Shown here in pieces: positions 1 through 64,000 of a stretch of 64,000 nucleotides of DNA. The DNA is from Rhodospirillales bacterium. GTDB taxonomy: Bacteria > Pseudomonadota > Alphaproteobacteria > Rhodospirillales > Casp-alpha2. The position numbers and the translations under genes are program-made. Each line of letters starts with the position of its first letter. The first letter of the stretch is position 1. The DNA lies in assembly GCA_013203955.1 (NCBI GenBank), contig JABMOY010000116.1:1-64000 (forward strand), in the 5' to 3' direction. The notes under the pieces were generated by a model. The model searched no databases, was not told where the DNA came from, and was given only the letters and a program-made list of their open reading frames with translations.

Positions 1-3
1 ATT

Positions 4-1728
4 TTGTTCGACGGCATCCCGCTTGAAGACATGAGCGTGTCGATGACCATGAACGGCGCCGTGCTGCCGGTGTTGGCGGGCTTCATCGTCGCCGGCGAGG
101 AACAGGGCGTGCCTCTGGAAAAACTGTCGGGCACCATTCAGAACGATATCTTGAAAGAGTTCATGGTGCGCAACACCTATATCTATCCGCCCGAACCCTC
201 CATGCGCATCGTCGCCGACATCATCGAATACACGACGAAAAACATGCCGAAGTTCAATTCCGTTTCGATTTCGGGCTACCACATCCAGGAGGCCGGCTCG
301 ACCATCGTTCAGGAATTGGCGTTCACCCTCGCCGACGGATTGGAATACGTGCGCGCCGCCCTGGGCAAGGGCCTGGATGTCGATGACTTCGCGCCCCGGC
401 TCAGCTTCTTTTTCAACATTGGTATGAATTTTTTCATGGAGATCGCCAAGCTGCGCGCCGCACGCTTGTTGTGGGTGGAACTGATGGCGCCGTTCGAACC
501 GAAGGATCCGCGCTCATCCCTGCTGCGCACCCATTGCCAAACATCGGGAGTTTCTTTGGCGGCGAAGGACCCCTACAACAACGTCATCCGCACTACCATC
601 GAGGCCTTGGCGGCGGTCTTGGGCGGCACGCAAAGTTTGCACACCAATGCCTTCGATGAAGCGCTGGCCTTGCCGACACCGGCGTCGGCCCGCATTGCCA
701 GGAATACGCAGTTGGTCATCGCCGAGGAGACAGGCGTCACCAACGTCGTCGATCCTTTGGGCGGCAGTTATTACCTGGAAAGTTTGACGAATTCCGTCGC
801 CAATGAGGCCCGCAAGCTGATCGCCGAGGTCGAGGGCATGGGCGGTATGACTAAAGCGGTGATCGCCGGTATGCCCAAGCAACGCATCGAAGAAGCCGCC
901 GCCCGCAAGCAGGCCCGCATCGACCGGGTCGAAGAAGTCATCGTCGGCGTCAACAAATACCAGCCGGAAACCGACGACGCGGTGGATTTGCTTGAGGTCG
1001 ATAACGACGCCGTCCGTGACAGCCAAATCAAGCGGCTCAAGCAAATCCGTAAAACAAGAGACGAAGCCGCCTGCCGAGCCGCACTCGATGCCCTGACCAA
1101 GGCCGCCGAGGTCGGTGACGGCAACCTGCTCGATCTTTCGGTCACGGCGACGCGCGCCCGGGCGACGGTCGGTGAAATTTCGGATGCCCTGGAAAAAGTC
1201 TTCACCCGCCACCGGGCCGAGGTGCGATCCATCACCGGGGTTTACGGGGCGGCCTATGAAGGCGACGAAAGCTTCCTGAAAATCAGGAAAGAGGTCGAAG
1301 CCTTCGCCGAAGCGGATGGCCGCCGGCCCCGGATGCTTGTCGTCAAAATGGGACAGGACGGTCACGACCGGGGCGCCAAGGTGATCGCCACGGCGTTCGC
1401 CGATATTGGCTTCGAGATCGATCTCGGCCCGATGTTCCAGACCCCCGACGAAGCCGCCCGCGAAGCCATCGAAAACGACGTCCACATCATCGGCGTGTCG
1501 TCACAGGCCGCCGGGCACAAGACCCTGGTGCCGCAGTTGATCGAAGCACTTCGCGAAGGCGGCGCCGGCGACATCCTGGTCGTTTGCGGCGGCGTCATCC
1601 CGCCCGGTGATTACGATTTCCTGTTCAAGGCCGGCGTGTCCGCCGTCTATGGCCCAGGCACCAACATCCCGGCGGCGGCTGCCGAGATCATGGATATTAT
1701 TAGGAAGCGGAAGTTGGCGGCGGAGTAA
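4..1728 (+). CDS. scpA: Methylmalonyl-CoA mutase large subunit, C-terminal part (5' truncated by window)
   Basis: RTHCQTSG motif, B12-binding motif [20 protein letters not shown]; open at window start. Confidence 0.92.
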
Positions 1729-1906
1729 TCTTTACGGATATCCGGTCCTGAAACGGAAAAAGAAAAAGGTCATTCCGGTTAATCTCGGAATGACCTTTAT
1801 GTTTTGCGAGGCGTTTGTAGCCTTTTGCCGACGGCACCACCTGGGGGCGGATGCGCCGGACGGCGCGGGCGATAGGATTGCGCCGCCGCATTTTGCGTTT
1901 CTTCAT
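1700..1906 (-). CDS. Small, very basic phage protein ([24 protein letters not shown]...)
   Basis: Strong RBS AAGGAGGG upstream of ATG at 1906; last gene of minus operon; 3' end runs through the terminator. Confidence 0.55.
1765..1798 (-). terminator. Rho-independent terminator ending the minus-strand phage operon (stem also usable on + strand)
   Basis: Perfect 13-bp inverted repeat AAAGGTCATTCCG/CGGAATGACCTTT; minus-strand continuation is T-rich (CTTTTTCTTTTTCC). Confidence 0.75.
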
Positions 1907-1973
1907 GCGTCTGCCCTCCTTATCCGTTGGCGTTGACCGGGCCGGGGTTATAGCGGAAGGGGGGAGTCTTCGT

Positions 1974-2198
1974 CTACCCACAAAAGGTGTTGTGCTTCTC
2001 ATTATGCTTGGCGATTTTCACCAAATCCTCGCGGAGGTGTGCGGGCCACGGGATGCGGTCGGCCAGCCACGCCTTGCTTGTGTTGGAGAGCCGGATCGGC
2101 TTGGCCCAGGTGCAGTCGACCTCGACGCTGACCGGCAGGCTACAGGCGTTTAAGAATATCGCGGTCGCTGCCAGACTCAGGCGCATTGTCGATTTCAT
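1974..2198 (-). CDS. Outer-membrane spanin-like lipoprotein (Rz1-like)
   Basis: Signal peptide with lipobox LNAC; CTWAKPI...HNEKHNTFCG pattern seen in small phage lipoproteins; overlaps i-spanin candidate in another frame. Confidence 0.6.
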   Translation of the reverse strand: MKSTMRLSLAATAIFLNACSLPVSVEVDCTWAKPIRLSNTSKAWLADRIPWPAHLREDLVKIAKHNEKHNTFCG

Positions 2199-2346
2199 CG
2201 GCTTTCCTCCGGATGTCTTCTCGGGTTTTTAAGGATTCCAGTTGCGCCTTCTCCGCCCCTTGGCGGCGAAGGGCAGCGTCGCGGGCCCATCCGGCGATCA
2301 GGTTGAACGCGCGGATGAGCCCGCTTGCGATTGCTAATAAGTTCAT
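2140..2346 (-). CDS. Inner-membrane spanin-like protein (Rz-like)
   Basis: N-terminal TM segment then charged coiled-coil; overlaps the lipoprotein gene; adjacent to holin and endolysin. Confidence 0.55.
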   Translation of the reverse strand: MNLLAIASGLIRAFNLIAGWARDAALRRQGAEKAQLESLKTREDIRRKADEIDNAPESGSDRDILKRL

Positions 2347-2357
2347 GGGCCAGCCCA

Positions 2358-2555
2358 TCACAAATTATCGGCGACGCCCTTGCGCAGGAACGCCACGGTG
2401 ATCAGCGGCCAGACCGCTTGGAAGGTTTGAACCAGGTCCATCTCGCCGACCAGATAGGCGCCGATGGCGCCGACGATGCCGGTGATGGCGGTGATGTAGG
2501 TCTTTTTGCCGGCGAAGAATCCGCCGCGTGAAATGTCGTACTTTGTCATGTTCAT
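2358..2555 (-). CDS. Holin-like small membrane protein
   Basis: 65 aa, hydrophobic TM segments, lies between endolysin and spanins. Confidence 0.55.
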   Translation of the reverse strand: MNMTKYDISRGGFFAGKKTYITAITGIVGAIGAYLVGEMDLVQTFQAVWPLITVAFLRKGVADNL

Positions 2556-2570
2556 GGGTCTTTACTCCTA

Positions 2571-3011
2571 TTACTCGACGTTGTTGTAGAACTTGTGATT
2601 GCCGATTTCGGCAGACGGCTTGCGGTCTTTCGCCCAAGGCGGCGTCACGCCCTTGGCGTGGTAGTGCGTGGCGCCGCCGGTCGGGTCTTTAAGCGTTCCG
2701 GCGAGCGCGCGCCTGGCGATACGCAGGCACGTTTGGAAGGTGCGGTTGTCTTGGCTGACCGCTTCGATCTTGGCGCGGTTGGGGTCGCCTTCGTTCCAGC
2801 AGCTGAATTGATAGGGCTTGGTCGACACATCGACCGGCGTCGCCCCCCACCAATAGCCCCGGCGTTCGGCGCCGCGCCTGGCCCGGTTCATGATGACGGC
2901 GGCGATGGCTTCCTTGCCGCGCACCAACTCGCCCCGGGCTTCGCCGTAAAGGGTGCGGGCAACGATATCGACCGCTTTGTCTTTTATTTTCTTTGGGGAG
3001 ATGGCGTTCAT
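2571..3011 (-). CDS. Cell wall hydrolase (SleB-like) endolysin
   Basis: RTLYGEARGE ... VIMNRA ... TGGATHYHA ... typical of the hydrolase_2/SleB family. Confidence 0.85.
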   Translation of the reverse strand: MNAISPKKIKDKAVDIVARTLYGEARGELVRGKEAIAAVIMNRARRGAERRGYWWGATPVDVSTKPYQFSCWNEGDPNRAKIEAVSQDNRTFQTCLRIARRALAGTLKDPTGGATHYHAKGVTPPWAKDRKPSAEIGNHKFYNNVE

Positions 3012-3322
3012 GACGGCCCCCCGTGACCGGGCCGGGGCGCGCCGTCGAGCTTGTTCTCGATGCGCAGCAGATGCGCCGTCAGGCGGCGTTCGACCTCTTT
3101 TAGGTACGGGATGGAAGCGTAAGACTTGGCGACTTCCAATTTGTAAGCGGCCAGGCTTTCGCGAAGATACGCCAGCCCGGTTTCGAATTCGTGCCGGGCA
3201 TCATTGATGGCGTCATCGGCATCGCGCCGTCCGCGCCAGCTAATCCAGAAAAGCCCGGCCATGGCCGGCAATTCTACGGCGGTAATCCACCAAATGACGT
3301 TGATGGTCCAGGGGTCTTGCAT
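3008..3322 (-). CDS. Phage membrane protein with coiled coil (unknown, lysis region)
   Basis: N-terminal TM, helical C-terminus; overlaps the endolysin start by 4 nt. Confidence 0.5.
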   Translation of the reverse strand: MQDPWTINVIWWITAVELPAMAGLFWISWRGRRDADDAINDARHEFETGLAYLRESLAAYKLEVAKSYASIPYLKEVERRLTAHLLRIENKLDGAPRPGHGGPS

Positions 3323-3349
3323 AGTGTGGGCTCCTTATCGGTTAGGCAT

Positions 3350-3372
3350 AAAAAAAGCCCCCGTCAGGGGGC
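3350..3372 (-). terminator. Rho-independent terminator
   Basis: Minus strand GCCCCCTGACGGGGGC followed by TTTTTTT. Confidence 0.85.
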
Positions 3373-3401
3373 GTTCGTCGTGGGGGTTGTTTTGGGTGTG
3401 C

Positions 3402-4739
3402 TTAGATAAAGCCTAAAAATTCCCCGAATTTTTTAGTCAGGCGCTCCGGTCCGAGTGTGGCCGCGAGTTGGGAGAAGGCGTCGGTGGTTTTTGGCCCGAT
3501 GTCGCCGTCGAGTTTCAACGGTTCGATTTCTTTGCCGCCGAGATCGTTGAGGGTTTCCTGAAGCGTCACCACCTCGGCGCGATCCTCGGGCCGGCGGGCG
3601 GATTTCACCGGGTCGCGAAACAGGGTTGAAAAGTTTTTCTCCGTCTCTTTCGCTAGGCCGCCGAAGCCTTCTTTGCCGCCTGACTTGACGAAGTCGTTGA
3701 AGCGGCCAAGCGCCAACCCTTCTTCGACATTGGGCGCGCCCAGTTTGGCGGCGGCTTGGCGCAGGCCGGTCCGGGTCTTCGGCCCGAAGTCGCCGTCTTC
3801 TTTCAGTTGCGGGGCGGCGCTTCCTAATAGATTGATCCCCCCTTGCAGGCGCTTGACGGCGGAAGTGAGTCCGTTGCCTTTGGCGTCGAGGAGCACGTTG
3901 CTGCCGATGCGCTTAAGGCTCAACTTAAGGGGCTGGCCGTCGCCTGCGGAGGGAACCGCTGGCTTTTCCGGAATGGGGCGGATGGGTTTGGGCTCCATCG
4001 TCCGTCCGGCGGCGTCGGGCGGGGCGGGCTCGCTGCCGAAGAAATGGTCGAAGAACCCCTTCTCGGCCTTGAACAACTGTTGGCGCTCGTCCTCCGTCTT
4101 TGCATCCGTGCGCGCGACCATAATTTGGCGCACTTCGTCCTCGGTCATATCCTGAGGTTTCTTCATGAGGATATCCTCGACGCCGCCCGGTTTCATCAGG
4201 TCGTCCATAAATTTTTTGTTTTCCGGCGAGGCGTTCTCAAGGTCTTCGTCGGCATCGGTGCTGGCGCCTGAAAGGCCGGGGTCGGTACCCTCGCTTCCTT
4301 GATCTTTAGAAGGGGGTGTAGGTTTTTCCGGGGAGGGTTGCTTTTTCGCGTCAGGGGTGGGGGGCTCTACGGAAGGTGCCGGATCGGTGGTTTCGAGGTT
4401 AATCCGGGTTCTTTCTGCTTCAAAAACGGAATCTTTAACCTTATCCAAGGGAATTTCATCTTTAAGAACGCCCTTCTCTATATCGCCGACGATTTTGCCG
4501 TAATTTATTTTTTTTGGGTCAACGCCGGCTTCCTGTAGTTTGGATACGACTTCATCGGCGGCGGCTTCTGCGCCGTTGAGGCCTTTAATGGGGTCTAAGA
4601 ATGAGAGCGCGGGTTTATCAATAGCGAACGGGTCGTCTCCGCCAGCGGCGTCACGTTGAACCTCTTTCCCTGCCTTTTTGGCAGCGAATTTTGCGAGGAA
4701 TTGTAATATTGTCATTATGTCCTTCATAATTTTCTCCAT
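3402..4739 (-). CDS. Phage protein with two C-terminal peptidoglycan-binding-like domains
   Basis: LQGGINLLG...EDGDFGPKTRTGLRQ and LQETLNDLGG...LDGDIGPKTTDAFSQ repeats; Pro-rich linker. Confidence 0.65.
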   Translation of the reverse strand: MEKIMKDIMTILQFLAKFAAKKAGKEVQRDAAGGDDPFAIDKPALSFLDPIKGLNGAEAAADEVVSKLQEAGVDPKKINYGKIVGDIEKGVLKDEIPLDKVKDSVFEAERTRINLETTDPAPSVEPPTPDAKKQPSPEKPTPPSKDQGSEGTDPGLSGASTDADEDLENASPENKKFMDDLMKPGGVEDILMKKPQDMTEDEVRQIMVARTDAKTEDERQQLFKAEKGFFDHFFGSEPAPPDAAGRTMEPKPIRPIPEKPAVPSAGDGQPLKLSLKRIGSNVLLDAKGNGLTSAVKRLQGGINLLGSAAPQLKEDGDFGPKTRTGLRQAAAKLGAPNVEEGLALGRFNDFVKSGGKEGFGGLAKETEKNFSTLFRDPVKSARRPEDRAEVVTLQETLNDLGGKEIEPLKLDGDIGPKTTDAFSQLAATLGPERLTKKFGEFLGFI

Positions 4740-4797
4740 TTAGTGGGAATGTCACGAGTGCAGGGTTCCGGGTAAATAAGATTGCGGTGTGGGAAAA

Positions 4798-5010
4798 ATG
4801 AACAGGTTTGTTGTAGAAATTTTGAAGAATAAATTTGTGTATTTTGGATTTGTTATAGCCACATATCTTGTTAACTATTTTAATGGGCTAAGCCCGTTGA
4901 GACTTGATGTCACCGTTTCCGCTTTCTTAGGTTCGGCGGTATTGTATTTTTTCTTTGTTTTATGGAAGGTTTTCAAAAATCGGAAAGTTCCAGTTGAACC
5001 GCGTGAGTGA
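4798..5010 (+). CDS. Small membrane protein (cargo, opposite strand to phage operon)
   Basis: ORF with two hydrophobic segments in an AT-rich region; ATG at 4798 preferred over GTG at 4789. Confidence 0.5.
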   Translation: MNRFVVEILKNKFVYFGFVIATYLVNYFNGLSPLRLDVTVSAFLGSAVLYFFFVLWKVFKNRKVPVEPRE

Positions 5011-5016
5011 TTTGTC

Positions 5017-5160
5017 ATGTGTTTGAAAACGGAAATTTTAACTAAAAACAAAAACCCCAGTTTCAAGGAAGCGTTTAAATCAAATGTAAGGAAGAGATGG
5101 CCGATTTATATTGGCCTTGTGATGCTGGCTTTTCGCTGGAATAAACTGCCGATTGAATAA
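5017..5160 (+). CDS. 47-aa small protein with hydrophobic C-terminal half (MCLKTEILTKNKNPSFKEAFKSNVRKRWPIYIGLVMLAFRWNKLPIE)
   Basis: Read directly from sequence; below the ORF-track size cutoff; 6 nt after the preceding ORF. Confidence 0.4.
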   Translation: MCLKTEILTKNKNPSFKEAFKSNVRKRWPIYIGLVMLAFRWNKLPIE

Positions 5161-5184
5161 CAATTTTTTGGCCTTTCCATCGCA

Positions 5185-6696
5185 TTAAACGCTGAACTCC
5201 GTCTTCGCCTTGAAGCCATCCGCACCCGGCCGCCAGTTGGCGCGGCCCTTAATGTCCTTGGCATCCGGCGAAGGAAGCCGCGGCAGGCGCACCGGTTCCG
5301 ACAACAAACACCCCGACACCGCGTCCAGCCCGTCGTCGCGGGCCTTTGTTCCGGGCCGCCATTCGCGCATCTCCGTGACGAAAGGCGTCGAGAAAACGTT
5401 TCTGTGCGCATGCAGCCGTCCCGCCGCCAGCACCGCGTCGAAGGCGTCGATGATGCGAAGGTCTTTCGCCCGGTGCGACGCCTTTTCGATGACGGCGCAT
5501 TGTAAACCGGTGCCTTGTAGTTCACGCCTGAGAAGCCCCGGCAGGAATCGCCCGAGCCCGTTGGTTTCTAGCGTCACCGACGACAAGTGATTTTCGCGGA
5601 CGAAATCGACGGCTTGGCGGCAAAGCTGCGTCGCTTCGTCCGTGGTGGCGGAAAGTTCAGGGTCGTGTTCCATGTAGCGGACGGCGTGCAGCCAATAATC
5701 GCCTTCCTCGTCGGTGAAGATACAGGCGATGACGCTGGCGTCGCCTTTGTCGGGTGATCCAAATGACGGGTCCCACCAGCACGACGCCGAAACCAAGCGC
5801 CGGGCACCCAACATCAGCTTCGCCTCATTATTGGCTTCGATGTAATTCAGGTCATCGTCATAGGGACGCAGGCGGTCTGGGTCTAAGCGCCCTTCGGCGA
5901 CGTTGACGGGTCTCAGCATCATCTGGCTTTGAAACTTATTGGGCCCGGTACGGCGTTTGATGGCGTCGATCTTTTGTTGCGGGAATCTTTCCGGCCAGCG
6001 GCTTTGGCCCTTGTTGTCCAACAACGGCAGTTCCAGTCTCTTGAAGTCGTCGAGATAGGGCTTTTCCTCACCGGTTTCCGGTCGGGGGTCGCCGGTGTAG
6101 ATGGAGTAATAGGTGTGCGGCGTGCCGATATAGAGTTGCAGGCCGCCCGGCGCCAGGACGTAGTCGATCTCGTCCAAGCGCTCGCGCAGGTCTTCGCGCT
6201 TTGGCAGGGTGTCAGACGTATTCGGCACCTCGACATCGTCACAGATGACCACATCGGCGCGGGACCCGGTGACATTGGCGCCGATGCCCTTGGCCAGCAT
6301 CGACGGATCGCGGAGCTCGCGTGTTCGGTTGACGGTGAATTGGTCCGCCGCCCACTGGTCGGCGCGGGCGGGTTTTAAGCCTCCATTCAACCCCACGATC
6401 AGCGGGTGGCGTTCGATGATGCGTTTGACGTTGCGGACCATTTTGCGGGCGAGCGCCAGATCGGCGGCGAGCACCATGATCCGGATGTTGGGGTCGCGCG
6501 ACAGCAGCCACGCCGAAAACAACCCAACCAACGTCGACTTGCCGGCGTTGCGAAAGGCCAGCAACAACAGCTCCCGGTCGCCCGTCTGCCAGCGGTCGGC
6601 CAGCCAGCGGGCGATTTCGACATGGACCTCCGGCGTCTTCTGCCCTTGGTGGTTGTTCCAAACGGCGGCGAAGACGTCGAAGTTGATGGGTTTCAT
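5185..6696 (-). CDS. terL: Phage terminase large subunit
   Basis: Walker A-like LLAFRNAGKSTL, Walker B-like VVICDDVEV, nuclease-type WWDPSFG...DASVIA; start at MKPINFD. Confidence 0.88.
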   Translation of the reverse strand: MKPINFDVFAAVWNNHQGQKTPEVHVEIARWLADRWQTGDRELLLLAFRNAGKSTLVGLFSAWLLSRDPNIRIMVLAADLALARKMVRNVKRIIERHPLIVGLNGGLKPARADQWAADQFTVNRTRELRDPSMLAKGIGANVTGSRADVVICDDVEVPNTSDTLPKREDLRERLDEIDYVLAPGGLQLYIGTPHTYYSIYTGDPRPETGEEKPYLDDFKRLELPLLDNKGQSRWPERFPQQKIDAIKRRTGPNKFQSQMMLRPVNVAEGRLDPDRLRPYDDDLNYIEANNEAKLMLGARRLVSASCWWDPSFGSPDKGDASVIACIFTDEEGDYWLHAVRYMEHDPELSATTDEATQLCRQAVDFVRENHLSSVTLETNGLGRFLPGLLRRELQGTGLQCAVIEKASHRAKDLRIIDAFDAVLAAGRLHAHRNVFSTPFVTEMREWRPGTKARDDGLDAVSGCLLSEPVRLPRLPSPDAKDIKGRANWRPGADGFKAKTEFSV

Positions 6697-6719
6697 GGGT
6701 CCTCTTGTTTTAGGGCGGT

Positions 6720-7001
6720 TTATTCCAAGGTTGCCTCGGCGTCGGCGATCAGACGGTCGAGGTCGGCGTTTGGCGAGACCGGTGGTGTGATCTCGCTCGA
6801 CAGCGATTGCGCCAGCTTTATTAACTGTTCCAGGTGCGCCATCGCCGCCCGGCAGGCAGAGGAATAGGCGGCGAAGTTTCTGGCCTCCGTCGGCACCTTT
6901 CCACGTGTAAAGTCGAGATAACGCTGGAGCGCACCGTCGATCATGCCGGGCAGGCGGGCGATAAGGTCGCGGCGCCTTTCGTCGAAAATTACGGGGTCCA
7001 T
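6720..7001 (-). CDS. Putative terminase small subunit
   Basis: Position immediately upstream of terL, small helical protein (MDPVIFDERRRDLIARLPGMIDGALQRYLDFTRGK). Confidence 0.5.
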   Translation of the reverse strand: MDPVIFDERRRDLIARLPGMIDGALQRYLDFTRGKVPTEARNFAAYSSACRAAMAHLEQLIKLAQSLSSEITPPVSPNADLDRLIADAEATLE

Positions 7002-7261
7002 TACGATACTCCGTAGTCCCAATCAACTGGCCATGTATTGGCAATCGTCAGCCACGGCGCATGGGCCAATGCCAGGGCGTCGGCATCGGCTTGGCTAACG
7101 CGGCTTGAGCCGGTAATCATCCGCGTCCCCACGCCACCCTTGGGTTTCATAACCGCGTTTTCAATTTGACCGGGCCGGGCGGCGTCCGGAATATTTTGGT
7201 TGAGGTAAGTCGCGATGAACGCTGCCTCATTGGTCTTGGGGATAATAAAATAGATGGTCAT
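7001..7261 (-). CDS. Small phage protein, unknown
   Basis: MTIYFIIPKTNEAAF...; start and stop overlap neighbouring phage genes. Confidence 0.5.
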   Translation of the reverse strand: MTIYFIIPKTNEAAFIATYLNQNIPDAARPGQIENAVMKPKGGVGTRMITGSSRVSQADADALALAHAPWLTIANTWPVDWDYGVS

Positions 7262-8103
7262 TAGAGCCCCCATCGTGTTTTGGATGAATTGTAGAACGTA
7301 TCGAACTGGGTTTTAGTGGGAAGCGTCCCGCCGTTCCACATGGCATGAAAACCCATCCGGGAAGTGGCGGGCAATTCTTGGTCCATATTCCGGCGGGTGC
7401 CGAGTTGCAGAATGGAACCGTCTAGTGTGCCGGGGCTGGTGAACGCCCCGTCCCAAGTATTCGCGGCAGAAGCGGGGTTGTAGCCGTTGCCATCGGCATT
7501 GCCGAGATACATAAAACTGACAGCCCCCCCGGCTTCATCGAGCGCAGCAGCACAAAAATTCCAGGCGTTTACTTTAATGGCGGTATCGCCAAACTTATTA
7601 AAAGCCGTTGCGGATGCGCTGTGGATTTCGATAGCTTGTTTACTCGTCCCGCTAAAACCAGAGTACGCACCTTCCCGGCCAGAGGGTGCATTTCCTGTTG
7701 ACCACAACATGGTGTCAGGAAACGACGCCGGTACATAAACCCAATCAGCCCAAGCAAACTTTGAATTGTTATGGTGCAAAGCGTTTAAAAAGGCATCGTT
7801 GACACTGTCCTTGGTAAAATGGTCCGCGCCATCCAAAGACCAGTATTCGGTTGCGCTCAAACCGCCCGGTGTGCCGTTGAGGGGCGGGTCTTGGGTTTCG
7901 CTTGTTTCGTCAAACCCGGCGTCGAAGTTGATCGCGTTAGCGGTCAGGTCGTCCCACTTCTGCCCACCGGACGGTGCACTCGCTAAAGCCCCGGCGTCGA
8001 GGCAGTGGTGAAGGTTCGAACCGCCGATGCCGGCGGCGATAAGATCGCCTAAGAATGACGGATCACCCGCGCCTGCTCCCATCATCATGCGTTGCCCTAA
8101 CAT
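7261..8103 (-). CDS. Phage tail-associated lectin/glucanase-like (ConA-like fold) protein
   Basis: LDAG...WDDLT...pattern, Gly/Asn-rich beta protein directly after tail fibre gene; 1-nt overlap. Confidence 0.55.
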   Translation of the reverse strand: MLGQRMMMGAGAGDPSFLGDLIAAGIGGSNLHHCLDAGALASAPSGGQKWDDLTANAINFDAGFDETSETQDPPLNGTPGGLSATEYWSLDGADHFTKDSVNDAFLNALHHNNSKFAWADWVYVPASFPDTMLWSTGNAPSGREGAYSGFSGTSKQAIEIHSASATAFNKFGDTAIKVNAWNFCAAALDEAGGAVSFMYLGNADGNGYNPASAANTWDGAFTSPGTLDGSILQLGTRRNMDQELPATSRMGFHAMWNGGTLPTKTQFDTFYNSSKTRWGL

Positions 8104-9137
8104 CACTTCATGTCCTGACCGGCGGTGAAGCCGCGCCACGTCGTGCCGGCATCCGTGGTAACGAACGTGAACACGTCAACGGCATTGGCCGTGGCGGTCA
8201 AGGTCGGCGTCGTGCCGCCGGGCCAATCGACGGTCGCCGGGAAAGTGATAAGGCGCCCGCCGGTGGCATCTTGCGTCAAGATCAAGGTGAAGCTGCCGCC
8301 CTTGCCGGTGGCCGGTGGGTTGGAGAACGTGAACGTGGTTATCGCCACGGCCAAAGTCGCCGTCACCACGTTGCCAAGTGTTAGGTCGATAGTTTGACTG
8401 GCTATGGTGTTGTCAATAGCGTTCAGCGTTTCGGCGTAATCCTTCAACTCCGGGCGTTCGACTTGTTGGTCGGCGCAGGCCAGTTTGGCGGAAAGAGTCT
8501 GGATGCCGGACCATGTGTTGGCGCCGTCCAAAAGTGGTACGACGGAACCCGAGGTGCCGATAACAAGGCCGAGTGTTGTTCTGGCCGCTGGTGCGTCGGC
8601 GTCATCGAGCAGTGTGTCCATAAAAGCGGAAACGGGCCCCAGGTTTGCCGACGTTCCGGCTGCGGCGACGGGGTCGCCATTAGCATCAAAGCCTAAGAAC
8701 TTGCTTGTCCTTGAGGTTTTATCCGGCAAGGTCAGCGATGTCGTCGGATCGGTGTCCAGAAGACGCAAGGATCGGGTGGTCTCGTCATTAACCTGCTGTA
8801 GAGACGCCGTCAGGGTATCAAGTTCATCGTTGATGACCTTGGACCGGAATTCACCGGATTCCTGGAAATCGCTGGTTCGCTGAATGGCGATTTGCCGTTT
8901 CAAAGTGACGATGATGCCGTTGGCGGGGGCGGTTCCGAACGTTACCGAGCCGCCGGCGGAATTTCCCGCGCCTGATATGGTGTAATCGGTGGTCAGGGTT
9001 TTGAGTGTTTCGTTTTCGTAAGCCCTCATGTCGGCGTCGGCGAATATCGGGAACGGGTAGGTGAAGGTGGTTTGTGATCCGTCGCCGGTGTATTGGATGC
9101 GGGGTGAGATATCGCCGATTTGAATATGGTCGGCCAT
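8103..9137 (-). CDS. Phage tail fibre / receptor-binding protein
   Basis: N-terminus YTGDGSQTTFTYPFPIF...DYTISG typical of podovirus tail fibre N-terminal domain. Confidence 0.75.
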   Translation of the reverse strand: MADHIQIGDISPRIQYTGDGSQTTFTYPFPIFADADMRAYENETLKTLTTDYTISGAGNSAGGSVTFGTAPANGIIVTLKRQIAIQRTSDFQESGEFRSKVINDELDTLTASLQQVNDETTRSLRLLDTDPTTSLTLPDKTSRTSKFLGFDANGDPVAAAGTSANLGPVSAFMDTLLDDADAPAARTTLGLVIGTSGSVVPLLDGANTWSGIQTLSAKLACADQQVERPELKDYAETLNAIDNTIASQTIDLTLGNVVTATLAVAITTFTFSNPPATGKGGSFTLILTQDATGGRLITFPATVDWPGGTTPTLTATANAVDVFTFVTTDAGTTWRGFTAGQDMK

Positions 9138-9164
9138 TTAATCCTCCTTTTGAATTGTGTTTGT

Positions 9165-9611
9165 CTAGCCTTCGAGAAGCGAAAAGCTGTTCAGGCCTTT
9201 GCTTAAAAGGTCGAAGGCGGTGCGGCGTTTAGCATTTGAGGCTTCAAGCAAATTTTTCCGTCGGCGTTGATCAAATGCGTTGTTGATATCGCCGATGCGA
9301 AGGGCATTGAGGCTGCGCTCATCCTCTGTCGCCCGGTCGGATTCCAAAGCCAGCCCCTTTAGGACGGCGTCGGCCGATCCGCCTCGGCCAAGGCCTTGTG
9401 AGGCAAAGCGCGCCCGTTGCGTGGCAAGCCCTCGGCGAAGCCGTTCGCGGCGCTGGCGTTCTCGGATTTCCTGGACCTGGTTAATCGCCTGGATTTGGGA
9501 TTGCCGGGCAGCATTGGCGGCGGCGCTTTGTGCCTTGGCCTGTTGTTTAGATGCAACCAAGCCCGCGCCTGCTTGAAGAACAAGCATCGTCACTGGGTCT
9601 ACTCCAGCCAT
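9165..9611 (-). CDS. Putative internal virion protein (T7 gp14-like by position and composition)
   Basis: Ala/Gln-rich helical protein between nozzle and fibre genes. Confidence 0.45.
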   Translation of the reverse strand: MAGVDPVTMLVLQAGAGLVASKQQAKAQSAAANAARQSQIQAINQVQEIRERQRRERLRRGLATQRARFASQGLGRGGSADAVLKGLALESDRATEDERSLNALRIGDINNAFDQRRRKNLLEASNAKRRTAFDLLSKGLNSFSLLEG

Positions 9612-9630
9612 GATTAAATCTCCTATTTCA

Positions 9631-11532
9631 TTAGCCGTTGATGTTGATTTCGGTGGTTACCGAAAGCAGTGTGAAGGGAAGGGGCGTCGATTGTTCGATC
9701 CGCCAAAGCGGCTCGGTGCCGTCTTTGCGCCACCCCAACGCGCGGACGGTCTTGTCGCCGGTAAAAAGCTGCGGCGCTTGGTCGAGCAGGGCATTGCCGA
9801 AGGTTTTGAACGGGACCTCCGTGAACCCGCGACCGGTATCGAGCCTAAGAACCGCTGTGTCCAGAAGCCTAAGCGTAATTGAAACAGGGCGTATCCTGCC
9901 GCCCTGGCTGCTGCCCCGGGCGGTTTGGATCGCCGCCGGCAGTGGTTCGACCGTGTGGGTAAAAGGTAGACCGATTTCCACGGCCAACGCCGGCTCGTTC
10001 AGGGTGACGGTGCCGCCGCTGACAATAAGGTTGGCGTGTTCCGCGCCATCGGCCAAAACCGCTACGGTTTCGCCTTCCAGGTGATCCAATCCGGTCCAGG
10101 TCGATTGGGGGGTGGCGTTGGTTCCGGTCAGTCCGGAATCGACGTTAAGGCCTTCCTCTAAGGTTTCGATGAATACCCCGCCGGCCCTAGACACCAGGAC
10201 ATAGGGCGTATTGCCAACCACGGCGAATGACAGGAAAGCGCCAGCCGTTTGCTGCAAGGACCACGCCGTGACTTGTTCGGATCTGAAAATAGTGACGGTG
10301 GCCATGTCGCCATTGGCCATGACCATGAACAACAGGCGTTTCGTAGAATCAAAGTCTTGGTCAACGGGCGCATCGATAAGGTGTTGGGCCAATGTCGCCA
10401 AGTCGGTGGCCTGATAAGCCTGTTCGACATCGGCGAACAGGAATTCACGAAGTTCAGGCCCGTTGCGGGGAACGAACAAAGTGGCTCCGTCGACATCCCG
10501 GGGCGGCACCGTCCTGTCGGTGGGCGATCCGATGCGGGTCTGGCGGCGGAGTTGTAAATTGCCGGGCGTCAACGGGTCGCCGGTTACCATCCATTCGGCG
10601 CCCGAGGTGAACACCTGAAGATGACGACCAGAGAAAACGGCGCGGATGGCGTTGACCTGATCGGATAGGATGGCGAATTCGATGGCTTCGTCGTCAAGCC
10701 CGGTGCCGAGGTCGAAGTTGAACAGGTCGGCCGATTTCGATAGCCACAACCGGTTGGGAAGATCGCGTGATCCCCCGATGACCATGCGGTCCTGATGAAA
10801 ATTGAGAGATGCCGGCCACCCGCGGATGGAAGAAAATGATTGCTCTTCCCAATCCTTGGTCACCGCCGTTGAAACCAGGGTTTCTTTTACCAAAGCCTGG
10901 GCCTGGGTGGCTGATGTATAGGTGGTGATTTCGACTTCCTTGTTTTCGAGCCTGAAACGGACACCCACATGTCCGGCGACGAAAACATCTACCGACGCCG
11001 TCAAGGTGATCGTCCCCGTCGTCGCACTAGGGGTCATGGTTATGTCGTCGTCTGCGAATTTGTGATGAGGCTGATAGATCCGCCCGTCCTTTTCGATGAA
11101 CGACCAGTCCGTAACGGTCCAGTTTGAATCCGATGTCCGCGTTATCTTTTTGGGCGCGATGTCCGGATGAACGACCAGTAACGTATCGGCGCTTTGCACC
11201 CAGACGAGTTGTTTGATCTGGGCTTCGGTCCAGGGCGTCGCGAAGCTTGCGACTTTTACGCCGTCCCGATATGCGTCGACGAACAAGTCGGTGAACACCA
11301 ACAGGTAAACTTGCTCGGTGTTGAATTCGAAGGCAACAAGGCGGCCCTGGCCCTTGGCTGTATCGGTGTAACGAAAGCCTTGGCGGCGGTTAACCCCGCC
11401 TGTCGGTTGGATGAAAACGTTGCGAAGTTTGGCGGCGCCGTTTTCATAGGCGCTGAGGTCACCTCGTCCGAGAAGTCTGGGAGAAATCTCGCCGGAGGTG
11501 AAACTGTTCTTATGGGTTGTGAGGCGGGGCAT
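9631..11532 (-). CDS. Tail tubular protein B / tail nozzle-like protein
   Basis: MPRLTTHKNSFTSGEISPRLLGRGDLSAYENGAAKLRNVFIQPTGGVNRRQG, typical phage nozzle N-terminus. Confidence 0.8.
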   Translation of the reverse strand: MPRLTTHKNSFTSGEISPRLLGRGDLSAYENGAAKLRNVFIQPTGGVNRRQGFRYTDTAKGQGRLVAFEFNTEQVYLLVFTDLFVDAYRDGVKVASFATPWTEAQIKQLVWVQSADTLLVVHPDIAPKKITRTSDSNWTVTDWSFIEKDGRIYQPHHKFADDDITMTPSATTGTITLTASVDVFVAGHVGVRFRLENKEVEITTYTSATQAQALVKETLVSTAVTKDWEEQSFSSIRGWPASLNFHQDRMVIGGSRDLPNRLWLSKSADLFNFDLGTGLDDEAIEFAILSDQVNAIRAVFSGRHLQVFTSGAEWMVTGDPLTPGNLQLRRQTRIGSPTDRTVPPRDVDGATLFVPRNGPELREFLFADVEQAYQATDLATLAQHLIDAPVDQDFDSTKRLLFMVMANGDMATVTIFRSEQVTAWSLQQTAGAFLSFAVVGNTPYVLVSRAGGVFIETLEEGLNVDSGLTGTNATPQSTWTGLDHLEGETVAVLADGAEHANLIVSGGTVTLNEPALAVEIGLPFTHTVEPLPAAIQTARGSSQGGRIRPVSITLRLLDTAVLRLDTGRGFTEVPFKTFGNALLDQAPQLFTGDKTVRALGWRKDGTEPLWRIEQSTPLPFTLLSVTTEINING

Positions 11533-12101
11533 CAGTTTCGCACCTGGACCAGAGAAAAGTCTTCGATTCGCCCGGGGGTGTCTTGCTGGGAATCGATCAT
11601 CTTGGCGCGCCGGAATTCCTGGTCGGCAAGTTTGTGCAGGCTTTCCGATCGGGTCGTGCTTTCGGTCAGGGGAATACAAAATTCCGCCGCCAGGCGGGTA
11701 ATCAGGGTTTGGTCGAAAAATGGTGGGAATTCGGACTCGTCGGGCCGGAAGATGTAGCTGAGCACGACTTGATCGGCATTGGCGTGCAGGCGTCTTTCGG
11801 AAATACGGTAATCAATACCTCGTCCGCGGCCGCTGGGCCCGGCCGACAGCGCCCGCAGGAAATCGGCGGGAAGTTGGAACGCATAGGCGAAATCTGCAAT
11901 CGGTTCGGCAGCCAGTTTGGGCAGGACCGACTGCGCCGAAGCAAAGCTCCAGGGGTGCGACGAAAGAAGCGCATCTCGGGTGGACGGGTATAAATTGGCG
12001 GCGACTTCGGCTTCCGCCGTGCCTTCGTCGAAAGACGCGATCGTATCGGCGCCGAGCTTCAAAAGGGCACGCGAAGATAGGGCAATAATGCTGAGAGCCA
12101 T
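11532..12101 (-). CDS. Tail tubular protein A / head-tail adaptor-like protein
   Basis: Size and motif (YPSTRDALLSSHPWSFA) match T7 gp11-like adaptors; next to nozzle. Confidence 0.75.
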   Translation of the reverse strand: MALSIIALSSRALLKLGADTIASFDEGTAEAEVAANLYPSTRDALLSSHPWSFASAQSVLPKLAAEPIADFAYAFQLPADFLRALSAGPSGRGRGIDYRISERRLHANADQVVLSYIFRPDESEFPPFFDQTLITRLAAEFCIPLTESTTRSESLHKLADQEFRRAKMIDSQQDTPGRIEDFSLVQVRN

Positions 12102-12317
12102 GGTGGGGTTTCTTTCAATTTTAGAGGAAAAGTGGAGGTTTGGAGGCCGTAATGAATTAACTTGATTTTGATTAATCAATTTTTTGAAGGAAATGTTAAA
12201 AGTTGAGGAAGTTGGTTTTTTAAATTAACTAAAAAAGCATAATTATTTAAAAGGTTGAATTTAATAAGTATTTCCTAGTTTTTTTTAGGTTAATTAAACG
12301 CCGCAATCCGAAACACC

Positions 12318-12350
12318 AACGCCCCGCCGGATTTTTCCAGCGGGGCGTTG
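12318..12350 (-). terminator. Strong hairpin between 89-aa gene and adaptor gene, terminator or processing site
   Basis: 11-bp inverted repeat CAACGCCCCGC/GCGGGGCGTTG; no good U-tract on the minus strand. Confidence 0.45.
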
Positions 12351-12389
12351 GGCCGGGAACGGTTTTTTCCGTGTCCTCAAGGCTTCGGA

Positions 12390-12659
12390 TTAGTCTGTAT
12401 CGGCGCCCCCGACGGCGGTCATGTCCGCGGCATCGACGACACTCGCCGAATTGGCATTAATTAGGAAAATTCCCGATGACGGGGTCCCGTCGGTGTCGGT
12501 ATTCGCCAGGATCATGTCGCCGACGCGCACCATGTCGGTGGCTTCGTTGAAATAACCCAACGTATCGACATCGATGGCGGGGTCGATGGTGGTGTAATGC
12601 CAAAGCGTGAAGCCATTCGCATAGGCGAGGACGCTGAGGTTTTTGGAGCTAAATGCCAT
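12390..12659 (-). CDS. Conserved phage protein downstream of capsid (possible head protein)
   Basis: MAFSSKNLSVLAYANGFTLWHY...; position directly after MCP. Confidence 0.55.
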   Translation of the reverse strand: MAFSSKNLSVLAYANGFTLWHYTTIDPAIDVDTLGYFNEATDMVRVGDMILANTDTDGTPSSGIFLINANSASVVDAADMTAVGGADTD

Positions 12660-12674
12660 GATGACGGTCCTCCT

Positions 12675-13493
12675 TTAAGCTTCGAGACAGCGCATGGACA
12701 CCACGCCTGATGTGTCGATCAGGCAGGAGCCTTGGCTCATCATGTTGTTGATGAAGTTGGCCGCCCGGTCGCCGTGCCAAGTGATATCGGTCTTGACGTC
12801 GGAACCGATGGCGTGGCCGATGGCGGTTTTGTGGAACCAGTAACAGTAGCGGATGCTGCTTGCTTTGGTCAGCCCCGAATGCGGGGTCCACAAGGCGCCC
12901 AACCAGCGTTTGGCCTGGGTGCCGTTCCAGGGCAATTCGTCGTCTCCGATGTAATCGGCATTGGCGAATTCTGGAATGGCCAGCAGGTCGCTCCACTGTT
13001 TCCAGCCGACAATGGCGAACCGGTCCCCGTCGTCGGGGACGTCGGCAGCGCCCAGCATCTCGAACGCTGTCAGCACTTTGGCCTTCGTCAGGCCGTCGGC
13101 GCCGGTACCGGCATAGTTGGTGGAGGTGTCCAGTTGGGTGATAACCAGCTCGTCGGTCTTGCGGCCGAGCGCATAAGCGCCGGCCTTGGCGACGACCATG
13201 CGTTCGTTGATGTTGGTCTTCAGCTCATCAAGGCTGTCGACCCAATCACCGGCATAATAGTCGGAAAGCGTGCATTCCACCGGCGTATGGTCGACGTTCA
13301 TCACCGGAACCTTGCCGTGCCGCGCTTTGGTCGAGGCCGTGCCTTTACCGACTTTCTGGAAAGTCGTTGACGAGCCGATTATGTTGTTTTTGACCCGTAC
13401 GGTGTTGCGCAGCTTCGAGCCCATCCGTTGATATTGTAGATGGACGTCGGACTGGAAGTTCTTGATGAACGCCGGTTCGATGTTGATTGACAT
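12675..13493 (-). CDS. Phage major capsid protein
   Basis: VKNNIIGSSTTFQKVGKG...VECTLSDYYAGDWVD...DRFAIVGWKQWSDLL, podovirus capsid-like. Confidence 0.78.
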   Translation of the reverse strand: MSINIEPAFIKNFQSDVHLQYQRMGSKLRNTVRVKNNIIGSSTTFQKVGKGTASTKARHGKVPVMNVDHTPVECTLSDYYAGDWVDSLDELKTNINERMVVAKAGAYALGRKTDELVITQLDTSTNYAGTGADGLTKAKVLTAFEMLGAADVPDDGDRFAIVGWKQWSDLLAIPEFANADYIGDDELPWNGTQAKRWLGALWTPHSGLTKASSIRYCYWFHKTAIGHAIGSDVKTDITWHGDRAANFINNMMSQGSCLIDTSGVVSMRCLEA

Positions 13494-13876
13494 CAATCAT
13501 TCTCCTTTCGTGAATGAGTTGTTGGCGTTGAGGTTGGATGTGCGCCCGATTTCGCGGTTATGATCCTTTAGTCCGCAGGGTTGCAGCGCTTGGACCGCCG
13601 GAAATGGAAGGCGGGGACCTGCCGGGCCGCGGCGGGATGACTTTTGAGGGGCCATCCTTCGCGGTTCTCCACCAGGGAAAACAGGAAATTGAAAATAGGA
13701 TTTAAATTTAATAAAAATTATTAAAGAGGGCCTGTGAGGAAAATCACTGCTATTGGCCTTGGTGGCGTATAAAAGCGTTTCACCAAACAAGGCTTACGTG
13801 AGCTAAGAAAAACCATTAAGATTTATCCCGGCCCCTGGGGGGATATGGTCACAATCAATCAGGAGCAGGGCTTAAA

Positions 13877-14812
13877 ATGACATTTGAACAAAAATACCGT
13901 CTCGTCACCCGAAGCGACTTTGACGGCCTCGTTTGTGCCGTCCTTCTCGAAGAATTAGAATTGATCGACGATATCTTGTTCGTCCATCCGAAAGACATGC
14001 AGGACGGCAGGGTCAATATTTCGGAAATCGACATCACCACCAACCTTCCCTACGTACCAGGGGTGCATCTGGCTTTCGATCACCACAAAAGCGAGATGAC
14101 GCGGGTCGGGGGTAATATTGATAACCACATCATCGATCCCGATGCGCCGTCGGCCGCCCGCGTGGTCTATGACTATTACGGCGGCAAGGAGGCCTTCTCC
14201 AAGATAGATACGGCTCTGATGGACGCGGTGGACAAAGCCGATTCGGCTCAATTCACCAAGGAAGAGGTCCTTAATCCCTCAGGCTGGCCGTTGCTCAACT
14301 TCATTATGGATTCCCGAACCGGTCTTGGGCGTTTCCGGGGCTTTAGAATCCCCAATTACGAATTGATGATGGCGTTGATCGAGTACTGCCACGATCATTC
14401 CATTGACGAGATCCTGGAACTGCCCGACGTCAAGGAACGGGTGGACCTTTATTTCGAAGAACAGGAAAAATTCCTCGATCAGTTGAAGCGTTGCGCCGTT
14501 GTCCGCAAAAACCTTGTCGTCCTCGACTTGCGCGACGAGGAAACCATCCACGCCGGCAACCGGTTCATGATTTACGCGCTCTATCCGGACTGTAATATCT
14601 CCATGCACGTACTCATGGGCCGCGATCAGCAGAACATCGTCTATGCCGTCGGCAAGTCCATCTTCGATAGGTCGTCGAAAACGGACATCGGCCAATTGAT
14701 GCTGGAATACGGCGGCGGCGGCCACCACGCCGCCGGCACCTGCCAGATTTCCTTAGGCGAAGCCGAAGACGTGAAGAAGGCGCTGATCGAGAGAATCAAC
14801 GACGACGGATAG
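13877..14812 (+). CDS. DHH family phosphoesterase (exopolyphosphatase/nanoRNase-like)
   Basis: TRSDFDG, FDHHKSE (DHH), C-terminal GGGGHHAAG (DHHA1); RBS AGGAG. Confidence 0.88.
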   Translation: MTFEQKYRLVTRSDFDGLVCAVLLEELELIDDILFVHPKDMQDGRVNISEIDITTNLPYVPGVHLAFDHHKSEMTRVGGNIDNHIIDPDAPSAARVVYDYYGGKEAFSKIDTALMDAVDKADSAQFTKEEVLNPSGWPLLNFIMDSRTGLGRFRGFRIPNYELMMALIEYCHDHSIDEILELPDVKERVDLYFEEQEKFLDQLKRCAVVRKNLVVLDLRDEETIHAGNRFMIYALYPDCNISMHVLMGRDQQNIVYAVGKSIFDRSSKTDIGQLMLEYGGGGHHAAGTCQISLGEAEDVKKALIERINDDG

Positions 14813-14837
14813 GCTTTTTTGTTGGGAGTCGCGGGTC

Positions 14838-15689
14838 TTAACGCTGATAAAGCGCTTCTTCGCCCCGTTCCTTCACTGCCGCCACCAATTCGGTGATGAT
14901 TTCCCGGGCGATTGGCGTTGTCTGTTCCCGTGTTATGCCCGCCTTGATGCGTTTGTCATAAAGAGTGCGGACCAGGATCATGTCGTTGATGGAAAGTTTT
15001 TCCGGGCCGTCATAATCGCTAAAAATTGATGGAATATACTGAGCGTTATGGGCAACGATGCCAAATGAATGCGCCATTTCCTCGGCAACGCACCTCTTTG
15101 CGAGTAGAGTGTTTTCCCGCCCGGAAATTACAACTATCCCGCCAGTTAAAGTTTTTGAATCACGAGAAGCAGGAATAGAAAAACATAAGACCTTTTGTAC
15201 GTGGGCCTTCATTTTCTCTTTGGAAAAACCGTATAGAGTCCCAATTCGTGCCAAAGATTTTTTATTAGCTGCAAAATATATATGGTAATTGGCTTCGCGG
15301 GGATTTTCCGGAACTTCTTCAAATACCAGCCCGGTCAATCGTGGCAATAATTCCAAATATCGGCGAAAAAGTAATCGATGCCAATCGGGAACTTTCTCGA
15401 AAAATGCAAATCGCACCGTAGAAGACCATTTGAATGCTGCCGGGTTATCGAACTTATCGCCAGGCTTTCTGGTATGGACGACATTGGCAAAACTCTCGAC
15501 CAGGACTTCGGCGGGAGCGACGGTGTTGTAGGATTTTTCAGTATAGGGGACCCCATAAAAACTAAAAACCATCCCCAACAGAAACGACGCAACTAAAGCG
15601 ACGGCCAAGAAAATCGTGAATCTGTTCAGGATCTTTTTTATGAAAGGTCGCATGTTGCTAGTTGGCCGAACTCTTCCTGTGGTTGTCAA
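14838..15689 (-). CDS. DUF2927-type membrane-anchored putative metalloprotease-like protein
   Basis: N-terminal TM; CVAEEMAHSFG ... YPSIFSDYDGPEKLSINDMILVRTLYDKRIKAG-like arrangement. Confidence 0.6.
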   Translation of the reverse strand: MTTTGRVRPTSNMRPFIKKILNRFTIFLAVALVASFLLGMVFSFYGVPYTEKSYNTVAPAEVLVESFANVVHTRKPGDKFDNPAAFKWSSTVRFAFFEKVPDWHRLLFRRYLELLPRLTGLVFEEVPENPREANYHIYFAANKKSLARIGTLYGFSKEKMKAHVQKVLCFSIPASRDSKTLTGGIVVISGRENTLLAKRCVAEEMAHSFGIVAHNAQYIPSIFSDYDGPEKLSINDMILVRTLYDKRIKAGITREQTTPIAREIITELVAAVKERGEEALYQR

Positions 15690-15731
15690 GGCTAGGCCTT
15701 CTTTCCTTTTAGTTTTTGAGATGAGGGGCGT

Positions 15732-16094
15732 TTAAGCGGGATTTTTTTGGCCGCGTTTATTATCGAAGAATTCTTTTGGTGGGATCGCTAATCCCGGAAA
15801 TGGTCGCCCAAGCCTTTTGTCCAGGAGCATCAGGATTCCCCAAAGGTCATCGATGAGGTTCGTGGGGTCTTTTTTGGGGGCGTTAGGCTGAGAAGGCGCT
15901 TTTTCCGGCGAGGGCGAGGGATCTTTGTGCTGCAGGGGTGGCCGCCTCCCGCCCGCATCCGTGTCGATATCGCCGGCGCGGGGATCGGGGTTCTGTTTCA
16001 GGGCGTCGATAACTTCGCGGAGCCGGTCTTGCAAATCTGCCTCGGGGGCTTTCGCGGTCTCCGCTCCGGCTCCCGCCTTCTGCCGTTCCAGCAT
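15732..16094 (-). CDS. Phage protein with Pro-rich linker; possibly 3' part of a frameshifted gene with 16112-16528
   Basis: MLERQKAGAGAETAKAPEADLQDRL...; reading frame stays open and protein-like upstream of the ATG. Confidence 0.45.
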   Translation of the reverse strand: MLERQKAGAGAETAKAPEADLQDRLREVIDALKQNPDPRAGDIDTDAGGRRPPLQHKDPSPSPEKAPSQPNAPKKDPTNLIDDLWGILMLLDKRLGRPFPGLAIPPKEFFDNKRGQKNPA

Positions 16095-16111
16095 TTTCCG
16101 GGCGATGCGTT

Positions 16112-16528
16112 TTATGATCTCCTGGCGTGGATCGGTAGCGGGGTTTCCGGCGCGATTGGTTTTGACAGGGCCGGGCGATCTTCGCCCTTGTTCGCATTGG
16201 CGGCGAGGGTTCTTAACGTCGGACCGTTCGGGTTAATCAAGCCGTCAACCTTGAGCCCCCGGTCTTTCTGAAACTTCTTCACTGCCTCATCCGTACGGGC
16301 GCCGAAGAAGCCCGTCACCCCGTCGGTCTTGGCGAGGTCGAGCGCGCCGGCGCGGTCCAACAGGCTTTCCACCTTGGCGACGTCGCGGCGTGCGTTTGAT
16401 CCTTCCATGCCGACGGAATCACGAATGCGAAAGGAGTTCTGAAAATCCATGATCTCGGGTTCGGGTTTGGGCTCCGCCAAAAGGCGGCCGAACGGGTCGG
16501 AGGTTTGGCTGAAGGTATTAAAAGGCAT
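16112..16528 (-). CDS. Peptidoglycan-binding domain phage protein
   Basis: VTGFFGARTDEAVKKFQKDRGLKVDGLINPNGPTLRTL motif. Confidence 0.65.
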   Translation of the reverse strand: MPFNTFSQTSDPFGRLLAEPKPEPEIMDFQNSFRIRDSVGMEGSNARRDVAKVESLLDRAGALDLAKTDGVTGFFGARTDEAVKKFQKDRGLKVDGLINPNGPTLRTLAANANKGEDRPALSKPIAPETPLPIHARRS

Positions 16529-16558
16529 TTTTCATCTCCTCTATCTATGTAAATAAAT

Positions 16559-16586
16559 GGACGCCGGCCCCCGGGGGCCGGCGTCC
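16559..16586 (-). terminator. 28-bp perfect palindrome downstream of scaffold gene
   Basis: GGACGCCGGCCCCCGGGGGCCGGCGTCC. Confidence 0.5.
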
Positions 16587-16640
16587 AAAGGGGGAGCGCG
16601 CCAGGGAAGAAACGCGCTCGACCCCCAAAGGGTTATGGGT

Positions 16641-17375
16641 TCAGTCCGGGAACAGGCGTTTGAAGCCATCGCGGACGCGGGCGACGATGGCCGGGTCGTG
16701 GTCGCGCCAATAGCGCGGGTCCTGCATCATTTGTTGCAAGCCTTTCTCGCTAACGGATTCGGTTGCGGCGCCGGCGCCATCGATCAGGCCGGGTTCGTTT
16801 GAGCCCATCATTTTTTGCATGGTCAAAACGCCTTCGTAGGTGCTGGAAAGCGCACGAAAGACTTCATCGGGGTAATTGGCTTGGCCCCAGCTTTTTAATT
16901 GCGCCGCCGTTTCCCGCCATTTGTCTTCGCCGCCAAATTTTTGCGCCAAGCGGTCGATCTGCGCCTGGGCGTGGAATTCGGCGGCGACTTCGGACACCAT
17001 CGGCAGCATGTGTTCCGACGCCAGGTCATAGACGGTCTGCGCCTGTTCCTGGCTGAAGCCGGCGGAATGCAGCTTGGCATTGATATCGGGATCGCTGGTG
17101 AACAGCTCGTCTTCGACCTTGATATCGTAACCGTTGGGGTCTTCCGGGACGCCTTGGCCCGACAGTGCGCCCAGCTTCTGTTCCAGCGCCTGATAGGATT
17201 TGATCAGGCTCTCGGTGCGCAGTTCGCCCCGGTCCTGGTCCCAGAATTTTTCCGGCAAACCATCCGGGGGCGAGGGTTGGGTCCCGGTGTCCGGGACTTC
17301 GGTTTCGAGCGTTTCCGCAGGCGCGGGGTCGCCCTCGTGGTCGCCCTGGGACGTTTCCAACAGATTGTCGGTCAT
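16641..17375 (-). CDS. Phage scaffolding/capsid assembly protein
   Basis: Acidic helical protein, LPEKFWDQDRGELRTESLIKSYQALEQKLG; located between capsid and portal genes. Confidence 0.75.
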   Translation of the reverse strand: MTDNLLETSQGDHEGDPAPAETLETEVPDTGTQPSPPDGLPEKFWDQDRGELRTESLIKSYQALEQKLGALSGQGVPEDPNGYDIKVEDELFTSDPDINAKLHSAGFSQEQAQTVYDLASEHMLPMVSEVAAEFHAQAQIDRLAQKFGGEDKWRETAAQLKSWGQANYPDEVFRALSSTYEGVLTMQKMMGSNEPGLIDGAGAATESVSEKGLQQMMQDPRYWRDHDPAIVARVRDGFKRLFPD

Positions 17376-17409
17376 TGTCTTGTCTCCCTTCATTTTCGGG
17401 GTTGGTTGT

Positions 17410-17679
17410 TCAGTCGCCGCCGCGCCCGCGCCGGGCGAGGGTGGTGATATGGTTGACGAGTTGGCGTTGGCCTTCGAGGTGGCGCAACAACGTATCCGTG
17501 GCGTTGGGGCCCAAGGCGCGCTCGATGGTAATGGCGCGCAGGTAGGTCAGGGCTTTCTCGCCATCGCCACCCCGAAAACAACGGGCAAAGGCCAGGCAGA
17601 GCTCCTGCTCGGCTCCAGGCTTATCTGCGTCCGCCGCCGGCGGCAAAGTGTCGAACCAGGTCCAGCCTTGCGGTTCCGT
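17410..17679 (-). CDS. Bbp19-like phage protein
   Basis: LAFARCFRGGDGEKALTYLRAITIERALGP...LLRHLEGQRQLV. Confidence 0.65.
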   Translation of the reverse strand, partial: TEPQGWTWFDTLPPAADADKPGAEQELCLAFARCFRGGDGEKALTYLRAITIERALGPNATDTLLRHLEGQRQLVNHITTLARRGRGGD

Positions 17680-17683
17680 CATG

Positions 17684-19279
17684 TCATCCTTCGTCATCAA
17701 GTGTCTCCATCAGGTCGGGTGGAAGCGCCCCCTCAAGCCCGGCCAGCAAATCTTCGGCCCCGGCGGCAAGGTCTTCGCCCAGGGGATCAGCCAGGGGGTC
17801 GGCCAGGGGATCAAGGAGGGGATCAGGAAGTTCGCGGATCAATTCACTGGGCACCCCGAAGGCTCGGCCCAGCCATCGCCCGGCTTGCGCCAGATCGACG
17901 GCGGCGAGCCCCTCGGGTCCGAGAGTCTTGACGGTGTCGAGCCACAGCATGGTGTTTTGGGCATCTTGGCGGGCCTGTTGGCTGGCAAGCGGGGACTTGT
18001 ATTCCAGGTCGACAATGCGGCCGTCGATCCGGAAGTCGGCGATTTCACCGCGCCGGGCAAGGATGGAAAGGGCGCGGTTGACCAGCGGCGACAACAGTTC
18101 CGATTGCAGGCGGCCATACGTTGCCCCCAACACCCGCGCCATGTCGGCGGCGCGCTCCAGGACTTCGGTGGCGGTCATTTTAGGCGCGTCGATCTGGCCC
18201 AGCTTGTCGGCCAAAAGCGCTTGGCGGATGCGGGACCGAAGATCGCCGAGGACGATTTCGGAAACATCGAAGCGCCCGGGTGCCTCCAAGGGCGTTAGCC
18301 CCGCGGACCCGACGGCCTTGGGGATGACGGTGCCGGGGGTCAGTTTGATGGTGGCCGGGTTTAAGACCCCGTCATCGTCGGCCTGCCAGATTCCGGTCAC
18401 GGCGATGGACGCGTTTTTCAGCACCAGCTCGACAACCTTGTTGGCTGTCTTGATGTCCGGCAGCGTCTTCATGACGGGCGAGCGTCCGTAAATTTCTCCC
18501 GGCGCTTTAAGCCAGCGGAAATTGATGAAAGGCGACTGGGCGAAGCGCCCTTCGCTTAAGGTTGTTGGCTCGCCCATGGAAACGGGATCGGTCTCGGCGA
18601 CGGCGAGGTAGGCGAAGCCGGTATCGTCGGGGATGACCGCCTCGATAATTGGGATGCGGGTATCCGGGTCCCGGTCGGTCGTGCGCGTAATGCCTTCGGG
18701 AAGGGTGGCGTTCGGAAACCAGACTTTTAGTTGCGCTTGAGTCAATTCGCTGCGCCGGTACGTGGTGTCCAATTTTCCGAAGGTGCTTTCCTCGAAAACG
18801 ACTTGCGACAGCGGAACCGCCGTAAACCGGAAAGCCGACGGCTCGCCGGCAGGCGCTTCTTCGAACAGCAGCGACGCCGTTCCCGCCGTCACCAGGTCGA
18901 GGTAGCATTGGTGCATTTCGACGGCAAAGTTTGAACGGTCGAATTGCGACTTCATGGCCGTGGCCGCGTGCTCAAGGTCTTTCGCCATTTCCTCGCGGTT
19001 TAAATCCGTGGTGTCGGGGCCGGGGATGAACCCGAACCAGCGCGCCCAGGGAGGCGTCAGTTGCCCCAACAGGCTAGCTGCCAATTGGTCGACCGCGTCC
19101 GGCGCCGTGCCGTCGAACAGCTTGTCTGTTTTCTTTTCACCGGGTTGTGTCTGGCGGATGATGCCGTCGCGCTGGGGAAGCGCATAGTCGTAGCATTCCT
19201 GCCAGTGGCTTTCCCAAACGCCGCGCCGGTCCTTGGCGTGGCGGTAACGTTCGATGATGCCTTTCGGTGTGATGTCCAT
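17684..19279 (-). CDS. Phage portal (head-tail connector) protein
   Basis: WESHWQECYDYALPQRD...KLFDGTAPDAVDQLAASLLGQLTPPWARWF; podovirus portal-type. Confidence 0.88.
   Translation of the reverse strand: MDITPKGIIERYRHAKDRRGVWESHWQECYDYALPQRDGIIRQTQPGEKKTDKLFDGTAPDAVDQLAASLLGQLTPPWARWFGFIPGPDTTDLNREEMAKDLEHAATAMKSQFDRSNFAVEMHQCYLDLVTAGTASLLFEEAPAGEPSAFRFTAVPLSQVVFEESTFGKLDTTYRRSELTQAQLKVWFPNATLPEGITRTTDRDPDTRIPIIEAVIPDDTGFAYLAVAETDPVSMGEPTTLSEGRFAQSPFINFRWLKAPGEIYGRSPVMKTLPDIKTANKVVELVLKNASIAVTGIWQADDDGVLNPATIKLTPGTVIPKAVGSAGLTPLEAPGRFDVSEIVLGDLRSRIRQALLADKLGQIDAPKMTATEVLERAADMARVLGATYGRLQSELLSPLVNRALSILARRGEIADFRIDGRIVDLEYKSPLASQQARQDAQNTMLWLDTVKTLGPEGLAAVDLAQAGRWLGRAFGVPSELIRELPDPLLDPLADPLADPLGEDLAAGAEDLLAGLEGALPPDLMETLDDEG
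17780..17826. repeat. Short degenerate ~12-bp tandem repeat in portal 3' end
   Basis: GGGATCAGCCAG/GGGGTCGGCCAG/GGGATCAAGGAG encoding DPLLDPLADPLADPL. Confidence 0.7.
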
Positions 19280-19283
19280 TTAC

Positions 19284-19490
19284 TCATTCTCCCAGAAGTG
19301 ATTTTCTGCGAGGGACGTCATCGCCAAGACGCAAAAGGCCCCTGGCCGATGTCGCAATGGTTCCGGCGCGGCCTCGGCGACGGCGTTCAAGGGAATCGAT
19401 TCGGCGTTTCCTGTCTTCCTCCTCGGGATCGGGCAGGGGCGGGGGCGTCGGTATCGGCGGTGGCTTTGGGGCGCTGAAAAATCCACCCAT
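19284..19490 (-). CDS. Small Pro-rich phage protein upstream of portal
   Basis: MGGFFSAPKPPPIPTPPPLPDPEEEDRKRR...; common podovirus/siphovirus small ORF type. Confidence 0.6.
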   Translation of the reverse strand: MGGFFSAPKPPPIPTPPPLPDPEEEDRKRRIDSLERRRRGRAGTIATSARGLLRLGDDVPRRKSLLGE

Positions 19491-19519
19491 GGCTTTCGCT
19501 CTCCTTTTGAATTGGGGTC

Positions 19520-19560
19520 AAAAAAAACCGCCCCAAGGACCTTTGGGGTCCGGGGCGGGG
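19520..19560 (-). terminator. Likely intrinsic terminator/attenuator between early phage ORFs and the structural operon
   Basis: GC-rich inverted repeat CCGCCCC..GGACC/GGTCC..GGGGCGG with minus-strand T-run. Confidence 0.55.
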
Positions 19561-19590
19561 TGCGGACGCACGTGTGGCGTTCGATGAAGC

Positions 19591-20049
19591 TTAATTTAAC
19601 AGAATTTTTTCCGTTGTCAAGGGTTTTAATCTAATTTTTTTATTTTTTAGGAAAATATATAGTTTCCAGGGGGTTATAATGAAAGGCGAATGAATGCCGA
19701 GAATCCTTTTGATCGCCTCGACGCAGGTGTAGGGCGCCAAGGGCGCGGCCTTGAATCCTACAGGGTCTATCACCCACGGGACAACTTTCATGCCTTTGTT
19801 CCGGAAAAGGCCGACAAGGTCGAAGACGACGTTGCCTTCGATGAGGGTGATTTCGGTCTTGTGGGAAAGCGGGTTGAAAAGAACCCAACGGCCATGGTTT
19901 TCCAACAGGGCGAAGCAGTGCCGAAAACCGGGTTTTAGAATCTTCAGCCAGCCAAGATCGGTTTCGCCGGAAAAAACAACAAGGGCGATTCCCGGTAGTT
20001 CCAGCGATGAGGCCGGCACCGGGGTCATTCGATAATTCCCTTTGTTTTC
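19591..20049 (-). CDS. Phage-associated hypothetical protein (possible peptidase fold)
   Basis: HCFALLENHGRWVLFNP...APYTCVEAIKRILGI...ITPWKLYIFL; Cys/His spacing suggestive only. Confidence 0.5.
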   Translation of the reverse strand, partial: ENKGNYRMTPVPASSLELPGIALVVFSGETDLGWLKILKPGFRHCFALLENHGRWVLFNPLSHKTEITLIEGNVVFDLVGLFRNKGMKVVPWVIDPVGFKAAPLAPYTCVEAIKRILGIHSPFIITPWKLYIFLKNKKIRLKPLTTEKILLN

Positions 20050-20390
20050 AATACCGTTGAAAGGCGGTCTAGGGCTTCGCACCACAGCCTGGACGGACGT
20101 TCTTCTTGCCGATCCCTGGGATCGGGCGGTCTTTCGAAGAGCCCGAAGGTGCTTAAAACTTTCAAATGATCGGGCTTAATTTTTCGGGCTCGTGAAAGAC
20201 TCATGACGGCCCGATAAAGATCGTCGGGATCGCAGGGCCGGGCGGTCGCTCCGGGGTGGGCTTCAAAACGCGCCCCGTCCTGTCGGGCTTTCTGGCAGCG
20301 AATAAACCAGAACCAGGCCTGCTCGGCATTGTCGAAAGGGACAGCCGGGAAGTCGTGGAATTGTTTGGGAATGAAACGTGGTCTCGGCAT
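20025..20390 (-). CDS. Conserved phage-associated protein, first gene of the minus-strand operon
   Basis: AEQAWFWFIRCQKARQDGARFE...ARPCDPDDLYRAVMSLSRARKI; RBS AGGAG upstream. Confidence 0.6.
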   Translation of the reverse strand: MPRPRFIPKQFHDFPAVPFDNAEQAWFWFIRCQKARQDGARFEAHPGATARPCDPDDLYRAVMSLSRARKIKPDHLKVLSTFGLFERPPDPRDRQEERPSRLWCEALDRLSTVLKTKGIIE

Positions 20391-20427
20391 CGGCGGGCTC
20401 CTGGGATAAAAAACGGCTTATAGTTGA

Positions 20428-20442
20428 GAACAAATAAAGAAC
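20428..20442 (-). promoter_or_regulatory. LexA/SOS box (GTTCTTTATTTGTTC)
   Basis: Exact GTTC-N7-GTTC on minus strand, immediately downstream of a -10-like element and 38 nt upstream of the first phage ORF. Confidence 0.7.
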
Positions 20443-20448
20443 ATACAT

Positions 20449-20476
20449 AAAATATACGTGTTAATTCCTATGTCAA
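20449..20476 (-). promoter_or_regulatory. Sigma70-like promoter for phage operon (TTGACA-N16-TATTTT)
   Basis: -35 at 20471-20476, -10 at 20449-20454 on minus strand; LexA box overlaps expected +1 region. Confidence 0.6.
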
Positions 20477-20535
20477 TGGGTAAAAAGAAAAATGTTCCTA
20501 ATGACGGGGATGCGTAAATATATGACAGTGTTCCC

Positions 20536-21168
20536 ATGCTTAAACATGCAGACGTTTGGAAGGGAATCGACCGATTGGCCCGGGAGTACGGGTTTTCGGC
20601 TTCCGGCTTGGCGCGCCAAGCGGGCCTTGATCCGACCACGTTCAACAAAAGCAAACGAGTGACTCGCGAAGGCAAACTTCGCTGGCCGAGTACGGAAAGC
20701 GTCTCGAAAGTTCTGACGGCGACGGGCGCCAGTTTGTCGGAGTTCGTTTCCTTCGTCACCGACAGCGAGGGCGCCGGTGTTTATCGGAACATCCCGTTAA
20801 TCGGATTCGCCCAGGCCGGGGCCTCCGGTTTTTTTGATGATGCGGGTTATCCCGCCGGTGCCGGCTGGGACGAAATCCCCTTTCCCGGCCTTCCCGATCC
20901 CTATGCCTATGCCTTGGAGATCGCGGGCGACAGCATGGAACCGGTGTACCGTGATGGGGATACGGTCATTGTTTCACCGCAAGCCAATATCCGCCGGGGC
21001 GACCGTGTCGTCGTCAAGACCAAGGGCGGGGAGGTCATGACGAAACTTCTTCTTCGCCAATCGGCGCATAAGATCGACCTGCAATCCCTCAACCCCAAAC
21101 ACGAAGACCGTAGCCTCGCCATCGAAGATGTCGAATGGATCGCCAGGGTTGTTTGGGCTAATCAGTAG
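20536..21168 (+). CDS. S24/LexA-type transcriptional regulator (C1-like repressor)
   Basis: N-terminal HTH; AQAG cleavage-site-like motif; [12 protein letters not shown] (Ser) and [11 protein letters not shown] (Lys). Confidence 0.85.
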
Positions 21169-22747
21169 AAGCTATATCTTCCCCGGATATCGCACGGCGC
21201 AGAAGCTCACGGGATTCATCCAATCCATAAAGCGCTATGAAGGACCCCATCCTCGGTCCCTGCGACTGTCCCAGAAGGATTTCATAAAGGGTTTTGAACC
21301 AGGCCTTCAAGTCGGGGAAGGGATGGCGCTTGCCGACTTCGTAGACTTCGGTCTGGATGGTTTCGGCATCGGCGTTGTCCGCCAGTCCCTCCAGCGTCGC
21401 CAATAAGTCTTCCAGGGCCTTCTTCTCGTCTTCGCTGGGCTGGCGGTACTGTATTTGGGGTTTGACGAAGTCCCGGTAATAGTTGATGGCGTACTCAATC
21501 AGCCGGTCCAGGATCGGCGCCGTTTCCGCCGTTGCATCCGACCGGTAGCGGCTAACGAAATGCCAAAGCACCGCCTTGTCTTCGGTGTGGCAGACGCTGG
21601 CCAGGTTGAGCAGGATATTAAAGCTTAAATGCGCTTCCTCGTGCGGCGGATGGCCTCGATGGATGTGCCAGGCGGGGTTGGAGAGCTGTTGGGCAGCGTC
21701 CTGTTTTTCGAAACCGGCAAGATGGCTGAGATAATCGTCGATGTTGCGGGGAATAATATCGAAAAACAGCCGCTTGGCCGTCTTGGGTTTTTGGAACATG
21801 AACAGCGACAGGCTTTCCGGCGGCGCGTAACGCAGCCATTCTTCGACCGTCAGCCCGTTGCCCCTGGATTTTGAAATCTTCTCGCCGTTTTCATCGAGAA
21901 ACAGCTCGTAAGTGAACCCGACGGGCGGATGTCCGCCCAGAATGTGGCAGATTTTCCCCGATAAATTAACCGATTCGATCAGGTCTTTGCCGGACATTTC
22001 ATAATCGACGCCTAATGCTGCCCAGCGCATGGCCCAGTCGGCTTTCCATTGCAGCTTGCAATGGCCGCCGGTGACGGGCGTCTCGACCTTTTTGCCGGCT
22101 TCGTTTTCGTAAACGATGGTGCCGGCGTCAACATCGCGTTCAATCACCGGCACTTGCAGGACCCGTCCCGTTTCCGGGCATACCGGCAGGAACGGGCTGT
22201 AGGTGGCGCGGCGCTCCTCGCCCAATGTCGGCAGGATAACGTTGATGACTTTTTCGTACCGCTCCAACACGCCCAACAGCGCCTGATCGAACCGCCCGCT
22301 TTTGTAACATTCGGTCGAACTTAGAAATTCATAATCAAAACCGAATTCATCCAGGAAAGATTGCAGGCGGGCGTTGTTGTGATGGCCGAAACTTTCGTGC
22401 GTGCCGAAAGGGTCGGGGACCGCCGTCAACGGTTTGCCCAGGTGTTCTTCCAGCATTTCCGGGTTGGCGATGTTGTCGGGCACCTTCCTAAGTCCGTCCA
22501 TGTCATCGGAAAAGGCAACCAGCTTCGTCGGCAGATCAGACAAAAGCGAAAACGCATGACGGACCATGGTCGTGCGGGCGACTTCGCCGAAGGTGCCGAT
22601 GTGCGGCAGCCCCGATGGCCCGTAACCGGTTTCGATCAGCACGTATCCCTTGTCCGGCGTTTTGTCTCCGACGCGTTTCAAAAGGTCCCGCGCCTCGGCG
22701 AATGGCCAGGCCTTGGCGTTTAGGGCGTGTTCGTTTGGCTTAGACAT
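21158..22747 (-). CDS. lysK: Lysyl-tRNA synthetase, class I
   Basis: [18 protein letters not shown] (HIGH-like) and KISKSRGNG (KMSKS-like). Confidence 0.93.
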
Positions 22748-22752
22748 GCAGA

Positions 22753-24276
22753 TTACTTCCAGATGGGTTTGCCGCTACCGGGAAGGCCATAGGCTTCCCA
22801 TTTTCGCGTCACTTCGTCGATGATGTCATCGGTCATGCGGATTTTGCGGCCCCACTCGCGGCTGGTTTCGGGCGCTATCTTGGTCGTCGCGTCGATGCCC
22901 ATCTTTGATCCCAGCCCCGATTCCGGCGAGGCGAAATCCAGGTAATCGATGGGTGTGTTTTCAATCACCGTGATATCGCGGGCCGCATCGACGTTTGTGG
23001 ATATGGCCCAGATCACGTCCTGCCAATTGCGGGCGTCGATGTCGTCGTCAACGACGATGACGAACTTGGTGTACATGAATTGGCGAAGGTACGACCACAC
23101 CGCCATCATGATCCGCTTGGCATGGCCGGGATAGGCTTTCTTGATGGAAACGACGCCGACGCGGTAGGAACACGCTTCGGGCGGTAACCAAAAATCGACG
23201 ATTTCCGGAAATTGCTGGGTGAGCAGCGGCACGAACACGTCGTTCAAGGCCTCGCCCAGGATCGAAGGCTCGTCCGGCGGCCGTCCGGTAAAGGTCGACA
23301 GGTAAATCGGATCCTTGCGCATGGTGATAGCGCTGATCGTAAAGACCGGGAAGGGCTCGACGGCGTTGTAATAACCGGTGTGATCGCCATAAGGGCCTTC
23401 GTCGCCGTATTGGTCCAACGACACATGGCCTTCGAGAACAATTTCGGCTTGCGCCGGAACCTTCAGCGGCACGGTCTTGCAATCGACAAGCTCAACTTTT
23501 TGGCCGCGCAGCAACCCGGCGAATTGGTATTCCGACAGGGTATCGGGGACCGGCGTGACGGCAGCCAGGATGGTCCCCGGATCGGCGCCGATAACGACGG
23601 CGGCGGGCAGGGGTTCGGGCCGTTTATCCTTCCAGCGGGCATGATGTTGGGCGCCGCCGCGATGCTTGAGCCAGCGCATATAGGTCGTGTTCGGCCCGGT
23701 GACCTGCATGCGGTAGATGCCGAGGTTATAATCATCTCGTGTGTCGCCGCCTTTTTCATCGGCCTCGGGCCCCCGGGTGACCACCAACGGCCAAGTGATG
23801 ACCGGCGCCGGTTCACCGGGCCAGCAGGTCTGCACCGGCAGGCGCGCCAGATCGATGTCGTTGCCTGTCAAAACCACGTCTTGGCAGGGCGCGTTTTTGA
23901 CCGTCTTCGGTTTCATGTCCATGACGGTCTTGAGTAACGGTATGGCCTTTGCTGCGTCGCGCCAGCTTTCCGGCGGTTCCGGCTGGCGCAAGAAGGCCAA
24001 CGTTTCGCCGACTTCGCGCAGTTCTTCGGGCTCCCGTCCCATACCCCAAGCGACCCGTTCGACGGTGCCGAAAAGATTGACCAGAACCGGCATACCGGAA
24101 TCTTGGCCGTCGGCCCCGACGACGTTTTCAAAGAGAACCGCAGGCCCGCCTTCGGCCAGCAGGCGGGTTTGAATTTCGGTCATTTCAAGATTGGTCGAAA
24201 CCTGTTCGCGGACGCGCACCAGACGGCCTTCGCGTTCCAAGCGGTCGATGAAATCTCTCAATGATGAAAAAGCCAT
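22753..24276 (-). CDS. ubiD: UbiD family decarboxylase
   Basis: [22 protein letters not shown]...; [11 protein letters not shown]; size. Confidence 0.9.
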
Positions 24277-24497
24277 AGCCCAAGGTTTCCTACGGTTTCG
24301 GCCGCCTATAGACACCGCATGGCGGCAGGGCCGTCAAGCCCCTATACCACCGCCTTAGTTGTTTTGTGACAAAAAGACAGATACCCTTTCGGTTCATATA
24401 GTTAGATATAAAGGCAGGGTGCCAATCTATATAATTGGGGGATATCATCTGCATTTGATCGTGTTCAGGGATACTTCCGTCGGGGAAAAGACGAGGC

Positions 24498-26291
24498 ATG
24501 GCGAAAAAAGATAATACATCGCCAAAAAAAGGCGAATCCTCCAGTTTCGAGAGGCTGATCGAGATCGGCATCGCCCTTTCGGCCGAGCAGGATACCGATC
24601 GCCTTATGGAAACGATTCTTTTGGAGGCTAAGGACCTTTCGAACGCCGATGGCGGAACTCTTTACCTGAAGACCGAAGACAATAAACTCAAATTCGAAAT
24701 CATGCGGACGGATTCGCTTAAAATCGCCATGGGCGGCACGACGGGAAAGGAAATAACGTTTCCCCCGGTGCCGCTTTACAACGCCGAAACGGGAGAAGAA
24801 AACAAAGCCAACGTCGCCAGTTCGTCCGCGTTGACGGGTAAGTCCATCAATATTCCCGATGCTTACGATTCGAAGGAATTCGATTTCACAGGCACCAAAA
24901 AATTCGATGAAGGAACCGGGTACCGGTCAAAATCCTTCCTGACGGTTCCGATGACGAATTCCAAGGATGACATCATCGGCGTCCTGCAGTTGCTCAACGC
25001 CCAGGATCGGGAAACCGGCGAAGTCATCCCCTTCAGCGGTGAAATCCAGCCCCTGATCGAAGCCTTGGCATCGCAGGCCGCGGTGGCGTTGGACAACAAA
25101 CAATTACTTGATGCGCAAAAGCTTCTCCTCGATTCATTCATCAAATTGATCGCCTCCGCCATTGACGCCAAGTCGCCTTACACCGGCGGCCACTGCCAGC
25201 GTGTGCCGGAACTGACCCTGATGTTGGCGCGGGCCGCGGTCGAAGCAAAGGACGGCCCGTTCGCCGATTTCACCCTTAACGAGGACGACTGGTACGAACT
25301 GACGATTGCCGCCCTGCTTCACGATTGCGGCAAGGTGACGACGCCGGAATACGTGGTCGACAAGGCGACCAAGTTGGAGACGATTTATGACCGGATTCAC
25401 GAAATCCGCACCCGGTTCGAAGTCGTCAAGCGCGAGGCGGAAATCGGATGTCTGAAGGCCATCATCGATGGTGGGGATGCGGAAAAATTGCGCGCCGAAC
25501 TGGATGAACGCCTCGCCAAGCTGGATGATGATTACGCTTTTATCGCCGAGTCCAACATCGGCGGCGAATTCATGGCCCCGGAGAGGATCGAACGGGTCGA
25601 GGAAATCGCCAATATAAAATGGACGCGGACCCTCGACGACCGGATCGGCATCGCGCATGAGGAAAAGAAACGCAAAGACCGCACGCCGGCGCCCAAATTG
25701 CCGGTTGTCGAAAACATGTTGGCCAACAGGGAATATCACATCATCTACCGCGAGGAAGACAAGGTCGCCGCCCAGGACGAATCATTCGGTTTCAAGTTTG
25801 ACGTGCCGGAACTCAAGTTCAATCTGGGCGAAATCTATAACCTGTCCATCGCCCGGGGAACCCTGACGGCGGAGGAACGTTTCAAGATTAATGATCACAT
25901 CGTGCAGACGATTGTCATGCTGGAACAACTGCCGTTTCCCGATCATTTGAAACGGGTTCCCGAATATGCCGGTGGCCATCACGAAAAGATGGACGGAACC
26001 GGATATCCGAAGAAACTCAACAAGGACGACATGTCCATTCCAGCCCGGATCATGGCCATTGCCGATATTTTCGAAGCGTTGACCGCTGCCGACCGTCCCT
26101 ACAAGCTGCCGAAAACCCTGAGCGCCAGCATCAAAATCATGTCATTCATGAAGAAAGATGCTCACATCGACGGCGACCTGTTCGAACTATTCCTGAGGTC
26201 CGGCGTTTACAAGGAATACGCCGACAATGCCCTGAACAAAGACCAAATCGACGAGGTCGATATCAACGAATACCTCAAGGACGACGAATAA
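24498..26291 (+). CDS. GAF domain plus HD-GYP type phosphohydrolase
   Basis: N-terminal GAF-like region; LLHDCGK and HHEKMDGTGYP. Confidence 0.85.
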   Translation: MAKKDNTSPKKGESSSFERLIEIGIALSAEQDTDRLMETILLEAKDLSNADGGTLYLKTEDNKLKFEIMRTDSLKIAMGGTTGKEITFPPVPLYNAETGEENKANVASSSALTGKSINIPDAYDSKEFDFTGTKKFDEGTGYRSKSFLTVPMTNSKDDIIGVLQLLNAQDRETGEVIPFSGEIQPLIEALASQAAVALDNKQLLDAQKLLLDSFIKLIASAIDAKSPYTGGHCQRVPELTLMLARAAVEAKDGPFADFTLNEDDWYELTIAALLHDCGKVTTPEYVVDKATKLETIYDRIHEIRTRFEVVKREAEIGCLKAIIDGGDAEKLRAELDERLAKLDDDYAFIAESNIGGEFMAPERIERVEEIANIKWTRTLDDRIGIAHEEKKRKDRTPAPKLPVVENMLANREYHIIYREEDKVAAQDESFGFKFDVPELKFNLGEIYNLSIARGTLTAEERFKINDHIVQTIVMLEQLPFPDHLKRVPEYAGGHHEKMDGTGYPKKLNKDDMSIPARIMAIADIFEALTAADRPYKLPKTLSASIKIMSFMKKDAHIDGDLFELFLRSGVYKEYADNALNKDQIDEVDINEYLKDDE

Positions 26292-26308
26292 GACTGGGCC
26301 ATTCTTAC

Positions 26309-27034
26309 ATGTCACTCGACGTCCTTAACCTTGCAAAATCCTATCCCTATGAAATTCCTTCCCGGTCGTTCATCTTTTCCGGCGGTGCGCACGAGGAATT
26401 AGTGGCGGGTGCGCCGTTTCCGGACGTATCGGGCCGAAAGCCCGTGCTGGCGGTTGGTTCCAACCAGTCGCCGGAGCAACTGGCCCGAAAATTCAAGGGG
26501 CCCGATATTGGAACGATCCCCGTTTCGCGGGGGACTCTTAAGGATTTCGATATCGTCTATTCGTCGCACGTCGCCTCTTATGGCGCTATCCCGACGACGC
26601 TTCGTCATTCGCCCGCCACCTTGGTCACGCTTTCCGTGACCTGGCTAACGCCGGACCAGGAAACCCGAATGCATGAAACCGAGGTGACGACCAGCAACTA
26701 TATTTTTGGAAAATTAGACGGCATCGAATTGGCGCTCAGCCCGGAGTGGGTGCTGTCATCCGCCTTCGTCTATTCGAGCCGCCGCGGCGCGCTTGTTCGC
26801 GACGGGCATCCCGTTGCCCAAGCTGGCGCACCGGCTGAAAGGCGCAGTTGGCCGTCCTTGACCCAAGTCGAAATCCAAACCCACGTTCGCGACCAGACGG
26901 CCCCCGGCGAAGGTCTTGATGACTTCATCCATGCGTCGGTAACGGATGCTTCGATCAGAACCGCAAGAACGGAAGCCTTGGCGGCCAACAGTTTGGCGTT
27001 TAATTATTCAGGGTTCACCGAGAAGGACCTTTGA
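26309..27034 (+). CDS. Conserved hypothetical, possible gamma-glutamylcyclotransferase-like fold
   Basis: LAVGSNQSPEQLARKF...YGAIPTTL resembles the GSN-type motif. Confidence 0.5.
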   Translation: MSLDVLNLAKSYPYEIPSRSFIFSGGAHEELVAGAPFPDVSGRKPVLAVGSNQSPEQLARKFKGPDIGTIPVSRGTLKDFDIVYSSHVASYGAIPTTLRHSPATLVTLSVTWLTPDQETRMHETEVTTSNYIFGKLDGIELALSPEWVLSSAFVYSSRRGALVRDGHPVAQAGAPAERRSWPSLTQVEIQTHVRDQTAPGEGLDDFIHASVTDASIRTARTEALAANSLAFNYSGFTEKDL

Positions 27035-27096
27035 TCGGGCCAAAAAAAATATTATCATTATCGTTGAGAGGGGGCGTCCGTTTTAAAGGAAACGTC

Positions 27097-27588
27097 ATGA
27101 AGGCTTTATGGCCCCCGGAAAACCCGGACCTCGAGGATGTCATGAAATCCGCCGAGGCCTTGGGCATTTCCGAATACGACTTTTTCCATTTGTCGTTCCG
27201 GCGCTGGTTTTGCCAAGAGCCCGATGACAAGGCCCTGGAGCAGGCCTTCGTCGAATACATGTTTCACCAGAATGCGCCGCCCTGGGTCCGGCATCTGACC
27301 CGCCAAGTGCTGTCCGGCCAAGAACAGGGCCGCTTGGATGCGGAATCTTTCGGTGCATTGGATTACCGGCGCCGCCAGCCTCTGCCCCGCAATGGCCGTG
27401 TTCATATCGGCGCTTTTGCAGTCGGGGCCGTGATTTACGTTTTAGTCCTGATGAATACAACATACGACCCGGCCACGTCGGTGCTGACGCCGTGTTACGG
27501 CGGGCCGGGGTTCAAGGTTATTTTCGATATGGCCTACGCTGTATCCGGCAAACAGGCGCCATCATGCGATATGGTGGAAGGCCGCTAG
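27097..27588 (+). CDS. Hypothetical protein with one TM segment
   Basis: MKALWPPENPDLEDVMKSAEALGISEYDFFHLSFRRWF. Confidence 0.5.
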   Translation: MKALWPPENPDLEDVMKSAEALGISEYDFFHLSFRRWFCQEPDDKALEQAFVEYMFHQNAPPWVRHLTRQVLSGQEQGRLDAESFGALDYRRRQPLPRNGRVHIGAFAVGAVIYVLVLMNTTYDPATSVLTPCYGGPGFKVIFDMAYAVSGKQAPSCDMVEGR

Positions 27589-28511
27589 CCGACCACTTGC
27601 CCGACGATGATCCCGGCGAGAACGATAAAGCCGAAATCCCGGTTGGATTTGAATTTCGAGAGGCAATCCTTGGGGTTGGTGATGTCCACGGTTTGCGACT
27701 GCCAAGCGAGATGCAGGGCGCCCAGGGCCAGCGCCGCATAAAACGGCCACGTGAGCCCGGCGAGATTTCCCGCCACCGCCAGTAAAACGAGGGTCACGGC
27801 ATAAAAACCGAAAAGCCAGGGCTTTGTGGCGACGCCGAATTTCAAGGCCGTCGATTTTACGCCGACCAAAATATCGTCTTCCTTGTCCTGATGGGCGTAG
27901 ATGGTGTCGTAGCCGAGCGTCCAGAAGATGCCTGCCGCGTAAAGGGCCAGGGCCGGTCCGGCTAGGTCACCCTTTACCACCGCCCAGCCCATCAAGGCCC
28001 CCCAGTTAAAGGTGAAGCCCAGAAACAACTGCGGCCAATAGGTAATGCGCTTCATGAACGGATAAAGAGCCACTAGGCTTAACGAACTGATTCCCAAAAT
28101 TTGGGAAAGGCCGTTGAACTGCAGCAACACCGCCAATCCCAAAAGCAACAAGAGGCCCAGAAACAGGAAGGCCCGGCGCAGGCTGATTTCGCCGCTGGCG
28201 ATCGGGCGGGTTGCGGTTCGGGCGACCTGGGCGTCAAAGTCCTTATCGGCGATATCGTTGATCGTGCATCCGGCGCCCCGCATGACTAGGGCCCCGATGG
28301 CGAACAAGACAAAAAACCGCCAATCCGGCCAAGAAGGCGAAGCTAAGGCCGTTCCCCACCAACACGGAATCAACAACAGCCAAGTGCCGATGGGGCGGTC
28401 GGCCCGCGCCAATCGCAAATAGGGCCGGGCCAAAGAGGGCGCCAGCCGGTCGATCCAACTTTCGTCCGGAATGTCCGTGGCAAGGGGGTCGGAGGATTCA
28501 TTCATGGGCAA
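27585..28511 (-). CDS. ubiA: 4-hydroxybenzoate octaprenyltransferase
   Basis: GAGCTINDIADKDFDAQVARTATRPIASG; polytopic. Confidence 0.93.
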   Translation of the reverse strand: MPMNESSDPLATDIPDESWIDRLAPSLARPYLRLARADRPIGTWLLLIPCWWGTALASPSWPDWRFFVLFAIGALVMRGAGCTINDIADKDFDAQVARTATRPIASGEISLRRAFLFLGLLLLLGLAVLLQFNGLSQILGISSLSLVALYPFMKRITYWPQLFLGFTFNWGALMGWAVVKGDLAGPALALYAAGIFWTLGYDTIYAHQDKEDDILVGVKSTALKFGVATKPWLFGFYAVTLVLLAVAGNLAGLTWPFYAALALGALHLAWQSQTVDITNPKDCLSKFKSNRDFGFIVLAGIIVGQVVG

Positions 28512-28564
28512 AACTATACCCCAAACATCCCCGGCCCTATAATATCTCAGGAAAAGAAGAATTT

Positions 28565-29326
28565 TTGGCGATAACGTTGTCCATGAAAAATCCCCGTCTT
28601 TTTGTTAATGCCGCCTTGAAGGAAGGTGCCCCTGTCGCGCTTGATCGGGCACAGGCCCATTACTTGGGCCGCGTGATGCGCTTGCGGGCAGGCGATCGGG
28701 TGTCGCTGTTTAACGGCAAGGACGGGGAATGGACGGCGGTCATTGAAACCGCTGCTAAGAATCGGGTTTCCGCCATCGTCGAAAATCAAACCCGGTCCCA
28801 AGAGGCGGAACACGGCCCCTGGCTGTCTTTCGCGCCGATAAAGAAAACGCCGACCGACTTCATCGTCGAAAAGGCGACGGAATTGGGCGTCTCGTGCCTG
28901 GGTCCCGTTTTTACCCAAAACACCAATTCAACCCGGATCAATCTGGATCGACTGCGCGCCCACGCCATCGAAGCGGCGGAACAATGCCAAAGACTGACCG
29001 TTCCCGAAATCGCCGATGCGGTTTCCATCGATCAGTTCATCGCCGATTGGCCGAAGGGCCGGACACTTTTTTGGCTGGACGAAAGCGGCGGTGGCCGGCC
29101 CATCGTTGATGTTCTGTCGGACTTGCGGGACGGGCCCAGTGGGATATCTCATGACTGCGGGTTTCTGAGCGGACCCGAGGGAGGGTTTACCGTGACGGAG
29201 CTTGACGCCCTTCGTGAAAGGGACTTTGTTGTCGCCGTCGATCTGGGGCCGCGCGTGCTGCGCGCCGATACGGCGGCCCTGGCGGCCTTGGCATGTTGGC
29301 AGGCTTTTTTCGGCAGCCGCCGGTAA
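28565..29326 (+). CDS. rsmE: 16S rRNA (uracil1498-N3)-methyltransferase
   Basis: HYLGRVMRLRAGD...SGPEGGFTVTE...LGPRVLRADTA. Confidence 0.92.
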   Translation: MAITLSMKNPRLFVNAALKEGAPVALDRAQAHYLGRVMRLRAGDRVSLFNGKDGEWTAVIETAAKNRVSAIVENQTRSQEAEHGPWLSFAPIKKTPTDFIVEKATELGVSCLGPVFTQNTNSTRINLDRLRAHAIEAAEQCQRLTVPEIADAVSIDQFIADWPKGRTLFWLDESGGGRPIVDVLSDLRDGPSGISHDCGFLSGPEGGFTVTELDALRERDFVVAVDLGPRVLRADTAALAALACWQAFFGSRR

Positions 29327-29361
29327 GCCCCTACTTAATGACCACACGGGACCCATAAACA

Positions 29362-30729
29362 ATGAGCAATGCGTCATCGGAAAAATCCGAGCCCATAAAT
29401 GGCAAGGCTTCGTTAATCGAATACTTGGAAGCCGGCTGTAAGCCCAAGGAGAATTGGCGGATCGGCACCGAACACGAAAAGTTCGCCTACCACCTCGATA
29501 CCTTGAAGCCCCTGGAATACGAAGGTCCCTCAGGCATAAGGGCGCTTCTCGATGGTATGGTTCGTTTCGGGTGGGAGCCTGTTTTGGAAAACGGCAACCC
29601 GATCGCGATGTCGAAGCCCGACGGCAGCTTCATCAGCCTTGAGCCGGCAGGCCAAGTGGAACTATCAGGCGCGCCCGTGGAAACCATCCACCAGACCTGT
29701 GACGAAGTTACCGGCCACCTGCAACAGGTAAAGGCGATTGCCCGTGAACTGGGGATCGGGTTTCTGGGCTTAGGCTATCGCGCGAAATGGGCGGGTGCGG
29801 ACATGCCGTGGATGCCCAAGGGCCGCTACAAGATCATGCGCGAATACATGCCCAAGAAAGGAAAACTCGGCCTGGAAATGATGCAGTCCACCTGTACCGT
29901 GCAAGTTAACCTGGACTTCGAATCGGAAGCGGACATGGTCAGGATGTACCGGATTTCGCTTGCCCTGCAGCCTATCGCGACGGCGCTTTGGGCCAATTCG
30001 CCATTCAAGGAGGGCGCGCCGTCCGGTTACCTATCCTACCGGAGCCATATCTGGACCGACACCGACCCCGACCGTTGCGGCATGCTGCCGTTTGTCTTTG
30101 AAGACGGCTTCGGATTCGAGCGTTACGTGGACTATCTGCTCGATATGCCCATGTATTTTGTTTACCGGGACGGAACCTATATTGACGCCTCGGGGCAATC
30201 CTTCCGGGATTTCATGGACGGAAAACTGCCGGCACTTCCCGGCGAAAAGCCGTTATTGGGTGACTGGATCGATCATATGAGCACGGCCTTCCCGGAAGTC
30301 CGCCTGAAACAGTTTCTGGAAATGCGGGGCACCGACGGCGGGCCGTGGAGCCGGCTTTGTGCTTTGCCAGCCTATTGGGTCGGGCTTCTTTATGACAGCG
30401 AAGCCCGGGATGCCGCCTGGGACTTGGTCAAGGATTGGTCGGTAGAGGAAATCAATTCCTTGCGCGATGACGTGCCCCGGCAAGCGTTGAAAACGCCTTT
30501 TAGGGCCCATTTGGTGAAGGATGTTGCGCTCGAAACATTGGAGATTTCCCACAAAGGGCTTTTGAACCGTGGTCGCCGGGACAGCGTCGGCATGGACGAG
30601 ACGCATTTCCTTAAACCCCTGTTCCAAATCGCCCATTCTGGCCTGAGCCCGGCCGAGGAATTGCTGGCGGCCTACGAAGGACGCTGGAAGAAATCGGTCG
30701 ACCCGGTGTTTTTGGAATACGCTTACTAA
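29362..30729 (+). CDS. gshA: Glutamate-cysteine ligase
   Basis: [12 protein letters not shown]...MRGTDGGPW...; plant/alphaproteobacterial GCL type. Confidence 0.9.
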
Positions 30730-32159
30730 ACCGCCGTGCCGCCGACGGTCAGGTTGTCGATCTTCAGGGTCGGCTGGCCGACGCCGACGGGCACGCCTTG
30801 GCCGTCCTTGCCGCAGGTGCCGACGCCGGGGTCCAGGGCGAAATCATTGCCGATCATGGAAACCCGGGTCAGCACGTCGGGGCCGTTGCCGATCAGCGTC
30901 GCCCCCTTCAAGGGCCGGCCCTTTTTGCCGTTCTCGATTTCATAGGCCTCGGTGCAGGTAAAGACGAACTTGCCCGACGTGATATCCACCTGGCCGCCGC
31001 CGAAGCTGACGGCATAAACGCCTTTCTTCACCGATTTCAGGATTTCCTCGGGCGCGTGTTCGCCGTCCAGCATATAGGTGTTGGTCATCCGCGGCATCGG
31101 CGAATGGCCGTAGCTTTGCCGCCTGCCGTTGCCGGTACTGACGCCGCCCATCAGCCGTGCGTTCATGCGGTCCTGCATGAAGCCGGTCAAGATTCCGTCC
31201 TCGATCAGCACCGTGCGTTGGCTTGGCGTTCCTTCGTCGTCGATGGTCAAAGACCCACGGCGGTCTTCCATGGTGCCGTCATCGATGACGGTGACGCCGG
31301 GGCTGGCGACCCGTTCGCCCATCAGGCCGGAAAAGGCGGATGTCTTCTTGCGGTTGAAATCGCCTTCCAATCCGTGGCCGATGGCTTCGTGCAACAGGAT
31401 TCCGGGCCACCCGGGTCCTAAGACGACCGGCACTTCGCCTGCCGGTGCGGCAATCGATTCCAGGTTAACCAGCGCCTGGCGGAGCGCTTCGTCCACCCCT
31501 TTCTTCCAGGCGGCAGGGTCCAAATAGCGTTCATAAGTCACCCGCCCGCCGGTGCCGTAAGACCCGGTTTCCATACGCCCGTCCTGGTCGACGACCACCG
31601 ACACATTGAGCCTGACCAAAGGCCGGATATCGCGGGCGCCGTCGCCGCCCGAGCGGATGATTTCCACCGCCTGCCAACTTCCTGAAAGTGATGCCGATAC
31701 TTGGATCACACGGTCGTCTTTGCTCCGCGCATAGGCGTCCATGTCGGCCAGCAGTTTTACCTTGGTTTCAAAATCGACCAGGCCTAAGGGGTTGTCGTCA
31801 ATATAGAGGTTCTGGTTGGTGCCGGGCGGCGGGGCCGAGAGTATCCCGCCCTTGCCGGAGCGCACGGTCTTGACCGTATTTGCAGCCCGGCGGATGGCGT
31901 CTTCACTGAGCTCGGACGCGTGGGAATATCCTGTCGCCTCGCCCGATATGGCGCGAAGCCCGAATCCTTGCGTGGTATCGAAAGCAGCGCTTTTGATCTG
32001 GCCGTCGTCGAAAACAACGCTTTCCGATTGCTGGTATTCCAAGAATAACTCGCCGTCGTCGGCGCCGTTCAGGGCATCATCGACGATGCCTTGAACGCGG
32101 GTGCGGTCGAGCTCGGTGCGGGTGAAAAACAGGTCGTCTGAAGTTGATTTATCGGTCAT
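30726..32159 (-). CDS. tldD: Metalloprotease TldD
   Basis: [14 protein letters not shown] (HExxxH). Confidence 0.93.
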
Positions 32160-32268
32160 GTAAAATCCTTAACCCAGCGGGTGGGGTGGCACAAACAAAA
32201 GAGTCCCCTATAACCATTTTTGGTTTGTGCTTGATATTTTCAAGGAGGAAGGTTTTATAGGCATTGTT

Positions 32269-32327
32269 ACGTGGAGATTTGGCCGACCGGCTTGCGTCCA
32301 CGTTAAAAAAATCGCTAAAAGGTCGGA
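32269..32327 (+). ncRNA. SAM-II riboswitch
   Basis: P1 ACGTGGA/TCCACGT, GATTT...CCG...TTGC loop, TCGCTAAAA element, pseudoknot CCGACC/GGTCGG; upstream of metZ. Confidence 0.8.
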
Positions 32328-32343
32328 GCTTTTAAAAGCCCTG

Positions 32344-32368
32344 ACCCCCGGCGGTCCGGGTTTTTTTT
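32344..32368 (+). terminator. Intrinsic terminator between SAM-II aptamer and metZ
   Basis: CCCGG-CGGT-CCGGG followed by TTTTTTTT. Confidence 0.7.
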
Positions 32369-32403
32369 ATGCTGGTTCGGTCTGATAGCGGAGGTTTGAC
32401 GTT

Positions 32404-33612
32404 ATGGGTAAAACAAAAACAGACTCGACGAATTGGCGCCAAGGAACCCGCCTTGTTCGCGGTGGAACCGAGCGCTCGCCTTTCGGAGAAACAAGCGAAG
32501 GCTTGTTCCTAACGTCAGGCTTTGTTTATGGCTCTGCCGAAGAAGCCGAGCAAGCCTTCAAGGGTGAAAATACGCGCTACATTTATTCGCGCTTTTCCAA
32601 TCCGACGGTCAATATGTTTGAAGAACGCCTGGCGCTTTTGGAAGGCGCGGATTATTGCCTGGCGACGGCGAGCGGCATGGCGGCGGCCTTTGCGGCCTTG
32701 GCGTGTTTTCTGAAAGCGGGCGACCGGGTCGTTGCTTCCCGCGCGCTGTTCGGGTCATGCCACTACATCATCACCGAACAACTTCCAAAATTCGGCATCG
32801 AAACAGTCCTGGTGGACGGCACCGACCTTGGCGCCTGGAAGCAAGCGCTGTCGGATGGCGCGAAAGCCGTGTTCCTGGAAACGCCGTCGAACCCGGCCTT
32901 GGAAATCATCGACATCCGGGCGGTCGCCGGGCTCACCCATGACGCCGACGCTTTGCTGATCGTCGATAACGTCTTCGCCACGCCGGTCGGGCAAAAGCCC
33001 CTGGAACTGGGGGCCGACATCGTTATGTACTCGGCGACCAAGCACATCGACGGACAGGGCCGCACCCTGGGCGGCGCAATCTTGACGGATAACCAGGACT
33101 ATTTTGAAAACCACCTGACAACCTTCATGCGCCACACCGGCCCGTCGCTCAGCCCGTTTAATGCCTGGGTATTGCTGAAGGGTTTGGAAACCATCGACAT
33201 CAGAGTGAAACAACACTGTCAAAACGCTTATGCCATCGCCGAATTCCTGAGCGCCAGGAAGGAAATCAAAAATGTGATTTATCCCGGCCTTGCAAGCCAC
33301 CCGCAGCATGATCTGGCCATGTCGCAAATGAGCAGCGGCGGCACCATGGTTTCGTTTGAAATAGATGGCGGCAAGGAAGCGGCTTTCCGGTTTCTGAATG
33401 GCCTTGGTCTGATCGATATTTCGAACAATTTGGGCGATGCCAAAAGCCTGACCACGCACCCGGCGACGACCACGCATCAACGTTTAAGCCCGGAGCAACG
33501 CCTTGAAATCGGCATTCCCGACGGCCTTGTCCGCCTGTCGGTGGGTCTGGAAGACGTAGACGATATCAAGGAAGATTTGGACCAAGCCCTGGCTGCAGTG
33601 CAAAAAGTTTAG
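32404..33612 (+). CDS. metZ: O-succinylhomoserine sulfhydrylase
   Basis: Cys/Met metabolism PLP family: YSRFSNPTV, YSATKHIDGQGRTLGG. Confidence 0.88.
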   Translation: MGKTKTDSTNWRQGTRLVRGGTERSPFGETSEGLFLTSGFVYGSAEEAEQAFKGENTRYIYSRFSNPTVNMFEERLALLEGADYCLATASGMAAAFAALACFLKAGDRVVASRALFGSCHYIITEQLPKFGIETVLVDGTDLGAWKQALSDGAKAVFLETPSNPALEIIDIRAVAGLTHDADALLIVDNVFATPVGQKPLELGADIVMYSATKHIDGQGRTLGGAILTDNQDYFENHLTTFMRHTGPSLSPFNAWVLLKGLETIDIRVKQHCQNAYAIAEFLSARKEIKNVIYPGLASHPQHDLAMSQMSSGGTMVSFEIDGGKEAAFRFLNGLGLIDISNNLGDAKSLTTHPATTTHQRLSPEQRLEIGIPDGLVRLSVGLEDVDDIKEDLDQALAAVQKV

Positions 33613-34910
33613 CGGTCGAGAATATCCAGCATATCAGCGACGGTGGTGAATTTCCTGCGCGGGCGTTCGCCTTCTGCATTATTGATTTCTGCGGCATCGA
33701 TCTTCTGCCAGTCCGCAAAACTGACGGAGCGGACGTTCCGTTCCTTAAGAAGTTTTTCCAACGCTGTTCGGCCGGGTTTGGCGCCTTGGGCGAAATCCTT
33801 TTGAATGTGTTGAGCCGTGGCGACGCCGTCCGGCCGGTTGGATGAAATCACCCCCGATGGCCCGCGCTTGATCCAGCCGGCGGCGTAAAGCCCATCATCG
33901 ACGCGGCCATCGTCATTGGGAATGATCCCACCTTTTTCGTCGAAGGGCGCGCCCTCCAGGGGCTCGGACAGGTAACCGATGGCGGCGACGACGAGACCGC
34001 ATTCGATTTCGAAAAATTCTCCGGTGCCGACGGCGCGGCCTTCCTCGACTATGGTTCTTTCAAGCCGAATGCCTTCTACCCTGTCGTTTCCTAAAATCTC
34101 GACCGGCTGAGCGTAAAATTCGAAATGGACGCGTTTCGGTTTTTCGTTAGGGAGCCGTTTGGAATATTCCAGAAACGCTTCCAAATTTCTTGTTTTCAGC
34201 CTTTTTTCCCGGTCCGGCAGGTCGCCGATCCCGTCTGGTAATTGGTCGGGTTTGACCTGGGGGACGCAGGCGGCAAGCTTGCCCATTTCCTTGATCTCGA
34301 CGTTTGTGAACTTTGCTTCAACCAGTCCCCGGCGGCCGAGGATGTAAACGTCCTTGATGGGGGACTCCAAGATCGCCTTTTCGGCATGATCGGCAATATC
34401 CGCCTTAACTAATTCTTCCTTTTCACGAATAAGCAGGCGGGCAACATCAAGGGCGACATTGCCGACGCCGATTACAGCCGCTGTGGAAACATTTAAATCA
34501 GGGTTCAGGTCTCGGAAATCCGGATGACCGTTATACCAACCGACAAAATCCGCCGACCCGAAAACCCCTGCCTTGTCTTCGCCGGGGATGCCCAATTTCC
34601 GGTCGCGCGGCGCGCCCGTGGCAAGAACTACGGCATCATAGATTTCCCGAAGCTCCACCAGACTGACGTCGCGGCCGACGTTGACGTTCCCAAAAAACCG
34701 CACTTGATCGTTGATCGCCGTTTTTTCGTATTTTTTGGTGACGTTCTTGGTGTTTTGATGATCGGGGGCGACGCCGCCACGGATCAATCCGAACGGCGTC
34801 GGCAACCGTTCGATGAAATCGATACTGACATCTTTGCTCGAATTGACCAGGGCTTCTGCCGTATAAAATGCGGCCGGGCCGGAACCAACGATGGCAACAC
34901 TGATCGGCAT
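33609..34910 (-). CDS. fprA: Ferredoxin-NADP reductase, adrenodoxin-reductase type
   Basis: IVGSGPAAFYTAEAL...PTPFGLIRGGVAPDHQNTKNV...GWIKRGPSGVI. Confidence 0.85.
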   Translation of the reverse strand: MPISVAIVGSGPAAFYTAEALVNSSKDVSIDFIERLPTPFGLIRGGVAPDHQNTKNVTKKYEKTAINDQVRFFGNVNVGRDVSLVELREIYDAVVLATGAPRDRKLGIPGEDKAGVFGSADFVGWYNGHPDFRDLNPDLNVSTAAVIGVGNVALDVARLLIREKEELVKADIADHAEKAILESPIKDVYILGRRGLVEAKFTNVEIKEMGKLAACVPQVKPDQLPDGIGDLPDREKRLKTRNLEAFLEYSKRLPNEKPKRVHFEFYAQPVEILGNDRVEGIRLERTIVEEGRAVGTGEFFEIECGLVVAAIGYLSEPLEGAPFDEKGGIIPNDDGRVDDGLYAAGWIKRGPSGVISSNRPDGVATAQHIQKDFAQGAKPGRTALEKLLKERNVRSVSFADWQKIDAAEINNAEGERPRRKFTTVADMLDILDR

Positions 34911-34944
34911 TAATCCCTTTCCCCCGAAAGAGGCCGTGCTGAGT

Positions 34945-35985
34945 TCAGCCCGGAATGGTCCCCGGAATGGTCCAGGTGTGGCCGCGCCTCAACAGCGCGT
35001 TCAGGTCGGCCCCGGTGCCGTGCTTCTTGGCTTCTTGCATATGATCTTCGACCCCGTCTTCGTAACTGGATGTCGGGTTGCAGTAAAGAACGCCCAAGGC
35101 GACGGGCATCGTCGGCGGCTCCATCAAGGCCAGCATGCCGGCCAGCGCCCGGTTGGTTTCATCATGCGCCAGGATTTCGTCTTCGGTGACACCGTCCTTG
35201 CCGATGGTCACGACCTCCAGCTCAAAAAACCCGGGCCGGACCCTCAAGCCCTTGTCGCCATTTTTGCCGAAGATTAAGGGCTTCCCGTGCTCCAAGATGA
35301 TTTCCATTTCGTCGGCAACATCCTTGGCGGTGAAATTTGCGAAGACGTCGTTGTTATAGACAATGCAGTTCTGAAAAATTTCGACGAACGACGTGCCGTT
35401 ATGGGCGTGGGCGCGTTTGAATATCTCTGGCAGATGTTTCTGCATGCTGTCGACCGAGCGGGCCACGAACCGGGCGCCGGCGCCGAGCGCCAAGGCGGCT
35501 GCGGAAACAGGGTTTTCAATGGATCCCAAAGGCGTCGATGGTGACCGGGTGCCGGCCCGGGATGTCGGCGAATACTGCCCTTTCGTCAGGCCGTAAATTT
35601 CATTGTTGAACAGCAGTATCTGCAAGTTGACGTTGCGCCTGAGGACATGCAGCAGATGGTTGCCGCCGATGGAAAGCGCGTCACCATCACCCGTCACCAC
35701 CCAGACGTCCAAGTCCGGATTGGCCAACTTGATGCCGGTGCCGAAAGCGGGCGCCCGTCCGTGGATGGTGTGAAACCCATAGGTCGCCATGTAGTAGGGG
35801 AACCGGGCGGCACATCCGATGCCCGAAACAAACACGGTGTTTTCCTTTGTCGCGCCGATATCGGCCAAGGTCCGCTGCATGGCTTTCAGGATGGCATAAT
35901 CACCGCAACCGGGGCACCAGCGAACTTCCTGGTCGGTGGCGAAATCCTTGGGCGTTAATTTCCCGAGCTTTGTGACGACGTTCAT
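34945..35985 (-). CDS. korB: 2-oxoacid:ferredoxin oxidoreductase beta subunit
   Basis: WCPGCGDYAIL...GDGDALSIGGNH. Confidence 0.9.
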   Translation of the reverse strand: MNVVTKLGKLTPKDFATDQEVRWCPGCGDYAILKAMQRTLADIGATKENTVFVSGIGCAARFPYYMATYGFHTIHGRAPAFGTGIKLANPDLDVWVVTGDGDALSIGGNHLLHVLRRNVNLQILLFNNEIYGLTKGQYSPTSRAGTRSPSTPLGSIENPVSAAALALGAGARFVARSVDSMQKHLPEIFKRAHAHNGTSFVEIFQNCIVYNNDVFANFTAKDVADEMEIILEHGKPLIFGKNGDKGLRVRPGFFELEVVTIGKDGVTEDEILAHDETNRALAGMLALMEPPTMPVALGVLYCNPTSSYEDGVEDHMQEAKKHGTGADLNALLRRGHTWTIPGTIPG

Positions 35986-35986
35986 G

Positions 35987-37864
35987 TCATTTCTCCAGCA
36001 TTTCGCGGATCGCGGGTTCGATCTCGGATATCTTGAAGGGTTGGCCGGAAACCTTGTTCAGGCTCTTTGCGTCGACCAGGAACTGGCTTCTGAGCAGGGT
36101 CACAAGCTGGCCGGTATTCATTTCCGGGACCAGGACTTGGTCAAACCCGGACAGCAATTGACCTAAGTTTTTCGGCAACGGCCAAATATGGCGGATGTGA
36201 ATATGTGAAACATTGAACCCTTCGGCCCGAAGCGAACTGACCGCCCGATTGATGGGGCCATAGGTGGAACCCCAACCGACGACGGCAAGCTTGCCGGTTT
36301 CATTCCCCTCTTCGGCGGATTGCAGGGGAATGTCGTCGGCGATGCCGTCAATTTTGGCGGCGCGGATTTTTGTCATCCGCTGATGGTTGGCGGGGTCATA
36401 CGAAATATGCCCGGTATCTGAATCCTTTTCCAACCCGCCGATGCGGTGCTCCAGGCCCGGGGTGCCGGGGACAGCCCACGGTCGGGCCAATGTTTTTTCG
36501 TCGCGTAAATAAGGCCGGAACCCTTCGGGGTCGGTGCGGAATGTCACCGGGGTTGGTTCGTAATCGTTCATATCGGGGATCAGCCAGGGCTCGGCGGCAT
36601 TGCCGATATAACCATCTGTCAGGATAATTACCGGCGTCATGTATTTGGTGGCCAGGCGGATGGCTTCGATGGCGACGTCGAAACAATCGGAAGGCGAGCG
36701 GGCGGCGATGACGACCAGCGGGCTGTCGGCGTTGCGCCCGAACACCGCTTGGTGAAGGTCGGACTGCTCGGTCTTGGTCGGCATGCCCGTGGACGGCCCG
36801 GCGCGCTGGGAATTGATGACGATCAACGGCAGTTCGGCGCTGATGGCGAGCCCCATGGCTTCGGCCTTAAGCGCGATGCCGGGGCCGGAGCTGGACGTCA
36901 CGCCCAAGGTCCCGGCATAAGACGCGCCGATTGCCGAACAGGCGGCGGCGATTTCGTCCTCGGCCTGGAAGGTGACGACGTCGAATTCCATGAGGTTGGA
37001 CAGGGTGTGCAACAACGGCGTCGCCGGCGTGATGGGATAAGAGCAAAACGTCACCGACAAGCCGACCAGACGGGCCCCGGCGACAATGCCCCAGGACAAG
37101 GCCTCGGCCCCGGTCACCGTGCGGTAAAGCCCGGGCGCGATATCGGCTTGGCCGATGGAAAATCCTTGCGAATCATGGGGAATTTCGGCCGTTTCGCCGA
37201 GCGCATGGCCGGCGTTGAGTGCGGCGATGTTGGCCTGGGCGATATCGGTCTTGGCGGCGAATTTCTCGTTCAACCAGTCGATGGTCGGCTGCCTGTTGCG
37301 GTCGTACATCCAGTAGACGAACCCCAACGTCCACATGTTTTTACAGCGAAGCGACTCTTTCTTGCCGAGGCCGAAATCCTTCACCGCTTCCAGGGTCAAC
37401 GCTGAAATGTCGAGTTCGATAACCCGGTAGGGGCCTAAGGAGCCGTCTTTCAGGGGGTTTTCTTCGTAATGGGCTTTATGAAGGTTTCTTTCCGTGAAGG
37501 TTCCGGTATCGACGACAATAAGCCCGCCAAGCTTCAATTCAGGCAGTTCCGCCTTCAACGCTGCCGGGTTCATGGCGACGACCATGTCGCAGGCGTCCCC
37601 GGAGGTCTTAATAACGTCGGCGCCGAAATTTATTTGAAACGCCGAAACCCCAAATGTGGTTCCCGCAGGCGCCCTGATTTCCGCCGGAAAGTCGGGAAAA
37701 GTCGCGAGGTCGTTTCCGGACATCGCCGTGGATTGGGTGAATTGGCTGCCGGCGAACTGAATGCCGTCACCGGAATCGCCGGCAAAGCGAACGACCGCGG
37801 ACTCCAGTTCATGACGTTGAGTGGGGTGGCTGGGGCCTTCTTCGACTGCTGCTGCCCTTGGCAT
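35987..37864 (-). CDS. korA: 2-oxoacid:ferredoxin oxidoreductase alpha subunit
   Basis: GDSGDGIQFAGSQFT...YPITPATPLLH...SSSGPGIALKAEAMG. Confidence 0.9.
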   Translation of the reverse strand: MPRAAAVEEGPSHPTQRHELESAVVRFAGDSGDGIQFAGSQFTQSTAMSGNDLATFPDFPAEIRAPAGTTFGVSAFQINFGADVIKTSGDACDMVVAMNPAALKAELPELKLGGLIVVDTGTFTERNLHKAHYEENPLKDGSLGPYRVIELDISALTLEAVKDFGLGKKESLRCKNMWTLGFVYWMYDRNRQPTIDWLNEKFAAKTDIAQANIAALNAGHALGETAEIPHDSQGFSIGQADIAPGLYRTVTGAEALSWGIVAGARLVGLSVTFCSYPITPATPLLHTLSNLMEFDVVTFQAEDEIAAACSAIGASYAGTLGVTSSSGPGIALKAEAMGLAISAELPLIVINSQRAGPSTGMPTKTEQSDLHQAVFGRNADSPLVVIAARSPSDCFDVAIEAIRLATKYMTPVIILTDGYIGNAAEPWLIPDMNDYEPTPVTFRTDPEGFRPYLRDEKTLARPWAVPGTPGLEHRIGGLEKDSDTGHISYDPANHQRMTKIRAAKIDGIADDIPLQSAEEGNETGKLAVVGWGSTYGPINRAVSSLRAEGFNVSHIHIRHIWPLPKNLGQLLSGFDQVLVPEMNTGQLVTLLRSQFLVDAKSLNKVSGQPFKISEIEPAIREMLEK

Positions 37865-38093
37865 AATTGTCCCATTAGGAAGCCAGAAAAACCACCGATG
37901 TGCTTCTGCTGTCCCCCAGCCTTAGGCGTTCTTGTCGCTTGCGTTGCCGGGACCTGCACATCATAACAAGATAACGAATACTCGTTTATTATTTATGTAC
38001 CTTCTTGGCGGCATCTCAACCCCTTTCGCAAGAAATTTACTATTTTTCGTGTGCTGTTATCATCGAACGTTCAGGTAGGGCACCAAAAAACGC

Positions 38094-39437
38094 ATGAATG
38101 AAGAAAAAGAAATTTTGGGCCTGCTTGACGGCCTCATCGGCAAGGCTATGAGCGCCGGGGCCGAGGCTGCGGATGCCGTATTTGTCGAAGGCGTGTCGCT
38201 TTCACTGGCTTACCGGCTTGGCGAACGCGAAAACTTAAGCCGCTCAGAAGGCGCCGACCTGGGCCTCAGGGTCCTCATCGGCAAACGCCAAGCCATCGTA
38301 TCGTCATCCGATACGTCTTCCGACGCCTTGGATGAACTCGTCGAGCGTGCCGTCGCCATGGCCCGGGTGGTCCCGGAAGACCCCTTCTGCGGGCTTGCTG
38401 ATCCTGGCCAACTGGCGACGGAATTTCCCGATCTGGAGGTTGCCGACGCCCGCGAACCGACGGTCGAAATCCTGAGCGATCGGGCGGCGCGCGCCGAAGA
38501 AGCGGCGCTGGCCGTTCACGGCGTCACCAATTCGGAAGGCGCGGAAGCCGGCTGGGGCCGGACCCACGTGGCGCTTGCCGCCAGCAACGGTTTTTCTCAA
38601 TACCGTTCGGGTTCCATGCATTCAATCAGCGCCTCGGTGTTGGCCGGGGAAAATACCGGGATGGAACGGGATTACGATTACATCAGCGTCGTCCATGGCG
38701 AGGACATGCCGCCGCCCGAAGACATCGGTCGCTCGGCGGGGGAAAAGGCAGTCAAAAGGCTGAACCCGAAAAAAGCCGCCACGGCGCAAGTCCCCATTAT
38801 TTACGATCCCAGGGTTTCCAACTCGCTAGTTGGTCATCTGACCAGTGCCATAAACGGGGTTTCCGTGGGTCGGGGAACAACTTTTCTGAAGGATAAATTA
38901 GAAAAAGAGATTTTCCCAAGCGCCATCACCGTTGTCGATGATCCACTCAGGAAGCGGGGGCTTCGGTCGAAATCATTCGACGGTGAAGGCATTGCGACGA
39001 AGCGGCACGAAATCATCAAGGACGGCGTTTTGACGACCTGGATCATGGATCTGCGTTCGGCCCGGCAATTGGGGCTTAAAACCACCGGCCATGCCAGCCG
39101 GGGCACGTCGTCACCGCCGTCGCCGTCAACGACTAACCTTTATCTTGAAGCCGGGGACATCACGCCCAAGGCCTTGATGGCGGACGTCAAAAACGGCCTT
39201 TACGTAACTGAGCTTATGGGGTTTGGGATCAATGGCGTCACCGGCGATTACAGCCGCGGCGCCAGCGGTTTCTGGATCGAGGACGGCGAACTTGCCTATC
39301 CGGTTAACGAAGTTACCATTGCCGGGAATCTGGTGGATATGTTCGCCAATTTAACGGCTGCCGATGACCTGGAATTCCGCTATGGAACCAACGCGCCGAC
39401 GCTTAGAATAGACGGGATGACCATCGCCGGGCGCTGA
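38094..39437 (+). CDS. pmbA: TldD/PmbA family protein
   Basis: PmbA-type N- and C-terminal motifs, GFGINGVTGDYSRGASGFWIEDG. Confidence 0.9.
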   Translation: MNEEKEILGLLDGLIGKAMSAGAEAADAVFVEGVSLSLAYRLGERENLSRSEGADLGLRVLIGKRQAIVSSSDTSSDALDELVERAVAMARVVPEDPFCGLADPGQLATEFPDLEVADAREPTVEILSDRAARAEEAALAVHGVTNSEGAEAGWGRTHVALAASNGFSQYRSGSMHSISASVLAGENTGMERDYDYISVVHGEDMPPPEDIGRSAGEKAVKRLNPKKAATAQVPIIYDPRVSNSLVGHLTSAINGVSVGRGTTFLKDKLEKEIFPSAITVVDDPLRKRGLRSKSFDGEGIATKRHEIIKDGVLTTWIMDLRSARQLGLKTTGHASRGTSSPPSPSTTNLYLEAGDITPKALMADVKNGLYVTELMGFGINGVTGDYSRGASGFWIEDGELAYPVNEVTIAGNLVDMFANLTAADDLEFRYGTNAPTLRIDGMTIAGR

Positions 39438-39452
39438 TATTAAAGGCTAATA

Positions 39453-41321
39453 TTGGCCCGAGGACGTGTCGCGTGGTATGGTCCGCAACGTCTGAGCACG
39501 GGTTGCCTAACCTTGAATGATATAAGCAAAAATCCACCGCCAACGAATACGTCCACTGCTGCGCTCATGGGCCGGCTTTGGCGTGAAAGCATCAGCGGCT
39601 ACAAGGGCTGGCTTGTTTTGGCCGTCCTTTGCATGGCCCTGATGGCCGGCGCCACCACATTCAGCGCCTGGTTGATGAAACCCGTCGTCGATGAAGTGTT
39701 CATTGCCCAAAACCGGGACATATTGTGGCCGTTGGGGGCCGCCGTTTTCGCCACCTTCCTGATCAAGGGGCTCGCTAATTTCGCTCAATCCATGCTGATG
39801 AGCTTTGTCGGCCTGCGCATCATCGCCGACAATCAAAACCGGCTTTTCGCGCATCTGGCGCGCATGGATCTGGCGTTTTTTCACGACAATTCCACGGGCC
39901 GGCTGATTTCCCGTTTTACCGTCGACATCAACCAAATGCGGGTCGCCGTATCAAACGCCCTGACCGGGTTCGGGAAGGACCTTTTGACTTTCGTCGGCCT
40001 GATCACGTTGATGTTCGTCATGGATTGGCAGTTGGCGGCGATTTCGGTGTTCATTTTCCCGATGGCCGCATTGCCTATTCTGCGTCTCGGCCGTCGAATG
40101 CGCAAAGTTACCGTCAACACCCAGGAAGAAATGGGTCTGTTTACGACCCTTCTGGAACAGGCGTTCCAGGGTATCCGGGTGGTCAAGGCCTATGGCATGG
40201 AAGGCTACGAAAAAAGCCGGATCGCCGGGGTCGTCGAGAGGGTGTTCGGCCTGAACATGAAATCGGCGCGTACGCGGGCGCTGTCGTCTCCGATCATGGA
40301 AACCTTGGGCGGCGTGGCGGTCTGCGTCGTTATCGTTTACGGCGGCCACCGGGTGATTGATGGCGCCACCACGTCGGGCGCTTTCTTCGCCTTCATCGCT
40401 GCCCTGCTGAACGCCTATGAGCCGATGAAGCGGCTGGCCAATCTCAACGCCAGTCTCCAAGAAGGATTGGCGGGCGCGCAGCGTCTGTTTGCGTTGCTCG
40501 ATACCGAACCGGGGATCTTGGAAAAACCGGATGCTCAGGCGTTGTCTTCGGTCGAGGGCCGCATCCAGTTGGAAGACGTGCATTTTTCCTATGGGCCGGG
40601 AAAACCGGCCTTGAACGGCGTCAGCCTTGATGTGCCGGCGGGCGAAAGGATCGCCCTTGTCGGCCCATCCGGAGCTGGGAAATCGACGATCCTCAACTTG
40701 ATCCCCCGGTTCTACGATGTCGACGAAGGTTGCGTGACCATTGACGGCACCGATGTCCGCGAGGCAACCTTTGTGTCGCTCTATGCGAATGTGTCCTTGG
40801 TCAGCCAGGAAATCACCCTGTTCGACGACACGGTCCGTGCCAATATAGCCTATGGCCGGGCCGGTGCCAGCGAAGAAGAAATCATTGAAGCCGCCAAGAA
40901 TGCAGCCGCCCATGACTTTATCGTCGACTTGCCGGATGGATACGACACCATGGTCGGCGAACAAGGCGTCAAGGTCTCGGGCGGTCAGCGTCAGCGCCTG
41001 GCCATCGCCCGCGCGATGCTGAAAAACGCCCCCATTCTGTTGCTCGATGAGGCGACCTCTGCCTTGGATACGGAATCTGAGCGCCAAGTACAAACTGCCC
41101 TGGACAAACTGATGGCTGGGCGCACCACTTTAGTAATCGCGCACCGTTTGTCCACCGTGACCGGCGCCAATCTGATCTATGTCGTCGATGCAGGCCGCAT
41201 CATCGAACAAGGCACGCATGTCGAACTGATGGCTTGCGGCGGCGCCTACCAGCGGCTTTATAACCTGCAATTCGCTGACGACGAGCCGGCCTCGCAAACG
41301 GCCCGGGCTCAAGAAGCCTGA
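39453..41321 (+). CDS. msbA: Lipid A export ABC transporter/permease MsbA-like
   Basis: ABC exporter fold; GPSGAGKST, VSGGQRQRLAIARA; neighbouring lipid A genes. Start uncertain (39453 or internal). Confidence 0.85.
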   Translation: MARGRVAWYGPQRLSTGCLTLNDISKNPPPTNTSTAALMGRLWRESISGYKGWLVLAVLCMALMAGATTFSAWLMKPVVDEVFIAQNRDILWPLGAAVFATFLIKGLANFAQSMLMSFVGLRIIADNQNRLFAHLARMDLAFFHDNSTGRLISRFTVDINQMRVAVSNALTGFGKDLLTFVGLITLMFVMDWQLAAISVFIFPMAALPILRLGRRMRKVTVNTQEEMGLFTTLLEQAFQGIRVVKAYGMEGYEKSRIAGVVERVFGLNMKSARTRALSSPIMETLGGVAVCVVIVYGGHRVIDGATTSGAFFAFIAALLNAYEPMKRLANLNASLQEGLAGAQRLFALLDTEPGILEKPDAQALSSVEGRIQLEDVHFSYGPGKPALNGVSLDVPAGERIALVGPSGAGKSTILNLIPRFYDVDEGCVTIDGTDVREATFVSLYANVSLVSQEITLFDDTVRANIAYGRAGASEEEIIEAAKNAAAHDFIVDLPDGYDTMVGEQGVKVSGGQRQRLAIARAMLKNAPILLLDEATSALDTESERQVQTALDKLMAGRTTLVIAHRLSTVTGANLIYVVDAGRIIEQGTHVELMACGGAYQRLYNLQFADDEPASQTARAQEA

Positions 41322-41360
41322 TTTTAAGATGTCCAATTTTAAGACAGGTAACCCCTTGTC

Positions 41361-42095
41361 GTGAGGCCATTAAAGCGAGTCTTGCAATCTGAAATCTTGC
41401 GCCTGTTTTTTTGCTGGCTTGCGTCGCTCTATATCCGACTGGTCTTTTTGACGGGCTGGTGGACGGTGGTCGGAGGTGAAACGCCGCAAAAATTTTGGGA
41501 CGAGGACAAGCCCTTTATCTTGGCTTTTTGGCATGGACGGCTGTTGATGATGCCGTACTGCTGGGACCACCGGAAAACGATCTACATGCTTATTTCCCAG
41601 CACCGTGACGGCCAATTGATCGCCCGCACCGTCGGCCATTTCGGCATCAAGACAGCGGCCGGGTCTTCTACCCGTGGCGGTGCCGGGGCGCTTCGCACTA
41701 TGGTCAAAGCGTTGAAGCAGGGCGATTACGTTGGCGTCACCCCGGACGGCCCCCGCGGCCCCCGCATGCGGGCCAGCGAAGGGATCGTCAGCGTCGCCCG
41801 CCTTTCGGGGGCTCCCGTTATCCCGGCAGCGTTCGGGGTCAACCGGGGCCCGACCCTTTCGTCCTGGGACAGCTTTCTGGTGGCTTGGCCCTTTAGCCGG
41901 GGTCTGATCGTTTGGGGCGAGCCCATCCACGTTGATCGGGACACCAAAGATGAAGCCTTGGAAGTTGCCCGGCGACAGATTGAAGACGGCCTCAACGCCG
42001 TTACTGCCGAAGCCGACCGGCTTTCGGGCCGCGCCCCCGTCGAGCCGGCGCCGTCTCCGGAAACCGTCCCCGGTGGCGAAGGCAGGGCGTCGTGA
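41361..42095 (+). CDS. DUF374 lysophospholipid acyltransferase family protein
   Basis: AFWHGRLLMMPYCW...GGAGALRTM...PDGPRGPR. Confidence 0.85.
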   Translation: MRPLKRVLQSEILRLFFCWLASLYIRLVFLTGWWTVVGGETPQKFWDEDKPFILAFWHGRLLMMPYCWDHRKTIYMLISQHRDGQLIARTVGHFGIKTAAGSSTRGGAGALRTMVKALKQGDYVGVTPDGPRGPRMRASEGIVSVARLSGAPVIPAAFGVNRGPTLSSWDSFLVAWPFSRGLIVWGEPIHVDRDTKDEALEVARRQIEDGLNAVTAEADRLSGRAPVEPAPSPETVPGGEGRAS

Positions 42096-43387
42096 TCCTC
42101 AACTTTTACCGGGCCCTTTCGGAATTGGCGGCGCCGGCCATTGTCGTCTATCTCAGATATCGCAAGGCCAAGGGCAAGGAGGACAGGCTAAGATTCTCAG
42201 AACGCCTGGGCCGCGCCGGCCGCGACCGCCCGGTCGGACCCTTGGTTTGGGCCCATGCCGCCAGCATCGGTGAATCGCTCTCCCTGTTGCCGTTGATCGA
42301 GCGGCTTTTGTCGGACCGCCCAGGCCTCAATGTCCTGGTGACGACGGGGACGGTTACGTCGGCCGGGTTGTTGGCGGAAAGACTCCCCCAGGGCTGCTTC
42401 CACCAATACGTTCCCGTCGATCGCATTCGCTATGCTAGGCGATTTCTTGATTTTTGGCGCCCGGACTTGGTGCTGTGGGCGGAATCGGATTTCTGGCCCA
42501 ACCTGATTACCGAAACGGTGGCCCGAAAAATTCCCATGGTTCTCGTCAACGGCCGCATTTCGGCCCGGTCGTTTTCGGGGTGGAAAAAGTTCAGCGGCCT
42601 GATCAAAAAGCTGCTCGAAGGGTTTGATCTCTGCCTGGGCCAGACCGAAACCGATGCCGAACGGCTGCGCCATCTTGGCGCCCTTAACGCCAAGCATGTC
42701 GGCAACTTGAAGTTCGCGGCTCCGCTCCTGCCCGCCGATGACGGGATGCTTGAAAAATTCCGAGGGGCTTTAAGCGATCGTCCCCGGTGGCTGGCGGCCA
42801 GCACCCATCCGGGTGAAGAAAAAATGGTCGCTGCCGTGCATCGTCGGCTCAAGAAAAAGCATCCTGACCTGTTGACCATTATCGTGCCGCGCCATCCCGA
42901 TCGGGGCGGAGAGATTGCCGCCGAGCTTAACGCCCAAGGCCTTGCCGTCTCGAAGCGCTCAGGCGGCGATGCCTTGGGGGCGGGCACGGATATTTATTTA
43001 GCCGATACCCTGGGCGAGTTGGGGTTGTTTTTCCGGCTCGCCGGTATCGCCTTCATGGGCAAGTCCCTGGTGCCGATGGGTGGGCAGAACCCCCTGGAAG
43101 CGGCGAAGCTTGGGTGCGCCATTGTCCATGGCCCCCACATGATGAATTTTGAAGATATCACCGAACGCCTAAAAGGTGCGGACGCCGCCCTGGAAGTCGC
43201 CGACGAAGCGGCGCTTGAGGCCGCCATTGGCCGGCTGCTCGATGATGCGGCAGAGTGCGAGCGCCTAGCCACCGCCGCTTGCGACATCGCCGCCGCCGAA
43301 GCGGGCGTCCTGGACGCGGTCGTGGGCGAACTGCAACCCTATTTAGACAATCTCGCGGAAGGGGAAAGTTCCCATGCGTGCGCCTGA
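42092..43387 (+). CDS. waaA: 3-deoxy-D-manno-octulosonic acid transferase
   Basis: WAHAASIGESLSLLPLI...ASTHPGEE...GGQNPLEAA. Confidence 0.93.
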   Translation: MILNFYRALSELAAPAIVVYLRYRKAKGKEDRLRFSERLGRAGRDRPVGPLVWAHAASIGESLSLLPLIERLLSDRPGLNVLVTTGTVTSAGLLAERLPQGCFHQYVPVDRIRYARRFLDFWRPDLVLWAESDFWPNLITETVARKIPMVLVNGRISARSFSGWKKFSGLIKKLLEGFDLCLGQTETDAERLRHLGALNAKHVGNLKFAAPLLPADDGMLEKFRGALSDRPRWLAASTHPGEEKMVAAVHRRLKKKHPDLLTIIVPRHPDRGGEIAAELNAQGLAVSKRSGGDALGAGTDIYLADTLGELGLFFRLAGIAFMGKSLVPMGGQNPLEAAKLGCAIVHGPHMMNFEDITERLKGADAALEVADEAALEAAIGRLLDDAAECERLATAACDIAAAEAGVLDAVVGELQPYLDNLAEGESSHACA

Positions 43388-44354
43388 GTTCTGGCGCCGA
43401 GGCGGTGGCTTGTTTGGTGGCCTTTTGGCGCCGTTGGGGTGGGGGTATGGCCTGGGTACTTGGCTGCGGTTCGCTTTTACGAAACCGTATCGCTCAGATG
43501 TGCCGGTGCTTTGCATCGGCAACTTGGTTGCCGGCGGTGCCGGTAAGACGCCGGTGGCGCTTAGCCTTGGGGGCTACTTGGCCGAACGCGGCCTGACGGT
43601 TCATTATCTTGGTCGAGGATACGGCGGCATCGAAAAGGGGCCGCTTCGGGTTGATTTGGGTGCCCACGGCGCCGGTGATGTCGGGGATGAAGCCCTGCTG
43701 CTGGCGGCAGTGGCGCCGACCTGGATTTCCGTTAACCGCGCTGCCGGTGTTGAAGCTGCTGGGGCTGGCGCCGATTTTATCATCATGGATGACGGGTTCC
43801 AGAACCCGTCCGTCGCCAAGGACCTGTCGCTGGTGGTGGTCGATGGCCGATACGGGTTCGGAAACGAACGATTGATCCCGGCGGGGCCCCTGCGCGAGCC
43901 CGTCGCCCGTGCCCTTGACCGTGCCCATGCGCTGATCGTGATCGGCGAAGACGAGGCCGGGATCGGTGGCCATCCGAAAGTCAAGAAAAGCAATCTTCCG
44001 GTCCTAAAGGCGACCGTTACGCCCGGTCCCGAAGCCTCGGCACTTAAGGGAAAAGCCGTCGTCGCCTTTGCCGGTATCGGCGAGCCCGAGAAGTTTTTCC
44101 GAACCCTTTCGTCGATTGGCGGCAGGGTCCAGGCAGCCCACGCCTTTCCCGATCACCATCGCTACACCACAAATGAAATACAGCGGCTGAAACAGGAAGC
44201 GGCGGATATGGGCGCCATCTTGGTGACGACAACCAAGGATGCCGTGCGCTTGGCGGCGTCTGATCTGAACGGCATCGAGGTTTTGACCATTTCCCTTGAA
44301 TGGCGGGACGAAACCGCCTTGGATGCGGTCTTGAACCCTATTTTTGGTGTTTAA
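43374..44354 (+). CDS. lpxK: Tetraacyldisaccharide 4'-kinase
   Basis: GNLVAGGAGKTPV...LGRGYGG...MDDGFQNPS. Confidence 0.93.
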   Translation: MRAPEFWRRGGGLFGGLLAPLGWGYGLGTWLRFAFTKPYRSDVPVLCIGNLVAGGAGKTPVALSLGGYLAERGLTVHYLGRGYGGIEKGPLRVDLGAHGAGDVGDEALLLAAVAPTWISVNRAAGVEAAGAGADFIIMDDGFQNPSVAKDLSLVVVDGRYGFGNERLIPAGPLREPVARALDRAHALIVIGEDEAGIGGHPKVKKSNLPVLKATVTPGPEASALKGKAVVAFAGIGEPEKFFRTLSSIGGRVQAAHAFPDHHRYTTNEIQRLKQEAADMGAILVTTTKDAVRLAASDLNGIEVLTISLEWRDETALDAVLNPIFGV

Positions 44355-44362
44355 CGTTCCCG

Positions 44363-45262
44363 ATGGCCAAACTTCCGCCGCCGATTAACCGTTTTCTATT
44401 TTATCCCCTGCAGGCCGTGGGGGCGGTGGCTGTGTACACGCTGTGTCGGGTCCTTCCCATCGACTTGGCTTCGGCTTTGGGCGGTTGGATGTGCCGGACT
44501 ATTGGGCCCCGCTTGTCGGTTTCAAAAAGGGCGCTCAGGAATCTTAACCTCGCCTATCCCGAAAAGTCCGCTGCCGAGATCGCGGCTATCGTCCGCGCCA
44601 TGTGGGACAACCTCGGCCGAATGGCGGCGGAATACCCGCATTTGAGCGAGATCAATGTTTACGACCCGAAGGGGCGGGTCGAAGTCATCGGCGCCGAATA
44701 CGTCGACCTGTTGCGCGAAGATGATCGCCCGGGCATTTTCTTTTCCGCCCATCTCGGCAATTGGGAAATCGTCTCCCTGGGCGCGACGCAGCGCGGCCTG
44801 CCTTTGGACCGGGTCTACCGGCAAGCCAACAACCGCTTGGTCGAATGGCTCTACCAACACGGGCGTAGCGCCGTCGAAGGCGCCTTGATCCCCAAGGGGC
44901 CGGCCGGCGCCCGGTTGTTGCTGGAGTCGATCAAGGACGGCAAACATCTGGGCATGATGGTTGACCAGAAAATGAATGACGGCATCGCCACCCCGTTTTT
45001 CGGGCGTGACGTGATGACAGCCCCGGCGTTGGCGGAAATGGCGCTGCGTTATGATTGCCCGGTGGTGGGGGCTAGGATCGAGCGTCTGAGGGGGGCGCAT
45101 TTCAAGTTAATCATTCACCCGCCCCTGGACCTGATCCGGACCGGCGACCGGCATGCCGATGTCGCCGCCAACATGGCCCAGGTCAACGCGGTGATCGAAC
45201 AATGGGTCCGCGACACGCCCGAACAATGGCTATGGCTTCACAACCGGTGGCCCGACGAGTAG
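44363..45262 (+). CDS. lpxL: Lipid A biosynthesis acyltransferase (HtrB/LpxL family)
   Basis: SAHLGNWE, DQKMNDGIATPFFGRDV. Confidence 0.87.
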   Translation: MAKLPPPINRFLFYPLQAVGAVAVYTLCRVLPIDLASALGGWMCRTIGPRLSVSKRALRNLNLAYPEKSAAEIAAIVRAMWDNLGRMAAEYPHLSEINVYDPKGRVEVIGAEYVDLLREDDRPGIFFSAHLGNWEIVSLGATQRGLPLDRVYRQANNRLVEWLYQHGRSAVEGALIPKGPAGARLLLESIKDGKHLGMMVDQKMNDGIATPFFGRDVMTAPALAEMALRYDCPVVGARIERLRGAHFKLIIHPPLDLIRTGDRHADVAANMAQVNAVIEQWVRDTPEQWLWLHNRWPDE

Positions 45263-46087
45263 GCCTGGGTCGAGGTGCGTGCCGAACAGGCTGACCCCCC
45301 AATGCAGGTGCGGCCCCGTTACCCGGCCCGTCTTGCCGATGGTGCCGATGGGGGTTCCTTTTTCGATGAGTTGGCCTTCCGTCACCAGAATTTTATCCAT
45401 GTGCACGTAGACCGACGTCAGCCCGTGGCCATGATCGATCATCACCGTCTTGCCGGTCAAGAACATGTCCGGGTGTGCTAAGGCGACCGTTCCGCCCGTG
45501 GCGGCGAAGACGGGAGACCCCCGGGGCGCCGCGACATCGATGCCGTTGTGGGGCCGTCGGGGGTTGCCGTTGAGAATGCGCTGGCTGCCGAAGACCCCCG
45601 ATATCGGCCCCTGGGCCGGCCATTGGAAACCCGAAGCGAAGAAGGTCTTGGTGGAATCCAACCGGCGCACGGCGGCGATCTTGGCATTGTCGTCCTTGAT
45701 GCGGGCTAGTTCCTTAGGCCCCGGCGTCACTTGTTTGGTCGGCAGGCCGTCGATGCGCTGAACCTTGTATGCTCGGCGTTTGATCTTGAGGCTGCGGTCC
45801 GTGAGGGCGCCGTCGGGATGGCTGATGCGGAGACGGGCGGTTTTTTTGGCGTCGCGGCCGAACCCGATCAGGAACCGGCCTTCGGGGGATACCCGGACCG
45901 AACGCCCGTTGATGCTGACCTTTGCCCCCGGTTCGGTTTTGCCGATGACCAGCCCGCCCTGGGTCAGGGGGCCTTCGAGGCTGAGGCTGTCTGCGGAAAC
46001 CAGCCCCGGCAACAGGCAGAAGAAGACGAACGCCGCCCAAAACCCAGACCTGAAGATCGTCAAAGCCCCCGGTTTTAAGCCGGTCAA
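45230..46087 (-). CDS. M23 family metallopeptidase
   Basis: RPHNGIDVAAPRGSPV...DHGHGLTSVYVHM...GPHLHWGVS. Confidence 0.92.
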   Translation of the reverse strand: MTGLKPGALTIFRSGFWAAFVFFCLLPGLVSADSLSLEGPLTQGGLVIGKTEPGAKVSINGRSVRVSPEGRFLIGFGRDAKKTARLRISHPDGALTDRSLKIKRRAYKVQRIDGLPTKQVTPGPKELARIKDDNAKIAAVRRLDSTKTFFASGFQWPAQGPISGVFGSQRILNGNPRRPHNGIDVAAPRGSPVFAATGGTVALAHPDMFLTGKTVMIDHGHGLTSVYVHMDKILVTEGQLIEKGTPIGTIGKTGRVTGPHLHWGVSLFGTHLDPGLLVGPPVVKP

Positions 46088-47412
46088 AGTAGAGTCCCCT
46101 GGCGGCCGTCATTGCCGGGTTTCGGCTTTCTCTTTTTTTTGCCGCCGCCTTTACCCGGAACGGTATCGACGGTGGCCCCGGCCTTGCCGTCGTGAAATTG
46201 CATGGTCACATCCATGCCTGGCGTTAGCTTGCCGACCTGATCCACAGGCGACCCGGCCCCGTCTGTGACCAGCGCGAAGCCCCGTTCCAGCACCCGTTCA
46301 TAGGCGTAACTTTCGAGCAGCGCCGCCGCCTGTTTGAGGGCTTGGCGGCGGTCGCGGAAGATGGCGTTGCCGGCATTCCCCAGCCGCTCCGTCCAATCGT
46401 CGAGCCGCTGCATGAAGTCCCCGGTCAAGCGGGCCAAGTCCGGCAATCCCCGCACCAGGCCCTGCAAGCGCAGGCGGCCTTCCTGCAAAACCCTGTTCAA
46501 GGCCGAGATCAGGCGCGCCCCGTCGTCTTCGACCTGGGCCAACAAATCGGTGCGCACCGGCACCGCCATCTCGGCGGCGGCTGTCGGCGTCGGCGCCCGT
46601 TCGTCGGCGGCGAGGTCAATCAGCGTCCAGTCGGTCTCGTGCCCAACCGCCGAAATCAACGGGATCTTGCTGGCCGCCGCGGCGCGGACGACGGTTTCTT
46701 CGTTGAACGCCATCAAGTCTTCAAGGCTGCCGCCACCGCGGCCGACGATCAAAACATCGGGCCGGGGGATGTCGCCTTTTGCCTTGAGTTTGTTAAAGCC
46801 CTTGATGGCTTTGGCAATCTCGGCGGCGGCGCCCTCACCTTGCACCTTGACCGGCCACAACAGCACGTGCAGCGGAAACCGATCATCCAATCGGTGCAGG
46901 ATATCGCGGATCACCGCCCCGGTCGGCGAGGTGACGACGCCGATGACTTCGGGCAGGAAGGGAATTTCCTTTTTGGCCTCAATATCAAATAGGCCTTCGT
47001 CCGCCAGCTTCTTCTTGCGCTGTTCCAAAAGCTTCAACAGCGCCCCTTCGCCCGCCAGTTCTATGGAGTCGACGACGATTTGGTAGGTCGAGCGCCCCTG
47101 ATAGATGGTGATGCGGCCCTGGGCCACCACTTCCATGCCGTCTTCGGGGACGATACCCAGCCTTCCCGCCGTGCCGCGCCAGCAAACCCCATCGAGGACG
47201 GCGTCATTGTCCTTAAGCCGGAAATACATGTGCCCCGACGGCGCCTGCTTGAAACCGGTGATTTCGCCCCGCACCCGGACTTGTGAGAAGCTTTCTTCGA
47301 CGGTGTGTTTCAGCAGGGTTGAGATTTCCCCCACCGAAAACACCGGTGGGCCTTGATCGGCGTCAAGGCCGGATTCTAAATCTTCGGCAATGCTGGATGG
47401 ACGCTCAGTCAT
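46084..47412 (-). CDS. xseA: Exodeoxyribonuclease VII large subunit
   Basis: OB-fold N-terminus; VIGVVTSPTGAVIRDILHRL; GRGGGSLEDLMAFN. Confidence 0.94.
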   Translation of the reverse strand: MTERPSSIAEDLESGLDADQGPPVFSVGEISTLLKHTVEESFSQVRVRGEITGFKQAPSGHMYFRLKDNDAVLDGVCWRGTAGRLGIVPEDGMEVVAQGRITIYQGRSTYQIVVDSIELAGEGALLKLLEQRKKKLADEGLFDIEAKKEIPFLPEVIGVVTSPTGAVIRDILHRLDDRFPLHVLLWPVKVQGEGAAAEIAKAIKGFNKLKAKGDIPRPDVLIVGRGGGSLEDLMAFNEETVVRAAAASKIPLISAVGHETDWTLIDLAADERAPTPTAAAEMAVPVRTDLLAQVEDDGARLISALNRVLQEGRLRLQGLVRGLPDLARLTGDFMQRLDDWTERLGNAGNAIFRDRRQALKQAAALLESYAYERVLERGFALVTDGAGSPVDQVGKLTPGMDVTMQFHDGKAGATVDTVPGKGGGKKKRKPKPGNDGRQGTLL

Positions 47413-47474
47413 GACTACATTATGTATGATACAAGTTTCAAAACAAACCCAAGGGACACTAGGAGACGGGCGGC

Positions 47475-48740
47475 ATGAAGGTTTTGGTGATCGGATCGGG
47501 CGGACGCGAACACGCCCTTTGTTGGGCTATCGCCAAATCGCCGAAGTGCGACGAGCTGTTTTGTGCGCCCGGCAATGCCGGTATTGATCAAGTCGCCATC
47601 ACCGTTCCCATCGCAATCGACGACCTCGACGGCATCTTGGATTTCGTTGCTGCCAACGCCATCGATTTCGTCGTCGTCGGCCCCGAAGGGCCGCTGGTGG
47701 CGGGCTTGGTCGACCGCCTGGACGAGGTCGGAATCAAGGCCTTTGGCCCCACCGCCGCTGCCGCCCAGTTGGAGGGATCGAAAGCCTTCACCAAGGACCT
47801 GTGCGCCAAGTATGGCATCCCCACCGCCGAATACGCGCGTTTCGATGAGCCCGACGCTGCCAAGGAATACATCCGTATTCAGGGCGCGCCGATTGTGGTT
47901 AAGGCCGACGGGTTGGCTGCCGGCAAGGGCGTCATCCTGTGCCGCAACGAAAACGAGGCCTATGCCGCCATCGACCACATCATGACCGAACAAGCCTTCG
48001 GCGAGGCCGGCGCCGAAGCTGTCATCGAGAAAATGCTGGTCGGCGAGGAAGCCAGCTTCTTCGCCCTGGTTGACGGCAAGACCGCCTTGCCGCTGGTCGC
48101 CGCCCAGGACCACAAAGCCGTTTTCGACGGCGACGAAGGCCCCAACACCGGCGGCATGGGCGCCTATTCCCCGGCGCCGATTGTCACCGACGCCCTGACC
48201 AAGCGCGTCATGGATGAGATCATCAACCCTACCATCCGGGCCATGGCGGCCGAGGGTATGCCCTACAAAGGGGTGCTGTATGCCGGGCTGATGATCACCG
48301 AAAAGGGGCCCGAGTTGATCGAATACAACGCGCGCTTCGGCGACCCCGAATGCCAGCCGATGATGATGCGGCTGAAATCAGACGCGCTCGACATGTTGCT
48401 CGCCTGTGCCGAGGGCCGTTTGGACAAATTCAAGCTCGAATGGCGGAAAGACGCGGCCTTGTGCGTGGTCATGGCCGCCGAAGGATATCCGGGGGCTTAT
48501 AAAAAAGGCTCCGAGATCAAGGGCCTGGACAAGGCCGAAGACTTAGCCGATGTCGTCGTCTTTCATGCTGGAACTTTGGAAGAAGACGGTCGCATCGTCG
48601 CCAATGGCGGGCGGGTGCTCAACGTCACCGCCTTGGGCGAAACGGTCAAAGAGGCCCAGAAGCGCGCCTATCAGGCGGTTGCCGTCCTCGACTGGCCCGG
48701 GGGCTTCTGCCGTTCCGACATCGGCTGGCGGGCGATCTGA
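47475..48740 (+). CDS. purD: Phosphoribosylamine-glycine ligase
   Basis: [15 protein letters not shown]...; ATP-grasp motifs. Confidence 0.95.
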
Positions 48741-48816
48741 CGGCGTTTCCGGCTTTTATCCGGGGCTCAAGCCCCCTATATATCGTCCAACAAAACATAG
48801 TCTTTGGGAGGAGCTA

Positions 48817-49137
48817 ATGGACGATAAAACACGTATTGAGCTTGAAGCCGCCGCCTTTCGGGGCCTCGTGGGACACCTTCAAAAGCGCACCGATGTGCAA
48901 AACATCGACATCATGAATTTGGCCGGGTTCTGCCGCAATTGCTTGTCAAAATGGTACCGGGCGGCGGCCGAGGACAAGGGCATCGACATGTCCTATGACG
49001 AAGCCCGCGAAATCGTCTACGGCATGCCCTATGACGATTGGAAGGACAAGCACCAGACCGGCGCCTCGGATGAACAGAAAAAAACGTTTGAGGAAACCAA
49101 GCCGCTGCACGCCGATATCAGCGGCCACAACAAATAA
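48817..49137 (+). CDS. DUF1244 family protein
   Basis: IMNLAGFCRNCLSKWYRAAAE...EIVYGMPYDDWK. Confidence 0.85.
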   Translation: MDDKTRIELEAAAFRGLVGHLQKRTDVQNIDIMNLAGFCRNCLSKWYRAAAEDKGIDMSYDEAREIVYGMPYDDWKDKHQTGASDEQKKTFEETKPLHADISGHNK

Positions 49138-49156
49138 CCAGCCGGGCCTTTAGCTT

Positions 49157-50200
49157 ATGGCGAACCTGACAGCTGACGGCATGGTAAGGCCCGAGCTTTG
49201 GCCGAATTCCGGCTTCAAGCTTTTAGAGCGCGACGGGGCAGGGCGCTTGGTCGTCACCGATGGTTTTTTGCGCGCCTATCTGGGCCGTCCCGAAATGGTG
49301 CCGGTGGCGGAATCGTGCGATGCAGAGCGCGCCCTCCATGCCGGCCTGATGGCCGACCCAAAGCGCCCGGTCGGCGATGAGGAGGTGGCGGCGCTGGCCG
49401 ACGCCGACGCTCGGGGAAACTACGGCATATTTCTGGGCTTTCGCGACCGGCTTGTAAGCGACGGCACCCTCGAAGCCTGTTACCAGAAATTATTCCAGGC
49501 GGGCGATGTCGGCCTGCCGGTGCTGTTCGTCAACCAAATGGCCCACGCCATTGTCCGCAATATTCTGGAAGACGTCACCGACCCGTTCCAGGCCCGCGCC
49601 GCCGAGCTTTTATTCCGCGAACAGAACGCCACCGTCGAAGAAGGCGCCATCCTGTTGGGCGATGCTGAAACCATCTCCATGCTGGCGGCGACGGGGGGCA
49701 TGGGCAACCTGGGCAAGTTGGTGGTCGACGGCGGCACTAAGCCCAAGCAGGTCGACTTGGATGTGTTGCAGCCCGAAAACGCCGACATCTACTGGGACCG
49801 CAACGAACGTTTCGATACGGTCCTCGACCTGACCTTCCCGCGCCCCGGCCTGGATGCTTTGGCCCGAGTGCTGGAAGCCTGGATCGCGCATTTCCTCGGC
49901 GCGAGTGTAAAAATCCAGCCGGTGCAGCAGATCACCGACGAGCGCTGGGTCTGGCATGTCGGCTTGGATAAGGAAGCCTCGGTGCTGTTGAACGACCTTT
50001 ACCAGGACAACGAAGTTAGCGATGAACGCATGCAACGGCTGCTCAGCCTGTTCCGGCTGGAATTCGATGATCCCAACCAGATGCAGTCCGATATCAAAGG
50101 CAAGCCCGTTTATTTGGCCCTGTGCATGACGCCGGAAAAAACATTGCGCTTAAAGCCGCAGAATTTATTGGTCAACCTGCCGCTGGCCCGAAGCGCTTAA
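49157..50200 (+). CDS. DUF6352-like conserved protein
   Basis: Follows DUF1244 gene; LWPNSGFKLLERDGAGRLVVTDGFLRAYLGRPE. Confidence 0.7.
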   Translation: MANLTADGMVRPELWPNSGFKLLERDGAGRLVVTDGFLRAYLGRPEMVPVAESCDAERALHAGLMADPKRPVGDEEVAALADADARGNYGIFLGFRDRLVSDGTLEACYQKLFQAGDVGLPVLFVNQMAHAIVRNILEDVTDPFQARAAELLFREQNATVEEGAILLGDAETISMLAATGGMGNLGKLVVDGGTKPKQVDLDVLQPENADIYWDRNERFDTVLDLTFPRPGLDALARVLEAWIAHFLGASVKIQPVQQITDERWVWHVGLDKEASVLLNDLYQDNEVSDERMQRLLSLFRLEFDDPNQMQSDIKGKPVYLALCMTPEKTLRLKPQNLLVNLPLARSA

Positions 50201-50540
50201 GGCCTTTTCCCGGAACCGGCGCTGGCCAGCGTTATGGAAAATTCCCGGCAAATTGTACGCAAAAGTACGCATTGGCTTCCGATCAGTTGTCCGCGCCCGC
50301 ACATGAAACCAGGCCGCGTTACCGAGGCCTAAAAAGCCTGCGCGGGAGCTGAGAGACATATTCACCGTGTCCAAGAGCAAGGCGTCTTCGCATCAAGGAA
50401 GTAAAGAACAAAAACAGAACATTCGCTCATTCGGCGGGTCTGTCAATGGTCTCGGCTCCGCCACCAAACACTTTTTTAGGCCGCCGCGACCTAAATGATT
50501 TAGAACTAAGGCCATCGTTGCTCACGCTGGAAAGACCGCC

Positions 50541-52295
50541 ATGGACGAGATTGATCCCGAATATAACCCCTTCACGCCTGTCTACGACCGGGGTTATGTC
50601 ACCAACAATCCGGGTTATTGGGCGGCCACCTTGCCGAAACTGCAGGAAGCTTCGGAGCAGTGTGGTGGAAATGATCTCGATCTTTCCACATTCATCGGAT
50701 GGGGGCTTATTTATACCTATCAAATGACAGCGGCAAAGGAGCTGCTGCATTCCGTTATCGAAAAAGCGCCAGACACCGTCGGCGCCGATTGGGGTTACTT
50801 CAAGGCCCTACAGGAATTGACCCAGGGGCCCGAGGCCATTGAATTCGGGTGTGAAAACTGGGTCGGCAAGAAAAACCATGGCTTTAGTTTGTTGGTCTCT
50901 CAAAGCCTGTTGGAAATAGGCAACGTCGAACAAGCCAAGGATTTGGAAGATGAATGGCTGTTCATGACGGCCCAAGGCGATGGCGTTGCCTGGGAACTGC
51001 GCGGGCAAATCGCCGAAGCCAGGGGGGATTGGGGAGATGGCTCTTCCTGTTATGCGCTTCTTTTGAACAATGGCGTGTTGTTTCCGAAAATACAGCTGCG
51101 CTTTCTCAGGTCACTTTCCAAAGCCAATAAGGAAACCGACGTCGCCGGCCTGGAGGCGGGCCTCTCACGGATTTTGAAAAAACCCTTACAAGACAAAGTT
51201 TGGTTGCGTTACCAAATGAGCCGTTGGGGGCGTTGCTCAGACGTCAAACAACTTTTCGCGGCGGAACCCAAAGCCGATATGATACTTCCGCGGAATTATG
51301 ATTACCTTACGATTCAAACAAATAGAAATTTGCGTTTGCTTAATGCAAAGGAAACAAGCCGCCATAAAGGCAAGTTGAAATCCCCCGTCATAGATCCGAA
51401 GCGAATCCTTGAAAACATTAAGGCCTTTAAAAAAATTGCCTCTGAATTGATTGAGGAAGGGCGTTTCGAGACCTTTCAGCACAATATCCGCGGGTTCCGG
51501 GATACCTATTCGAGCCGGAAAAACCCGCCGATCTTTGTTCTGTCAAGCGGGCGGTGCGGCACTTATGCTTTTCAAAAGCTTATGGAATTGTCGGAAGGAG
51601 TGCAAAGTCACCACACCCTTCTCATGTATATTTCCGGTGCAGACCGCAATCATCTGCTTTACAGAATTTTAGAAGGACGTTTCGACAAGGCCGTTTTAGG
51701 AGAAATTTTAGAATCCTATCTGGAAACCAAAATGGCCGAATTTTTCTATGCCCTCAGGCACGACAAATCGTTGGTTGCTGTCGGTCATTTGGATACCGTT
51801 TTTGCGCCCTTCAATGCCGTTTTTCACCCCGACAGCCGCTTCGTTTATTTGCATCGGGACGAAGCGCCGACTTACTGGTCGTTTGTTTCTAAAAAACAAT
51901 GGGGTGGCCAACTTCAACATTGGCGTTATGACTCGGAATTTCCCGACGGCATGTTCATTCATGAAGCAGACCAATCTTTATCACTTGAGGATAACGTCGC
52001 TTGGTATCTTTACCTGACAAAAGTTTTTTCAGAAGCTTTCCTGAAAACAATTCCAAAGGCTCGGGGTGTCAGCATAAAAAGTGAAGATATGTTTGCACAG
52101 AACCCGAAAACCTTTGCCAAGCTGCAAAAGCTTCTGCCCATAAGCGATATTTCCGAAGAAGCTTTCAGAGAGAATTTCTCAAAACCCGTCAACGTCAAAG
52201 CCGGTTTGATTGACCAATCCCAAACCGCCATTGACGACCGCCAGAAAATATTTCGAAAAAGCCTGGGGCTTTTAAAAAAGGATGGTCGCTTTTAA
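50541..52295 (+). CDS. Sulfotransferase-like protein with novel N-terminal helical region
   Basis: PPIFVLSSGRCGT (PAPS loop-like) near residue 315; N-terminal half helical, possible TPR-like. Confidence 0.65.
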   Translation: MDEIDPEYNPFTPVYDRGYVTNNPGYWAATLPKLQEASEQCGGNDLDLSTFIGWGLIYTYQMTAAKELLHSVIEKAPDTVGADWGYFKALQELTQGPEAIEFGCENWVGKKNHGFSLLVSQSLLEIGNVEQAKDLEDEWLFMTAQGDGVAWELRGQIAEARGDWGDGSSCYALLLNNGVLFPKIQLRFLRSLSKANKETDVAGLEAGLSRILKKPLQDKVWLRYQMSRWGRCSDVKQLFAAEPKADMILPRNYDYLTIQTNRNLRLLNAKETSRHKGKLKSPVIDPKRILENIKAFKKIASELIEEGRFETFQHNIRGFRDTYSSRKNPPIFVLSSGRCGTYAFQKLMELSEGVQSHHTLLMYISGADRNHLLYRILEGRFDKAVLGEILESYLETKMAEFFYALRHDKSLVAVGHLDTVFAPFNAVFHPDSRFVYLHRDEAPTYWSFVSKKQWGGQLQHWRYDSEFPDGMFIHEADQSLSLEDNVAWYLYLTKVFSEAFLKTIPKARGVSIKSEDMFAQNPKTFAKLQKLLPISDISEEAFRENFSKPVNVKAGLIDQSQTAIDDRQKIFRKSLGLLKKDGRF

Positions 52296-53140
52296 ATCTT
52301 TTCTCCCAAAAGCTTGTCAATGGACGCATGGGAAACCGCGCCGTCGGTATAGGTGAAGGTGCCGGGGCCTTGGAGTTCGCGGGCCGCCCTCTCCAGATAG
52401 CCCAGGCATGACCGGTAGAGACCGCCGCCGGTGGTAACGCGCTTCACGCCCAATTTCTTTAGTTCCGGGATGGGGACGGTGTTTGGTCCGGCCAGGATAT
52501 TGAGCGGCCCGTCGAGTTCCCGAACCAGCACGGAAATAGTTTCCGCATCGCCGACCCAGGGCGGGTAAAGGCAGTCGGCCCCGGCTTTATGATAAGCGTT
52601 CAGGCGCTCGACCGCGTCTGCAATCAATTCGGGGCTGCGCTCGCGCCCCGGCCGCAAGGTATCGCAGCGCGCATTGATGACAAAATGCACGCCCGCCTTG
52701 TCCGCCGCCGCCCTTGCGGCCTGGATGCGCTCGACGGCTTGGCCGATTTCATATTGGCGGTCCGGTTGACCGGGAGTGGAGTCTTCAATATTGGCGCCGA
52801 CGGCGCCTGCGGAAATTGCTAACGAGATCGTTTCGGCCACGCCCCCCGGCGTCTCTGCGTAACCGGCCTCAAGATCGGCGGTGACCGGAAGATCGACGGC
52901 GCGTGTGATGCGCTCGATTTCACCGATCATCTCCCCCCGGGCAATGATCTCACCATCGGGATACCCCCGGGCAAAGGCGATGCCGGCCGACGTCGTCGCA
53001 ATCGCCGGAAAACCCAGATCGGCTAGGATGACGGCGCTGGCCACGTCCCAAGCATTGGCCATGACCAAGATGTCGGGGCCTGCGTGTAAATCCAGAAGCC
53101 GCCCGGTTTTCGCTTTCATTTGTTGATCGGTCATTGTCAT
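52292..53140 (-). CDS. Isocitrate lyase/PEP mutase superfamily protein
   Basis: NAWDVASAVILADLGFPAIATTSAG...GANIEDS. Confidence 0.85.
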   Translation of the reverse strand: MTMTDQQMKAKTGRLLDLHAGPDILVMANAWDVASAVILADLGFPAIATTSAGIAFARGYPDGEIIARGEMIGEIERITRAVDLPVTADLEAGYAETPGGVAETISLAISAGAVGANIEDSTPGQPDRQYEIGQAVERIQAARAAADKAGVHFVINARCDTLRPGRERSPELIADAVERLNAYHKAGADCLYPPWVGDAETISVLVRELDGPLNILAGPNTVPIPELKKLGVKRVTTGGGLYRSCLGYLERAARELQGPGTFTYTDGAVSHASIDKLLGEKI

Positions 53141-53595
53141 CGCTTCCCCTTGAAAAAATCCTTCAACAACGCCGCCGCCTCCGTTTCGCCCATGCCGCCG
53201 ATGACTTCAGGGGCGTGGTGGCAGGTCGGCTGTGAGAAGAACCTGCCGCCGTGTTCGACGCCGCCGCCTTTTTCATCGTAGGCGCCGAAATAAAGCCGGC
53301 GGATGCGGGCGAATGAAATCGCCGCCGCGCACATGGCGCACGGTTCCAGCGTCACGTAGAGGTCGAAATTTTCCAATCGGGGGTTGCTTTGAGCTTTTGT
53401 CGCTTCGCGGATTGCCAGCATTTCGGCGTGCGCCGTCGGGTCGTTTAGTTCCTCGGTGCGGTTGCCCGCCTTGGCTAACAAGACTCCGGTGTCGCCATCG
53501 ACAATGACCGCGCCGACCGGCACCTCGCCGCGCTCGGCGGCCGCCTTGGCTTGGCTAAGCGCCAGTTCCATGGGTGTCGGCTCGGGCTTTTCCAT
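53137..53595 (-). CDS. tadA: tRNA-specific adenosine deaminase
   Basis: HAEMLAIREA...LEPCAMCAAAISFARIRRLYFGA. Confidence 0.88.
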   Translation of the reverse strand: MEKPEPTPMELALSQAKAAAERGEVPVGAVIVDGDTGVLLAKAGNRTEELNDPTAHAEMLAIREATKAQSNPRLENFDLYVTLEPCAMCAAAISFARIRRLYFGAYDEKGGGVEHGGRFFSQPTCHHAPEVIGGMGETEAAALLKDFFKGKR

Positions 53596-53676
53596 GCCCC
53601 GACGGTGCCTCGCACCGGCGTCTCCGTCAAGCGGTGATGGTTGCTCACCGGCCTTGGGTAAGCCATAAACTCGGTC

Positions 53677-54441
53677 ATGGATGAGAAAAAGCAAGAGGCG
53701 GAGACGGGCGAAGCCCGGATAGGGAAGCCGGAAAGAATCGCGAAGGTCATAGCCCGCGCCGGGCTGTGTTCGAGGCGCGAGGCCGAACGCTGGATTACCG
53801 CCGGGCGGGTCTTGGTCGACGGCGACGTCCTGACCACCCCTGCGGTGACGGTGACGGCAAGCAGCGTGATTGTGGTCGATGGCGAAACGTTGCCCGGCGC
53901 CGCACCGGCGCGTCTTTGGCGGTATCATAAACCGCCGGGGCTGGTGACCAGTCACAATGACCCGCAAGGCCGCCCGACGGTGTTCGACCGCCTGCCGGAC
54001 AGCCTGCCCCGCGTCGTGTCGGTTGGGCGCTTGGACCTTAATTCCGAGGGCCTGTTGCTGGTGACAAATGATGGCGAATTGGCCCGGAAAATGGAGCTGC
54101 CGGAAACCGGTTGGACGCGGCGCTACCGGGTGCGGGTGTATGGCACCGTCAACGAGAATAAGCTGAAAGGTCTGGAAAAAGGCGTCACCGTTTCCGGCGT
54201 CAAATACGGCCCGATCAAGGCGGAGTTGGACAAGCAGCAGAGATCCAACGCCTGGGTGACGGTGGCGCTGGAAGAAGGCCGCAACCGGGAAATTCGCAAG
54301 GTCATGGAACATATCGGCGTCACCGTGAACCGTTTGATCCGCGTCGCTTACGGGCCGTTTCAGCTTGGCAATCTGACGCGCGGCCAAACCGCCGAGGTCA
54401 CCGGCAAGGTGTTCCGCGAGCAGTTGAAGGGTAAGTTTTAG
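53677..54441 (+). CDS. rluB: rRNA pseudouridine synthase (RsuA/RluB family)
   Basis: S4 domain; VGRLDLNSEGLLLVTNDGEL; EGRNREIRK. Confidence 0.85.
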   Translation: MDEKKQEAETGEARIGKPERIAKVIARAGLCSRREAERWITAGRVLVDGDVLTTPAVTVTASSVIVVDGETLPGAAPARLWRYHKPPGLVTSHNDPQGRPTVFDRLPDSLPRVVSVGRLDLNSEGLLLVTNDGELARKMELPETGWTRRYRVRVYGTVNENKLKGLEKGVTVSGVKYGPIKAELDKQQRSNAWVTVALEEGRNREIRKVMEHIGVTVNRLIRVAYGPFQLGNLTRGQTAEVTGKVFREQLKGKF

Positions 54442-54533
54442 CAAGCGGTGGGCGAAGAAGATTTTTCTTCGTGTTCTTCGTGTCTTTGTGGTTAAAAAAA
54501 CCAAGAGGCGGGGACGATGAAAAGGTTAGGAAA

Positions 54534-55097
54534 ATGAGAATTGTCGGTGGCCGTTTCAAGGGCCGGACTTTATCGGCGGCGGAAGGACGAGGTTTGCGCC
54601 CGACCGCCGACAGGGTCCGGGAATCGATGTTCAATATCTTGTCGCACGGGGCCGATGCCGTGGATTTCGATGGCTTGACGGTGATCGACGTTTTTTCGGG
54701 AACCGGCGCGCTGGGGCTGGAAGCGATGTCGCGGGGCGCTGTGCATGGTGTCTTCATCGATAACGACAACGGGGCGTTATCGCTGGTCCGCAAGAACGCC
54801 GGGCCGTTGGGTGTTGGCCGCGACATAACGCCGTTGAAGTTGGATGCGTCGCGCTTGGCGCCGCCGCCGCGTGCCGCCAAGACGCCGGCGGGTTTGGTTT
54901 TCCTCGATCCGCCGTATGAGTCCGGTCTTGTCGTGCCGGCATTGTTGGCGCTCAAGGACAAGGGCTGGCTTAGCGACGGCGCCATCTGCGTCGCCGAAGT
55001 CGCGGTCAAGGAAGCCCTCGATTGCCCCCGAGGGTTCCAGGTTCTGGAAGAACGCACATACGGTGCGGCGCGCGTGGTATTCCTGAAACTGGGTTAG
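54534..55097 (+). CDS. rsmD: 16S rRNA (guanine966-N2)-methyltransferase
   Basis: MRIVGGRFKGRTL...RPTADRVRESMFNIL...FLDPPYE. Confidence 0.92.
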   Translation: MRIVGGRFKGRTLSAAEGRGLRPTADRVRESMFNILSHGADAVDFDGLTVIDVFSGTGALGLEAMSRGAVHGVFIDNDNGALSLVRKNAGPLGVGRDITPLKLDASRLAPPPRAAKTPAGLVFLDPPYESGLVVPALLALKDKGWLSDGAICVAEVAVKEALDCPRGFQVLEERTYGAARVVFLKLG

Positions 55098-55891
55098 TTT
55101 TTGCCTTTGCCCGTGACCGCCCGCAAATCGGGAATGCCGGTCATGCGGAAGCGGAGATCGATGTGCCGCGTAATTTCCGGGCGCGGCGCGATGTTCCATA
55201 TCCATTTCAGGCCCGATGCCGGGATCCTTGCCCCGAACAGCGGGTCGATTTCCTGAAGCACTTCGTCGCCGTCGGCGATCTGGCGTTCGAATTCCGTCAA
55301 CAGGCAGACGCGTCCCGGCAGCGCGCCCAGAAGTTCCAGGTGATGATCGATGATACGCCGCGCGAAGGCCTCGGTTTTTTCCTCGCCGTAACCCTTGTCC
55401 TTGACCCAATCCATCGGCAGCAGCGGCAGTTGCGACAAAATATTCGCCGACACCACCAAGTCTGAATCGGCCAACCACCCGGCGTCGGCTTTGGCAGGGG
55501 GAAGGGCCCCTTCGAGGGCGTGCTCAAACGTGGCCTCGACAACGCCGGTGACGTCGATGGCTTCAAGCCGCACGTTTTTCATGGGCTTCACGCATTTTTT
55601 GATTTCGGGCATGTGGAAGATATCGACCAGCACGACTTCTCCGAAGGTTTTAGAAAGCGCGTCGATGGGGATATCCAGCAACAGCCCGGAGCCGAGAATG
55701 GTGACTTTGTCAGGTTTGATGCCTTTGGCGGCATCGAGGATCACTTTCTTGCAAAGCCCCAAGTGATCGGCCCAGGCGTCTTGGCAGCGCCGGTGCCGGG
55801 CGCCAATGGCGATCAGCTCCTTGACGTAGCCCATGTCCTTGAGATGACGGGGCGCCGGGATCAATTGGTGCTTGAACCATTCGGCCAGCAT
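55094..55891 (-). CDS. Conserved hypothetical, SAM-methyltransferase-like fold
   Basis: VTILGSGLLLDIPIDALSKTFGEVVLVDIF. Confidence 0.5.
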   Translation of the reverse strand: MLAEWFKHQLIPAPRHLKDMGYVKELIAIGARHRRCQDAWADHLGLCKKVILDAAKGIKPDKVTILGSGLLLDIPIDALSKTFGEVVLVDIFHMPEIKKCVKPMKNVRLEAIDVTGVVEATFEHALEGALPPAKADAGWLADSDLVVSANILSQLPLLPMDWVKDKGYGEEKTEAFARRIIDHHLELLGALPGRVCLLTEFERQIADGDEVLQEIDPLFGARIPASGLKWIWNIAPRPEITRHIDLRFRMTGIPDLRAVTGKGKN

Positions 55892-55903
55892 CGGCGGGCT
55901 CCC

Positions 55904-57691
55904 CTAACGGCGCCCGAACAGTTTTTCAATGTCGGCGAGTTTTAATTCCACATAAGTCGGCCGCCCGTGGCTGCATTGGCCGGAATGCGGCGTCGCTTCC
56001 ATTTCCCTGAGCAGTGCGTTCATCTCCGCGCCGTTGAGCCGCCGCCCGGCGCGCACACTGCCGTGGCATGCCATGGTCGCGCAGACATCGCCTAAACGCT
56101 TGGAAAGCGCCAGGCCTTCGTCCCATTCCGCCAAGTCGTCGGCCAAGTCGCGGATCAGCCCCTGGATATCGGTTTCGCCTAATAGCGCCGGGATTTCGCG
56201 GACGACGACGGCGCCTTCGCCGAAGGCTTCGATGACAAGCCCCAGCTCGGCAAATTCGCCAGCGCGCTCTATCAGGCGGTGAACGGCGGCGTCATCCATC
56301 TCGACAACTTCGGGGATCAACATGCCCTGGCGCTGGACGCCGCCGCTATCGATGGCTTTTTTGATGCGTTCCTGGACCAGCCGTTCGTGGGCGGCGTGCT
56401 GGTCGACGATGACGATGCCGTCTTCGGTCTGCGCCACGACATAGGTTTCATGGACCTGCGCGCGGGCAACGCCCAGGGGATAATCGCCAAGGTCTTGATC
56501 CTCAATGATGGTGGCCGGGGCCGAGGGCTCGGCATCGAGGCCGGGAAGGGGGCTATGGAATTGATTGGCGTGCTCCCTTAGTCCGGCATTGAGTTCCCCT
56601 GGGGCATAACCGCCGCCGTAACCTCTCGCGCCTGTGGGAAGGGAGCCCGGCCGCGCCGCACCGAGGGCCGCGCCTGCCGCCGTTGTCGAGGCCCGGTGCC
56701 CGGATTGGCTGAGCGCATGTTTGAGGGCGCCGACGATCAGGCCGCGCACCAGGCCTGCATCGCGAAACCGCACTTCGGTCTTGGCCGGATGGACGTTGAC
56801 GTCGACGGCGTCCGGGGGCAAGTCGAGGAACAAGGCGAGAAGCGGATAGCGGTCGGACGCCAAGAATTCCCGATAGGCGCCGCGCACCGCGCCGAACAAT
56901 AATTTATCGCGGACCGGGCGGTCGTTGACGAACAGGAACTGCATCTGTGCATTGCCCCTATTCAGCGTCGGCAGGCCCGCATACCCCGTCAATTTGATCC
57001 CCTCGCGCTCGGCGTTGATTTCCATGGCGTTGTCGTAAAAGTCGCGGCTCATGATTTTGGCGAGACGGTCTAATCGAGATCCCGCTCCCTCGGCGGGGGT
57101 TAAGTTGATGAGGTCGCGGCTGCCGTCGGACAGCGTGAACCCGATGCCGGGGTGGGCCATGGCCAGCCGCTTGACGGCATCGGCGGCGTGGGTTTGTTCG
57201 GTCTTCGGCGCTTTCAGGAATTTGAGCCGGGCGGGGGTGGCGAAAAAAAGGTCGCGGACCTCGACCAGGGTGCCGGCGGTTCTGGCCGCCGGCTGCGGCG
57301 CCTTGGTCTTGCCGCCCTCGACGGCGATCATCCAGGCTTCATCGGAATTTTCGGCGCGGCTGGTGATGGCAAGCCTGGCGACGGAGCCGATGGACGGCAG
57401 GGCCTCGCCCCGGAAACCAAAGGTTGAGATGGTCAACAAGTCGTCATCGGCGAGCTTAGACGTTGCGTGGCGCTCGATGCAGAGCGCCAGCTCGTCCGCG
57501 GTCATGCCGTGGCCATCATCAGTTACGGCAATCAGCGTCTGGCCGCCATCGCGCACGGTGATGTCGATATGCCGTGCGCCGGCGTCGATGGCGTTTTCCA
57601 CCAGTTCCTTGACCACCGAGGCCGGACGCTCAACCACCTCGCCGGCGGCGATGCGGTTGATGACGGTTTCCGGTAGGCGGCGGAGGATCAT
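55904..57691 (-). CDS. mutL: DNA mismatch repair protein MutL
   Basis: [36 protein letters not shown]-terminal ACHGSVRAG. Confidence 0.96.
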
Positions 57692-59340
57692 GTTTTTTTC
57701 GCTTTATGGGCCCGGTAGCGTTTAATCAGGCCTTGGGTCGATGCGCTGGCGCCTTTGACGTCGCCGCCGTTATCCAACTCGGCCAATACCTGCGTCGCCA
57801 GTTCCTTGCCCCATTCGACTCCCCACTGATCGAACGGGTTGATCCCCCAGATCACCGATTGGACGAAGACCTTGTGTTCGTAAAGGGCGATCAACTGGCC
57901 GAGCGTGAAGGCGTCGAATTTTTCGACCATGATCGAATTGGTCGGCCGGTTGCCTTCGAACACCCGGTGCGCAAGTTGGCCGGGGCGGTCTTTAGCGGGC
58001 ACGCCCTGGGCCTCCATCACGGCCTCGGCCTCGTCCTTGTTGCGGCCTTTCATCAGGGCCTCGCTCTGGGCGAAGAAGTTGGCGAGCAAGCGGTCGTGGT
58101 GGCTGCCGGTTTTATCCCGGCTTTCCATAGGCGCGATGAAATCACAGGCAATCAACTGGCGGCCTTGATGCAGGGCCTGATAGAAGGCGTGCTGGCCACG
58201 GGTGCCGGGGTCGCCGAAGACCACCGTCGCGGTGCCGGCTTCGACCGGCGCACCCTCACGATTGAGCGCCTTGCCGTTGCTTTCCATTTCAAGCTGGCGG
58301 ATATAATTGGGCAGACCTCTTAATCCTTCGTCATAGGGCAGGATGGCGAGCGCCTGGGCGCCCAGGAAATCAATGTTCCAGACGCCGATGAGGCCAAGGA
58401 TCACGGGCAAGTTTGATTCCAGGGGCGCATCCTTGAAATGGTTGTCCATGTCGTGGGCGCCGGCCAGCAGGTCGTCGAAAGCGTCAGGTCCCAGCGCAAT
58501 GGCGATGGGCAGCCCGATCGCCGACCACACGGAATAGCGCCCGCCGACCCAATCCCACAGATCAAAGGTATTGTCGGCTGTTATGCCGAAATCGGCGACG
58601 ACCCCGGCGTTGCCGGAAACCGCGATGAAGTGTTTGGCAACGGCCTCATCACCCAATGCGTCGATCAGCCAGTTCTTGGCAGTCCTAGCGTTGGTGATGG
58701 TTTCCTCGGTGGTGAAGGTCTTGGAGGCGACGATGAACAGCGTCGTTTCCGGTTTTAGGTCTTCCAGCGCGGCGGCGATCTGAACGCCGTCGACGTTGGA
58801 AACAAAACGCACCTTGGGGCCGCTGGCGCCAAGGGGTCTTAGCGATTCGCAGACCATTTCCGGGCCTAAGTGCGAGCCGCCGGTGCCGATGTGGATGACC
58901 GCCTGGATGGCGTCGCCGGTGGCCCCGGTCCAGGTGCCGGAACGGATGTCTTCGGCGGTTTTGCGGATTTTGTCCCGTGATGCCAGAACGGCGGGCATGA
59001 TGTCCCGGCCGTCCAGGGCGACAGAGCCGCTGCCTTGGGGACGGCGAAGGGCGACATGAAGCGCCGCCCGGCCTTCGGTGGTGTTAATGGGCTCGCCAGC
59101 GAACATGCGGTCCCGCCAACCTTCAACCTCGGTTTCCCGGGCCAAGTCGAGCAGCAAGGACAGCGTGTCTGCGGTGATCAGGTTCTTCGAGTAATCGAGG
59201 AAAAGCCCGCCAAGGCCCAGCGATAGGCGCTCAAACCGCTTAGGCTCGTCGGCGAACAGGTCGCGCATGCGGGCGCCGGAAATTTCCTTGTGGTGGGCTT
59301 TCAACGCCTTCCAGGCGGGAGAACTTTTCAAAGACGCCAT
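57688..59340 (-). CDS. pgi: Glucose-6-phosphate isomerase
   Basis: [36 protein letters not shown]. Confidence 0.95.
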
Positions 59341-59425
59341 ATGTGAAAACAACCAATTCCGTCCGCGCCCAGGGAAGGCCCCGAGACTAACAAAGAATGC
59401 GGCCCCCAGCCAGTGCTCAACTGGT

Positions 59426-60772
59426 TTAGTTGGTGCCCTTGACGCCGTTGGGTTTGCCGACGACGACGACGGTCAGGCGATCCTCCAGAAGGTACGTTTT
59501 GGCCACCCGATTGACGTCTTCAAGGGTTACACCCTCGATGATGGCATTGCGGCGGTCCATGTAGTCGATGCCGAGCCCATCCATCTGGATGCCGACCAGC
59601 ATCGAAGCGATGGTGTCCGACGAGGTAAAACGAAGGGGATAAGAGCCCGTCAAATAGGTCTTGGCGTCTTTAAGCTCGGCTTTGCTCATGCCGCTTTCGG
59701 CCATGCGCTTCCATTCCCGGCGCAGTACCTCGAGCGTTTCCGACACCCGCTTATTGGCCGTGCCGGCGCCGCCGACGATTAAGCCTGCGTTTTTCAGGGG
59801 GTGCAGGCCCGAATAGACCGAATAAACCAATCCCCGTTCTTCGCGGATGGTGTTGTATAGCCTGGACGTAAAGCCGCCACCGCCGAAAACGTGGTTCATG
59901 ACATAGGCGGCGTAGAAATCGGGGTTTTTGCGCTTCAGACCCTGTTCGGCGAACGTGATGGTGCTTTGCGGCACCTGCTTTTCGATAACGATGGTGCGGC
60001 CCGCGCCCTGGGGCGTTGCATCAGGAATATCCCAAGGCGCCGCCTTGGCCGGCAGACCGCCGAAGGTGGCGTCCAATACCTTCGATAATTCTTCCCGCCC
60101 GATGTCGCCGACGACGCCGATGATCAGGTTGTCCTTGGCCAGTCGCCGACCGACAAAGTCCCTGAGATCGGCCCGGGTCAATTTAGGCACGGATTCCAAG
60201 GTGCCGTTGGCAGGGCGGCCATAGGGGTGGTTGGGAAACAGCGTCTTCATCAGGGTCTTGGAAGCGATGGCGCCGGGTTGTTCGGTTTCCCGCCTAAGCC
60301 CGGACAGGATCTGGCTGCGGATGCGTTCCACCGACTCGGCGTCGAAGCGAGGCGCGGTTAGGGCCAGTTTCAAAAGATCGAACGCCACGGCCTTGTTTTC
60401 GACCAGCGTTTTCAGGCGGCCGCCGAAACTGTCCCGGCCGGCATCGAAACGAAGGCTAATCACTAAATCCTCGAGTTTGCCCTGAAAAGCCTGGCTGTCG
60501 AGGTCGCCTGCGCCTTCGTCCATCGTCGACGCCACAAAGTTGGCGAGGCCTTCCTTGCCATTGGCTTCGAGCGCGGCGCCGCCGCGAAAGGCGAAGCGCA
60601 GCGAAATGATCGGGTTGGTGTGATCGCGCACCAGCCAAGCCTCGATGCCGCCGGGCGAGACAACCTTATCGATCGTTACCGCCTGGGCCGCGGTCGGCAG
60701 AAACGCCGCCCCGCCGACAAACAAAACGCCGACAAGCGATAGGGCGACCAGGGTTTTGGATATAAATGTCAT
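59426..60772 (-). CDS. M16 family peptidase-like protein lacking HxxEH (non-catalytic partner)
   Basis: M16 fold; GLANFVASTMDEGAG replaces HFLEH. Confidence 0.85.
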   Translation of the reverse strand: MTFISKTLVALSLVGVLFVGGAAFLPTAAQAVTIDKVVSPGGIEAWLVRDHTNPIISLRFAFRGGAALEANGKEGLANFVASTMDEGAGDLDSQAFQGKLEDLVISLRFDAGRDSFGGRLKTLVENKAVAFDLLKLALTAPRFDAESVERIRSQILSGLRRETEQPGAIASKTLMKTLFPNHPYGRPANGTLESVPKLTRADLRDFVGRRLAKDNLIIGVVGDIGREELSKVLDATFGGLPAKAAPWDIPDATPQGAGRTIVIEKQVPQSTITFAEQGLKRKNPDFYAAYVMNHVFGGGGFTSRLYNTIREERGLVYSVYSGLHPLKNAGLIVGGAGTANKRVSETLEVLRREWKRMAESGMSKAELKDAKTYLTGSYPLRFTSSDTIASMLVGIQMDGLGIDYMDRRNAIIEGVTLEDVNRVAKTYLLEDRLTVVVVGKPNGVKGTN

Positions 60773-60779
60773 AAGGGGC

Positions 60780-62201
60780 CTAGCCTGTTTTCTTTTGCAA
60801 CAGCAGGGACGTTACCGAATGGCCTTCTTGCAGCACCGCTTTGGCTGCGGCCTGGACTTGCTCGATGGTGACGGCGTTAATGCGCTCGGGCCAGGATTCC
60901 ACGTCTTCAATTTTCATGCCGATGGCCAGGGCCGAGCCCAGTACGCGGGCGCCGCCTTGCAACGAATCGCGGGCATAAACGGCCTGCGCTTGCATGCGTT
61001 TCTTGGCGCGGTCCAGTTCCGATTGACTGACGCCGGCTTGCAAAATTTTCACGACCTCGGCTTCGACGGCTTTTTCCAGGGTTTGCATGCTGACGCCTGG
61101 CTTGGGTGTGGCGTGCAGGCCGAAGCGGCTGGGTCCCCGTTCGTCACTGCCGTAATAGCTGCCCGCCGAAATGGCGATTTTGCCGTCGACGACCAGCGCC
61201 CGGTTAAGGCGGCTGGTGGCGCCGCCGCCGAGAATGTCGGCCAACACCTCGAGCGCGTATACGTGTTGGGTTTCTCCGGTCAGCATGCTGGGCGCCAGGA
61301 ACGTCCGGCTCCATGACGGCTGGCGCACCCGTTTGTCTTTGAGTGTCACTTGGCGCCCCGCACTTTGCGGCGGTTCGGTGGGCCTGAGCCGTGGCGTCGG
61401 CGGGCTTCGGGGAATACGTCCGTAATATTTCTCGGCCATCGGCTTCAGCTCTTGGGCCGTGATGTCGCCGGCGACAACCAGGATGGCGTTTCCGGGCGCG
61501 TACCATTTTTTATAGAAGGCCATGACGTTTTTTAGGCTTAGCGCCTCGATCTCATGGGCCCAGCCGATCACCGGGCGGCGGTAGGGATAGTTCAAAAACA
61601 GCGCCGCCGTGGCCTGTTCGGCCAAGATGGCGCCGGGATTGTTGTCTGTGCGCGACCGGCGTTCTTCCAAGACCACTTCTTTTTCCGTCTGCACGTCACT
61701 TTCCGCCAGCACCAGATTGGTCATGCGGTCGGCTTCCATTTCCATGACCAGTTCCAAGCGGTTGGCGGCGACGGTTTGGAAATAGGCGGTGTAGTCGCTC
61801 GACGTGAAGGCGTTTTCCGAACCGCCGTTGCGGGCCAGGATTTTTGAAAATTCTCCAGGGGCACGCTTTTTCGTTCCCTTGAACATCAGGTGTTCGAGAA
61901 AATGGGCGATGCCGGATTCGCCGGGGCCTTCGTCGGCGGACCCGACCGAATACCAAACCATGTGAGTGACAACCGGCACCCGGTGATTTTGGACGACGAC
62001 CACGCGCATGCCGTTCTGGAGTGTAAAGGTTTCCGGGTTGAAGACGCCGGCGTTGGCTGCCATCGGCGTCCAGGCAAGGGAAAACAACAGCAGCGCCAAG
62101 GCGCCAGGAACAAAATATGGAACAAAATATGGAAAAAGATATTTTAACCGCAAGGGAAGGGTGCCTTTCAACGTTGGCTCGCATTTATTCGCCGAGGTCA
62201 T
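60780..62201 (-). CDS. M16 family zinc peptidase
   Basis: GIAHFLEHLMFKGT; signal peptide. Confidence 0.92.
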   Translation of the reverse strand: MTSANKCEPTLKGTLPLRLKYLFPYFVPYFVPGALALLLFSLAWTPMAANAGVFNPETFTLQNGMRVVVVQNHRVPVVTHMVWYSVGSADEGPGESGIAHFLEHLMFKGTKKRAPGEFSKILARNGGSENAFTSSDYTAYFQTVAANRLELVMEMEADRMTNLVLAESDVQTEKEVVLEERRSRTDNNPGAILAEQATAALFLNYPYRRPVIGWAHEIEALSLKNVMAFYKKWYAPGNAILVVAGDITAQELKPMAEKYYGRIPRSPPTPRLRPTEPPQSAGRQVTLKDKRVRQPSWSRTFLAPSMLTGETQHVYALEVLADILGGGATSRLNRALVVDGKIAISAGSYYGSDERGPSRFGLHATPKPGVSMQTLEKAVEAEVVKILQAGVSQSELDRAKKRMQAQAVYARDSLQGGARVLGSALAIGMKIEDVESWPERINAVTIEQVQAAAKAVLQEGHSVTSLLLQKKTG

Positions 62202-62293
62202 AACACAACCGGGGCTTGAGGGCGACGGCGAGCTTGCCCAGGTAACATGGTTTTGAATGATGGCGACACCAAGGCGAAAATCAAAAGCCGGGT

Positions 62294-62881
62294 TTAGAAG
62301 TTTAAAAGCCCCTTGCGGCTGCGCTTGCGCTTGATTTCGGGGGTTGCGCCTTCGTTGATGGGTTTGCCCAGGGCCTGGGCGTCTTGAATGCGTTTTTGTT
62401 CCTTCTCGGCGTTGACGACGGTGCCTTGGTAGGGTTTTTGGTCGACCCAGAAAATCAGCTTATCGACAAACGCCTGATCTTGTTCGCTGATGATCGTGGT
62501 TTCCTCGTTGATGAGGGTGCGAATGCGGGGTTCTGCGGTCAAGCCGCCGGTCCTTTTCAGCATCGCCTGGACTCCGGGGCTGCCCTTGACCGGCTTCGGT
62601 GCCTGGCGGCCCTTGACACTGGCGCCTAAGATGGCCTGTTTGGCCAAATTTTTCGTCGAATCAATTTGCGGTCGGTTGGAGCCGGGGGCCGGCGGGCGAA
62701 GCTTGTATTCGGGAGGCAGGCTCAAGGGTGGCCTGGAATAGACGGAGAATTCATCGGGCGCGGTTTTATCCGAGCTGAACGCCTTCCTTGCCGAATCGCA
62801 ACCGGAAAGAAGCGCCACGGCGGCCAGGGGCAGAAAGAAGGATAGAAGGGTGGTTGTTTTTTTCATCTTCACCAAGTTCAC
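62294..62881 (-). CDS. DUF3035 family lipoprotein (BamF-like)
   Basis: Lipobox LLSGC; PDEFSVYSRPPLSLPPEYKLRPPAPGSNRPQ. Confidence 0.75.
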   Translation of the reverse strand: MNLVKMKKTTTLLSFFLPLAAVALLSGCDSARKAFSSDKTAPDEFSVYSRPPLSLPPEYKLRPPAPGSNRPQIDSTKNLAKQAILGASVKGRQAPKPVKGSPGVQAMLKRTGGLTAEPRIRTLINEETTIISEQDQAFVDKLIFWVDQKPYQGTVVNAEKEQKRIQDAQALGKPINEGATPEIKRKRSRKGLLNF

Positions 62882-62896
62882 TTTAACCCTTCTATA

Positions 62897-63379
62897 TTAA
62901 GACTTTTCCTCACGTGTAAACAAGGAATCTAGGATAATCGTCGCGGCGCCGACGGTTATGGCGCTGTCGGCGACGTTAAAAGCGGGCCAATGGTAGCCGA
63001 AGGCGTAAAAATCCAGAAAATCGGCGACCGCCCCGAAACGCAGCCGATCAACCAGATTTCCCAGCGCGCCGCCGATGACCAAGCCGATGCCCAGCGCCGC
63101 CCACAACCGGTCCGTCCGGTAAAGCCAGACCACCAGAACCCCGGTAATGGCCAATGTCGTCAGCGGCAGCAGCCAGGTGCTGATCCAAGGATGGTCGCTC
63201 AGCATGCCGAAGCTGACGCCCCGGTTCCAGCCCATGACCAGATTGAAGAACGGCGTTACCGGGATAACGCGGGGCGGCTGCATGACCGAAGTGACGATCC
63301 ACCACTTAGTAACTTGATCGAGGATCAGGACCAGGGCTGCCAACCCCAACCCCTTCCGCCATTCGCCCGAAAAGGTCAT
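62897..63379 (-). CDS. lspA: Lipoprotein signal peptidase
   Basis: DQVTKWW...GGALGNLVDRLRFGAVADFLDF...FNVADSAI. Confidence 0.95.
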   Translation of the reverse strand: MTFSGEWRKGLGLAALVLILDQVTKWWIVTSVMQPPRVIPVTPFFNLVMGWNRGVSFGMLSDHPWISTWLLPLTTLAITGVLVVWLYRTDRLWAALGIGLVIGGALGNLVDRLRFGAVADFLDFYAFGYHWPAFNVADSAITVGAATIILDSLFTREEKS

Positions 63380-63999
63380 TTCGCCGTGGCGCCGCGCACG
63401 ACGTCGGCACAGCGCCCGCAGGTGCCGGGATTGTCGGAATCGTTGCCGACATCGGGCAACACCTTCCAGCAGCGCTCGCACTTGTCGCCTTCGGCTTCCT
63501 CGGCAACAACCCAGGCATCGCTAACATCATCCAACGAGAAACTGTTTTTGGGGCCAGAGTCCGGGATAAATGTCGCACCGGAGGTGATGAATAATTCGGC
63601 TGCGTCCATGCCGTTGAACTGGGCGATTTCTTCGGAGTTAGTGTAAACCACCGGATGCGCCTGAAGCGACGAGCCGATGCGCTTTTCTTTGCGCTCCAAC
63701 TCGATGGCGCCGGTGACGACCCGGCGGAGCGATCTTATTTTCGTCCATTTTTCCGCCAGCGCGTCATCGCGCCAGGTTTCCGGGATTTCGGGGAAGCCTC
63801 GAAGGTGGATGCTTTCGCCGTCGTTTCCGTCTCTGGCCTGCCACGCTTCTTCCGCCGTGAAACAGATGAATGGCGCGAGCCATGCGCACAAGCAGTTGAA
63901 GGTTTCATCCAACACCGTGCGTGCGGCGCGGCGTTTTGTGTCGTCGACCGCATCGCAATAAAGAGAGTCCTTGCGGACATCGAAATAGAACGCCGACAA
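63376..63999 (-). CDS. ileS: Isoleucyl-tRNA synthetase C-terminal part (truncated by window)
   Basis: DVRKDSLYCDAVDD...CTAP-like FICFTAEEAW; CxxC zinc motifs KCERCWK...CGRCADVV. Confidence 0.93.
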   Translation of the reverse strand: MSAFYFDVRKDSLYCDAVDDTKRRAARTVLDETFNCLCAWLAPFICFTAEEAWQARDGNDGESIHLRGFPEIPETWRDDALAEKWTKIRSLRRVVTGAIELERKEKRIGSSLQAHPVVYTNSEEIAQFNGMDAAELFITSGATFIPDSGPKNSFSLDDVSDAWVVAEEAEGDKCERCWKVLPDVGNDSDNPGTCGRCADVVRGATAK

Positions 64000-64000
64000 A

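Follow-up and report, generated by a model that had tools for sequence, protein, structure and literature searches.

Gene Organization of the Locus

The window analyzed here is a stretch of 64,000 nt (contig JABMOY010000116.1, positions 1 to 64,000) from a Rhodospirillales bacterium whose 3.1-Mb genome is a draft assembly (245 contigs, 96% complete, 7% contaminated). On the minus strand it carries a cluster of podovirus-type particle genes, headed by two small genes, g1 and g2, and facing away from a divergently encoded S24-type repressor (Table 1). In the 145 nt between the repressor and g1, the minus strand reads TTGACA-N16-TATTTT-6 nt-GTTCTTTATTTGTTC, followed by an RBS-like GGAG and the ATG of g1 at 20390. 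An earlier note on this DNA had described an exact box placed after a TTGACA-N16-TATTTT promoter and ahead of the RBS and g1, and the layout read back identically.

Table 1. Features of the repressor, its intergenic region and the particle genes, in descending order of coordinates.
Feature	Position	Strand	Basis or remark
S24-type (LexA/CI-like) repressor of 210 aa, reading away from the phage genes	20536..21168	+	PF00717, phrog_4
Candidate S24-repressor operator, TAGGAACA	20493..20500	−	AGGA conservation; repressor binding putative
−35 element TTGACA, phage-side promoter	20471..20476	−	
−10 element TATTTT	20449..20454	−	16 nt from −35; 10/12 consensus matches
LexA (SOS) box, GTTCTTTATTTGTTC	20428..20442	−	Over the expected transcription start; exact copy in 46/80 orthologous intergenic regions
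g1, 121-aa protein family known only with this element	20025..20390	−	Predicted four-helix protein
g2, conserved protein with invariant GFRH and TCVE-like motifs	19591..20085	−	Start probably internal
Terminator-like hairpin after g2	19531..19548	−	
g3, small phage protein	19284..19490	−	phrog_831
Portal/head-tail connector, T7-like podovirus type	17684..19279	−	PF12236, E = 1.4e-139
Capsid assembly scaffold, T7 type	16641..17393	−	PF05396
Strong terminator-like hairpin after the scaffold gene	16558..16587	−	13 pairs, 11 G-C, then TTTATTT
Peptidoglycan-binding protein	16112..16528	−	PF01471
Host DHH-type phosphoesterase gene splitting the cluster	13877..14812	+	
Major capsid protein	12675..13496	−	PF19821, phrog_3437
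Two tail proteins, tail tube A/B type	9631..12179	−	phrog_394, phrog_376
Terminase large subunit	5185..7044	−	phrog_38; start probably internal
Cell-wall hydrolase, probable lysis or release enzyme	2571..3011	−	PF07486

Searches of Pfam, NCBIfam and PDB with g1 returned no match, and its structure model (pLDDT 82) had no confident fold match in PDB; g2 likewise lacked a confident fold match in PDB. The idea that g1 and g2 are homologues of GafY, GafZ or GafA received no support: the g1 profile had no match in the listed genomes positive for PF13547, and the Pfam, NCBIfam and PDB searches were negative.

Distribution and Inheritance of the Locus

A portal scan with one genome per species gave 530 relatives. 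The best 80 of them belong mostly to Rhodospirillales, and the named ones include Azospirillum, Magnetospirillum, Skermanella, Defluviicoccus and Terasakiella. The order repressor-g1-g2-g3-portal-scaffold is kept in most of them, and the repressor is ∼60–88% identical across families that share the order g1-g2-g3-portal-scaffold. At the class level, a portal match was detected in 112 of 389 alphaproteobacterial genomes (57 of them strong) and g1 homologues in 48/389. All 45 genomes assigned by sequence to Azospirillum have the portal, the element is patchily present within the window's own genus, and the cluster is split and dispersed in several genomes. The structural genes tested gave dN/dS values of 0.03–0.19, and most of the relatives' genes are free of internal stops, as expected of intact genes under purifying selection. 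The earlier note had treated the locus as a phage, and missed that it is an inherited locus with class-wide distribution.

The portal and RecA trees have 7 of 22 splits in common, all of them shallow, and disagree in their deep branches; the correlation between portal and RecA distances (0.32) was reached by 7 of 5000 permutations (Mantel). Because only shallow splits are shared with RecA, inheritance looks vertical at the genus and family level, and the disagreement of the deep branches makes some horizontal transfer likely.

Such deep incongruence, the patchy presence in the window's own genus and the membership of the portal in a phage protein family would also fit an ordinary temperate or defective podovirus prophage, with related phages repeatedly integrating beside the same repressor. 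We consider this origin unlikely, because the annotated ORFs of 2.5–20.4 kb gave no match to an integrase, replication or RNA polymerase family, no tRNA gene was found in the 64-kb window, and the flanks have no word in common longer than 12 nt, a length within the shuffled range. The presence in every Azospirillum genome searched, the conservation of repressor and gene order across families and the dispersal of the cluster in several genomes also argue against it, as does the distance from known phages, since the closest portal among phages with a named host is only 37% identical. T7-like podoviruses of Alphaproteobacteria (Pelagibacter phages) do have a homologous portal (32–37% identity), but here the locus is inherited and phage replication and polymerase genes were not found among those ORFs. 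A domesticated element, rather than an ordinary prophage, is likely. We found no description of this element in the open-access papers searched.

In five Azospirillum genomes the portal gene lies in two far-apart pieces, separated by ∼15–17 kb in G099, G461, G482 and G486 and by ∼46 kb in G450, suggesting an insertion inside the gene. In four small (∼0.9 Mb) alphaproteobacterial genomes, homologues of the portal and of g1 are kept without being linked to each other, an arrangement that one would not expect of a decaying prophage. A portal 58% identical to that of the window is encoded by an unverified 5-kb contig from human faeces labelled "Bacteriophage sp." (MT838907.1); this contig could be particle-packaged bacterial DNA.

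The cluster includes tail-fibre-like genes, and SOS-controlled phage-derived killing particles exist, so that the product might be a particle for another host function (competitor killing or controlled lysis only) and not for DNA transfer. Capsid, scaffold, portal and terminase are nevertheless all retained, and the tested ones are under purifying selection, which points to DNA packaging and renders a purely non-transferring particle rather improbable.

Identity and Conservation of the LexA Box

Caulobacter LexA recognises GTTCN7GTTC (PMC12700426). Among 30 genomes (the window's own and 29 relatives), an exact box lies ≤300 nt upstream of lexA in 29, and for this reason we take GTTCN7GTTC to be the LexA box of this clade, in agreement with the earlier note, which had named it as the alphaproteobacterial box. 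In the window's own genome, exact boxes are located near lexA, ssb, dprA and comM (genes named by eye from the sequence), and recA has a box with one mismatch.

The exact motif occurs at two sites of the 64-kb window (20428 and 50406) vs. 2.66 expected from shuffles, and at 82 sites of the genome vs. 120 for the reversed control pattern. A genome-wide scan, which the earlier note had proposed, thus revealed no enrichment. As the motif is not above chance in the window or in the genome, counts alone were set aside as evidence; the case for the box is its placement and, chiefly, the fact that related loci have it in the corresponding position.

Conservation was analyzed in the region from the repressor start to the g1 start, with boxes counted on either strand, in 89 loci, of which 80 remained without near-duplicates. 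An exact GTTCN7GTTC was found in 46 of these 80 intergenic regions, vs. 0.3 expected from dinucleotide shuffles, and when the spacer of 7 was replaced by 3–6 or 8–13 only 0–2 loci matched. Relatives with an exact box include Azospirillum soli, A. doebereinerae, Magnetospirillum aberrantis and Terasakiella pusilla. In the same loci, exact-box density is 3.54/kb in the repressor/g1 intergenic region and 0.038/kb elsewhere. An exact box was absent from all seven repressor genes without an adjacent g1 (Fisher P = 0.004), although P-values overstate independence here, because the loci were picked by portal or repressor similarity and are related to one another.

The box also keeps its place relative to the promoter. 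TTGAC lies ahead of it in 42 of the 46 exact-box loci, and 4 have no TTGAC. In 37 of these 46 loci the box starts 28–37 nt past TTGAC and covers the expected start, and in 5 loci of the Azospirillum and Skermanella type it starts 20 nt past TTGAC, between −35 and −10. Between lineages its orientation flips and its position shifts by ∼12 nt, while the repressor stays conserved. A constant placement, at the start or in the −35/−10 gap in the Azospirillum type, is what would be expected of a functional site that moved.

The 34 loci lacking an exact box comprise 12 with one mismatch, 8 with two, 7 with more and 7 with no recognisable TTGAC window. The one-mismatch boxes of those 12 loci are at these same places, vs. 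∼1% of shuffled windows, and class-level relatives also have boxes. The box is thus conserved in orthologous loci, a point on which the earlier note had let its reading depend, though not universally. In the majority of Azospirillum loci the box has one mismatch, and LexA control may accordingly be weak in that genus, or have been lost.

The S24 Repressor and its Candidate Operator

In the repressor, Ala94-Gly95, Ser133 and Lys170 are kept in ≥97% of 94 aligned orthologues, and the residues of the Ser-Lys dyad are 37 apart. The same spacing separates Ser and Lys of E. coli LexA (positions 119 and 156). This LexA-type cleavage pair and catalytic dyad suggest that the S24 repressor may cleave itself.

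A conserved AGGA motif may serve as the repressor's operator. It lies 36–39 nt from the repressor start codon in 71 of the 80 loci and in most of the repressor-only loci, and the longer TTGACNNAGGA was found in 25 of the 80. A second AGGA often lies directly 3′ of the −35 element; in the window it is TAGGAA at 20470–20465. The wording of the earlier note, host SOS control "rather than only phage-repressor control," accords with a double lock, since the cleavage and dyad residues and the AGGA motif 36 nt away are conserved.

S24 repressors control their own intergenic regions, and the box sits in such a region. It could then be the operator of the divergent S24 repressor and not a LexA site, with SOS control exerted indirectly through repressor cleavage. 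This seems very unlikely to us: the seven repressor genes without an adjacent g1 have no box, while most of them retain AGGA at 36 nt; GTTCN7GTTC also stands ahead of lexA in 29/30 genomes; and the box changes strand and position between lineages in which the repressor is conserved. The unremarkable counts for window and genome might suggest that GTTCN7GTTC arose here merely by chance, in an intergenic region rich in AT, but this is hardly credible given its conservation, spacer specificity and position.

Direct LexA control, which the earlier note had proposed, thus receives strong support from the footprinting, both from the excess of exact boxes over shuffles and from their absence beside repressors alone. 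We consider direct control of the g1–portal promoter by LexA likely.

Reach of the Promoter

The earlier note had placed the whole particle and lysis operon under LexA, and this part of its claim found no support here. Transcription from the promoter would meet the hairpins after g2 and after the scaffold gene and then the oppositely oriented DHH gene, and no exact LexA box was found near the capsid-tail-terminase-lysis half in the window. The DHH gene adjoins the repressor in genomes without the element. In some genomes (Telmatospirillum, L094), the cluster runs uninterrupted on a single strand downstream of the box.

In the complete genome of one relative (G052) two extra exact boxes lie inside the cluster (L298, positions 6652 and 13426), one of them upstream of the capsid gene, which suggests several LexA-controlled promoters per cluster there. 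In three genomes (G015, G026 and G032) the repressor-box-g1-g2 part lies ∼60–95 kb away from the portal, an arrangement that would fit g1 and g2 acting in trans.

Other LexA Boxes of the Genome

The second box of the window (50406–50420, minus strand) belongs to one of at least eight dispersed units of the same genome. Each unit consists of a LexA-box promoter and a conserved leader, CTCTTGGACANNGTGAATA, to which most copies add a GC-rich hairpin followed by imperfect ∼10-nt repeats, GGACGACCG or GATGATGAG, in arrays. These units had no Rfam match, and no conserved ORF was seen in them.

Orphan genes resembling the small terminase (PF03592) are multi-copy in the genus, with three loci noted in the window's own genome and five others, and several have an exact LexA box shortly upstream. 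A link to the element was considered and not adopted, these genes being present in only part of the clade; a role for them with the terminase of the window would be putative. At two further loci, exact LexA boxes lie 81–95 nt upstream of genes judged by eye to be transposase-like.

Discussion

Since the box and the genes both recur across many alphaproteobacteria, the locus looks less like a prophage in passing than like a particle system that is inherited and triggered by damage, possibly one that moves DNA of the host from cell to cell. Our best explanation, which we hold to be probable, is an SOS-controlled, domesticated and mainly vertically inherited podovirus-type locus with a double lock of LexA and S24 repressor. 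Host LexA would occupy GTTCN7GTTC over the promoter start and block g1, g2, g3, portal and scaffold, and the dedicated S24 repressor would be a second lock on the same intergenic region. Upon DNA damage, activated RecA would lead to self-cleavage of LexA, the S24 repressor could cleave likewise, and both locks would open. For the capsid, tail, terminase and lysis genes to be expressed, transcription would have to read through the hairpins and past the opposing DHH gene; alternatively, the capsid half may have promoters of its own, or an activator or antiterminator, a role that g1 or g2 might fill. The locus would probably yield a particle with a short tail, set free by lysis following damage and possibly loaded with host DNA. 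The sequence itself shows the box and its promoter, their conservation and co-occurrence with the operon, the identity of the motif as the LexA box, and intact genes under purifying selection; LexA binding, repressor cleavage, particle production and cargo are the steps that we infer.

The locus shares with the alphaproteobacterial SOS regulon the same motif, also present ahead of lexA here, and a box overlapping the core promoter. It differs in that the target is a particle locus and not a repair gene, and in that a second repressor, of the S24 type, would share the intergenic region.

Like the gene transfer agents (GTAs) RcGTA and CcGTA (Rhodogtaviriformidae and relatives), it is an inherited phage-derived head-tail locus under purifying selection in many alphaproteobacterial species. 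In contrast to RcGTA, the capsid and portal are of podovirus type and not those of the RcGTA head-tail set, the box lies directly on the promoter, and the repressor is S24 and not RogA. In RcGTA the influence of LexA is indirect, via CckA, by the summary given in PMC6363796 (citing Kuchinski 2016). The RcGTA marker PF13547 (GTA TIM-barrel protein) is absent from the window's own genome; it was found in 40/389 genomes, with no overlap with the 57 strong-portal genomes (P = 0.001 without phylogenetic correction). A search for RcGTA-like clusters likewise found none in Rhodospirillales or Azospirillales (PMC6821227). The GTA-like element FpGTA of Faecalibacterium (PMC12946183) is podovirus-like by description, as is the one reported here, and belongs to another phylum.

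According to PMC3899980, Azospirillum lipoferum 4B and Azospirillum sp. B510 treated with mitomycin C release particles that were judged to be GTAs and contain random host DNA of ∼10 kb, and A. brasilense CBG497 did not lyse. The genes of these particles were never identified, and the guess made there was at other regions (PMC3899980). The particles are damage-induced and carry random host DNA, and every Azospirillum genome searched has the present element; our hypothesis is that the element makes them.

That the locus is a GTA is a possibility with nearly, though not quite, even chances. The wider proposal is similarly tentative, namely an independent podovirus-derived class of alphaproteobacterial GTAs, found mainly in lineages without RcGTA, governed by a double SOS lock and supplying the genes for the ∼10-kb particles of Azospirillum.

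If true, (i) damage to DNA would be a direct trigger of particle production, and perhaps of DNA exchange, in a large share of the Alphaproteobacteria, one without the known RcGTA; (ii) a candidate podovirus-type GTA would be added to those known, and the orphan particle phenotype of Azospirillum would be given its genes; and (iii) the promoter would offer two locks, each separately testable. It also suggests that conserved phage genes of this kind should be counted as host equipment and not as prophage remnants.
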